A DNA stretch of 32,574 nt from Lachnospiraceae bacterium. Its GTDB lineage: Bacteria; Bacillota; Clostridia; Lachnospirales; Lachnospiraceae. The DNA lies in the NCBI GenBank assembly GCA_030524525.1, contig JAUNGI010000032.1, forward strand, positions 1 through 32,574, given 5' to 3'. Positions 1 through 32,574 of the stretch are shown piece by piece. Under the pieces are notes generated by a model. It saw only the letters and a program-made list of their open reading frames with translations. It did no database searches and was not told the origin of the DNA. The number at the start of each line of letters is the position of its first letter. The first letter of the stretch is position 1. The position numbers were made by a program, and so were the translations under genes.

Positions 1-1
1 C

Positions 2-40
2 ATCCTGACCGTAAACGGGAAGGCCTATAAGGAGGAGTAG
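2..40 (+). CDS. possible 3' end of a plus-strand gene cut by the window edge
   Basis: Reading from base 2 gives ILTVNGKAYKEE and then a TAG stop. The short beta-strand-like end (LTVNG) is plausible as the C-terminus of a protein that starts outside the window, and it would be convergent with the ABC ATPase gene that ends at 144. Twelve codons are too few to recognise a family, and nothing else supports it. The remaining bases up to 143 hold no gene that I can see. Confidence 0.22.
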   Translation: MLTVNGKAYKEE

Positions 41-143
41 CTCCGATTTCTGCAATAAAAAACACCGGATTCCCGTAAAGCGTAACCGAACATTACGGCG
101 ATGCCGCCAAGGGGAAAACGCAGGCTTAAAATCCGTTTCTGTC

Positions 144-797
144 CTATACCGGACTCCCGGCCTCCATGGTGATGGTTTTCTTTGCGATCCCTTCAATGTC
201 GCTGAGAATATGCGTGGAAAGCAGAACGATCCGACCCTTACTGTTTGCAACGATAAGCTCCTGCAGCGTCTCCCGCTCCTGCGGATCCACGCCCGCCGTA
301 GGCTCATCCAAAACCAAAAGCATCGGATTTCCGCCGATCGCCTGCGCAAACAGAAGCCGCTGCTTCATTCCGCCGGACAACGCCCCGATTTTGTGGTGGC
401 GCTTTTCCCAAAGATGCACCCGCTCCAGCTGCTCCGCAGCGCATTCCTTCCGTTCTTTTTTTGCGACGCCCTTCAAGGTATACATATAGTTCAGGAACTG
501 AACGCAGGTCATGCCCTCATAGATCCACTGCTGCTGGGGCATATAGCCAATGAGCCGTTTGTACGCCTTGCCGTCGGTTCTCACAGGCTCCCCGTTTACC
601 AAAATTCGTCCCGACGTCTGCGGCAGGTTCCCCACCAAAATCTGTATCAGGGTAGATTTTCCCGCGCCGTTTCGCCCCACCAGCCCGTAAATGCCTTCGG
701 TAAGCTCCAGATTGACGTCCTTCAGCGCATGCACCGCATCCTTGGATCTCGGATTATGATACCATTTATCAATGTGCTCCAACGTAACAGTGAACAT
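144..797 (-). CDS. ABC transporter ATP-binding protein (ABC-2 exporter type)
   Basis: The 217-residue nucleotide-binding subunit should power the ABC-2 permease encoded just upstream. Visible motifs are Walker A GRNGAGKST (residues 41-49), a Q-loop near PQQQ (87-90), the signature LSGGMKQR (140-147), Walker B LVLDEP (161-166) and the switch histidine in STHILSD (194-200). The ATG at 797 is chosen because AGGAGG sits 5 nt in front of it; a TTG 15 nt further upstream has no such support. The gene starts 21 nt after the permease stop, so it is the last gene of the lipoprotein-permease-ATPase operon. The protein ends about 20 residues after the switch region, shorter than many drug-export ATPases (about 300 aa) but complete for the core domain, so I do not call it truncated. 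The exported substrate is unknown. Confidence 0.93.
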   Translation of the reverse strand: MFTVTLEHIDKWYHNPRSKDAVHALKDVNLELTEGIYGLVGRNGAGKSTLIQILVGNLPQTSGRILVNGEPVRTDGKAYKRLIGYMPQQQWIYEGMTCVQFLNYMYTLKGVAKKERKECAAEQLERVHLWEKRHHKIGALSGGMKQRLLFAQAIGGNPMLLVLDEPTAGVDPQERETLQELIVANSKGRIVLLSTHILSDIEGIAKKTITMEAGSPV

Positions 798-818
798 AAT
801 GCCTCCTGTCAAAACAAG

Positions 819-3074
819 TCATCTTCCCCAGTTTTTTCGTCCGATCCGGTAAATCACACCGCCTGCCGCAAGCATAACCACAGGAAGCAGCAGCTTTGCT
901 CCGTCCAGAAACAGGTCCCCCTCGCCATAGGCGATCGACGAAAAGTACGGCAGCCTTGCGACCCACCTTACGCCCATCATGCGGAGGGCAAGCGGGCAGA
1001 TCAGGATCACAACGCCGATCATTTCCGTCCAGACCGCATTGGAAGCAAACAGCGAAGCCGAAATGGCAGCAAAAGCAACCGCCGCCCATTTCAGACTGAG
1101 CCATACGATATTCAGCACTACCGCCGCCCGCAGGGTAATCTCCGCTCCCATGGTCCGATAACCCGGCATTCCCTGCGCGGGAGCGTAAAAGCCCAGTTCC
1201 GTACTGTTCCAGCCGACGCCGTACAATTTCATCAGTCCGTGCAGCCATGCAAAATGAACGGCGAGAGACAGCAGAAAGGTCATAAAGCACAGCCAAAACA
1301 AACGGGAGCGGATACTTTTTCTGCCCTTCGCCGTGGTACAGATCAGTCTGTTCATGCCTAACTGCTTATCCATCGGAAAAACCGACAGCCCGCCCAGTAT
1401 CAAAAAGCCCGCCACCAACATGCCCGCCATAAGCCTTGCGTCCAGCCCTGCGTCCTCCGAAATCCGATCCGTAAAGGAGGTATAGTTGAACTTCGGACAG
1501 ATACCGTATGTTTCCCTCACCTGATCCATACTTACCGTCTGTTCTTCGAGGGATTCTATCAGTTCCCGAAGCTGAAGCTGATTCTGCAAAGAGGCTGCCA
1601 TAACGGCATAGGTGCTTTCGTCAAGATTGCCCTCCGCCAATTCCGTATTCAGCCGCATCAGCTCCCGGCTCATTTCATCCAGCTCCGCCAGCTTATGATC
1701 CAGCCATTCGCAGGCTTCCTCGTAAGACATTTGATTCAGTATGGCGACATAATCCGCTTCAAAGCCCATACTTTCCGCACGCTTATCCGAGGGATCCGTC
1801 AGCGCCAAGCCCAGAAAAAGCATCAGGGCAAAGATCAGAACGGAACCCTTCTGGAAAAGAATATATTCCCCTTCGTTGCCGAGAACGTTGCTGCGGTAGC
1901 CCCACAACCGGTTCAGCAGTCCCCTTCTTCGGCTGCTTTTGTGCAAACCGCGCCGGTAAAGCACGGCTCCCGCCAGAATAAATACGGCGATATATACGGA
2001 CAGCATAGCGAAAGGAAACCCCAGTCCGTCCAAGTGCACAATGCTGTTTTTACCGTTGTACAGACAGGCATAATAATAGCCCTTCACCCAGTATTCAAAA
2101 TCCCAGAGCTTCAAAATTCCGCCGTCCCGAAGCAGCAGGAACCTTGACGTATCTTCAATGAGCTTCCCCAAGGCAAGAAAAAAAACTCCTATGACTGCGA
2201 CAAACGAACAGATCGCCGCTTCCGATAACGCCAGCGACGAGAGAAGAAGCAGCCCCGCAACCAACAGACAGGAAAACACCCAACTCATAAAGAGAAAGCA
2301 CAGCATGGCTTTTCCGATGCTCCAGTCATACGGACAGCTCAAATAGCCGTCTGCGTTCTGTATCGCCGCACCGAAATCCGGAAGTCCGAACAGTCCGGCA
2401 TAAACCGCCAGCTTTTCCACATAGATCAGCAGAAGCAGAACCGTATCCAGTATCAGGAAGGCGCCCAATTTATAAAAATAGTAACGGCTCCCCCCGTTCC
2501 TCGTGGAATGGATCAAGGCGCCGATCCCTTTTTCCCGCTCATGGATAACCAAAAAATACGCCGTGTAGATCAGCAGAAGCAGAAAGGAAATTTCCGCCAT
2601 TCCGAATTTCAGAAATTTCTCCGCAGCGAGACAGTTTCCGTAGGTCACCGGAATCCCCCGAAGCTTTTCATACTGCTGCTGCGCAGACTGGCTCCTGCTT
2701 TTCATCAGCTCCGTGGAAACGGACATCCGCTGAACCATTTTATGGTTATTGATCAGACCGTTCAGAACCGTCTCATACCCTGTCCTTGGCTCTATGTAAT
2801 CTCTAAGTTCAAAATAAAGCTGAAACTCATCGTACAGCGTGTCCGTCAGCTTCGGCTTGCCGTCAAGAAACAACGCCTCTGTCGCCTCATCCAAGGCTTC
2901 GATCGGGTCTTCTTCCTGCTCAAGCCACCGAAGCCCCGCCGCTCTGCCGCTGCCTTCCTCCGGCGTCACCTTTTCCTGATAAAGCAAAACAATGCCCGTA
3001 AAGAAAACGATCAGAAACACGCCGAACAAATACTTCCCGTTTCCAAGAACCAGCTTTAGATTCTGCATAATCAT
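819..3074 (-). CDS. large ABC-2-type permease with two similar halves
   Basis: This 751-residue integral membrane protein is the likely membrane partner of the ATPase at 144-797. Each half starts with one membrane segment (about 15-32 and 409-427), followed by a hydrophilic, helix-rich, probably extracytoplasmic stretch (about 33-160 and 428-545) and then a block of five or six hydrophobic segments. A loop pattern recurs after the second segment of each half: EREKGIGALIHSTRNGG near 179-195 and PMDKQLGMNRLICTTAKG near 567-584. Two ABC-2 units therefore seem fused in one chain. The ATG at 3074 has an AGAGGG sequence upstream at a somewhat long spacing; a second ATG two codons later is possible. 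It begins 55 nt after the lipoprotein stop. No substrate can be read from the sequence. Confidence 0.85.
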   Translation of the reverse strand: MIMQNLKLVLGNGKYLFGVFLIVFFTGIVLLYQEKVTPEEGSGRAAGLRWLEQEEDPIEALDEATEALFLDGKPKLTDTLYDEFQLYFELRDYIEPRTGYETVLNGLINNHKMVQRMSVSTELMKSRSQSAQQQYEKLRGIPVTYGNCLAAEKFLKFGMAEISFLLLLIYTAYFLVIHEREKGIGALIHSTRNGGSRYYFYKLGAFLILDTVLLLLIYVEKLAVYAGLFGLPDFGAAIQNADGYLSCPYDWSIGKAMLCFLFMSWVFSCLLVAGLLLLSSLALSEAAICSFVAVIGVFFLALGKLIEDTSRFLLLRDGGILKLWDFEYWVKGYYYACLYNGKNSIVHLDGLGFPFAMLSVYIAVFILAGAVLYRRGLHKSSRRRGLLNRLWGYRSNVLGNEGEYILFQKGSVLIFALMLFLGLALTDPSDKRAESMGFEADYVAILNQMSYEEACEWLDHKLAELDEMSRELMRLNTELAEGNLDESTYAVMAASLQNQLQLRELIESLEEQTVSMDQVRETYGICPKFNYTSFTDRISEDAGLDARLMAGMLVAGFLILGGLSVFPMDKQLGMNRLICTTAKGRKSIRSRLFWLCFMTFLLSLAVHFAWLHGLMKLYGVGWNSTELGFYAPAQGMPGYRTMGAEITLRAAVVLNIVWLSLKWAAVAFAAISASLFASNAVWTEMIGVVILICPLALRMMGVRWVARLPYFSSIAYGEGDLFLDGAKLLLPVVMLAAGGVIYRIGRKNWGR

Positions 3075-3129
3075 TGTGAAAAGCCCTCTATCTCTGACCC
3101 CTTATCTCCGCAAGTCTCTGCGGAAGCGG

Positions 3130-4398
3130 TCAACGCAAAAAATCCTCCCGGTTTACAAACTCATAGATCCATTCCTCGCCGAAGGAATCTTTCCACGCAG
3201 GAAGCCACGCAATATAGAGACTCTCGTCTCCGGCGCATTCTACCTGAAAATCCAGATTCTCTTTTGTCCGCGTCCACTGTACAGGCTCATCCTTGTCTTC
3301 AAAGAGGAGCCAGTAAGTCTCTTCCGTATGAACCTCCCCTGTGCCGATAATAATGACGCCGTCCAGCTGAAAGAATTTTCTGCAGATTTCCTCCGATATC
3401 ACCGTTGTTTTTTCCGTCTCCATGTCATACCAAACAGGATTTTGGTTCTCGTTCGTCAGCAGCAGCCTCCCCTTCTGATAACCAATGACACGTCCTTCTC
3501 CGCTATATTCCCTCCGTTCCCCGCTTTCAATATCGATCTCATAGTTATAATTTGTATAATCCATCTGCTCATACAGCTCCAAAAGCTCCTCGCTCGTTCC
3601 GCTCATAAGCAGGCTCATGTATTCCTCCATCGTATAGCCCACGTCCTCCGGAGACTTTTTCTGCAAATCATAGCTTAAAAGCAGCTTGCCTGCGGAATAG
3701 CGCAGCTGAACGCCATAGCTCACCGCATAGCCCTTCTCGCCTTTATAAAGCTCTCTGGACGTACCTGCCGTAAAATCATACTCAAACAGGGAAAGAGATT
3801 CAAACTCTTGCTTTACATACTGGCTGTTTTGATCCACGCTCTGCTTGAGATAATTAACGGCAAAGTACAGCTTATCCCCCACGCGAACGCTCCCAAGGCA
3901 ATAGAAGGCGGACTCCTGCGAATACTCTCCGAAGCTGCACTCCTCCCGGATATCGGTGCCGTCTATATTCAGGGAAAATAAGGACGCATTGCCCTCGTCA
4001 TTCTGCAAAAACACATAGATCCTATCGTTATAAAGCACCGGGCACTCGCCGCAGCACCTCAACGCCGTACAGGTCTGCCAATCACTGTGCGTACAGCCCG
4101 GAATGCTGCACACATACATCACGTCTCCCGTCTCGGTATCCTTGAAGATCAGCGCGTTTTCCGAGAGCAGCATTTCCTTTCCCTTGAGGGACTTGTTCGA
4201 CTGAATATACTGCACGTCCTCCCTCGGTGTTTCGTCCTCGGCAGGATCCGTCGGGGCAGGATCCGCCGGCGTACTGATCTCGACTTCCGGTTCCTGCGGC
4301 TCGGGAACCGGATCTTTTTGACTGCAGCCCGCTGCCAACGCACATACGGTAAATACAAACAGAAGACACAAACGCTTCCAAAGACTCTCTTTCCCCAT
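3130..4398 (-). CDS. cysteine-motif lipoprotein, likely beta-propeller-like
   Basis: The 422-residue protein begins with a lipoprotein signal: basic MGKESLWKR, a hydrophobic stretch, and lipobox LAAG-C with the lipidated cysteine at 25. A Pro/Glu/Asp-rich linker (about 27-62) follows. The body holds repeated short beta patterns of the kind 'YNDRIYVF', 'VGDKLYFA' and 'YSAGKLLLSY', suggesting a propeller-like fold. A dense cysteine/histidine cluster lies at C97, C102, H104, C110, C115, C116 and C119. The reading frame is open further upstream, but the ATG at 4398 is chosen because AGGAGGAG lies 8-11 nt before it and the signal peptide starts exactly there. It is the first gene of an operon with the ABC-2 permease and ATPase, so it may be an extracytoplasmic accessory or substrate-sensing subunit. 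That role is inferred from position only. Confidence 0.85.
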   Translation of the reverse strand: MGKESLWKRLCLLFVFTVCALAAGCSQKDPVPEPQEPEVEISTPADPAPTDPAEDETPREDVQYIQSNKSLKGKEMLLSENALIFKDTETGDVMYVCSIPGCTHSDWQTCTALRCCGECPVLYNDRIYVFLQNDEGNASLFSLNIDGTDIREECSFGEYSQESAFYCLGSVRVGDKLYFAVNYLKQSVDQNSQYVKQEFESLSLFEYDFTAGTSRELYKGEKGYAVSYGVQLRYSAGKLLLSYDLQKKSPEDVGYTMEEYMSLLMSGTSEELLELYEQMDYTNYNYEIDIESGERREYSGEGRVIGYQKGRLLLTNENQNPVWYDMETEKTTVISEEICRKFFQLDGVIIIGTGEVHTEETYWLLFEDKDEPVQWTRTKENLDFQVECAGDESLYIAWLPAWKDSFGEEWIYEFVNREDFLR

Positions 4399-4456
4399 TT
4401 TCCCATGCTCCTCCTTTTTCAACCCTATACCTCTCTCATTCCGCGTCCGCGGCACC

Positions 4457-4535
4457 TTCCGCTCCGCCGCAGCGCGCTCCTTGGCAAAGCGTTCCTTGCT
4501 CCATAGGAAACAACGTTTCCTATGGAGCAAGGAAC
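4457..4535 (-). repeat. palindromic intergenic element, copy 1
   Basis: A GC-rich 24-nt box (4457-4480, TTCCGCTCCGCC...) is followed after 10 nt by a perfect inverted repeat with 21-bp arms (4491-4511 and 4515-4535) and the loop AAC. A second copy lies at 9097-9173 with the same layout. The palindrome would fall in the 5' leader of the lipoprotein mRNA if the promoter at 4549-4559 is used. The remainder of this gap (4399-4666) holds the promoter and no gene. Confidence 0.8.
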
Positions 4536-4548
4536 AAGTGCAGAAAAA

Positions 4549-4559
4549 GTATAGCATAA
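4549..4559 (-). promoter_or_regulatory. extended -10 promoter of the lipoprotein operon
   Basis: On the minus strand the sequence reads TATGCTATACT, an extended -10 with TATACT at 4549-4554. No good -35 hexamer is seen 17 nt upstream, as is common for extended -10 promoters. The same 11-mer stands in front of the GH27 gene, and a one-base variant in front of metF. Confidence 0.6.
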
Positions 4560-4666
4560 AAACGGGGATTTTCGGGAAATACACGACAAACGGCGCGTTT
4601 GGCGCGACGAACGACGGGAGTTGCCATTCGTCCCGCGCCCGCCTTGGCAGGACGGTTCTTTTTCCG

Positions 4667-5917
4667 CTATTTCAGCCGGAACACTCTCGCCCCGTGCACC
4701 TCCACTTCCGCGCCGAAACTTCCCTCGGCGGTTCCCAGCCCTTCGCCGCTCCAAACGTCGCTCACAGCAAAGCGCCCCGGCACCGGCAGCTCCGCCGCGA
4801 TCTCCTTCGCCCGGTCGTCGCAGTTAAAGAGCGCCAGATAATAGCCCTGCCGTTCGTGGGTCGTAAACCAAGCGATGCTCTCCTTCCCCGGCTCGCCCCG
4901 CCGGAACAGGGGATGCGCCGAATGGGTATGCTTCGTGATCTCAAGCAGCTCCCGGTTGGTCAGCAGACCCATGGTAAATTCGTCGAAGCCGGTCATCTCG
5001 CCGCCGATAATGAGCGGCGAGCGCATCATCGCCCACAAAGAAAGCATCGTCTTCTGCTCGGCTTTTGTAAATTTCGTGCGGTTTGCCCTGTCATAGTCCT
5101 GCAGGATCGGGCCGATCGGCAGCATATCCGCGTCGGGCCAGCAGCCGTTTCCGCTGTGGATGCACCATTTCTCGGCGCGGGAAAACATATCGTAAAGCAG
5201 CTCCCACTTGTCCCAGAAATCGTCGGTGATGCGCCACATGTTCGCAACCTGCTTAAACTCCTCCGCCTTCTCCACGGGCGCGGGGCCGGGCGAGAGGCTC
5301 AGCACGATCTCCCTGCCGCTCTCCATGATCGCCTCGTGCAGCAGCCGGATCTCGCCGATGCGGAACTCGCGGCAGATATCGTCCACCTTGATAAAGTCCA
5401 CGCCCCAGTCCGCATAGAGCGAGATCAGGCTTTGGTAATATTCCCTTGCGCCCTCCGCATCGGAACGCACGCCGTACATATCCGGGTTCCATACGCAGAT
5501 ATCGTACGGGTTCGCGATCTGATCGGCGGTCCTGTCACAGCCGAGGATCGGTGTGCGCGCGGCAGCCGCCTGCCGGGGAACGCCCCGCATAATGTGAATG
5601 CCGAATTTCAGTCCGAGCGAATGCACATACTCCGCCAGCGGCGCGAAGCCCCTGCCGCCCGCCGCCGAAGGGAAGCGGTTCTCGGCGGGCAGCAGTCTGC
5701 CGTATTCGTCCATACAGAGCGGCGCAAACGGACGGTACTCATGGTTGACCGCCCCCGGCTCGTACCACTGAATATCCACCACGACGTACTCCCAGCCGTA
5801 TTCCTTCAAGTGCTCCGCCATAAAACGGGCGTTCGCCCGGACGATCTCCTCGTTGACCGCCGTTCCGTAGCAGTCCCAGCTATTCCACCCCATGGGCGGC
5901 GTATCCGCAAATTTCAT
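4667..5917 (-). CDS. GH27 family alpha-galactosidase-like glycoside hydrolase
   Basis: The 416-residue enzyme has the GH27 pattern: PPMGWNSWDCYG at 7-18, the strand VVVDIQW at 45-51, the nucleophile region DFIKVDD (174-180, likely nucleophile D179) and the acid/base region RITDDFW (229-235, likely D233). It also has WPDADML in the region of the end of the barrel and a C-terminal beta domain from about 330. It should release terminal alpha-galactose or alpha-N-acetylgalactosamine by a retaining mechanism; which sugar cannot be told here. There is no signal peptide, so it is probably cytoplasmic and acts on imported oligosaccharides. Two in-frame ATGs compete. The one at 5926 touches the AGGAGG directly, whereas the one at 5917 lies 10 nt from it and is preferred. 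It stands alone, without a transporter or sugar regulator next to it. Confidence 0.88.
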   Translation of the reverse strand: MKFADTPPMGWNSWDCYGTAVNEEIVRANARFMAEHLKEYGWEYVVVDIQWYEPGAVNHEYRPFAPLCMDEYGRLLPAENRFPSAAGGRGFAPLAEYVHSLGLKFGIHIMRGVPRQAAAARTPILGCDRTADQIANPYDICVWNPDMYGVRSDAEGAREYYQSLISLYADWGVDFIKVDDICREFRIGEIRLLHEAIMESGREIVLSLSPGPAPVEKAEEFKQVANMWRITDDFWDKWELLYDMFSRAEKWCIHSGNGCWPDADMLPIGPILQDYDRANRTKFTKAEQKTMLSLWAMMRSPLIIGGEMTGFDEFTMGLLTNRELLEITKHTHSAHPLFRRGEPGKESIAWFTTHERQGYYLALFNCDDRAKEIAAELPVPGRFAVSDVWSGEGLGTAEGSFGAEVEVHGARVFRLK

Positions 5918-5955
5918 ATATCCCATACCTCCTCAGGCTCTCGCAATTTTTCCAA

Positions 5956-5966
5956 AGTATAGCATA
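5956..5966 (-). promoter_or_regulatory. extended -10 promoter of the GH27 gene
   Basis: The minus strand reads TATGCTATACT (TATACT at 5956-5961), identical to the promoter in front of the lipoprotein operon. The -35 position holds only a weak TTTTCA. No catabolite-responsive element matching the usual consensus was seen between this box and the start codon. Confidence 0.6.
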
Positions 5967-6030
5967 TTTTTTCCGGCTTGAAAATGGCATTTCCTTTCCC
6001 TATTTTTCCCGCGCGCCGGCACAAATAGCC

Positions 6031-6120
6031 GATTGAAAAATCAGCACATCGGTGTGATTTTTCAATCTAATCCACATTTCTGAGCGACCTTGTCGCGAAG
6101 ATAGTGCGATTTTTCAATCT
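6031..6120. repeat. inverted repeat plus third repeat arm downstream of the bceB-like gene
   Basis: Two perfect 13-bp arms (6031-6043 GATTGAAAAATCA; 6055-6067) form a hairpin with an 11-nt loop. A third copy of GATTTTTCAATCT lies at 6108-6120, immediately beside the stop of the permease gene. A small GCGAC/GTCGC stem lies between them. It could act as the 3' end of the transporter transcript and as a boundary towards the GH27 promoter. It lacks a classical T-run, so termination is a guess. Confidence 0.6.
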
Positions 6121-6121
6121 A

Positions 6122-8185
6122 TCACCTTGCCACGATCTGATAATACGCCCGCGAGGTGACCCGATACACGAACATATACAGCAGGACGAAGACCGTATAG
6201 CAGCCCAGCGTCGTCAGGATCAGAAGCTGCCCGTTTGTCAGCCCGAACATCAGAAGCATTTTGCGGATCAGCGGAAAGGCAAACGCCAGATGCAGCCCCG
6301 CCAGCAGCGCCGGCACGAAAAATACGGTCAGCATCTGGGAATTGATGCTCCTTCGGATCTCCCGGTGCGTCATGCCGACCTTTTGCAGGATGTCGAAGCG
6401 CTGCTGGTCCTCATAGCCCTCCGAAAGCTGCTTATAGTATATCATCAGCACCGTGGCGACGGAAAACACAAGTCCCAGCAGAATGCCAAGGAAGAACAGT
6501 CCGCCGTACAGATTGTAGAAACTGGATCTTGCTTTGGCGGCAAGCTCCAAATCGATCTGCGCAGGCTCCTCCAAGCCCTCCGCCTCGCTCCAGCGTATGC
6601 CCGCGTCGCGCAGCTCCTCGTTCAGCTCCTCGCCGAACGCCAGCTCCTTTTCGTCCCCGCAGTCCAGATCAAAGCCGTAGCACCAGTGCGTCGTCACGAC
6701 CGGGGTCTCGGTTTCGGAGCCGGTATCGTACGTAAGTCCCGAAAACGGTTCCAGCGTTTTTTCCGGATCGGGTACGAAAATATAAAGCGACGAAATGACC
6801 TGCATCGTATCCACGTCCGTATGGATGAATTCCTTTACCGTATCCTTGATCCGGATCGGCTCGCCGTCGCCCAAGCGCAGCTCGGAAAGCGGAAACTTCT
6901 TTTTGGTCGCATAAACGTACGCCTCGCCCTCCTCCGCCGAAAGCTCGGTCCCCATCAGCCGGTTGTAATCGTCCAGCGACAGTACGAAAAACTGCCAGAC
7001 GCCCGAAGCGGAGTCCATGGATAACTCATTCAGATATTCCATATCCACAGCCACGCCGTTTTCGTCCACATATCCGGCGAACTCCGACCTTGTATAATCC
7101 TGAAGCCCCTCGGCTTCCAGCCCGTGCTTTGCCAGAAGCTCGGCAACCAGCCCCCGAACCTCCTGCTTCTGCTCGTCGGACACGGAGACCGTTCCGTCGG
7201 CTTGGAGCGTGACCCCGATGTTGCGCGGATAGCGGTTGCGGAACGCGTCCTCCGCGCCGATGTACAGACAGGTCGTGGACGAAAGCATGACCAGCACCAT
7301 CGTACAGAGAATGCAGATGGACGCAAGCCCCGCCCCGTTCCGCTTCATCCGGTAGCTCATCTGTGAGACCGAAATAAAGTGATTCGTTTTGTAATAGTAC
7401 CGCGGATTCTTTTGCAGCAGACGGCAGAGCGCCACCGAGCCGGAGATCAGCAGCAGGTACGTGGCAATAATGACCAGAATAACGGCAACCAAAAAGGCAA
7501 ACAGCGCCATGAGCGGATCTTCGATGCGCACCGCGATCACATACGCCGTGACGAGCAGGGCGACGCCAAGCAGCGCAAACAGCCAGTTTGCCTTCGGCGG
7601 CTTCTCGCCCGGCCGGTCGCTGTGCAGAAGCGAAAGCGAACCGGCACGGTACACCTGCCGCACCGAATCCGCCAGCAGAAACAGAAAGAGCCCGCCGAAG
7701 AGAAGCGCCGTCGTTCCCAGCGCCTCGCCGTCCGGATGCAGCGCAAACGTTGCCTCGCCGTCCAGCAGCCGGATCACATAAAGCTCCGCAAGCTTGGAAA
7801 GCGCCACGCCCAGAACCAGCCCGATCAAAAGGGAAAGGCTTCCGTTAAACAGATTTTCCCAAAAGAGAATTCTCGCAATATTTTTCTTCTCCATGCCGAG
7901 AATATTGTACAGACCGAATTCGGATTTCCGTCGACGCATCAGAAACGAGTGGGTATAAAACAAAAAGATAACGGAGAATACGGCGATCACCCAGCGTCCG
8001 AACGAAAGGATGAGCTGCATCTGCTCGCCGCCGGCGATGGCTCCGATCACCGTGCTGCCGCACAAAAACTCCACAATGTAAAACATCATGACCATTCCCA
8101 CGCAGGTAAACAGGTACGGCAGATAAAACCGCCGGTTCTTCACGATTCCCGTCCACGCAAGACTGGGATAAAAAACTCCTCGCAT
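6122..8185 (-). CDS. BceB-type FtsX-like ABC permease
   Basis: The 687-residue permease begins with MRGVFYPSLAWTGIVKNRRFYLPY, a typical cytoplasmic entry into the first membrane helix. Several hydrophobic segments follow in the first 300 residues, then a large hydrophilic, probably extracellular domain (about 310-545), then three further helices near the C-terminus. The helix pair around SFLMRRRKSEFGLYNILGMEKKNIARILFWENL is characteristic of BceB/FtsX-type permeases. These transporters are known for protecting the cell against peptide antibiotics that bind lipid II-cycle intermediates, usually with a Bce-type kinase; such a kinase lies at 11023-12009. The ATG at 8185 has GAGGG 8 nt upstream and starts 29 nt after the ATPase stop. 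Upstream in-frame codons overlap the ATPase gene and are rejected. Confidence 0.92.
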   Translation of the reverse strand: MRGVFYPSLAWTGIVKNRRFYLPYLFTCVGMVMMFYIVEFLCGSTVIGAIAGGEQMQLILSFGRWVIAVFSVIFLFYTHSFLMRRRKSEFGLYNILGMEKKNIARILFWENLFNGSLSLLIGLVLGVALSKLAELYVIRLLDGEATFALHPDGEALGTTALLFGGLFLFLLADSVRQVYRAGSLSLLHSDRPGEKPPKANWLFALLGVALLVTAYVIAVRIEDPLMALFAFLVAVILVIIATYLLLISGSVALCRLLQKNPRYYYKTNHFISVSQMSYRMKRNGAGLASICILCTMVLVMLSSTTCLYIGAEDAFRNRYPRNIGVTLQADGTVSVSDEQKQEVRGLVAELLAKHGLEAEGLQDYTRSEFAGYVDENGVAVDMEYLNELSMDSASGVWQFFVLSLDDYNRLMGTELSAEEGEAYVYATKKKFPLSELRLGDGEPIRIKDTVKEFIHTDVDTMQVISSLYIFVPDPEKTLEPFSGLTYDTGSETETPVVTTHWCYGFDLDCGDEKELAFGEELNEELRDAGIRWSEAEGLEEPAQIDLELAAKARSSFYNLYGGLFFLGILLGLVFSVATVLMIYYKQLSEGYEDQQRFDILQKVGMTHREIRRSINSQMLTVFFVPALLAGLHLAFAFPLIRKMLLMFGLTNGQLLILTTLGCYTVFVLLYMFVYRVTSRAYYQIVAR

Positions 8186-8214
8186 AACTTTTTCCCTCGC
8201 CTTTCCCGCAAAAC

Positions 8215-8979
8215 TCAAATACCCTCGGAGCGATGCGTCAGAAGCGTCAGCGTATCGGAGATCTTCTGATACTGCTGCTCTCTGGTCGAACCGCCCCGAT
8301 AGATCTGATGGAACACCTCGCCGTCCTTGATAAACAGCACTCTGCCGGCATGGCACGCCGCCTTGACCGAATGCGTTACCATGACGATCGTCTGACCGCC
8401 GGCGTTGATGTCCTCGAACAGATGCAGCAGCTCCTCCGTCGCGCGCGAGTCCAACGCGCCGGTGGGTTCGTCCGCCAGCACGAGACGCGGCTCCGTGATC
8501 AGCGCACGCGCCACCGCCGCGCGCTGCTTCTGACCTCCGCTGACCTCGTAGGGATATTTTTTCAGCAGCTCGGCAATGCCCAGCTTCTCGGCGATCGGGC
8601 GCAGCCGCTTTGGCATCTCCGTATGCTTCACACCGGAGAGCACAAGCGGAAGATAGATATTGTCCTCCAGCGTAAACGTATCGAGCAGATTAAAATCCTG
8701 AAAGACAAAGCCCAGATGCTCTCTCCGGAACGCCGCCACCTCCGACTCGCGGATGCCCGAAAGCTCCCTGCCCTCCAGCAGCACCTTCCCCGCCGTGGGC
8801 TTGTCGAGCGCCGCGAGAATATTCAGCAGCGTCGTTTTTCCGGAGCCGGACTCGCCCATAATGGCGATAAATTCGCCCTCCTCCACCATAAAATTCACGT
8901 TTTTCAGCGCCTCGACCCGGGCGCTTCCAAAACGGGTCGTATAGGTTTTCTTCAGATTTTGAACTTCCAACAAGCTCAT
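8215..8979 (-). CDS. BceA-type ABC transporter ATP-binding protein
   Basis: The 254-residue ATPase carries Walker A GESGSGKTT (42-50), a Q-loop in VFQDFNLL, the signature VSGGQKQR, Walker B LVLADEP, the D-loop GALD and the switch histidine in VMVTHS. The sequence order and the FQDFNLLDTFTLEDNIYLPL stretch are typical of the MacB/BceA/LolD subfamily that pairs with FtsX-like permeases. The ATG at 8979 follows AGGAGG by 6 nt. It is the first gene of a two-gene unit with the permease. It is separated from the glycosyltransferase gene by a terminator and a repeat-rich gap, so its own promoter should lie in 8980-9175, but I could not pick a convincing one. Confidence 0.94.
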   Translation of the reverse strand: MSLLEVQNLKKTYTTRFGSARVEALKNVNFMVEEGEFIAIMGESGSGKTTLLNILAALDKPTAGKVLLEGRELSGIRESEVAAFRREHLGFVFQDFNLLDTFTLEDNIYLPLVLSGVKHTEMPKRLRPIAEKLGIAELLKKYPYEVSGGQKQRAAVARALITEPRLVLADEPTGALDSRATEELLHLFEDINAGGQTIVMVTHSVKAACHAGRVLFIKDGEVFHQIYRGGSTREQQYQKISDTLTLLTHRSEGI

Positions 8980-9001
8980 AAGATCCTCCTTTCGGAGCGT
9001 T

Positions 9002-9093
9002 AAGACGCAGCTCCGTTTTTGCAGTTTCCTTATAGAAGAACAAAGAATCTCGCTTGCGAGATTCTCCGCCTGCGGCGGGTCGCTCTAGCGACA
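9002..9093. repeat. run of short palindromes upstream of bceA
   Basis: Four small inverted repeats follow each other. The first is CGGAG/CTCCG near the bceA ribosome-binding site on the minus strand. The second is a perfect 22-nt one (10-bp arms AGAATCTCGC and GCGAGATTCT, 9044-9065). The third is CCGCC/GGCGG (9066-9078). The fourth is GTCGCT/AGCGAC (9080-9093). The minus strand also holds TTCTATAAGGAAACTGC near 9020-9036, nearly repeating the TTCTATAGGAAACTGC of the large palindrome next door. Confidence 0.6.
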
Positions 9094-9096
9094 CAG

Positions 9097-9173
9097 TTCC
9101 TCTCCGCCGCAGTGCGATCCCCGCGGAGCGTTTTTTATTCTATAGGAAACGCAGTTTCCTATAGAATAAAAAA
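9097..9173 (-). repeat. palindromic intergenic element, copy 2
   Basis: The 24-nt GC-rich box (9097-9120) matches the box of copy 1 at 21 of 24 positions. After the same 10-nt spacer there is a perfect inverted repeat with 20-bp arms (9131-9150 and 9154-9173) and loop GCA. The inner core CTATAGGAAAC resembles copy 1 (CCATAGGAAAC), while the outer arms differ in sequence and still pair perfectly. It sits between the terminator of the lipid operon and bceA. Confidence 0.8.
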
Positions 9174-9175
9174 AG

Positions 9176-9214
9176 AAAGGAAATGCCGCCATCGAAATGG
9201 CTTACATTTCCTTT
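9176..9214 (-). terminator. intrinsic terminator of the cmk-like...glycosyltransferase operon
   Basis: On the minus strand a 10-bp outer stem (AAAGGAAATG/CATTTCCTTT), a three-base bulge region and an inner stem GCCAT/ATGGC capped by TTCG are followed by TTTCTTTTTTT. It begins 8 nt after the glycosyltransferase stop codon. This is a strong rho-independent terminator. Confidence 0.88.
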
Positions 9215-9222
9215 GGACCGTC

Positions 9223-10362
9223 TTACGATTTTGTAAGATTCGAAGCGCCCGTCAGTTCCTCCGCCAGTCTGCATATTTTTTCCGCCGACCTCGGGTCCAC
9301 GCAGCGCCGCTGATTTTTTCGCAGGCGCTCCACATGGCGTCCCGCCAGCAGCGCCTCGACCGTTTTGCAGAGATCCCGCCGAATGTTCCGAACCGGAACG
9401 CTCATGCCGTGCCGCGCGAAATAGCGCTCGTTGCAGATCTCGCAGCCGGGGATCGGAGAAACATGGATCAGCGGAGCGCCGACTGCCGCCGCCTCCGTTG
9501 AGGACAGACCGCCGGGCTTGCCGATAAAAACGTCGGCAGCGCTCATATATTCCGCCATCCGGTCGGTATGCGCCAGCAGCTTGATGCGCCTGCCGTATTT
9601 TTTCCACAGTCGCCGATACAATTTTTGGTTATTGCCGCAGACCACCACAAGCCGCGCCCCGTTTTTCCCGGAACACAGACGGCCGTTCAGAAGTGTCCGA
9701 ATGACCTGCTCTAGCTTGCCCGCGCCGATGCTTCCACCGGAGATCAGAAGATACCTGCCGCCGCCCGACGCGCTCCGACGCGCCGTCTGCGCGTCCCGCT
9801 CCGCCGCCTCGGCAAACGCCTGCCGCACCGGAATGCCGAGCGGAAACAGCTTTTCCTCCGGGATCCCCCAGCCGACGTACTCCTCTTTCAGATCCTCCGC
9901 CGGGATCACATAGGCGTCGCACTCCGTCTCCTCGGTAAAGGGAATGCAGGTATAGTCGGTTCCCACAAAAATCGTTTTGGGCACCGGCTTTCCCTGCCGC
10001 CGCAGATTTGTCAGGATCTCGGCGGGAAACAAATGGGGCATCAGCACAACGTCATAGGAATGCTCGGAAAGATACGCCTCCATGCGTCCGACCATCCGGC
10101 GGTTCGCATAGTACACCGGAGAGCGAAACGGCAGCCGCCGATACAGATTTCCCAGCACATAGACGACGCCAAAGAGCGCCGGCACGCGCTGCGCGATCTG
10201 AATATAGACCTGATTGATCCGCTGGCTGAGATTTTTCCCGCACAGATCGTACGGATTTTGCATACAGACCGAATGTCCCCGGCGCAGAAGCGCCTCCTCC
10301 AGCGCCTCGCCCGCGCTGTTGTGGCCGCCGCCCGTTCCGCAGGATAAAATCAGCGCTTCCAT
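9223..10362 (-). CDS. MGDG synthase/UgtP-like glycosyltransferase
   Basis: The 379-residue protein starts with MEALILSCGTGGGHNSAGEAL, the glycine-rich entry typical of the MGDG-synthase/processive diacylglycerol glucosyltransferase (GT28) group. It ends with the donor-binding pattern FIGKPGGLSSTEAAAVGAPLI. Such enzymes transfer glucose or galactose from a UDP-sugar to diacylglycerol at the inner membrane face, giving glycolipids that can also anchor lipoteichoic acid. The ATG at 10362 has GAGGTG 8 nt upstream; a start six codons earlier is less well placed. The gene overlaps the end of plsY by 13 nt, which suggests translational coupling. Sugar and acceptor are not determined by the sequence. 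Confidence 0.88.
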   Translation of the reverse strand: MEALILSCGTGGGHNSAGEALEEALLRRGHSVCMQNPYDLCGKNLSQRINQVYIQIAQRVPALFGVVYVLGNLYRRLPFRSPVYYANRRMVGRMEAYLSEHSYDVVLMPHLFPAEILTNLRRQGKPVPKTIFVGTDYTCIPFTEETECDAYVIPAEDLKEEYVGWGIPEEKLFPLGIPVRQAFAEAAERDAQTARRSASGGGRYLLISGGSIGAGKLEQVIRTLLNGRLCSGKNGARLVVVCGNNQKLYRRLWKKYGRRIKLLAHTDRMAEYMSAADVFIGKPGGLSSTEAAAVGAPLIHVSPIPGCEICNERYFARHGMSVPVRNIRRDLCKTVEALLAGRHVERLRKNQRRCVDPRSAEKICRLAEELTGASNLTKS

Positions 10363-10964
10363 AAAAATTTCACCTCGCATTCCCCGCGTTCTTCCTTGCT
10401 TTCATGCATATGCCAGAATACGAACGCCGTCATCATTAAAAATCCCACCCAGACCGCGCGCTCGACATGCAGAAACGCCAGCAGCAGCAACGCCGCGCCG
10501 TACGCGCCGAGCGTCCGGTAAAAATGCGGCGAGACCCGGATCACAAGGGAGAAGGTCAGAAAGGTGAAGGCGAGCGCAAGCGCCGGAGCCATATTCGGCG
10601 CAAGCCCCAGCAGACTTCCGAACGTCACGGCGATCCCCTTGCCGCCCTTGAAATTATAAAAAATCGGGAAGATATGTCCCAGCACCGGAGCCGCCAGCAC
10701 CAAGGCCAGTCCGCCAAGGCGATGCCCATACCGCGCTCCGAGCTGCAAATACAAAAATACCGGAAAAAAGCCCTTTGCCAAGTCGGCAAACAGCGTCAGC
10801 GTGCCGCACCAGAAGCCGCCCTGCATAAAAGCGTTGGCGGTTCCGGGGTTTCCGTCCTTACTGCCCTCCAGAATATCCTTCCCGAAAAGGGCGGCAAATA
10901 CATTGGCATACAGGACGCTGCCCGACAAATAGCCCCCAATAATAAAGCACAAATTCCACAGCAT
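10350..10964 (-). CDS. plsY: PlsY-type acyl-phosphate glycerol-3-phosphate acyltransferase
   Basis: The 204-residue membrane protein has the three PlsY signatures: a first loop with GSKDGNPGTANAF, close to the usual GSGNPGATN but with an altered order, a second region PVLGHIFPIFYNFKGGKGIA, and the later hydrophobic helices. It should transfer an acyl group from acyl-phosphate to glycerol-3-phosphate, the first step of phospholipid synthesis. The ATG at 10964 has AAGGA about 9 nt upstream and gives the normal family length; the frame stays open upstream into the kinase gene, which is rejected. It lies 58 nt after the sensor kinase stop and overlaps the glycosyltransferase start. The divergent first motif may mean a second, specialised paralogue rather than the housekeeping copy. 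Confidence 0.85.
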   Translation of the reverse strand: MLWNLCFIIGGYLSGSVLYANVFAALFGKDILEGSKDGNPGTANAFMQGGFWCGTLTLFADLAKGFFPVFLYLQLGARYGHRLGGLALVLAAPVLGHIFPIFYNFKGGKGIAVTFGSLLGLAPNMAPALALAFTFLTFSLVIRVSPHFYRTLGAYGAALLLLAFLHVERAVWVGFLMMTAFVFWHMHESKEERGECEVKFLWKR

Positions 10965-11022
10965 TCGATCGATTCCTTTCTTCTTTCGCAGCGGCGCCGT
11001 TCTTCCGACTCGTTTTCTTTTC

Positions 11023-12009
11023 CTATTCGCGTTCCAGCGGCTGCTCAAACGTGATGCGGACCTCGGTTCCCTCTCCGGGCGTCGAGGAAATTTCCAGCCC
11101 GTGGGAAAGCTTTCCGCAAATGCGCCTGCACAAATACAGTCCCAGCCCGCTCGCCTTTTTGTCGCTTCGTCCGTTGCAGCCCGTATAGCCCCGCTCGCAG
11201 ATGCGCGGCAGATCCTCTGGCGCAATGCCGATGCCGGTGTCGCGAACGACGAGCGCGTCGGGCTTCTCAAAGCGGATCGTGACGCTGCCCGACGGCGTAT
11301 ATTTCAGCGCGTTGGACAAAAGCTGCTCCACAACAAACAGAAGCCACTTTTCGTCGGTCACAACGGTCGCCTCGATCGGCTCGTACTCCAGCCGCAGATT
11401 CCGTCCGATGAAGGAGGCGGCAAAGCGGCGGATGGCCTGACGTACGATCCCGTCCAGCCCGTAGGAGGCGATCACATAGTCGGTGCTGTCCGAGTCAAGA
11501 CGCAGATAGCAAAGCACCATCCCGACGTACTGCTCGATGCGGAACAGCTCCTCGCCAAGCCTCCGCGCGGTCTCGCCGTCCTCGTTCTGCAAGGTCAGAC
11601 GCATGGCGGCGATGGGCGTTTTGATCTGGTGCACCCATGTGGTATAATAGTCCGTCATGTCCGCAAGCCGCGCATCCATCTCTCCGCGGAGCGCCCGCTC
11701 CTCCGACAGCAGCCGGTCAACGAGCCGCAGCGCCGCTTCCTCCTCCGGCGTTCGGGGCTCCGGCAGGGGCTCCCACAGCTCCCCCGGCAGCTTCAACAGC
11801 TCCTCATACCGACGCTTCCGCTTCCAAAGATCACGCACGTCCAGAACGAGCAGACCGGCTCCAAACAAGCCGCAGACAAGCGCCGGATAGAGCACCGCGC
11901 CCACGGGAATGCGATACAGCGCAAAGGCCGCGCAGAAGAACGCGCAGAAAAAAGCAAAAGTCGCCAGCTCCCGCCGACGGCTTTTCAGATAAAAAAGCAG
12001 CAGCTCCAT
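11023..12009 (-). CDS. Bce-type intramembrane-sensing histidine kinase
   Basis: The 328-residue kinase has two N-terminal membrane helices (about 15-33 and 36-57) with almost no extracellular loop. A short linker, a dimerisation/phosphoacceptor segment with H127 in WVHQIKTPIAAM, and an ATPase domain with SNALKYTPSG, DTGIGIAPEDL and SGLGLYLCRRI follow. Kinases of this shape (BceS-like) do not sense ligands themselves but read the state of a BceAB-type transporter, here probably the one encoded at 6122-8979. The ATG at 12009 has GGGAGGAG a few bases upstream and starts 11 nt after the response regulator stop; longer upstream frames overlap the regulator and are rejected. Confidence 0.93.
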   Translation of the reverse strand: MELLLFYLKSRRRELATFAFFCAFFCAAFALYRIPVGAVLYPALVCGLFGAGLLVLDVRDLWKRKRRYEELLKLPGELWEPLPEPRTPEEEAALRLVDRLLSEERALRGEMDARLADMTDYYTTWVHQIKTPIAAMRLTLQNEDGETARRLGEELFRIEQYVGMVLCYLRLDSDSTDYVIASYGLDGIVRQAIRRFAASFIGRNLRLEYEPIEATVVTDEKWLLFVVEQLLSNALKYTPSGSVTIRFEKPDALVVRDTGIGIAPEDLPRICERGYTGCNGRSDKKASGLGLYLCRRICGKLSHGLEISSTPGEGTEVRITFEQPLERE

Positions 12010-12020
12010 GCGCTCCTCCC

Positions 12021-12698
12021 TTACATCGCCAGCAAATATCCCTCGCCGACCCTCGTCTCGATCATCTCCGGACAGCCGGCGGCCGAAAGCTTTTTCCGCA
12101 GCCGGTTCACATTGACCGAAAGCGTGTTTTCGTCGATATAATCGTCGGTTTTCCAAATGGCTTCCATCAGCTTTTCGCGGCTGACGATCCGCCCCTTGTT
12201 CGTCATGAGCGTCAGCAGGATCCGATACTCGTTTTTTGTCAGCGGGATCTGCTCCCCTTCATAATGCAGAGTCTGTTCGCCCGTGTGCAGCACCGCCCCC
12301 CGGTGGCACAGCACCGGCACCTGCTGCGCAAAGTCGTAGCTGCGGCGCAGAAGCGCCTGTATTTTTGCGATCAGCACGTTCTGGTCAAAGGGCTTGGCAA
12401 TAAAATCGTCGCCGCCCATATTCATCGCCATCACGATGTTCATATTGTCCGAAGCCGACGAAAGAAACAGCACCGGCACCTTGGAAACGCGCCGGATCTC
12501 GCTGCACCAGTGATATCCGTTAAAAAACGGAAGCACAATGTCCAGCAGCACCAGCTGCGGGTCAAAGGCAGCAAACTCCGCCATCACGTCGCGGAAATTT
12601 TCCACGATCCGGGGCTGCATCTCCCACAGGGCAACCTGCTGCGCAACGGCTTCCGCAATTCCCCGATCATCCTCTACGATCAAAATCCGATAGGACAT
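12021..12698 (-). CDS. OmpR-family response regulator (BceR-like)
   Basis: The 225-residue regulator has a receiver domain with acidic pocket ED-D (10-11), phosphoacceptor D53 in LVLLDIVLP and the conserved lysine K102 in FIAKPF. A winged-helix DNA-binding domain with LTKNEYRILLTLM and DENTLSVNVNRLRKKL follows. It should be phosphorylated by the kinase encoded directly downstream and activate transporter genes. Its ATG overlaps the yqeY stop in TAATG, so translation is probably coupled. I looked for a BceR-like inverted repeat upstream of bceA and did not find one that matches what I remember. Confidence 0.95.
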   Translation of the reverse strand: MSYRILIVEDDRGIAEAVAQQVALWEMQPRIVENFRDVMAEFAAFDPQLVLLDIVLPFFNGYHWCSEIRRVSKVPVLFLSSASDNMNIVMAMNMGGDDFIAKPFDQNVLIAKIQALLRRSYDFAQQVPVLCHRGAVLHTGEQTLHYEGEQIPLTKNEYRILLTLMTNKGRIVSREKLMEAIWKTDDYIDENTLSVNVNRLRKKLSAAGCPEMIETRVGEGYLLAM

Positions 12699-13135
12699 TA
12701 TTTTGTAAGCTCCGCAACGACCTGATTGATCACCTTGCCGTCCGCCTTGCCCTTCAGCTCCGCCATCACGGTTTTCATGATCATGCCCTTGTTCTTGGTC
12801 GCAAGCACGTCGGCATAGCGCGTCTCAAGCGTTTCCCGTACCTCCTCCGCGCTCATCAGCTTCGGCATATACTCGCGGATCACGGCTGCCCGCGCCTCAT
12901 ATTCCGCTTTCAGCTCCGTGCGCTCCGCCGGACAGGACGCGATCTGTTCTTCCGCCGTCTTCAATTCCTTCAGGATCACGCGGTCCGCAAGCTCGTCGGA
13001 AATATTGTCGCGCGTTCCCTCGTCGATCGCCGCCTTCTTTACCGCGCTGATCAGCGAAGAGATCGAATCCTTTCTCGCCTTGTCCCTCGCCTTCATTGCG
13101 GCGATCATATCCTTTTGCAGCTGTTCAAATTTCAT
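12698..13135 (-). CDS. yqeY: GatB/YqeY domain protein
   Basis: The 145-residue protein starts MKFEQLQKDMIAAMKARDKARKDSISSLISAVKKAAID and ends with the small helical bundle KTVMAELKGKADGKVINQVVAELTK, the full-length YqeY pattern. The family resembles the tail domain of the GatB amidotransferase subunit and its own function is unclear. The ATG at 13135 has GAGGG 7 nt upstream. It lies 18 nt after the kinase-like gene and its stop overlaps the regulator start, so it shares their transcript. Confidence 0.92.
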   Translation of the reverse strand: MKFEQLQKDMIAAMKARDKARKDSISSLISAVKKAAIDEGTRDNISDELADRVILKELKTAEEQIASCPAERTELKAEYEARAAVIREYMPKLMSAEEVRETLETRYADVLATKNKGMIMKTVMAELKGKADGKVINQVVAELTK

Positions 13136-13153
13136 GTTTTTTCCCTCTCTTCT

Positions 13154-13756
13154 CTATTTTACCAGCGCCGCGAGGATCTCCACGCACCCGTCGATCCCAA
13201 ACGCGCTGCTGTTCAGAACGATATCGTAGTTCTTGATCTCGCCCCACTCCTGCTCGGTATAGTATTTGTAATGGTTTGCCCTCGCCTTATCCCGCTTCCG
13301 CAGCACCTTTTCCACATTGTCGGGCGCAAAGTGATATTCTTCCACCGCCCGCTTGCTCTTATCCTCCATCTCCGCGCGGATAAACACATGCAGACAGTCC
13401 TTCCGGTCGGCAAGAATATAATCGGCGCAGCGTCCCACGATCACGCACGGTTCTTTTTCCGCGATCTCCTTGATGATATCCGACTGCAATACATAAAGCT
13501 GATCCTGCAGCGGCAGCATGTTTCCGCCGAACACCTGCGTCGCGTAGTTCATGTTCGTGGCGATGTTGAACAGCAGGCTTCCGGTAATATGCTCGCCCTG
13601 TTCCTCAATAAATTCCTTTGCCAGACCGCTTTCCTTGGAAACCCGGTCGATCAGTTCCTTGTCATAGAAGGAAAAGCCGAGCCGCTCCGCCAGCTTCCTT
13701 CCGATGGTACGGCCGCCGCTGCCGCATTCGCGGCTGATCGTAATGATTCTTTTCAT
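13154..13756 (-). CDS. cytidylate kinase-like P-loop protein
   Basis: The 200-residue protein begins MKRIITISRECGSGGRTIGRKLAERLG, a P-loop of the cytidylate-kinase-like family, followed by FYDKELIDRVSKESG and a central VIVGRCADYIL strand. A lid-like basic stretch VLRKRDKARANHYKYYTEQEW comes before the C-terminal NSSAFGIDGCVE. Members of this family are widespread in Firmicutes next to unrelated genes and their substrate is not settled; classical CMP kinase is possible but not shown. The ATG at 13756 has AGGGGGA 7 nt upstream; a longer frame to 13921 reads through the promoter and is rejected. It is the first gene of the operon. Confidence 0.88.
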   Translation of the reverse strand: MKRIITISRECGSGGRTIGRKLAERLGFSFYDKELIDRVSKESGLAKEFIEEQGEHITGSLLFNIATNMNYATQVFGGNMLPLQDQLYVLQSDIIKEIAEKEPCVIVGRCADYILADRKDCLHVFIRAEMEDKSKRAVEEYHFAPDNVEKVLRKRDKARANHYKYYTEQEWGEIKNYDIVLNSSAFGIDGCVEILAALVK

Positions 13757-13800
13757 AACAAAATCCCCCTCTCCAATGTAAAGGCGCCTGCCTTGCACAC

Positions 13801-13829
13801 ATTTTACCACTTGAAACTTTTTCCCGCAA
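13801..13829 (-). promoter_or_regulatory. sigma-A-type promoter of the cmk-like operon
   Basis: On the minus strand TTGCGG (13824-13829) and TAAAAT (13801-13806) are separated by 17 nt, about 45 nt in front of the first start codon. The rest of the 302-nt gap from 13757 to 14058 holds the next terminator and no gene that I can see. Confidence 0.6.
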
Positions 13830-13933
13830 GTCCCGCCCATGAAGTATTTCTTTTTCCATAAAGGAGCCAAAGGACAGCGCCGCCTATATCGACCGAAAAC
13901 AGAGGAAGGGGACGGCTCCAACAGGGCTTACGG

Positions 13934-13983
13934 CAAAAAAATTCGGGGCTGCCGCTTGTGTTTTTCGCACTTGCGGCAGCCCC
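13934..13983 (-). terminator. intrinsic terminator after the 182-residue membrane-anchored protein
   Basis: On the minus strand an 11-bp GC-rich stem (GGGGCTGCCGC with its complement) and a 17-nt loop are followed by GAATTTTTTT. It lies about 75 nt after the stop codon at 14059 and separates that gene from the cmk-like operon. Confidence 0.88.
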
Positions 13984-14058
13984 TTTCCTTCAACATAAAT
14001 GATAAATGCAATTCCTGTTTCTGATTTCCGCAGCTCTGTTTTGCGTGCCGTATATCCG

Positions 14059-14607
14059 CTACTCCGTAACGGTAAAGGAATCCAGCATCTTCCCGATCAT
14101 CTCCCGGTGCGCCTCGTCGGTGCAGGTGGTCACCAGCATCCCGTGCTCCGGCATATAATAATAGCTGATTTCCGCCGCGGTGGTCCCGCTGTCGTCCGTA
14201 TAGCTGATCTTCGTCGCCGCATATTTGCCCGCGCCGCAAACGGCGTTCTCATCCACGGTAAACGTGTAGTCGCCTTCGCTTTGGAACGCCTCCAGCGCTT
14301 CGTCCAGATCCACCTCCGGGTCGATCGAGATCACGCTCAGATAATAGTCCTCCGCTGCGTCGCTTACCAAAAAGCGCTCCATATAGGTCGGCTGATTATC
14401 CACCAGCACGGTCTCGTAGTTCACACGCGTGCTGTTGTACTCAAGGGAATAGGGATAGAGCTTCGACCGAAAGGTCTGCCACTTGTCCTGATAGGTCTGC
14501 AAGCCCAAAATAAATAAAATCAGAATTACGGCGGCCGCCGCCATTCCCAAAATAATTTTCGTCGTTACGCTCAGCTTTCGCTTTGGCTGCTGTTCCTGCA
14601 TCTGCAT
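14059..14607 (-). CDS. single-pass membrane-anchored protein of unknown function
   Basis: The 182-residue protein has a basic N-terminus (QPKRKLSVTTK), one membrane helix (about 17-38) and a soluble part of about 140 residues outside the membrane. That part has alternating strands and motifs such as YYLSVISIDPEVDLDEALEAF and YYYMPEHGMLVTTC. The layout is like small lipoprotein-type sensor or PsbP-like domains, but I do not recognise the family. GGAGG lies 4 nt before the ATG at 14607 and 10 nt before a second ATG at 14601, so either could be used; the open frame further upstream has no ribosome-binding site. It is monocistronic and divergent from the MATE gene. Confidence 0.75.
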   Translation of the reverse strand: MQMQEQQPKRKLSVTTKIILGMAAAAVILILFILGLQTYQDKWQTFRSKLYPYSLEYNSTRVNYETVLVDNQPTYMERFLVSDAAEDYYLSVISIDPEVDLDEALEAFQSEGDYTFTVDENAVCGAGKYAATKISYTDDSGTTAAEISYYYMPEHGMLVTTCTDEAHREMIGKMLDSFTVTE

Positions 14608-14722
14608 CCGTCCTCCGGCAAGTTGTGGCGCCGAGACGGAAGCAGCCTGCGGACAGGCTCCGACAGCTTCGGCACATTTGTACACAGTTTACCACAGATT
14701 TCTGTTTTTTCGAAGAAGATTT

Positions 14723-14775
14723 TATAATTTTTCCATAGCCAATTCCGACAGAAAGTTTTATAATAAGGTTCTGTC
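14723..14775 (+). promoter_or_regulatory. promoter region of the MATE gene with inverted repeat around a -10 box
   Basis: Two TATAAT boxes (14723-14728 and 14759-14764) lie in an AT-rich stretch before the MATE gene. The second is enclosed by the perfect inverted repeat GACAGAA (14747-14753) and TTCTGTC (14769-14775), a possible operator. Neither box has a convincing -35. On the other strand TTCGAA and TAAACT, spaced by 17 nt, could serve the divergent gene. Confidence 0.45.
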
Positions 14776-14816
14776 AGAAAGGGATAGGAGAATTCGCTTG
14801 CTCCGTTATAAGAAAA

Positions 14817-16193
14817 ATGAAGAATTATACGATCGATATGTGCAGCGGCTCGCTGCCAAAAAAAATGCTGCTCTTTGCCATTCCGTTAATTCTTTCCAGC
14901 ATTTTGCAGCTTCTTTTTAACGCCGTGGATCTGATCGTCGTCGGCAAATATGTGGGCGACGAGGCGCTGGCGGCGGTGGGCTCCACCGGCTCGCTCATCA
15001 ACCTGCTTACGAACCTGTTTATCGGGCTTTCGGTGGGCGCGAACGTGCTGGTCGCCCGATATATCGGCGCCAAGCAGGACACCGACGTGCAGGAAACCGT
15101 TCATACCGCGGTGCTTGTCAGCGTGCTCAGCGGCATACTGCTGACGGCCGTGGGACTGCTGTTTGCCAAACCGCTTCTGGAGCTGATGGCGACTCCGGAA
15201 AACGTCCTGAAGCAGTCGGCGCTGTACCTGCGGATCTATTTCTGCGGAATGCCGGTCATGCTTTTGTATAACTTCGGCAGCGCCATTCTGCGGGCGCAGG
15301 GCGATACGCGCCGCCCGCTGTATTATCTGCTTTTTTCGGGCGTTACGAACATGTGCCTGAACCTGTTTTTTGTCCTCGTCCTTCACCGGGGCGTGGACGG
15401 CGTCGCCTATGCGACCGTGATCAGCCAGCTGCTTGCCGCCGCGCTGATCGTCCAAAACCTGATGCGGGCGGACAACGCCTGCCGCCTGTCGCTTCGGGCG
15501 CTCCGGATCTATCCGTCCAAGCTGAAAACCATGGCGCAGATCGGGCTTCCCGCAGGTTTGCAGGGCTGCATCTTCTCGTTGTCGAACGTGCTGATCCAAG
15601 CTTCGGTCAACTCCTTCGGCGACATCGCCATGGCGGGCAATTCCGCCGCCGCCAACATCGAGGGCTTTGTCTACGTTTCCATGAACGCCTTCCATCACAC
15701 GGCGCTGAGCTTTACGAGCCAGAATTACGGCGCGGGCAACTATCGCCGGATTCGAAAGATCCTCGGCTGGGCGCTTCTGTTTGTAACGCTGGCGGGACTT
15801 CTGGTGGGCGGAACGGTTATTGCGCTTGACGAGCGGCTGCTGCGCTTTTACACGAACAATCCGGATGCCGTGGCGTACGGCTGCATTCGGATCGCCTATA
15901 TCTGCACGCTGTATTTTACCTGCGGCACCATGGACGCGGTCGTCGGCTGCCTGCGCGGACTCGGCAGCTCCGTCCTTCCGACCGTCGTTTCCCTGATCGG
16001 CGCCTGCGGCTTCCGGGTCGTCTGGATCTTCACGGTCTTCCGGCAGTTCCCGACCCTGCAGACGCTGTACCTGTCCTATCCGATCAGCTGGATCCTGACG
16101 ACCTGCGCTCACTTGGTGATTTTTTTCTTCATCAGCCGTCGGAAGCTGCGGCCGCAGCTCCGCCAAAGCGCCGCTTTTTCGGGATCGCATTGA
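14817..16193 (+). CDS. MATE family efflux transporter
   Basis: The 458-residue protein shows about twelve hydrophobic segments and the MATE/DinF pattern. The N-terminal MLLFAIPLILSSILQLLFNAVDLIVVGKYVGDEALAAVG is typical, and the second half repeats it with MAQIGLPAGLQGCIFSLSNVLIQASVNSFG. It should export small cationic or hydrophobic compounds in exchange for sodium or protons; the substrate is not predictable. The ATG at 14817 has only a weak purine-rich stretch upstream, yet the protein starts at the usual place for the family. It has its own promoter region and ends about 85 nt before the LtaS-like gene. Confidence 0.94.
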   Translation: MKNYTIDMCSGSLPKKMLLFAIPLILSSILQLLFNAVDLIVVGKYVGDEALAAVGSTGSLINLLTNLFIGLSVGANVLVARYIGAKQDTDVQETVHTAVLVSVLSGILLTAVGLLFAKPLLELMATPENVLKQSALYLRIYFCGMPVMLLYNFGSAILRAQGDTRRPLYYLLFSGVTNMCLNLFFVLVLHRGVDGVAYATVISQLLAAALIVQNLMRADNACRLSLRALRIYPSKLKTMAQIGLPAGLQGCIFSLSNVLIQASVNSFGDIAMAGNSAAANIEGFVYVSMNAFHHTALSFTSQNYGAGNYRRIRKILGWALLFVTLAGLLVGGTVIALDERLLRFYTNNPDAVAYGCIRIAYICTLYFTCGTMDAVVGCLRGLGSSVLPTVVSLIGACGFRVVWIFTVFRQFPTLQTLYLSYPISWILTTCAHLVIFFFISRRKLRPQLRQSAAFSGSH

Positions 16194-16218
16194 TTTTCAA
16201 CGGGAATTATGATACCAT
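16190..16218 (+). promoter_or_regulatory. candidate promoter of the LtaS-like gene
   Basis: TTGATT (16190-16195) and TACCAT (16213-16218) are separated by 17 nt, directly at the MATE stop codon and about 60 nt before the next start. The -10 matches the consensus at four of six positions. Read-through from the MATE gene is an alternative, as no terminator was seen between them. Confidence 0.4.
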
Positions 16219-16279
16219 GAGCCCGTGTGTGTGAATAAACCGCTTCCTTGTAGAAACGTCAGGAAAGGAGACGTCCGTA

Positions 16280-18361
16280 ATGAAGATAAAGAAACAGCTT
16301 TTGTGCTGGGGCAAAAAGGCGAAGGAACTGTGTTCCAAGGCTCTCGGCTCCCGCTTTCTCGGCTACAGCATCGTTCAGGTCTATCTGATCTCGCTGCTGG
16401 TGAATCTGGTGATCGAAGCGTTTTCCCGCTTTTCCCTTTGGAAAGCCTTCGGCTACCTTTTTACAAGCCCACTGATTTTTTTGGTAAATACCTTTATTAT
16501 TTCGATCGTGATCGCTCCGTCCATTCTGTCGAAGCGCCGCATGTTTTTCTATCTGCTGACCTCCACGCTGTGGCTTGCGGTGGGCGTGGTTGATTTTTTC
16601 CTTCTGCACAACCGGGTCACTCCGTTTAACGGGAATGACCTGCGGCTGATCCAAGACGCGATCGACGTGGCGTTCCACTATTATACGATCTTTCAGCTGA
16701 TCCTGATCGCTCTGCTGATCGTTGCGGTGATCGCGCTCATTATCGTTGCGTTTTTCAAATTCCCCAAGCGGAAGGAGCGCGTCGCCTATAAAAAGATGCT
16801 CCCGCTTTCGCTGGCGCTTATGCTGGGCGGCTTCGGCATTGTCCGGCTCGGCATCGCCACGGGCGTTATGGCGCAGACGTTCCCCAACATCGCGGACGCC
16901 TATCACGACTACGGTCTGCCCTACTGCTTTGTGTGCAGTCTTGTGGATCAGGGGATCGACAAGCCTTCGGACTATTCGCCCGAAAAGGTCGAGGGCGTGA
17001 TCTCGCCCTTGGCGGCTTCTCCTTCGGTTACCGTTCCTGCGGAGGACGACGAAAAGGCGCCCAACGTGATCTTCATTCAGCTCGAATCCTTCTTTGATCC
17101 GAAACGGATCGAGGGGCTCGAATTTGCGGAGGACCCGATCCCGAACTTTACCGCCCTGATGCGGAATTATACGTCCGGCTTCCTGACCGTACCGAGCATC
17201 AGCGCGGGAACCGCGAACACCGAGTTTGAAGTTCTGACCGGCATGAATATGGCGGACTTCGGCACCGGAGAATATCCGTATAAGACGATCCTCAAGACCC
17301 ATACCTGCGAAAGCATTGCCTACAATCTGAAGGCGCTGGGCTATGGCACCCATGCCATCCACAACAACACCGCCACCTTCTACGGCAGAAACGTGGTTTA
17401 CCGCAATTTGGGTTTTGACGATTTCGATTCTGTGGAGCTGATGCAGAATGTCGTAAGAAACGAGCTGAACTGGGCCAAGGATGAGATCCTCTACGGCGAA
17501 ATTATCACGGCGCTCGACTCGACCCCCGGAGCCGATCTGGTGTTTACCGTCTCGGTACAGGGACACGGCAAATACCCGGACGAGGATATCCTCTCCAATA
17601 CGATCGAGCTTGCGGATCTCAACGACGCCTACAGCGACGATACGATCTACGGTCTGAAATACTATATTTCGCAGCTTCATGAGATGGACGCCTTTGTGGG
17701 CCGCCTGATCGAATATCTGGCGGAGCGGGACGAACCGACCGTTCTTGTACTGTACGGCGACCACCTGCCGGGCTTTGATTTCTCGGCGGACGACCTGAAG
17801 GCGGGAGAGCTGCTCCAGACCGAATACGTCATGTGGAGCAACTTCGAAATGGAAGCGGAGCACCGGGATCTGCACGCTTATCAGCTCAGCGCTTACGTAA
17901 TGAATCGACTGAACTATCACGAGGGGCTCGTTTCCAAGCTGCATCAGAAATTTTTTGAGGACGGGGACGAAAGCTATCTTGAAAAGCTGACGCTGCTCTC
18001 CTACGATATGCTTTACGGAGAAATGTACTGCTTTGACGGAGAGAACCCCTACGAGCCGACGGATATCGTTTACGGCTTCCGGGACGTTCTTCTGAACTCC
18101 GTTGAGGTCATCTACGACGAGGACGAAAAGATCGGCTACCTGACCGTGATCGGCGAGAATTTTTCTCCCTACACCGATATCTATATCAACGGAGAGCGCT
18201 ATAAGAACACGATCTATCTGAACGAAAACGAGGTGTTTTTACCGAATGTGAAGCTCTCGGAGGGGGACAGCATCGTTGTCGGAATGCCCATGGGCGATGA
18301 CGGGATGCTGCGGGAATCGCAGCCCCATACCTTCACCGAGGCGGATATTATCAATCCTTAA
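16280..18361 (+). CDS. LtaS-type lipoteichoic acid synthase/phosphoglycerol transferase with C-terminal extension
   Basis: Five membrane helices fill the first 195 residues and a sulfatase-fold domain outside the membrane follows (about 255-520). Metal and catalytic residues can be placed by pattern: E269 in QLESFF, the likely phosphoglycerol-accepting T311 in SAGTANTEFEVL, H429 in VQGHGKY, and D494-H495 in LYGDHLPG. Family enzymes move glycerol-phosphate units from phosphatidylglycerol to a glycolipid or growing polymer. Beyond the usual end lies an extension of about 150 residues, with LTVIGENFSPYTDIYINGERY near 630-650, that looks like an immunoglobulin-type (TIG-like) beta domain. The ATG at 16280 has AGGAG 9 nt upstream. 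It is followed after 18 nt by a small membrane protein gene. Confidence 0.9.
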   Translation: MKIKKQLLCWGKKAKELCSKALGSRFLGYSIVQVYLISLLVNLVIEAFSRFSLWKAFGYLFTSPLIFLVNTFIISIVIAPSILSKRRMFFYLLTSTLWLAVGVVDFFLLHNRVTPFNGNDLRLIQDAIDVAFHYYTIFQLILIALLIVAVIALIIVAFFKFPKRKERVAYKKMLPLSLALMLGGFGIVRLGIATGVMAQTFPNIADAYHDYGLPYCFVCSLVDQGIDKPSDYSPEKVEGVISPLAASPSVTVPAEDDEKAPNVIFIQLESFFDPKRIEGLEFAEDPIPNFTALMRNYTSGFLTVPSISAGTANTEFEVLTGMNMADFGTGEYPYKTILKTHTCESIAYNLKALGYGTHAIHNNTATFYGRNVVYRNLGFDDFDSVELMQNVVRNELNWAKDEILYGEIITALDSTPGADLVFTVSVQGHGKYPDEDILSNTIELADLNDAYSDDTIYGLKYYISQLHEMDAFVGRLIEYLAERDEPTVLVLYGDHLPGFDFSADDLKAGELLQTEYVMWSNFEMEAEHRDLHAYQLSAYVMNRLNYHEGLVSKLHQKFFEDGDESYLEKLTLLSYDMLYGEMYCFDGENPYEPTDIVYGFRDVLLNSVEVIYDEDEKIGYLTVIGENFSPYTDIYINGERYKNTIYLNENEVFLPNVKLSEGDSIVVGMPMGDDGMLRESQPHTFTEADIINP

Positions 18362-18379
18362 ACGAACCGGAGGCAACCT

Positions 18380-18808
18380 ATGAAAGAAAAATTGAAAAAA
18401 CTCCCGCTTTCCGCAATGATCTTTATGGGCGTTCTGATTCTGCTCGGCATTGGGCTAATGCTGCTCGGACTGCTCTATCAGGAGCCCAATCCTGCCAATC
18501 CGGACGACGACGCGCTGTTTATGAACATGCTCTTTACGGTTCCCGGGCTGATCGTGATCGCTGACAGCTTTTTCTGTCTGCGCTATGACGACTACCGGAA
18601 GAAGGGGAAATACCTGCTTCACAATTTTCTGCTCTTTTTCTTTGGCTGCCTGATCGTGGAATGCGTTTATTTTCAGCTTATCTACTTTGGCGTCAAGGAG
18701 CCGCAGTACAAAATGATCGTTCCGGCGCTGGTGATTTCCCTGCTCTATGCGGTACTTTCTCTCGCGGTCGGCGGAGTTTATCTGCTGATCCGAAAAAAAA
18801 GCCGCTGA
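18380..18808 (+). CDS. small four-helix membrane protein
   Basis: The 142-residue protein has four hydrophobic segments (about 12-33, 47-66, 80-103 and 112-136), a short acidic loop after the first and a basic C-terminus (IRKKSR). I do not recognise a family. GGAGG lies 6 nt before the ATG. It starts 18 nt after the LtaS-like gene and shares its transcript and terminator, so a role as accessory to that enzyme is possible but inferred from position alone. Confidence 0.8.
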   Translation: MKEKLKKLPLSAMIFMGVLILLGIGLMLLGLLYQEPNPANPDDDALFMNMLFTVPGLIVIADSFFCLRYDDYRKKGKYLLHNFLLFFFGCLIVECVYFQLIYFGVKEPQYKMIVPALVISLLYAVLSLAVGGVYLLIRKKSR

Positions 18809-18841
18809 GCCTTGGTAAAAGCTTACTCAAAATTCCATGCG

Positions 18842-18870
18842 AAACCGGCGTGATCTTCACGCCGGTTTTT
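18842..18870 (+). terminator. intrinsic terminator between convergent transcription units
   Basis: A 12-bp stem AAACCGGCGTGA/TCACGCCGGTTT with a three-base loop runs into TTTTT on the plus strand. It ends the LtaS-like operon. Its position only 29 nt from the stop of the convergent oxidoreductase gene suggests that it may also slow transcription from the other side, though the T-run there is poor. Confidence 0.88.
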
Positions 18871-18898
18871 AAAATATCGTCCGAACGAAGGTTCCTGC

Positions 18899-19915
18899 TC
18901 AACGGTTTTCCGCAATGCGGGCAAGCGCTTCGCTTTCCAAGGCTTCCCCCTCCGATACGCTCACGACAATTTTTCCGTCCGCCCTATGACGATCCATATC
19001 GGAAAGCGCTTTCGCGATATCCGAAAACGAATAGCAGGCTCCCACGGTCGGCTTAATGTGATAATAAGCGAGGAAGGAGAAAATATCGTCCATAATCTGC
19101 TGCGTGGGATAATTTGAGAAAAAACCGGTCAGGTACACGCCGTTCGGGATCTCCTTGATGGGGTCGAAGCCGTTCAGCGCATACGCGCCTCCAAGGATCC
19201 CGGTGTTGCAAACAATTCCCCCTTTTTCTACGCATTTCAAGGTATCGCGGAGTGTTTTCGGACCGACCAGCTCCAAAGCCTTTGTTGCGCTTCCAAGCGT
19301 TCCCGCAAGTGTCCCCGTATCCAGAACCGCCTCGTCCGCATCCTTCAAAAGCGCCAGCTTGCTTTCCCGATGGGTGGTGGCGATCACCTTGCAGCCTGCC
19401 GCCTTCGCAAGCCGAATGGCGGCATAGCCCAGCGCGCAGGTTCCGCCGCGGATCAGCAGGGTATCTTCCTTTTTCAGGCGCAGGCACGCAAAGAGCGAGC
19501 CCCATGCGGTAAAATAGGTTTCCGGAACAGCCGCCGTTTCCGCCCACGAGAGCTCCGTCCGAACGGAAAATACATGGCTTACGGGAAGCAGCGCATATTC
19601 CGCATGGCTCCCGTGAAAGCTGCGCCCCATTCCTCCCATAAGCGCCACTACCTTCTCGCCCTTCCGAAAATGGCTGTCGGACGGATCGACAATTTCTCCC
19701 GCACACTCGATTCCCGGAATGATCGGCTTCCGGATATAATCTGCCTGAATCTCGCTGAGCCGGAGAATCTGCTCCGAATGGTTCAGACCGAATGCCCTTA
19801 CCTTCACAAGCACCCATCCCGGACGAATCCGGGGAACGGGAACCTCCGTCAGCCGTACCTTTTCCGCAGGCGTCGGTTCCGATAAAATAACCGCTTTCAT
19901 GGTTTTCGGAATCAT
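18899..19915 (-). CDS. medium-chain dehydrogenase/reductase (quinone oxidoreductase-like)
   Basis: The 338-residue protein has the two-domain MDR layout: a GroES-like N-terminal part with GLNHSEQILRL and IIPGIECAGEIV (66-76), then a nucleotide-binding Rossmann part whose glycine-rich turn is GGTCALGYAA (157-166). The catalytic-zinc cysteine/histidine pattern of alcohol dehydrogenases is missing, so it should be a zinc-free NAD(P)H-dependent reductase of the quinone oxidoreductase type. The ATG at 19915 overlaps the stop of the radical SAM gene by 4 nt (ATGA), with GGAGGTGA 4 nt upstream inside that gene, indicating tight translational coupling. It could reduce an electrophile or act on the peptide product; the first is the normal role of HxlR-controlled relatives, the second is a guess. 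Confidence 0.9.
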   Translation of the reverse strand: MIPKTMKAVILSEPTPAEKVRLTEVPVPRIRPGWVLVKVRAFGLNHSEQILRLSEIQADYIRKPIIPGIECAGEIVDPSDSHFRKGEKVVALMGGMGRSFHGSHAEYALLPVSHVFSVRTELSWAETAAVPETYFTAWGSLFACLRLKKEDTLLIRGGTCALGYAAIRLAKAAGCKVIATTHRESKLALLKDADEAVLDTGTLAGTLGSATKALELVGPKTLRDTLKCVEKGGIVCNTGILGGAYALNGFDPIKEIPNGVYLTGFFSNYPTQQIMDDIFSFLAYYHIKPTVGACYSFSDIAKALSDMDRHRADGKIVVSVSEGEALESEALARIAENR

Positions 19916-20961
19916 ACGGTCACCTCCGTTTTCACCTCATGCCAGCACTGCGGGTCTGCGGCATAGAAATTGCCGTCCCTGCCGCTTGCCACGGCGGGAC
20001 ATCCCCGGCACCATGCCAGCAGCTCGCACTTTGCGCATTTTTCAAATTTATTGTAATCCCGATAGCTTTCCATCCGGCATACCCAAACGTCTGCCAGACG
20101 GTCCGCAAATACATTGCCGACCTTGCTGTTTTGCACCCGGCGGCAGGCGTAAATATCCCCGGTGGGAAGAATCGTCAGATGGCAGTTTCCGCAGCTGCAG
20201 CCGCCGTAAATCATCCCCTCCTCCACCGTTTCGGGAATTTTGAAAGCGCCGGTTTCATACTCATACAGCGTCCAAAGATGATCCTTCTTGTTGAAGTAGG
20301 TTTCACAGCCCGCAGCTTCATACGCTCGAAACTTCCTGTCGCAGGTTTCCAGCAGCTTGCGGTAGCGCATGGGTTCGATGCCAACGTCTTTTTCTTCGCT
20401 GGTGGGGCAATAGCGCGCAAAGGCAAACACATTCGCCCCCGCCGCAACCGCCGCGTCGATAATGTCCGGCACCTCATCGATGTTGGCGCCGGATACCGTG
20501 GTCATAATCACGCTTCTGATCCCGGCACGGTTGATACAGCCGATCTTCTCTAACGTAACGTCAAAGCTGCCCGGCTTGCGGAACCAGTCGTGGGTTTCCT
20601 TCATACCGTCCAGAGAAAGCTGATATTTCCGACAGCCGTATTCCTTCAGCTTGCGGCAAACCTCATCATTCAAATGAAACGGATTGCCGAGAATCGTAAA
20701 CGGGACGTTATGCCGTTTCAGCAGTCCGAGCAGCTTCCAGAAATCCGGATGAAGGATCGGATCGCCGCCCGTGATATAGAAGTAGGGCAGACGACCGTAC
20801 ACCTCACAGAAATCCAGACAGTTGTAAAACGTGTCCTGCATCTGCTCCCAGTTCATAGCGTCCGGCTTTTTGCAGTTGTTTTCGGAGAAAATATAGCAGT
20901 GCTTACAGCGCTGGTCGCACTCGTCTGTAATGTGCCACTGAAAAGAGAAATACTGTTTCAT
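19912..20961 (-). CDS. radical SAM/SPASM peptide maturase of the ACGX-type system
   Basis: The 349-residue enzyme has the radical SAM cysteines C15, C19 and C22 (CDQRCKHC), the GGDP motif at 65-68 and SLDG at 116-119. Its C-terminal SPASM region carries many cysteines: C255, C257, C260, C273, C309, C312, C318, C321 and C339. SPASM enzymes use auxiliary iron-sulfur clusters to modify ribosomal peptides, often forming thioether or carbon-carbon bonds. I recall a protein family described as radical SAM/SPASM, ACGX system; this gene fits by context with the ACGX peptide upstream. The ATG at 20961 is preferred (GAGG 9 nt upstream) over one 21 nt earlier that lacks a ribosome-binding site. It is followed by the coupled oxidoreductase. 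Confidence 0.9.
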   Translation of the reverse strand: MKQYFSFQWHITDECDQRCKHCYIFSENNCKKPDAMNWEQMQDTFYNCLDFCEVYGRLPYFYITGGDPILHPDFWKLLGLLKRHNVPFTILGNPFHLNDEVCRKLKEYGCRKYQLSLDGMKETHDWFRKPGSFDVTLEKIGCINRAGIRSVIMTTVSGANIDEVPDIIDAAVAAGANVFAFARYCPTSEEKDVGIEPMRYRKLLETCDRKFRAYEAAGCETYFNKKDHLWTLYEYETGAFKIPETVEEGMIYGGCSCGNCHLTILPTGDIYACRRVQNSKVGNVFADRLADVWVCRMESYRDYNKFEKCAKCELLAWCRGCPAVASGRDGNFYAADPQCWHEVKTEVTV

Positions 20962-21049
20962 GTTCCTTGACCTCGCTTTCATCAGGACTTGCCGAAGCGA
21001 GCCCTGCGCATCGAATATAAAATCGGATCAACCGAGCGACATTGCAAAC

Positions 21050-21080
21050 GTTCCCTGCGGGAGCATCCCCCGCGGGGAAC
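21050..21080 (-). terminator. hairpin between peptide gene and maturase (attenuator or processing site)
   Basis: On the minus strand arms GTTCCCCGCGGG and CCCGCAGGGAAC pair at 11 of 12 positions around a short loop, about 22 nt after the peptide stop codon. Only a short GTTTG follows instead of a long T-run, so partial termination or RNA end protection is more likely than full termination. This would give more peptide than enzyme mRNA. Confidence 0.6.
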
Positions 21081-21102
21081 GAAATCAGGGGGAGCGGGCA
21101 AT

Positions 21103-21243
21103 TTACTTGTCGCTCGCTCCGCAGGCGGAACCACAAGCGGCAGGGGTCTCCTCCGGCTTGTCGCCCGCTCCGCAGGCAGTCGCGCTGACAGCAGAAGCCT
21201 CCTCCATTTTCTTGCTCCAACCAAAGAGATTTGAAAGTGCCAT
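21103..21243 (-). CDS. ACGX-repeat RiPP precursor peptide (46 aa)
   Basis: The 46-residue peptide starts with a leader-like MALSNLFGWSKKMEEASAVS and ends with a small-residue, cysteine-containing core. ACGX tetrapeptides are at 23-26, 36-39 and 40-43, with cysteines C24, C37 and C41. Two heptads, ACGAGDK (23-29) and ACGASDK (40-46), are nearly identical in protein and at 20 of 21 bases. GGAGGG lies 8 nt before the ATG. The gene is short but is supported by the ribosome-binding site, its own promoter, the radical SAM/SPASM gene downstream and the agreement with the ACGX pattern. It is the likely substrate of that enzyme. The cysteines could become thioether donors; no peptidase or exporter gene is present nearby, so the mature product may stay attached to its leader or in the cell. 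Confidence 0.88.
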   Translation of the reverse strand: MALSNLFGWSKKMEEASAVSATACGAGDKPEETPAACGSACGASDK

Positions 21244-21297
21244 AAATTTGTCCCTCCATTTTTGTATTCAGAGTGCTGTTTGCTCTCTGTACTTATC

Positions 21298-21335
21298 ATT
21301 TTACGGTCTTTTTTCTTTCCCACAAGTACGCACTT
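21298..21335 (-). promoter_or_regulatory. promoter of the peptide-maturase-oxidoreductase operon with possible operator
   Basis: On the minus strand TTGTGG (21320-21325) and TAAAAT (21298-21303) are spaced by 16 nt, about 50 nt before the peptide start. The inverted repeat AAGT-N4-ACTT (21324-21335) overlaps the -35 box and would suit a dimeric repressor such as the divergent HxlR protein. Confidence 0.55.
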
Positions 21336-21347
21336 TTTTATAACCCG

Positions 21348-21370
21348 GTCACCTTTTTGTTACCTTTTTG
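21348..21370. repeat. tandem 12-mers between the divergent promoters, candidate HxlR site
   Basis: GTCACCTTTTTG (21348-21359) and GTTACCTTTTTG (21359-21370) are direct repeats spaced 11 bp, about one helical turn. They lie upstream of the peptide promoter and downstream of the HxlR promoter's divergent start region. The spacing fits binding of a regulator to one face of the DNA. Confidence 0.5.
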
Positions 21371-21419
21371 CCGTTGCCGGTTTTTCCGGAGATATTTTTT
21401 CAGACGGAGGCAGAACCTA

Positions 21420-21448
21420 TTGAAAATCCCGGCTCCCTGCATTACAAT
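21420..21448 (+). promoter_or_regulatory. promoter of the hxlR-like gene
   Basis: TTGAAA (21420-21425) and TACAAT (21443-21448) are separated by exactly 17 nt, near-consensus for sigma-A, about 50 nt before the start codon. Confidence 0.7.
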
Positions 21449-21502
21449 CAGGGGGTAGGATCAAATTCAGATATGAAATTCCATAGGAGGGAGGAATGAC
21501 GG

Positions 21503-21829
21503 ATGGTATCAAAAGAGGAATTACCCGCCTGCCCTGTGGCGACAACGGTACAGCTGATCGGAAGCAAATGGAAATTGCTGATTATGCGCAATCTGCTTGT
21601 GCGACCGTGGAGATTTAATGAATTAAAAAAGGATCTGGAGGGAATCAGCCAGAAGGTCCTGACGGACAGCCTGCGCTCCATGGAGGAAGACGGTATTATT
21701 ACCCGCACGGTTTTTCCGGAGGTACCGCCAAGAGTGGAATACGCGTTAAGCGAATTGGGAGAGTCCATGCGCCCAATTATAGGCGCTATGGAACAGTGGG
21801 GAATCTCTTATAAGAGCCAAAGTAAATAA
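21503..21829 (+). CDS. HxlR-family winged-helix regulator
   Basis: The 108-residue protein has the HxlR pattern: an N-terminal CPV with C10, then TVQLIGSKWKLLIMRNLL, RFNELKKDLEGISQKVLTDSLRSMEEDGIITR and RVEYALSELGESMRPII. The N-terminal cysteine at this place is the redox-reactive residue in YodB- and HypR-type members, which sense quinones, aldehydes or disulfide stress. AGGAGGGAGG ends 8 nt before the ATG at 21503; another ATG 7 nt upstream is in a different frame. It is transcribed away from the peptide operon, the usual place for a local regulator. Whether it represses or activates cannot be told from the sequence. Confidence 0.92.
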   Translation: MVSKEELPACPVATTVQLIGSKWKLLIMRNLLVRPWRFNELKKDLEGISQKVLTDSLRSMEEDGIITRTVFPEVPPRVEYALSELGESMRPIIGAMEQWGISYKSQSK

Positions 21830-21935
21830 GACCGCATTTCGCCTCGGACAATGCGGTCTTATGTAAGTTGCGTTTTGCCGCAGACAATGCGGTCTTATGT
21901 AAGTTGCGTTTTACCGCAGGCAATGCGATCTTAAG
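21830..21935. repeat. 36-bp tandem repeats with hairpins between convergent genes
   Basis: Three units with an exact 36-bp period (21834-21869, 21870-21905 and a shorter third) follow the hxlR-like stop codon. Each contains AATGCGGTCTT or AATGCGATCTT; the first forms a hairpin GACCGCATT/AATGCGGTC starting one base after the stop. The block separates the convergent hxlR-like and phosphoesterase genes and may work as a bidirectional terminator. Confidence 0.8.
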
Positions 21936-21943
21936 GATAGGCC

Positions 21944-23068
21944 TTACTCCGCCCCGAACCTTACCGTGATCTCCACAAGCTCGCTCTTCGTCCCAAGCCG
22001 GATCGGCGGTCCCCAAGTCGCGATCCCCGACGAAACCACGACCTGCTTTGCGCCCTCGCGGTAATAGCCGTAATCCACCTTGAACAGGCGGTCGGTGATC
22101 AGGTTTATGGGGAAGACCTGCCCCTGATGCGTGTGCCCGCACAGGATCAGATCGACGTTTTCATATTCGTCAATGTTCGAGGGCTGGTGATCCAGCACGA
22201 TCACGGGAAGCCCGGTCTCAAACTCCGCCAGCCTGCCGCTCATATCCGCGCGGCTGCCGCCCTGCTCGCCCAGCGGGAACGAATCCCGTCTGCCTGCCAG
22301 AACGAACGCGTCCGCGATCGTCACGGCCTCGTCCTCCAGCAGCGTGATGCCGCCGTCCAGCGCCAGCTGCCGCATCTCTTCAAAGGTGTCCCCCGCGTCA
22401 TGATTGCCCCACGCAAGGTAAACGCCGTATGTAGCCTCGATCTTCCGCAGCTCCTCCGCAACCTTTTTGGGCTGCTGCACGGCATTGTAATTGCCGTCGA
22501 AGAAATCCCCGGAGATCACGACGATATCGGGATGCGTCTCGTTGATCTTGGCGACGATCTCCGCAAGCTTCTCGTGATCGTTGACATAGCCCAAATGCAG
22601 GTCGGAAAAGAGCACAAGCTTCAAGGAATCCAGCGAGGTGTCTTTTTCTATGGTAACCTCATACTTGGTGAGCCTGACGTTGCTTGCCGTCCGCAGCCCG
22701 AACGCCAGCAGCAAAAGCGCCGCTGCCGCCGCGGCGAGCCGTGACGCGCCGACCACACTCCGGGAAAGCTCGGTCTTTCGAAGCAGCCGGACCGCAAGAA
22801 GGACCAGATCGGTCAGTCCGAACAGCACAAACGCAAGCACCATCACGGCAAGCCAGTAATTTCCGATCTTTCCGACCCACTTAAGGTTCCTCGAGGAAAA
22901 CACGAAGGTCGCCGCGCTGGTGCAGGCAAAGAACGCAAACGGCAGATACCAGAACCAGCGGAGCCGGAACGGACGGATCAGCTGCAGAAGCGACAGGAAG
23001 CGGCTGCCGACATAATAGTTTATCAGGGCGTACAGCAACAGGACAACAAACATTACCGCATTACGCAT
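21944..23068 (-). CDS. membrane-bound metallophosphoesterase (YkuE-like)
   Basis: The 374-residue protein has four or so N-terminal membrane helices (within 1-125) and a calcineurin-type phosphoesterase domain. Metal-binding motifs are FSDLHLG (D156, H158), SGDFFDG, WGNHD and CGHTHQGQ. It should hydrolyse a phosphoester near the membrane; relatives act on lipid or envelope substrates, but the substrate here is unknown. AGGAGGT lies 6 nt before the ATG. It starts 21 nt after the foldase lipoprotein stop and is the last gene of the long minus-strand cluster. Confidence 0.92.
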   Translation of the reverse strand: MRNAVMFVVLLLYALINYYVGSRFLSLLQLIRPFRLRWFWYLPFAFFACTSAATFVFSSRNLKWVGKIGNYWLAVMVLAFVLFGLTDLVLLAVRLLRKTELSRSVVGASRLAAAAAALLLLAFGLRTASNVRLTKYEVTIEKDTSLDSLKLVLFSDLHLGYVNDHEKLAEIVAKINETHPDIVVISGDFFDGNYNAVQQPKKVAEELRKIEATYGVYLAWGNHDAGDTFEEMRQLALDGGITLLEDEAVTIADAFVLAGRRDSFPLGEQGGSRADMSGRLAEFETGLPVIVLDHQPSNIDEYENVDLILCGHTHQGQVFPINLITDRLFKVDYGYYREGAKQVVVSSGIATWGPPIRLGTKSELVEITVRFGAE

Positions 23069-23089
23069 TTTCTACCTCCTCAATAGCTC

Positions 23090-24082
23090 CTACATGGCGT
23101 CCCACAGCGCCTGATTGATCTCGATCGTCACGTTTTCGATCCACTTCTGATACAGCGAATCAAAATATTCCTGACTCAGCTCGGCGATCAGCGCCTCTTC
23201 CGCGACCTGCGTCGCCAGCTCGTCCCGCGCGCTCTTGCAATAGAAGATATAAAAGCCGTCTTCCTCCTCCACAACGCCGCTCAGCTCGCCGTCCTTCAGC
23301 GCAAAGGCAGCCGCAGAGCTGTTTACAGGCAGATCGCTCTTTCCCACGGTCATTTCCACGGTGCTGTCGTCGGTATTTTCCTTGGCAAAGCCGTAAAAAT
23401 CCTCGGCGGTCTGAGCTTCCGCAAGCAGCCTGTCCGCTTTTTCGCGGACGGCGGTCAGCTCGTCGCCGGTGATCGCCACCTGATTTCCCTCCAAGTCCTC
23501 ATAATACTTACTGAGACGAATATACTGGAAGTTTGCCCGCAGAACGTCGTCGTCGTCATAATTTTTTTCCGCATTCAGCGTGATCGTCTCGTAGATTTTT
23601 TCGGCAAGCACGTTGTCCATATAAATGGAGCGGATCAGTTCCTCGGTGATGCCGTATTGTTTCACGGCCTCTTCGGTCACGCCGGACATATATTCCTGCG
23701 TGTAGTCGTTGACGTTCAAAATGTCGTCCGCGTCCAACGCCACGTTGAATTCATCCGCCATAAAGCACACAAGCTTGATATAAATGATCTTCTGGAGCAG
23801 CTCCTTTTTCATCAGGGTCGAATAGGTCTCGCCCTCGCTCGTAAATACGAAATCCCAGATATCCGTCCCGTAGAGCGTCTCCACTTCCTCCCGCATGCTC
23901 ATCAGATAGATGTTGGCCTCGGCATAGCTCACGTCCTTCCCGCCGATCCGCATGACCACGTCGCTCGTAAAGCCCTCGCTGGTCGGAAGCTTCTCTTGGT
24001 CGTTCTCCTCCTGTTTGCAGCCCGCAAGCAGCGACGCCGTCAGCGCCAAAAGCAAAAGCACGGCAGTCCATTTCTTTTTCAT
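23090..24082 (-). CDS. PrsA/SurA-like foldase lipoprotein
   Basis: The 330-residue protein begins with MKKKWTAVLLLLALTASLLAGC, a lipoprotein signal with lipidated C22. A helical chaperone-type N-terminal part and a region resembling a parvulin-type PPIase (around LLAEAQTAEDFYGFAKENTDDSTVEMTVG...LKDGELSGVVEEEDGFYIFY) follow. Such proteins help secreted proteins fold outside the membrane. Start choice: GGAG lies 7 nt before the ATG at 24082; an ATG four codons earlier is less supported and the long upstream frame crosses a structured gap. The order pth, mfd, prsA-like is a common one in Firmicutes. The catalytic PPIase residues are not obvious, so a purely chaperone role is possible. Confidence 0.85.
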   Translation of the reverse strand: MKKKWTAVLLLLALTASLLAGCKQEENDQEKLPTSEGFTSDVVMRIGGKDVSYAEANIYLMSMREEVETLYGTDIWDFVFTSEGETYSTLMKKELLQKIIYIKLVCFMADEFNVALDADDILNVNDYTQEYMSGVTEEAVKQYGITEELIRSIYMDNVLAEKIYETITLNAEKNYDDDDVLRANFQYIRLSKYYEDLEGNQVAITGDELTAVREKADRLLAEAQTAEDFYGFAKENTDDSTVEMTVGKSDLPVNSSAAAFALKDGELSGVVEEEDGFYIFYCKSARDELATQVAEEALIAELSQEYFDSLYQKWIENVTIEINQALWDAM

Positions 24083-24094
24083 ACAACTCTCCAT

Positions 24095-24184
24095 TCCGAG
24101 AACGTTTCCGTTTAAGGAACCGCAAGAGAGGGCGGCGGATGCAGCTTCTCTTGTGGGATCGGCGCTTATTTGCGACGTTCTCGG
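24095..24184 (-). other. possible multi-branched RNA structure in the mfd-foldase gap
   Basis: On the minus strand a perfect 10-bp stem (CCGAGAACGT with ACGTTCTCGG) closes a region containing three further stems: CGC/GCG, a 10-bp stem with one mismatch (CCACAAGAGA/TCTCTTGCGG) and TTCC/GGAA. The closing stem ends just before the ribosome-binding site of the foldase gene. Upstream, GCTATTTGTG could pair instead with CGCAAATAAGC inside the structure, giving two exclusive folds. No T-run follows, so a plain terminator is unlikely. It does not match a riboswitch class that I can name. Confidence 0.5.
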
Positions 24185-24206
24185 CACAAATAGCCCTGCG
24201 ACCCTT

Positions 24207-27200
24207 TCAGTCCTCCCGTATCGACTGTAATTTCTCCAACACCTTTAGGATATCCTCAATTACCGCATAATGATCCATTTTGTCCCGGGAATTCATGGAA
24301 ATTTGATAGAGGAAGCTCGGGCACTGACCGGGCTGCATCTGTATGCGGCGTCCAAACGCCTGCAAAAACTCCGGGATGCGCTCCACCGCAAGCCTTGCCT
24401 TCGGGTACATCTGTAATTGCAGCTTCCCGTTTTTGCAGATCAGCTTCTCGACATACGCCTTATGCGCCTGCGCTTTTACGAGCGCGATGTTCAGAAGCAG
24501 GTTCACGCAGGTGGGCAGGTCGCCGAAGCGGTCCACCATCTCGTCCTGCATCTCCTCAAGCTCCTCCTGCGTTTCGATCCCGGCGATCCGCTTATACATA
24601 TCGAGCTTCTGCATCTCGTTTTTGATGTAGGTCGAAGGGATATACGCGTCCACGTCCATCTCGACGCTCGTTTCAAAGCTTTCCTCTTCGGGGATCTCCC
24701 CCTTGAGCGTGCGGACCGCCTCGCTCAGCATCTTGCAGTACAGGTCGTAGCCCACCGCCTCCATATGTCCGCTCTGCTCCGCGCCCAGCAGGTTTCCGGC
24801 TCCGCGGATCTCCAAGTCGCGCATACTGATCTTGAAGCCGGAGCCAAGCTCGGTAAACTCCCGGATCGCCGAAAGACGCTTTTCCGCCACCTCCTTCAGC
24901 ACCTTGTTTTTCCGGTACATCAGAAAGGCGTACGCCGTGCGGTTCGAGCGTCCGACGCGTCCCCGGAGCTGATAGAGCTGGGAAAGCCCCATCTGGTCGG
25001 CGTTGTCGATGATCATCGTGTTGACGTTGCTGATATCCATTCCGGTCTCGATGATCGTCGTCGAAACCAGCACGTCGATGTCGCCGTTGATAAACTCGAA
25101 CATGATCTTTTCCAGCTCGCGCTCGCTCATCTGCCCGTGGGCAAACGCCACGTTCGCCTCGGGGCACAGCTCGGAGACCCGCGAAGCCACCTCGTCGATG
25201 CCGTTCACCCGGTTGAATACATAATAGACCTGTCCGTTTCTCGCCAGCTCCCGGTGGATCGCCTCGCGGATGATCTCGTCGTTGTGCTCCATGACAAACG
25301 TCTGGATGGGCAGGCGATCCACCGGAGCCTCGTCCAGAACGCTCATATCGCGGATGCCCACAAGGCTCATGTGCAGCGTCCGGGGGATCGGCGTCGCCGT
25401 CAGCGTCAGCACGTCCACGTCGCCCTTGAGCTGCTTGATCCTCTCCTTGTGCGTTACGCCGAAGCGCTGCTCCTCATCCACGATCAGAAGCCCCAAATTT
25501 TTATACGCCACATCCTTGGAGAGCAGCCGGTGCGTGCCGATCACGATGTCGAGCTGTCCCTTCCGGAGCCGTTCGAGGGTTTTCCTCTGCTCGGCTGCCG
25601 TCCGAAAGCGCGAAAGCATATCGACGCTGACCGGAAAGTCCATGAGCCGCTGGGAAAACGTGTTGTAATGCTGCTGGGCAAGGATGGTGGTCGGCACGAG
25701 GATCGCCACCTGCATACCGTCCGAAACCGCCTTAAACGCCGCGCGAATGGCGATCTCCGTCTTTCCGTAGCCCACGTCGCCGCAGATCAACCGGTCCATG
25801 ATCTTCGTGCTTTCCATGTCCCGCTTCGTTTCCTCGATCGCCTTCAGCTGGTCGTCGGTCTCGGTGTACGGAAACAGCTCCTCAAATTCCTTCTGCCACA
25901 CGGTGTCCTTGCAGAACGAATGCCCCTGCTTTGCCTGCCGGAGCGCGTACAGCCGCACCAGCTCCCCGGCGATCTCCTTTACCGACGCGCGGACGCGGGA
26001 CTTGGTGCGCTTCCACTCCTGCCCGCCGAGCCGGTTCAGCTTCGGCTTTTTCTCCGCGTCGGCATTGGCGTACTTTTGCAGCGAGTCCAAATTGGTCGCC
26101 AGAACGTACAGAACGCCTCCGTTCGCATATTCGAGCTTGATATAGTCCTTAATGACCCGGTTGCTTTCGATCTTCTCGATGCCCCGGTAAATGCCCAGCC
26201 CGTGATTTTCGTGCACGACGAAATCCCCGTAGGACAGCTCGTGAAAGCTCCGGATCTTGCTGCCGTCGTACTGGGGGCGCTTCTTCCTCGGCTTCTTCTC
26301 CGCCCCGAAAATATCGCTCTCCGCAATGACCACGAATTTGATCAGCGGGTATTCAAAGCCCTTGTGCAGGTTTCCGCATACGGTCATGATCTCCCGGGGC
26401 TCCGCCACGCGCCGCTCGTCCTCCGAATAAAAGGCGTTCAGCTCGTATTCGCGCAGCTCCTCCGCCAATCGCGCCGCCCGCGTGTGCGAGCCGGAGACCA
26501 GCACGGCGCGGTAGCCCTGCTTTTTATAATGCTCCAGATCCTTTACGAGCGCCTCGAAATTCCGGTTATAGGACGCCACCGTCTTGACGCTCAGATCGTA
26601 CTTCTTTTTTGGGGCGATCGGTCCTCCGGCGGCAAGCGTGCTGATGGTCATCAGCGTCCGCCCCGCCAGCAGCGCAAGCTTCTTTTTATAATCCCACACG
26701 GCGTTCATCTGACCGGGGAGCAAATAGCCCTTTTCCAGCCGCCCGATCATGCTCTCCGAAAATTCCAGCGCCGTCGCCTCGCCCTTTTCCTGCACGCGGC
26801 TCGGCTCGTCGAGTACGAACAGCGTTTCCTCCTCCGGAAAATATTCAAAAAAGCTGACCGTCTCCTTGGCAAAGTAAGAAATATAGGAATCCAGATTGAC
26901 CGCGCTCTGCATATATTCCAGATTTTCCGCCAGCTCCTCCACCATTGCGGAAACCCGGGCGGCTTCCTCGGTCTTCATCTCCCCGCGAAGCTTTTCATAG
27001 ACCGCGTCCCGCTCCTTCCGTATGGCGGCAAGCCCCTTCCGGCGCTCCTCCTTGGAAAGCACGAACTCCGTCGCCGGATAGATCACGATCTCGTCCGTAT
27101 TCTCGATGGAGCGCTGACTGTCCACGTCAAAGCTGCGGATGGAATCGATCTCGTCGTCCCAATATTCCACCCGATACGGCGCGTCCTCGGAAAGCGGGAA

Positions 27201-27740
27201 CACATCCAGAATCCCGCCCCGGATCGAGAAATCGCCGGGCGCTTCCACCTGCGCGCGGTACTGATAGCCCATGACCGTCAGCTTTTCCCGCAGCTCCTCC
27301 AGCGTATCGGTGGTCTCGGCGTTTAAGCGGAGCGCGTAGTTTTTCAGCTTCGCCAGCGGCAGCAGCCGGTCGATCCCGCTGTCGATGCTCGCCACAACCG
27401 TGCAGGGCGTCCCTTCCAGCAGACGCTTCAACACCTCCATCCGGCTTTTGACGATCGCGTTGCCGTGAATGTCGGCGTTGTAAAAAATGATATCCTTCGC
27501 CGGATAATACAGCACCTTCCGGTCGAACAGCCGATAATCCTCGCAGATCTCCTTGGCGCGCAGCTCGTTGTAGGTAATAATGAGGCGGTACTTGTAATCC
27601 CCGCCCACACAGTGAATCCAATGACTTTTCTGGGTATCAATGCAGCCGGAAACCTGCACCGGCGTGCGGTGCAGAAGCAGGTCGTCCCGCACGGCCTGAT
27701 ATTCCCGGTACTCCCTCAGTGGTGCGACAAACGTATCCAC
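24207..27740 (-). CDS. mfd: transcription-repair coupling factor Mfd
   Basis: The 1177-residue protein has the full Mfd layout: an N-terminal UvrB-like part (including FSIRGGILDVFP), the RNA polymerase-interacting region around YGDFVVHENHGLGIYRG, and the superfamily 2 translocase with Walker A ICGDVGYGKTEIA and the DEEQ box LLIVDEEQRFGV. Motif VI follows in QLYQLRGRVGRSNR, with a C-terminal domain from about 1000. It removes RNA polymerase stalled at DNA damage and recruits UvrA. The start is a GTG at 27740 preceded by a GGGGGTGAG site; it lies 14 nt after the pth stop. Length and motifs are normal. Confidence 0.98.
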   Translation of the reverse strand: MDTFVAPLREYREYQAVRDDLLLHRTPVQVSGCIDTQKSHWIHCVGGDYKYRLIITYNELRAKEICEDYRLFDRKVLYYPAKDIIFYNADIHGNAIVKSRMEVLKRLLEGTPCTVVASIDSGIDRLLPLAKLKNYALRLNAETTDTLEELREKLTVMGYQYRAQVEAPGDFSIRGGILDVFPLSEDAPYRVEYWDDEIDSIRSFDVDSQRSIENTDEIVIYPATEFVLSKEERRKGLAAIRKERDAVYEKLRGEMKTEEAARVSAMVEELAENLEYMQSAVNLDSYISYFAKETVSFFEYFPEEETLFVLDEPSRVQEKGEATALEFSESMIGRLEKGYLLPGQMNAVWDYKKKLALLAGRTLMTISTLAAGGPIAPKKKYDLSVKTVASYNRNFEALVKDLEHYKKQGYRAVLVSGSHTRAARLAEELREYELNAFYSEDERRVAEPREIMTVCGNLHKGFEYPLIKFVVIAESDIFGAEKKPRKKRPQYDGSKIRSFHELSYGDFVVHENHGLGIYRGIEKIESNRVIKDYIKLEYANGGVLYVLATNLDSLQKYANADAEKKPKLNRLGGQEWKRTKSRVRASVKEIAGELVRLYALRQAKQGHSFCKDTVWQKEFEELFPYTETDDQLKAIEETKRDMESTKIMDRLICGDVGYGKTEIAIRAAFKAVSDGMQVAILVPTTILAQQHYNTFSQRLMDFPVSVDMLSRFRTAAEQRKTLERLRKGQLDIVIGTHRLLSKDVAYKNLGLLIVDEEQRFGVTHKERIKQLKGDVDVLTLTATPIPRTLHMSLVGIRDMSVLDEAPVDRLPIQTFVMEHNDEIIREAIHRELARNGQVYYVFNRVNGIDEVASRVSELCPEANVAFAHGQMSERELEKIMFEFINGDIDVLVSTTIIETGMDISNVNTMIIDNADQMGLSQLYQLRGRVGRSNRTAYAFLMYRKNKVLKEVAEKRLSAIREFTELGSGFKISMRDLEIRGAGNLLGAEQSGHMEAVGYDLYCKMLSEAVRTLKGEIPEEESFETSVEMDVDAYIPSTYIKNEMQKLDMYKRIAGIETQEELEEMQDEMVDRFGDLPTCVNLLLNIALVKAQAHKAYVEKLICKNGKLQLQMYPKARLAVERIPEFLQAFGRRIQMQPGQCPSFLYQISMNSRDKMDHYAVIEDILKVLEKLQSIRED

Positions 27741-27754
27741 AAGCTCACCCCCGC

Positions 27755-28312
27755 CTAATTAAATCGGTTCATGGCGGCTTCCGCGCCCTGACCGAGAATC
27801 GTCTCTACCGCCTCGACCGCCCTCGCGATCCCGTCCCGGATCAGCGGCTCCTCCTCCTTGGAAAAACGGCTCAGCACATAGTCCGCCAAGTCCCATTCCT
27901 CCGGCTTTGCACCCACGCCCACGCGCACCCGGTCAAAGACCTGCGTGCCGAGCTGCGCAATAATGCTCTTGACGCCGTTGTGTCCTCCGGCGCTGCCCTT
28001 TTGGCGGATGCGCAGCTTTCCGGGCGCAAGATCGATATCGTCGTAGATCACGATAATATCCTCCGCCGACGCCTTATAAAAGCCCGTAAACTCCCGAACG
28101 CACTCGCCGCTCAGGTTCATAAACGTCTGGGGCTGGATCAGGATGACCCGCTCGCCGCCGATCTGCCCCTTTCCGCAGAGCCCCTTATGCTCCTTTTCCC
28201 GCAGCGCAATGCGGTATTTGTCCGCCAGCGCCGTCACCGTATCAAATCCGATATTGTGCCGGGTCGCCGCATATTTGCCGCCCGGATTGCCCAATCCAAA
28301 AATCAGTTTCAT
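27755..28312 (-). CDS. pth: peptidyl-tRNA hydrolase
   Basis: The 185-residue enzyme shows the Pth signatures LGNPGGKYAATRHNIGF (catalytic H19), QPQTFMNLSGE, IYDDIDLAPGKLRIR (catalytic aspartate) and GSAGGHNGVKSII. It releases peptides from prematurely dropped peptidyl-tRNAs. Its ATG overlaps the metH stop by 4 nt (ATGA), and mfd follows closely, so it is in the middle of the cluster and probably translated by coupling to metH. Confidence 0.98.
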   Translation of the reverse strand: MKLIFGLGNPGGKYAATRHNIGFDTVTALADKYRIALREKEHKGLCGKGQIGGERVILIQPQTFMNLSGECVREFTGFYKASAEDIIVIYDDIDLAPGKLRIRQKGSAGGHNGVKSIIAQLGTQVFDRVRVGVGAKPEEWDLADYVLSRFSKEEEPLIRDGIARAVEAVETILGQGAEAAMNRFN

Positions 28313-30771
28313 GTTTCCACGCCGAATACCTTTCTTGCGATATCGACCGTCTCCTTTGCGTCGCGGGCGTAATAATCGGCGCCGATCTGCCGCGCGTATT
28401 CCGGCGTCAGCACCGCGCCGCCCACCACGACCTGACAGGGAAGCCCCGCCTCGCGAAGCGCCGCGATCGTCTGCTCCATGCTGCCGAGCGTCGTCGTCAT
28501 CAGCGCGCTCAGCCCCACCAGCCTGACCTTATGCTCTCTTGCCGCCTCAACCACCGCGTCGATCTCCACGTCGCGCCCAAGGTCGATCACCGTAAAGCCG
28601 TAATTTTCCAAAAGTACCTTGACGATATTTTTTCCGATGTCGTGAATGTCGCCCTTGACCGTGGCAAGCACGATCTCCCCTTTGCTGACGGCGGCTCCGC
28701 CGCTTCCCGCCAGATGCTCCTTGATGAGCGCAAAGGCTCCCTGCACCACCGAGGCGGACAGAATGAGCTGGGGCAGATAAATTCTGCCCGTTTCAAATCC
28801 CGCCCCGACCGTATCCAGCGCCGGGATCAGCACACGGTTCACAAGCTCCATCGCATCCAGCTCAGCCAAAAGCTGCCTTGTCAGCAGCTCGCCCTCGGAC
28901 GCCAGACCCCGGACCACCGCCAGATACAGCCGCGCCGCGTCCTCCGAAAGCTCCTGCCGGATCTGCTGCTCCACCGGGTCGTCCTTGGAGGACGGCGCGA
29001 CTGCCGCGCTCCCGCCCGGCGCCGCCTTTGCCGCCGGAACATAGTCCCGATATGCTTCGGTAAACGCCACGGCGTTTTTGTCGTAGTTCATCAGGAGCTT
29101 ATACGCCCGCATGACTCCCATCATCGCTTCGGAGTTGGGGTTCAGAATGGGCATCATCAGCCCGTTTTGCAGCGCCATGGTCAAAAAGGTCGTATTGACC
29201 AGCTCCCGGTACGGCAGCCCAAAGCTGATATTGGAAACGCCGAGTACGCCCGGCAGTCCCAGCCGGTCGCGCACGAGCCGTACGGCGGCAAGCGTTTCGG
29301 CGACCGCCGCCTGCTCCGCCGAAGCCGTCAGCGTCAGGCAGTCGATCAGCAGATTTTTTCGGTCGATCCCGCACGCCTCGGCGCTGTCCACGATCTTCTG
29401 CGCCACCGCGAAGCGCTCTTCCGCCTTGCTTGCGATCCCGTTTTCGTCCAGCGTCAGCCCCACCACCGCCGCGCCGTAGCGCTTTACAAGCGGCAGAATG
29501 TTCCTCCGGCTCTTTTCTTCCCCGTTCACGCTGTTGACGATCGGCTTGCCGTTATAGACCCGAAGCGCGGCGGCAAGCACCTCCGGATCGTTGGAATCAA
29601 TTTGCAGAGGCACGTCGACGACCGCCTGCAGCGCCTTGATCACCCGGCACATCATCGTCTTTTCGTCCACGCCCGGCAGTCCCACGTTTACGTCCAAAAC
29701 GTCCGCTCCCGCTTCCACCTGCGAGATCGCCTGATTGAGAATATAATCCATATCCTGCTCGCGGAGCGCCTGCTGGAAGCGCTTCTTTCCGGTTGGATTG
29801 ATGCGCTCGCCGATCACGCGGGGCTCGTCGAGAAAGACCGCCTTCTGCGCCGAGCAGACGCCCAGCGGACGGTCGTTCCGTCTTTTCGTAAGCGCCGCGT
29901 GTTCCGCCGCCTCCGTCTCGGAAAACGCCGCTCCCTCCCGCGCAAAGCGATCCACCGCCTGCGAAAGCGCCCGAATATATTCCGGCGCGGTGCCGCAGCA
30001 GCCGCCCACATAGGCAAGCCCGTACGGCAGCAGTCCGGCGACGGTTTCGGCAAATTCCTCCGCGTCCACATTGTATTGGTTCGTGACCGGGTCGGGCAGC
30101 CCCGCGTTCGGCTTTAAGACGATCGGAAGCTTGGTCAGCGTGTAAAGCTCCTTCACCATCGGGGCAAGCTCCTTCGGCCCCAGCGAGCAGTTAAAGCCCA
30201 CGGCGTCCACTCCCAGCCCCTCCAGCGTCAGCGCCATCGAGGCGATCGACGTCCCGGTAAACGTCCGGTGGTTGGCTTCAAAGGTCATCGTAACGTAAAC
30301 CGGCTTATCCGAATGCTCCTTCGCCGCCAGAACCGCCGCCTTTGTCTCGTAAAGGTCGGTCATCGTTTCCAGCACGATCACGTCCGCGTCCCGTCCCGCC
30401 CGGATCTGCTCGGCAAAAATATCGTACGCCTCCTCAAAGGTCAGGTCGCCCAGCGGCTCGATCAGCGCGCCGATGGGGCCCAGATCCAGCGCCACCCGGG
30501 CGCTCCCGCCGGTCTGCCGGACGGCTTCCCGCGCGTTGGCGACCGCCGCTTCGATCAGCTCCTTCACCGAATGCCCGGTCTTTCGCATCTTGTAGCGGTT
30601 TGCGCCAAAGCTGTTCGTATAGACGAGCTGCGCCCCCGCCTCGATGTAGCGGCGATGGATGGCGGTGATCTTCTCCGGCTCCGTCAGGTTCAGCACCTCC
30701 GGTACGCCGCCAAGCTCCAAGCCCATTTTTTGCAGTTCCGTGCCCATGGCACCGTCAAGAATCGTAATCAT
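28309..30771 (-). CDS. metH: cobalamin-dependent methionine synthase, short form without activation domain
   Basis: The 820-residue enzyme has a homocysteine-binding domain with the zinc cysteines C195 (GFNCSLGP) and C258-C259 (GGCCGTAP). A pterin-binding domain begins near 318 (VIGERINPTGKKRF), a cap/B12-binding module follows, and the B12 loop has D708-I-H710-D-I-G713, where H710 is the axial cobalt ligand. It transfers the methyl group of methyl-tetrahydrofolate to homocysteine. The C-terminal AdoMet-dependent reactivation domain of longer MetH proteins is missing; the gene immediately upstream (30784-31506) supplies it separately. The ATG at 30771 has AAGGGA about 9 nt upstream. Confidence 0.97.
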   Translation of the reverse strand: MITILDGAMGTELQKMGLELGGVPEVLNLTEPEKITAIHRRYIEAGAQLVYTNSFGANRYKMRKTGHSVKELIEAAVANAREAVRQTGGSARVALDLGPIGALIEPLGDLTFEEAYDIFAEQIRAGRDADVIVLETMTDLYETKAAVLAAKEHSDKPVYVTMTFEANHRTFTGTSIASMALTLEGLGVDAVGFNCSLGPKELAPMVKELYTLTKLPIVLKPNAGLPDPVTNQYNVDAEEFAETVAGLLPYGLAYVGGCCGTAPEYIRALSQAVDRFAREGAAFSETEAAEHAALTKRRNDRPLGVCSAQKAVFLDEPRVIGERINPTGKKRFQQALREQDMDYILNQAISQVEAGADVLDVNVGLPGVDEKTMMCRVIKALQAVVDVPLQIDSNDPEVLAAALRVYNGKPIVNSVNGEEKSRRNILPLVKRYGAAVVGLTLDENGIASKAEERFAVAQKIVDSAEACGIDRKNLLIDCLTLTASAEQAAVAETLAAVRLVRDRLGLPGVLGVSNISFGLPYRELVNTTFLTMALQNGLMMPILNPNSEAMMGVMRAYKLLMNYDKNAVAFTEAYRDYVPAAKAAPGGSAAVAPSSKDDPVEQQIRQELSEDAARLYLAVVRGLASEGELLTRQLLAELDAMELVNRVLIPALDTVGAGFETGRIYLPQLILSASVVQGAFALIKEHLAGSGGAAVSKGEIVLATVKGDIHDIGKNIVKVLLENYGFTVIDLGRDVEIDAVVEAAREHKVRLVGLSALMTTTLGSMEQTIAALREAGLPCQVVVGGAVLTPEYARQIGADYYARDAKETVDIARKVFGVET

Positions 30772-30783
30772 CGAAAATGTCCC

Positions 30784-31506
30784 TTACTCCTTTTTTTCCG
30801 CGGCGGAAAGCCCGCAGCTTCCGCCGAACCGGCAGCGGCTGCACCCCTCCGGCGTTCCGCAGCCCGCCGCGCCCGCTTCCTCCGGCACGGTCAGGTGAAG
30901 CGCCCCGCTGATCTGCTCGTAGCTTTGCAGACCGATGATCGCCGTTACCGATTTTACCGGCGAGAGCATCAGGCTCTGCGTCGTTACCACCCCGATGCGC
31001 TTTCCCGCCTCCACGACCGAAAGCAGCGTCTCCTGCAGCGAAAGCGGCAGATCGCCGTAGCCCGGCGAGAAACGCCACGTCTGCCGGTATGCCGGCATCT
31101 GGGTCCGGATTTCCTCCTGAATGTCGTCGCAGATCTGCTCGATCGCCGCCCCTGCCATTGCGTCGGTCAGCAGCGCCTTGGGCATGCTGGAGATCTGAAG
31201 CTGCCGCAGCAGCCGATCCACCCCCGCGCCGAGGGTCGCCGCCAGCACGACCGCCTTCTGACAGCCCTCCAAATGCCTGACAATATCCTTTCCGGTCAGC
31301 CGGAGCGCGCAGTCCCGCAGCAAAATCAGCTCCGCACTCGCCGCTTCCACATCAAAAACCGCATAGCTGTAGGCGGGCTGACACGCCTCCAAAAGCGGCG
31401 CCTCGCATTCCCGCATCAAGGAAAGAATGACCTCGTCCGGCTGCTTGTTTCCATAGCCCAGATACCGGGCGGCCTCTTCCATACGAATGGGCTTTAACCG
31501 TACCAT
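30784..31506 (-). CDS. methionine synthase activation domain protein with four-cysteine tail
   Basis: The 240-residue protein matches the stand-alone B12-dependent methionine synthase activation domain: an N-terminal helical part, VLAATLGAGVDRLL at 87-100, and the AdoMet-binding stretch RFSPGYGDLPLSLQ (145-158). Further on is TTQSLMLSPVKSVTAIIG (175-192). It should re-methylate inactive cob(II)alamin in the short MetH encoded next to it. The C-terminal tail adds C216, C222, C225 and C231 (pattern C-x5-C-x2-C-x5-C), which could hold an iron-sulfur cluster or metal and serve in electron delivery; this is inferred. The ATG at 31506 has GAGGT 5 nt upstream, 43 nt after metF. Confidence 0.93.
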   Translation of the reverse strand: MVRLKPIRMEEAARYLGYGNKQPDEVILSLMRECEAPLLEACQPAYSYAVFDVEAASAELILLRDCALRLTGKDIVRHLEGCQKAVVLAATLGAGVDRLLRQLQISSMPKALLTDAMAGAAIEQICDDIQEEIRTQMPAYRQTWRFSPGYGDLPLSLQETLLSVVEAGKRIGVVTTQSLMLSPVKSVTAIIGLQSYEQISGALHLTVPEEAGAAGCGTPEGCSRCRFGGSCGLSAAEKKE

Positions 31507-31549
31507 AATTACCTCTCTCGGCGGAGCCCGCCGCCCCGCCCCGTTTTGC

Positions 31550-32419
31550 TTATACCGGGCGAACGATCCCCTGCACCGCCTCGGTAATCTTCCGGGCAAC
31601 GTAAGGGTTATTCATCGTATACAAATGGATGCCGTCCACGCCCTGCGCCACCAGATCCACGATCTGATCGACGGCGTAGGCGATGCCCGCGTCGCGCAGC
31701 GCGTCCGGATGCTCCTCGTAGCGCGCCATCATCCGCGCGAATTTATGCGGCAGACTCGCGCCGCACAGCGTGACCATCCGCTCGATCTGCGCCTTGTTTA
31801 CCACCGGCATGATGCCCGCCTCGATCGGAACGTGAATTCCGGCGCGGCGCGCCTTTTCCAGAAAGCGCATGAAATCGTCGTTGTCAAAAAAGAGCTGGGA
31901 CAGCAGGCGATCCGTCCCCGCATCCACCTTTCGCTTGAGATGCTCGATATCCGCATCCAGCGACGAGCACTGCGGATGTCCCTCCGGGTAGCAGCCGCCC
32001 ATAATATAAAAATCGCCCTTGGTTCTCAGATATGCCACCAGCTCGGACGCATAACGAAAATCCTCCTTGGGCGCAACGTCCGGATTGCGGTCCCCCCGAA
32101 GCGCCAAAATGTTTCGAATCCCCCGCTCCTGAAGCTGCTCCACAATGCGGTCGATATCCTCCCTGCTGTTGTAAAGACACGTCAGGTGGACGGCGGATTC
32201 CGTGTGATATTTTTCCCGGATGATCTGCGCAATATCACAGGTTTTCGTATCTGCGGCGTTGCCGCCCGCTCCGTAGGTAACGCTGATAAAATCCGGGTGC
32301 AGATCCCCAAGTCCTTCCAGCGTCTGATAGATCGTTTCGATGGAACCGTTTCTTTTCGGCGGAAAGATTTCAAAGGTGAACGCGGTCCTGCCCGGCGCGA
32401 TAACTTCCGATATTTTCAT
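31550..32419 (-). CDS. metF: methylenetetrahydrofolate reductase
   Basis: The 289-residue protein has the MetF barrel: FTFEIFPPKRNGS at the start with the conserved glutamate, ISVTYGAGG, NILALRGD, YPEGHPQ, the strand LLSQLFFDNDDFMRF and PIEAGIMPV. It makes 5-methyl-tetrahydrofolate for the methionine synthase two genes downstream. The ATG at 32419 is chosen (GAGG about 11 nt upstream); a start eight codons earlier has no ribosome-binding site. It is the first gene of the metF-activation protein-metH-pth-mfd-foldase-phosphoesterase cluster. The leader from the predicted promoter is only about 40 nt, too short for a SAM or cobalamin riboswitch. Confidence 0.97.
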   Translation of the reverse strand: MKISEVIAPGRTAFTFEIFPPKRNGSIETIYQTLEGLGDLHPDFISVTYGAGGNAADTKTCDIAQIIREKYHTESAVHLTCLYNSREDIDRIVEQLQERGIRNILALRGDRNPDVAPKEDFRYASELVAYLRTKGDFYIMGGCYPEGHPQCSSLDADIEHLKRKVDAGTDRLLSQLFFDNDDFMRFLEKARRAGIHVPIEAGIMPVVNKAQIERMVTLCGASLPHKFARMMARYEEHPDALRDAGIAYAVDQIVDLVAQGVDGIHLYTMNNPYVARKITEAVQGIVRPV

Positions 32420-32463
32420 TGGTTCTTTTTCCTCACATTTCAAAGCGAATTCAATTACACTTT

Positions 32464-32492
32464 ACTATAGCATATTCATACCGGGAATTCAA
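32464..32492 (-). promoter_or_regulatory. promoter of the metF cluster
   Basis: On the minus strand TTGAAT (32487-32492) and TATAGT (32464-32469) are separated by 17 nt. The -10 is extended as TATGCTATAGT, the same pattern as the promoters at 4549 and 5956. Confidence 0.72.
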
Positions 32493-32521
32493 ACGGAATT
32501 GACGAACGCGGAAAAAACAGG

Positions 32522-32535
32522 TTGTAGGCTTACAA
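32522..32535. repeat. small inverted repeat upstream of the metF promoter
   Basis: TTGTA and TACAA are separated by GGCT about 30 bp upstream of the metF -35 box, followed by GTGTTACAC. It could be an operator or belong to a gene outside the window. Nothing else is recognisable in the last 80 bases. Confidence 0.3.
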
Positions 32536-32574
32536 TACATGTGTTACACCCGAACAAGAAAAAAAGTGCGAGAC

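Follow-up and report, generated by a model that had tools for sequence, protein, structure and literature searches.

What is the role of the ACGX system, a peptide with ACGX tetrapeptides that is paired with a radical SAM/SPASM maturase? The pair is represented by NCBIfam models. To our knowledge, it has no known function, and no paper using the names of the system was found in the literature searched. The window analyzed here, a stretch of 32,574 nucleotides from a Lachnospiraceae bacterium (contig JAUNGI010000032.1), carries such a pair together with a reductase gene and a divergent regulator gene.

Gene Content of the ACGX Locus

The locus includes the following features.
18899 to 19915, minus strand: reductase of the MDR family (quinone-oxidoreductase-like; PF08240 and PF00107), whose start codon shares an ATGA with the stop codon of the maturase gene
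19912 to 20982, minus strand: radical SAM/SPASM maturase of the ACGX system (TIGR04340, 602 bits against a cut-off of 400); the start may be at 20961
21049 to 21081, minus strand: stem-loop in the gap separating the peptide gene from the maturase gene (-26.3 kcal/mol for the best local fold)
21103 to 21243, minus strand: ACGX precursor peptide, 46 aa (TIGR04341, 49.3 bits against a cut-off of 28)
21322 to 21366, minus strand: putative HxlR operator/promoter element (model R1, E value of 1.4e-12)
21503 to 21829, plus strand: hxlR, an HxlR/DUF24-type regulator of 108 aa with a single cysteine, Cys10, in an ACPV motif (PF01638, 1.1e-30)

The first-pass annotation had listed a 46-aa peptide gene with three ACGX tetrapeptides (which are ACGA, ACGS, and ACGA), a SPASM enzyme with twelve cysteines in motif positions, the ATGA overlap with the reductase gene, and a divergent HxlR gene, and had assigned them to the ACGX system. 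All of these are real, and the assignment holds: both NCBIfam models are passed, and an ACG-repeat peptide is found upstream of the maturase in 67 of the 69 related loci with at least 1,500 nt of upstream sequence (the automatic count was 68; L054 was discounted by eye). Maturases without such a peptide, named in advance as counterevidence, are limited to two exceptions among these 69 loci, L004 and L054. The carriers of the system include cultured commensals, for example isolates of Mediterraneibacter glycyrrhizinilyticus (L054) and Oscillibacter valericigenes (L079). A chance origin of the peptide/maturase arrangement is not plausible, given scores above the cut-offs of two separate models and the recurrence of this gene order in other genomes. 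Of the other neighbors expected to recur, the divergent HxlR gene is found in 54 of 64 loci with at least 2,500 nt upstream, and an MDR gene comes first after the maturase in 28 of 80.

The TIGR04340 match of the maturase spans all 341 model positions, and its Pfam domains are PF04055 and PF13186. The alternative start at 20961 (MKQYF...) lies behind AGGTCAAGGA. The protein contains 22 Cys residues; the twelve in motif positions are residues 22, 26, and 29 (CX3CX2C) and 262, 264, 267, 280, 316, 319, 325, 328, and 346, each of which is conserved in 71 to 72 of 72 aligned sequences, including the one from the window.

The peptide consists of the leader MALSNLFGW and a core with three ACGX units, one CX3C pair, and Asp-Lys behind each ACGX block. 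Its start pattern is matched in 68 of 80 loci. Across the family, the number of ACGX units ranges from 2 to 15, CX3C pairs are present in all 69 peptides, and an Asp residue is found two residues past the ACGX block in 245 of 254 blocks. The core is hydrophilic and rich in Ala, Gly, Cys, and Lys; His accounts for 0.1%. A hairpin in the gap between the peptide and maturase genes, with z scores below -2 (10 mononucleotide shuffles per sequence), is found in 59 of 63 sequences, the window among them. When the locus was scanned for promoters and terminators, the counts were below the shuffle means (1 versus 2.2 and 1 versus 3.9, respectively).

The reductase is closest to the NCBIfam model for the PIG3 quinone reductase, with a score (156 bits) under the 297-bit cut-off of that model. 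In 80 related loci, the first recognized gene past the maturase encodes a nitroreductase (47 loci), an MDR protein (28 loci), or a flavin/ferredoxin protein (5 loci). Among the 56 loci with at least 3,800 nt downstream, MDR genes are found in 18 and nitroreductase-type genes in 37, with one locus counted in both groups and two containing neither; the flavin/ferredoxin protein is encoded in 37. Thus, MDR and nitroreductase are alternatives in the slot after the maturase.

Regulator and Operator

Cys10 of the HxlR protein is retained in all 57 sequences, including that from the window, as in DUF24/HxlR sensors. This N-terminal cysteine fits the thiol control that had been proposed for the locus. 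The putative operator consists of GTAAC-N5-GTGAC, followed by TTATAAAAAAGTGCGTACTT and a TAAAAT-like -10 element, and GTGCGTACTT is found with at most one mismatch in 63 of 68 loci. Removal of near-duplicates and of sites of unfitting length from these 63 left 40 for model R1, the locus in the window not being among them. The palindrome AAGTN4ACTT, also considered as an operator, was dropped, as it is present in only 24 of 68 loci. The operator is absent from the four loci that have an Rrf2-type regulator and no HxlR.

A search of the 2.65-Mb genome with model R1 (E ≤ 0.1; 150 of 665 first-look candidates scored) returned two sites, one before the ACGX peptide gene (1.4e-12) and one before a macrodomain/SirTM gene pair (1.7e-4). 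Both sites were also returned by an exhaustive search with a 29-mer pattern (21324 to 21352 in the window), which had been derived from these same two sites. Model R1 found no sites in two members of the same genus, G018 and G005, both of which are devoid of the ACGX and SirTM systems. The second site, at 33905 to 33947 of contig C60, belongs to the following genes.
Contig C60, 32181 to 33023 and 33040 to 33810, common strand: adjacent genes for SirTM and a Zn-macrodomain protein

The best PDB match of this SirTM is 5a3a (3.1e-73), and those of the Zn-macrodomain are 8rsi, 5kiv, and 8rsl (about 1e-77). The ORFs of the pair contain QG instead of HG and a GCFCPNHGCIDNAIH loop, and the SirTM is predicted from its sequence to have ADP-ribosyltransferase activity. 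Contig C60 stops 300 nt upstream of the macrodomain. Since R1 sites precede both the ACGX peptide gene and the macrodomain/SirTM pair, the window probably represents half of a regulon whose two parts lie on different contigs. The view that four genes form one system therefore holds only in part: the ACGX set is real, but the unit is too small, its MDR gene is one of two alternatives, and its likely partners, the Zn-macrodomain and SirTM, are encoded on contig C60, preceded by an operator of the same type.

Association with SirTM and the Zn-Macrodomain

In related loci, genes for a zinc-type macrodomain and for SirTM, a class-M sirtuin, lie further downstream, past the reductase slot. SirTM is found on the same strand downstream of the maturase in 36 of the 56 loci with at least 3,800 nt downstream, and 18 of the remaining 20 carry it elsewhere in the genome; L012, L032, and L069 were the named loci tested in which no SirTM was found. 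In a sample of 299 genomes from the family, ACGX (E ≤ 1e-100; 36 above the curated cut-off) is found in 37, SirTM (E ≤ 1e-60) in 139, and both in 32 (odds ratio of 9.3; Fisher P = 1.0e-7). The two lie at most 5 kb apart in 21 of the 37 ACGX genomes. No SirTM is found in 5 of these 37, of which G238 and G249 are 97 to 98% complete, and SirTM is present in 107 of the 262 ACGX-free genomes.

All 32 ACGX-linked SirTM ORFs extracted, as well as the one from this genome, contain TQGDYG, with QG replacing the catalytic HG. On the SirTM tree, the ACGX-linked label costs 16 changes, at least 5 of them forced by starred branches, indicating that the link has been gained or lost repeatedly. ACGX-linked SirTMs form no clade of their own and are intermixed with those from ACGX-free genomes; SirTM is thus not a dedicated ACGX enzyme.

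Possible Functions

On balance, we consider it probable, by a modest degree, that this locus supplies the peptide component of a two-part module for thiol or electrophile stress, comprising a cytoplasmic sink and a coregulated ADP-ribosylation pair. Judging by its family, HxlR would repress the operon and be released once an oxidant or electrophile attacks its single cysteine. The ACGX peptide would then be made, probably in excess over the maturase because of the stem-loop between the two genes, and the radical SAM/SPASM enzyme would modify the ACGX cysteines, as expected for this family. The mature peptide might remain in the cytoplasm in soluble form, as a sink that traps electrophiles or takes part in redox reactions, with an NAD(P)H reductase serving it: the MDR protein here and a nitroreductase with a flavin/ferredoxin protein elsewhere. 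Given the matching operator before the C60 pair, induction of the peptide would coincide with that of reversible protein ADP-ribosylation. The modified peptide would be the leading candidate for a substrate or partner of SirTM and the Zn-macrodomain, a role analogous to that of lipoyl-GcvH-L in the published SirTM operon.

An alternative that we rate somewhat short of even is that the operator marks only a general HxlR stress regulon, in which ACGX on the one hand and SirTM/macrodomain on the other deal with separate kinds of damage, independently of each other; this view is not exclusive of the other readings. Indeed, in other genomes the operator also precedes genes for PPOX and for a nitroreductase as well as a DJ-1-like/nitroreductase pair (all named by eye), and 9 of the 17 ACGX-free genomes covered have it in front of SirTM (the 17 come from 18 SirTM genomes with a fetched locus; G298 was left out). 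Two points count against the stress module: only 9 of 21 ACGX genomes have the operator in front of an unlinked SirTM, and a common operator is an indication of common timing, not of a common reaction. Against independence, the same-strand placement of SirTM past the maturase in the majority of loci has come about after repeated joining or parting. This breadth of operator sites (nitroreductase, PPOX, DJ-1-like, and macrodomain/SirTM genes) also weighs against a metallophore, an improbable reading in which the ACGX cysteines would be turned into metal-binding groups such as thiooxazoles, yielding a buffer for copper or another metal similar to the MNIO-made bufferins, which, according to an excerpt of PMC12452194, chelate excess copper. 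It draws on the CX3C pairs in every peptide and on the second-best NCBIfam match of the maturase, TIGR04082 for SbtM-type thio(seleno)oxazole maturases (155 bits over residues 10 to 336, yet below the 350-bit cut-off); no SbtM paper was among the matches listed in the literature search. However, the core has almost no His, and neither a metal transporter nor a metal-type regulator was seen among gene clusters present in at least 5 of the 80 loci.

SPASM enzymes also make PQQ and mycofactocin, and the peptide could likewise be processed to a small electron carrier for the MDR protein, nitroreductase, or ferredoxin-flavoprotein. The MDR or nitroreductase-type gene downstream in 54 of 56 loci and the frequent flavin/ferredoxin protein are consistent with such a cofactor, but the peptides have multiple ACGX units and no protease was seen among gene clusters shared by at least 5 of the 80 loci, unlike a precursor that yields one molecule, and MDR and nitroreductase are different folds in a single slot, making this option distinctly improbable. 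A secreted sactipeptide or ranthipeptide bacteriocin is very unlikely, even though the nearest PDB sequences to the maturase are enzymes of that kind, SkfB (6efn, 2e-12) and 5wgg (7.5e-11), which we take to be CteB. The core is hydrophilic, and the regulator is of a stress type with its cysteine retained. Moreover, as the first-pass annotation had observed for this locus, no exporter, protease, or immunity genes were recognized among clusters found in at least 5 of the 80 loci (naming was partly by eye).

Returning to the stress module, a bolder version of it, which we regard as speculative and rather doubtful, is that many orphan SirTM/Zn-macrodomain pairs have their missing substrate in the ACGX peptide. 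A RiPP would then replace the lipoyl carrier as an intracellular dithiol or electrophile sink, with reversible ADP-ribosylation as its switch, perhaps on the Asp residue behind the ACGX blocks. We know of no earlier RiPP regulated by ADP-ribosylation; if true, this would be the first one. Among the matches listed in the literature searched, none combined SirTM with radical SAM, and the literature searched contained no paper uniting at least four of the terms RiPP, sirtuin, ADP-ribosyl, radical SAM, and precursor peptide. In an excerpt of PMC11490716, the authors call the targets of SirTM/Zn-macrodomain pairs outside the lipoyl operon open. The ACGX linkage offers a candidate answer, and three enzymes plus a peptide of 46 aa would be enough to test it.

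Comparison with Known Systems

The ACGX model entries seen make no mention of SirTM/Zn-macrodomain, an HxlR operator, or the alternation of MDR and nitroreductase, all of which are present here. According to excerpts of PMC4518038 and PMC11490716, SirTM and the Zn-macrodomain are a writer/eraser pair for protein ADP-ribosylation tied to oxidative stress, and the extended operon of Staphylococcus and Streptococcus encodes GcvH-L, LplA2, a macrodomain, SirTM, OYE, and LLM. The ACGX-linked sets resemble the operon described there in having a class-M sirtuin with QG, a Zn-type macrodomain, oxidoreductases, and a candidate for a small thiol-bearing carrier. They differ in that the slot of the lipoyl-GcvH-L carrier would be taken by a Cys peptide predicted to be modified by the radical SAM enzyme, in being controlled by HxlR or Rrf2, and, in this genome, in having the pair on a separate contig. 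No GcvH-L or lipoate ligase was seen among the gene clusters shared by at least 5 of the 80 loci, and neither GcvH-L nor LplA2 was found in 25 of the 48 Pfam families for 67 of the 70 unassigned ORFs around SirTM-bearing loci.

DUF24 regulators, as described in an excerpt of PMC6943732, detect quinones, HOCl, and diamide via an N-terminal cysteine, and their regulons include nitroreductase. The ACGX locus shares with the Bacillus subtilis YodB, CatR, and HypR regulons covered there the N-terminal cysteine and the control of nitroreductase and other oxidoreductases; unlike in those regulons, the operator here precedes a RiPP gene and an ADP-ribosylation pair, and the GTGCGTACTT element was derived in this work. 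The ACGX pair thus gains a setting, electrophile or redox stress in Clostridia, and coregulated partners: a gene set for a modified peptide appears to be switched on jointly with, and is often clustered with, an ADP-ribosylation pair of oxidative stress, which gives it a concrete, testable role.

To look for an empty insertion site, as expected of a mobile cassette, the neighbor on the right of the locus was compared with the remaining 21 genomes of the genus; it gave no match at E ≤ 1e-60, so that no insertion boundaries were seen. The ACGX cut-off is passed in 1 of the 22 genus genomes, and this patchy occurrence suggests transfer of the locus.

The ACGX locus and its relatives

The operon in the window reads from a common intergenic region, opposite a regulator gene:

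18899-19915, minus strand, MDR gene (best NCBIfam model PIG3-type, 156 vs 297 bits; no cut-off shown is reached)
19912-20982 (start perhaps 20961), minus strand, radical SAM/SPASM maturase gene (NCBIfam ACGX model)
21049-21081, minus strand, stem-loop between the peptide and maturase genes
21103-21243, minus strand, ACGX peptide gene, 46 aa (NCBIfam ACGX model)
21322-21366, putative operator before the ACGX peptide gene (rough model E 1.4e-12)
From 21502 downwards, minus strand, operator/promoter region heading the peptide operon
21503-21829, plus strand, hxlR, divergent from the operon (nearest NCBIfam model RrpB, 115 bits vs a cut-off of 175)

The first-pass annotation had assigned the peptide and its maturase to the ACGX system, and both score well above the NCBIfam cut-offs (49.3 vs 28 bits and 602 vs 400 bits, respectively). 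The overlap of the MDR ATG with the maturase TGA, also noted in the first-pass annotation, is confirmed.

The relatives considered here are the best 80 of 442 from a scan of named genomes, with 78-91% identity to the maturase in the best segment. They come mostly from Lachnospiraceae, Oscillospiraceae, and other Clostridia, largely as MAGs, including one labelled Bacteroides by its title. Within the genus of the window, a hit over the ACGX cut-off occurs in a single genome of 22. As the first-pass annotation had predicted for the neighbors of the maturase, both the ACGX peptide and the divergent HxlR recur. An ACG-type peptide lies upstream in 67 of the 69 loci with at least 1500 nt upstream (the exceptions are L004 and L054; an automatic hit in L054, giving 68/69, was discounted by eye), and a divergent hxlR is found in 54 of the 64 loci with at least 2500 nt upstream.

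Trp9 and a CX3C pair are present in all 69 peptides compared (that of the window and those of 68 loci; the start was absent, cut off, or unmatched by the pattern in the 12 excluded from the 80). These peptides carry 2 to 15 ACGX units, and Asp is the second residue past the block in 245 of 254 blocks. Cys10 of HxlR, the predicted sensor, is kept in 57/57 sequences. The gap between the peptide and maturase genes contains a hairpin with z < -2 in 59 of 63 sequences, the window included (gaps of 30-250 nt, 10 mononucleotide shuffles per sequence), which we read as a means of making the peptide in excess over the enzyme.

Genes downstream of the maturase

Neighbor-ORF clustering and mapping, with families assigned from representatives, show that the genes beyond the maturase encode an MDR or a nitroreductase, a PNPOx/4Fe-4S protein of 205 aa, a macrodomain, and a Sir2 protein. 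The first recognized gene in the 80 loci of any length is a nitroreductase in 47, an MDR in 28, and the PNPOx protein in 5. Among the 56 loci with at least 3800 nt downstream, a nitroreductase-type gene is found in 37, an MDR in 18, the PNPOx protein in 37, Sir2 in 36, and a macrodomain in 22 (by a single tblastn query that divergent ones may escape). MDR and the 198-aa nitroreductase never occur together in these 56 loci; one locus combines an MDR with a ferredoxin-nitroreductase fusion. L017 and L041 have neither type downstream, and L041 has an MDR upstream.

All 32 full-length ACGX-linked Sir2 ORFs have QG replacing HG, described in excerpts of PMC4518038 as a mark of class-M sirtuins (SirTM). 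The motif C-[FY]-x-P-x-H-x-C-[IV]-D-N, found in all 23 extracted macrodomain ORFs, is taken for the zinc loop, and the L005 macrodomain scores above the cut-off for protein-ADP-ribose hydrolases (357 vs 272 bits). The PNPOx-ferredoxin protein is perhaps the electron carrier of the module; at L005:1878-2489, a PNPOx-like flavin domain is fused to a two-cluster ferredoxin.

A Pfam scan took in 67 of 70 unassigned downstream ORFs of SirTM-bearing loci. The 25 of 48 families listed include DUF1848 (4 members) as well as rubrerythrin and glutathione peroxidase (one member each), and contain no GcvH, lipoyl, or lipoate-ligase family; the other 23 have one member each. The rubrerythrin (L010:8578-9240) and the glutathione peroxidase (L068:8483-9031), both matched by their first residues, each adjoin the SirTM of an ACGX locus.

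SirTM in ACGX genomes

SirTM and macrodomain genes are absent from the window and are found on C60, another contig of the same genome:

C60:32181-33023, minus strand, SirTM (best PDB match 5a3a, 3.1e-73)
C60:33040-33810, minus strand, macrodomain adjoining SirTM (best PDB matches 8rsi, 5kiv, and 8rsl, about 1e-77)
C60:33905-33947, putative operator before the macrodomain/SirTM pair (rough model E 1.7e-4)

The macrodomain match lies 300 nt from the upstream end of C60, and contig C62 consists of the window alone, so the two contigs could be neighbors. Of the 56 related loci, 18 of the 20 without SirTM in the covered stretch have one elsewhere in the genome, namely 5/5 for L004, L008, L014, L027, and L028 and 13/15 in a second batch (missing in L032 and L069). 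Outside the 56, SirTM is found in the unlinked genomes of L039 and L018 and not in that of L012. Among 299 genomes of the family, 37 have ACGX (36 over the curated cut-off), 139 have SirTM (E <= 1e-60), and 32 have both (odds ratio 9.3, p 1.0e-7, counted regardless of kinship). Of the 37, 21 have SirTM and ACGX on the same contig no more than 5 kb apart, 11 have SirTM farther away or on another contig, and 5 lack it. A SirTM match, one of them partial, occurs in 3 of 22 genomes of the genus, so the genus on its own proves nothing.

In a tree of 76 SirTMs, built by a quick method that left 27 of its 73 inner branches open, the ACGX-linked label (32 SirTMs) needs 16 changes, at least 5 of them forced by starred branches, against a shuffled mean of 24.7. 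Such repeated joining or parting favors a working relation. The ACGX-linked SirTMs are also intermingled with those of ACGX-free genomes, which speaks against SirTM as a dedicated ACGX enzyme; the one on C60 shares a starred set with 10 other rows, and 10 of these 11, itself included, have no link to ACGX in cis. A divergent SirTM group (L263-L266, from ACGX genomes G334, G333, G332, and G335; E about 1e-101 to 1e-105) sits on a 100-support branch, with no operator found upstream.

A putative shared operator

In the 200 nt before the peptide gene, 63 of 68 loci carry the sequence GTGCGTACTT with at most 1 mismatch (0.15% in shuffles), and 54/68 carry a GTNAC-N3-6-GTNMC element. The five loci without GTGCGTACTT are L015 and L031, L038, L055, and L056. 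The latter four lack HxlR and encode an Rrf2-type regulator (top model redox-sensing HypR, 57 bits, under the 180 cut-off), so regulator and operator are swapped together. Where the HxlR operator would stand, these four Rrf2/HypR-like loci have a different inverted repeat, GTTGTAAC...GTTACAAC.

A model built on 40 sites, none from this genome, finds the two sites at 21322-21366 and on C60 at E <= 0.1 (150 of 665 first-look candidates scored; E-values from the search tool used are rough). A 29-mer pattern derived from those sites returns the same two genome-wide at up to 3 mismatches, with 0 reversed controls. The operator model finds no site in genus-mates G018 and G005, which have no ACGX over the cut-off and no SirTM. 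Among 21 ACGX genomes with SirTM distant or on another contig, 9 have a same-strand operator site no more than 2.6 kb upstream of that gene (for G025, 63 nt upstream are covered). Such a site is also present in 9 of 17 ACGX-free SirTM genomes (drawn from the best-scoring of 107); 3 of the remaining 8 have an Rrf2-type gene near SirTM. A site also precedes SirTM in genus-mate G019, where L152:8333-10115 (no ACGX) contains hxlR, the same operator, and macrodomain/SirTM genes, with an ORF of ~154 aa between. In other genomes, the operator stands before genes named by eye as PPOX, nitroreductase, and a DJ-1-like/nitroreductase pair. From its sequence distribution, the operator set looks like a stress regulon with ACGX as one member.

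Possible function

According to excerpts of PMC6943732, the DUF24-family regulators YodB, CatR, and HypR sense quinones, HOCl, and diamide through an N-terminal Cys, and their regulons include a nitroreductase; an inducer of the ACGX operon would presumably act through Cys10 of HxlR. Excerpts of PMC4518038 and PMC11490716 describe GcvH-L as ADP-ribosylated by SirTM, much better when lipoylated, stripped of the ADP-ribose group by the Zn-macrodomain, and bound in its lipoyl form by an OYE. Their authors suggest a redox-scavenging role for the lipoyl group, held off by ADP-ribosylation, and state that the targets of other SirTM/Zn-macrodomain pairs are unknown.

In gene content, the ACGX loci resemble the lipoyl operon but have a different carrier: a Cys-rich peptide and a radical SAM enzyme stand where that operon has GcvH-L and LplA2. 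Because of this likeness, we think that the matured peptide would act inside the cell, in the cytoplasm, as a redox or electrophile sink of the thiol type. By the same analogy, it would be a partner of SirTM, and ADP-ribosylation is a possible control on it. The best non-ACGX NCBIfam match of the maturase is a thio(seleno)oxazole model, suggesting that the ACGX cysteines may be converted to heterocycles instead of thioethers. Since such heterocycles are conceivable, a metallophore role for the peptide stays in play beside the proposed sink. Searches of the open literature, with subscription papers mostly outside their reach, found no paper joining SirTM and radical SAM, none with four of a set of five RiPP and sirtuin terms, and no ACGX system name.

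Beside the ACGX locus, the window contains a 36-bp tandem repeat (21847-21933; 2.4 copies, 94% matches), 3' of hxlR and before a metallophosphoesterase gene. A sulfatase-fold membrane protein (16280-18361; PF00884, 6.9e-38), unrelated to the ACGX finding, has a weak likeness to lipoteichoic acid synthase (NF053595, 31 vs 970 bits).
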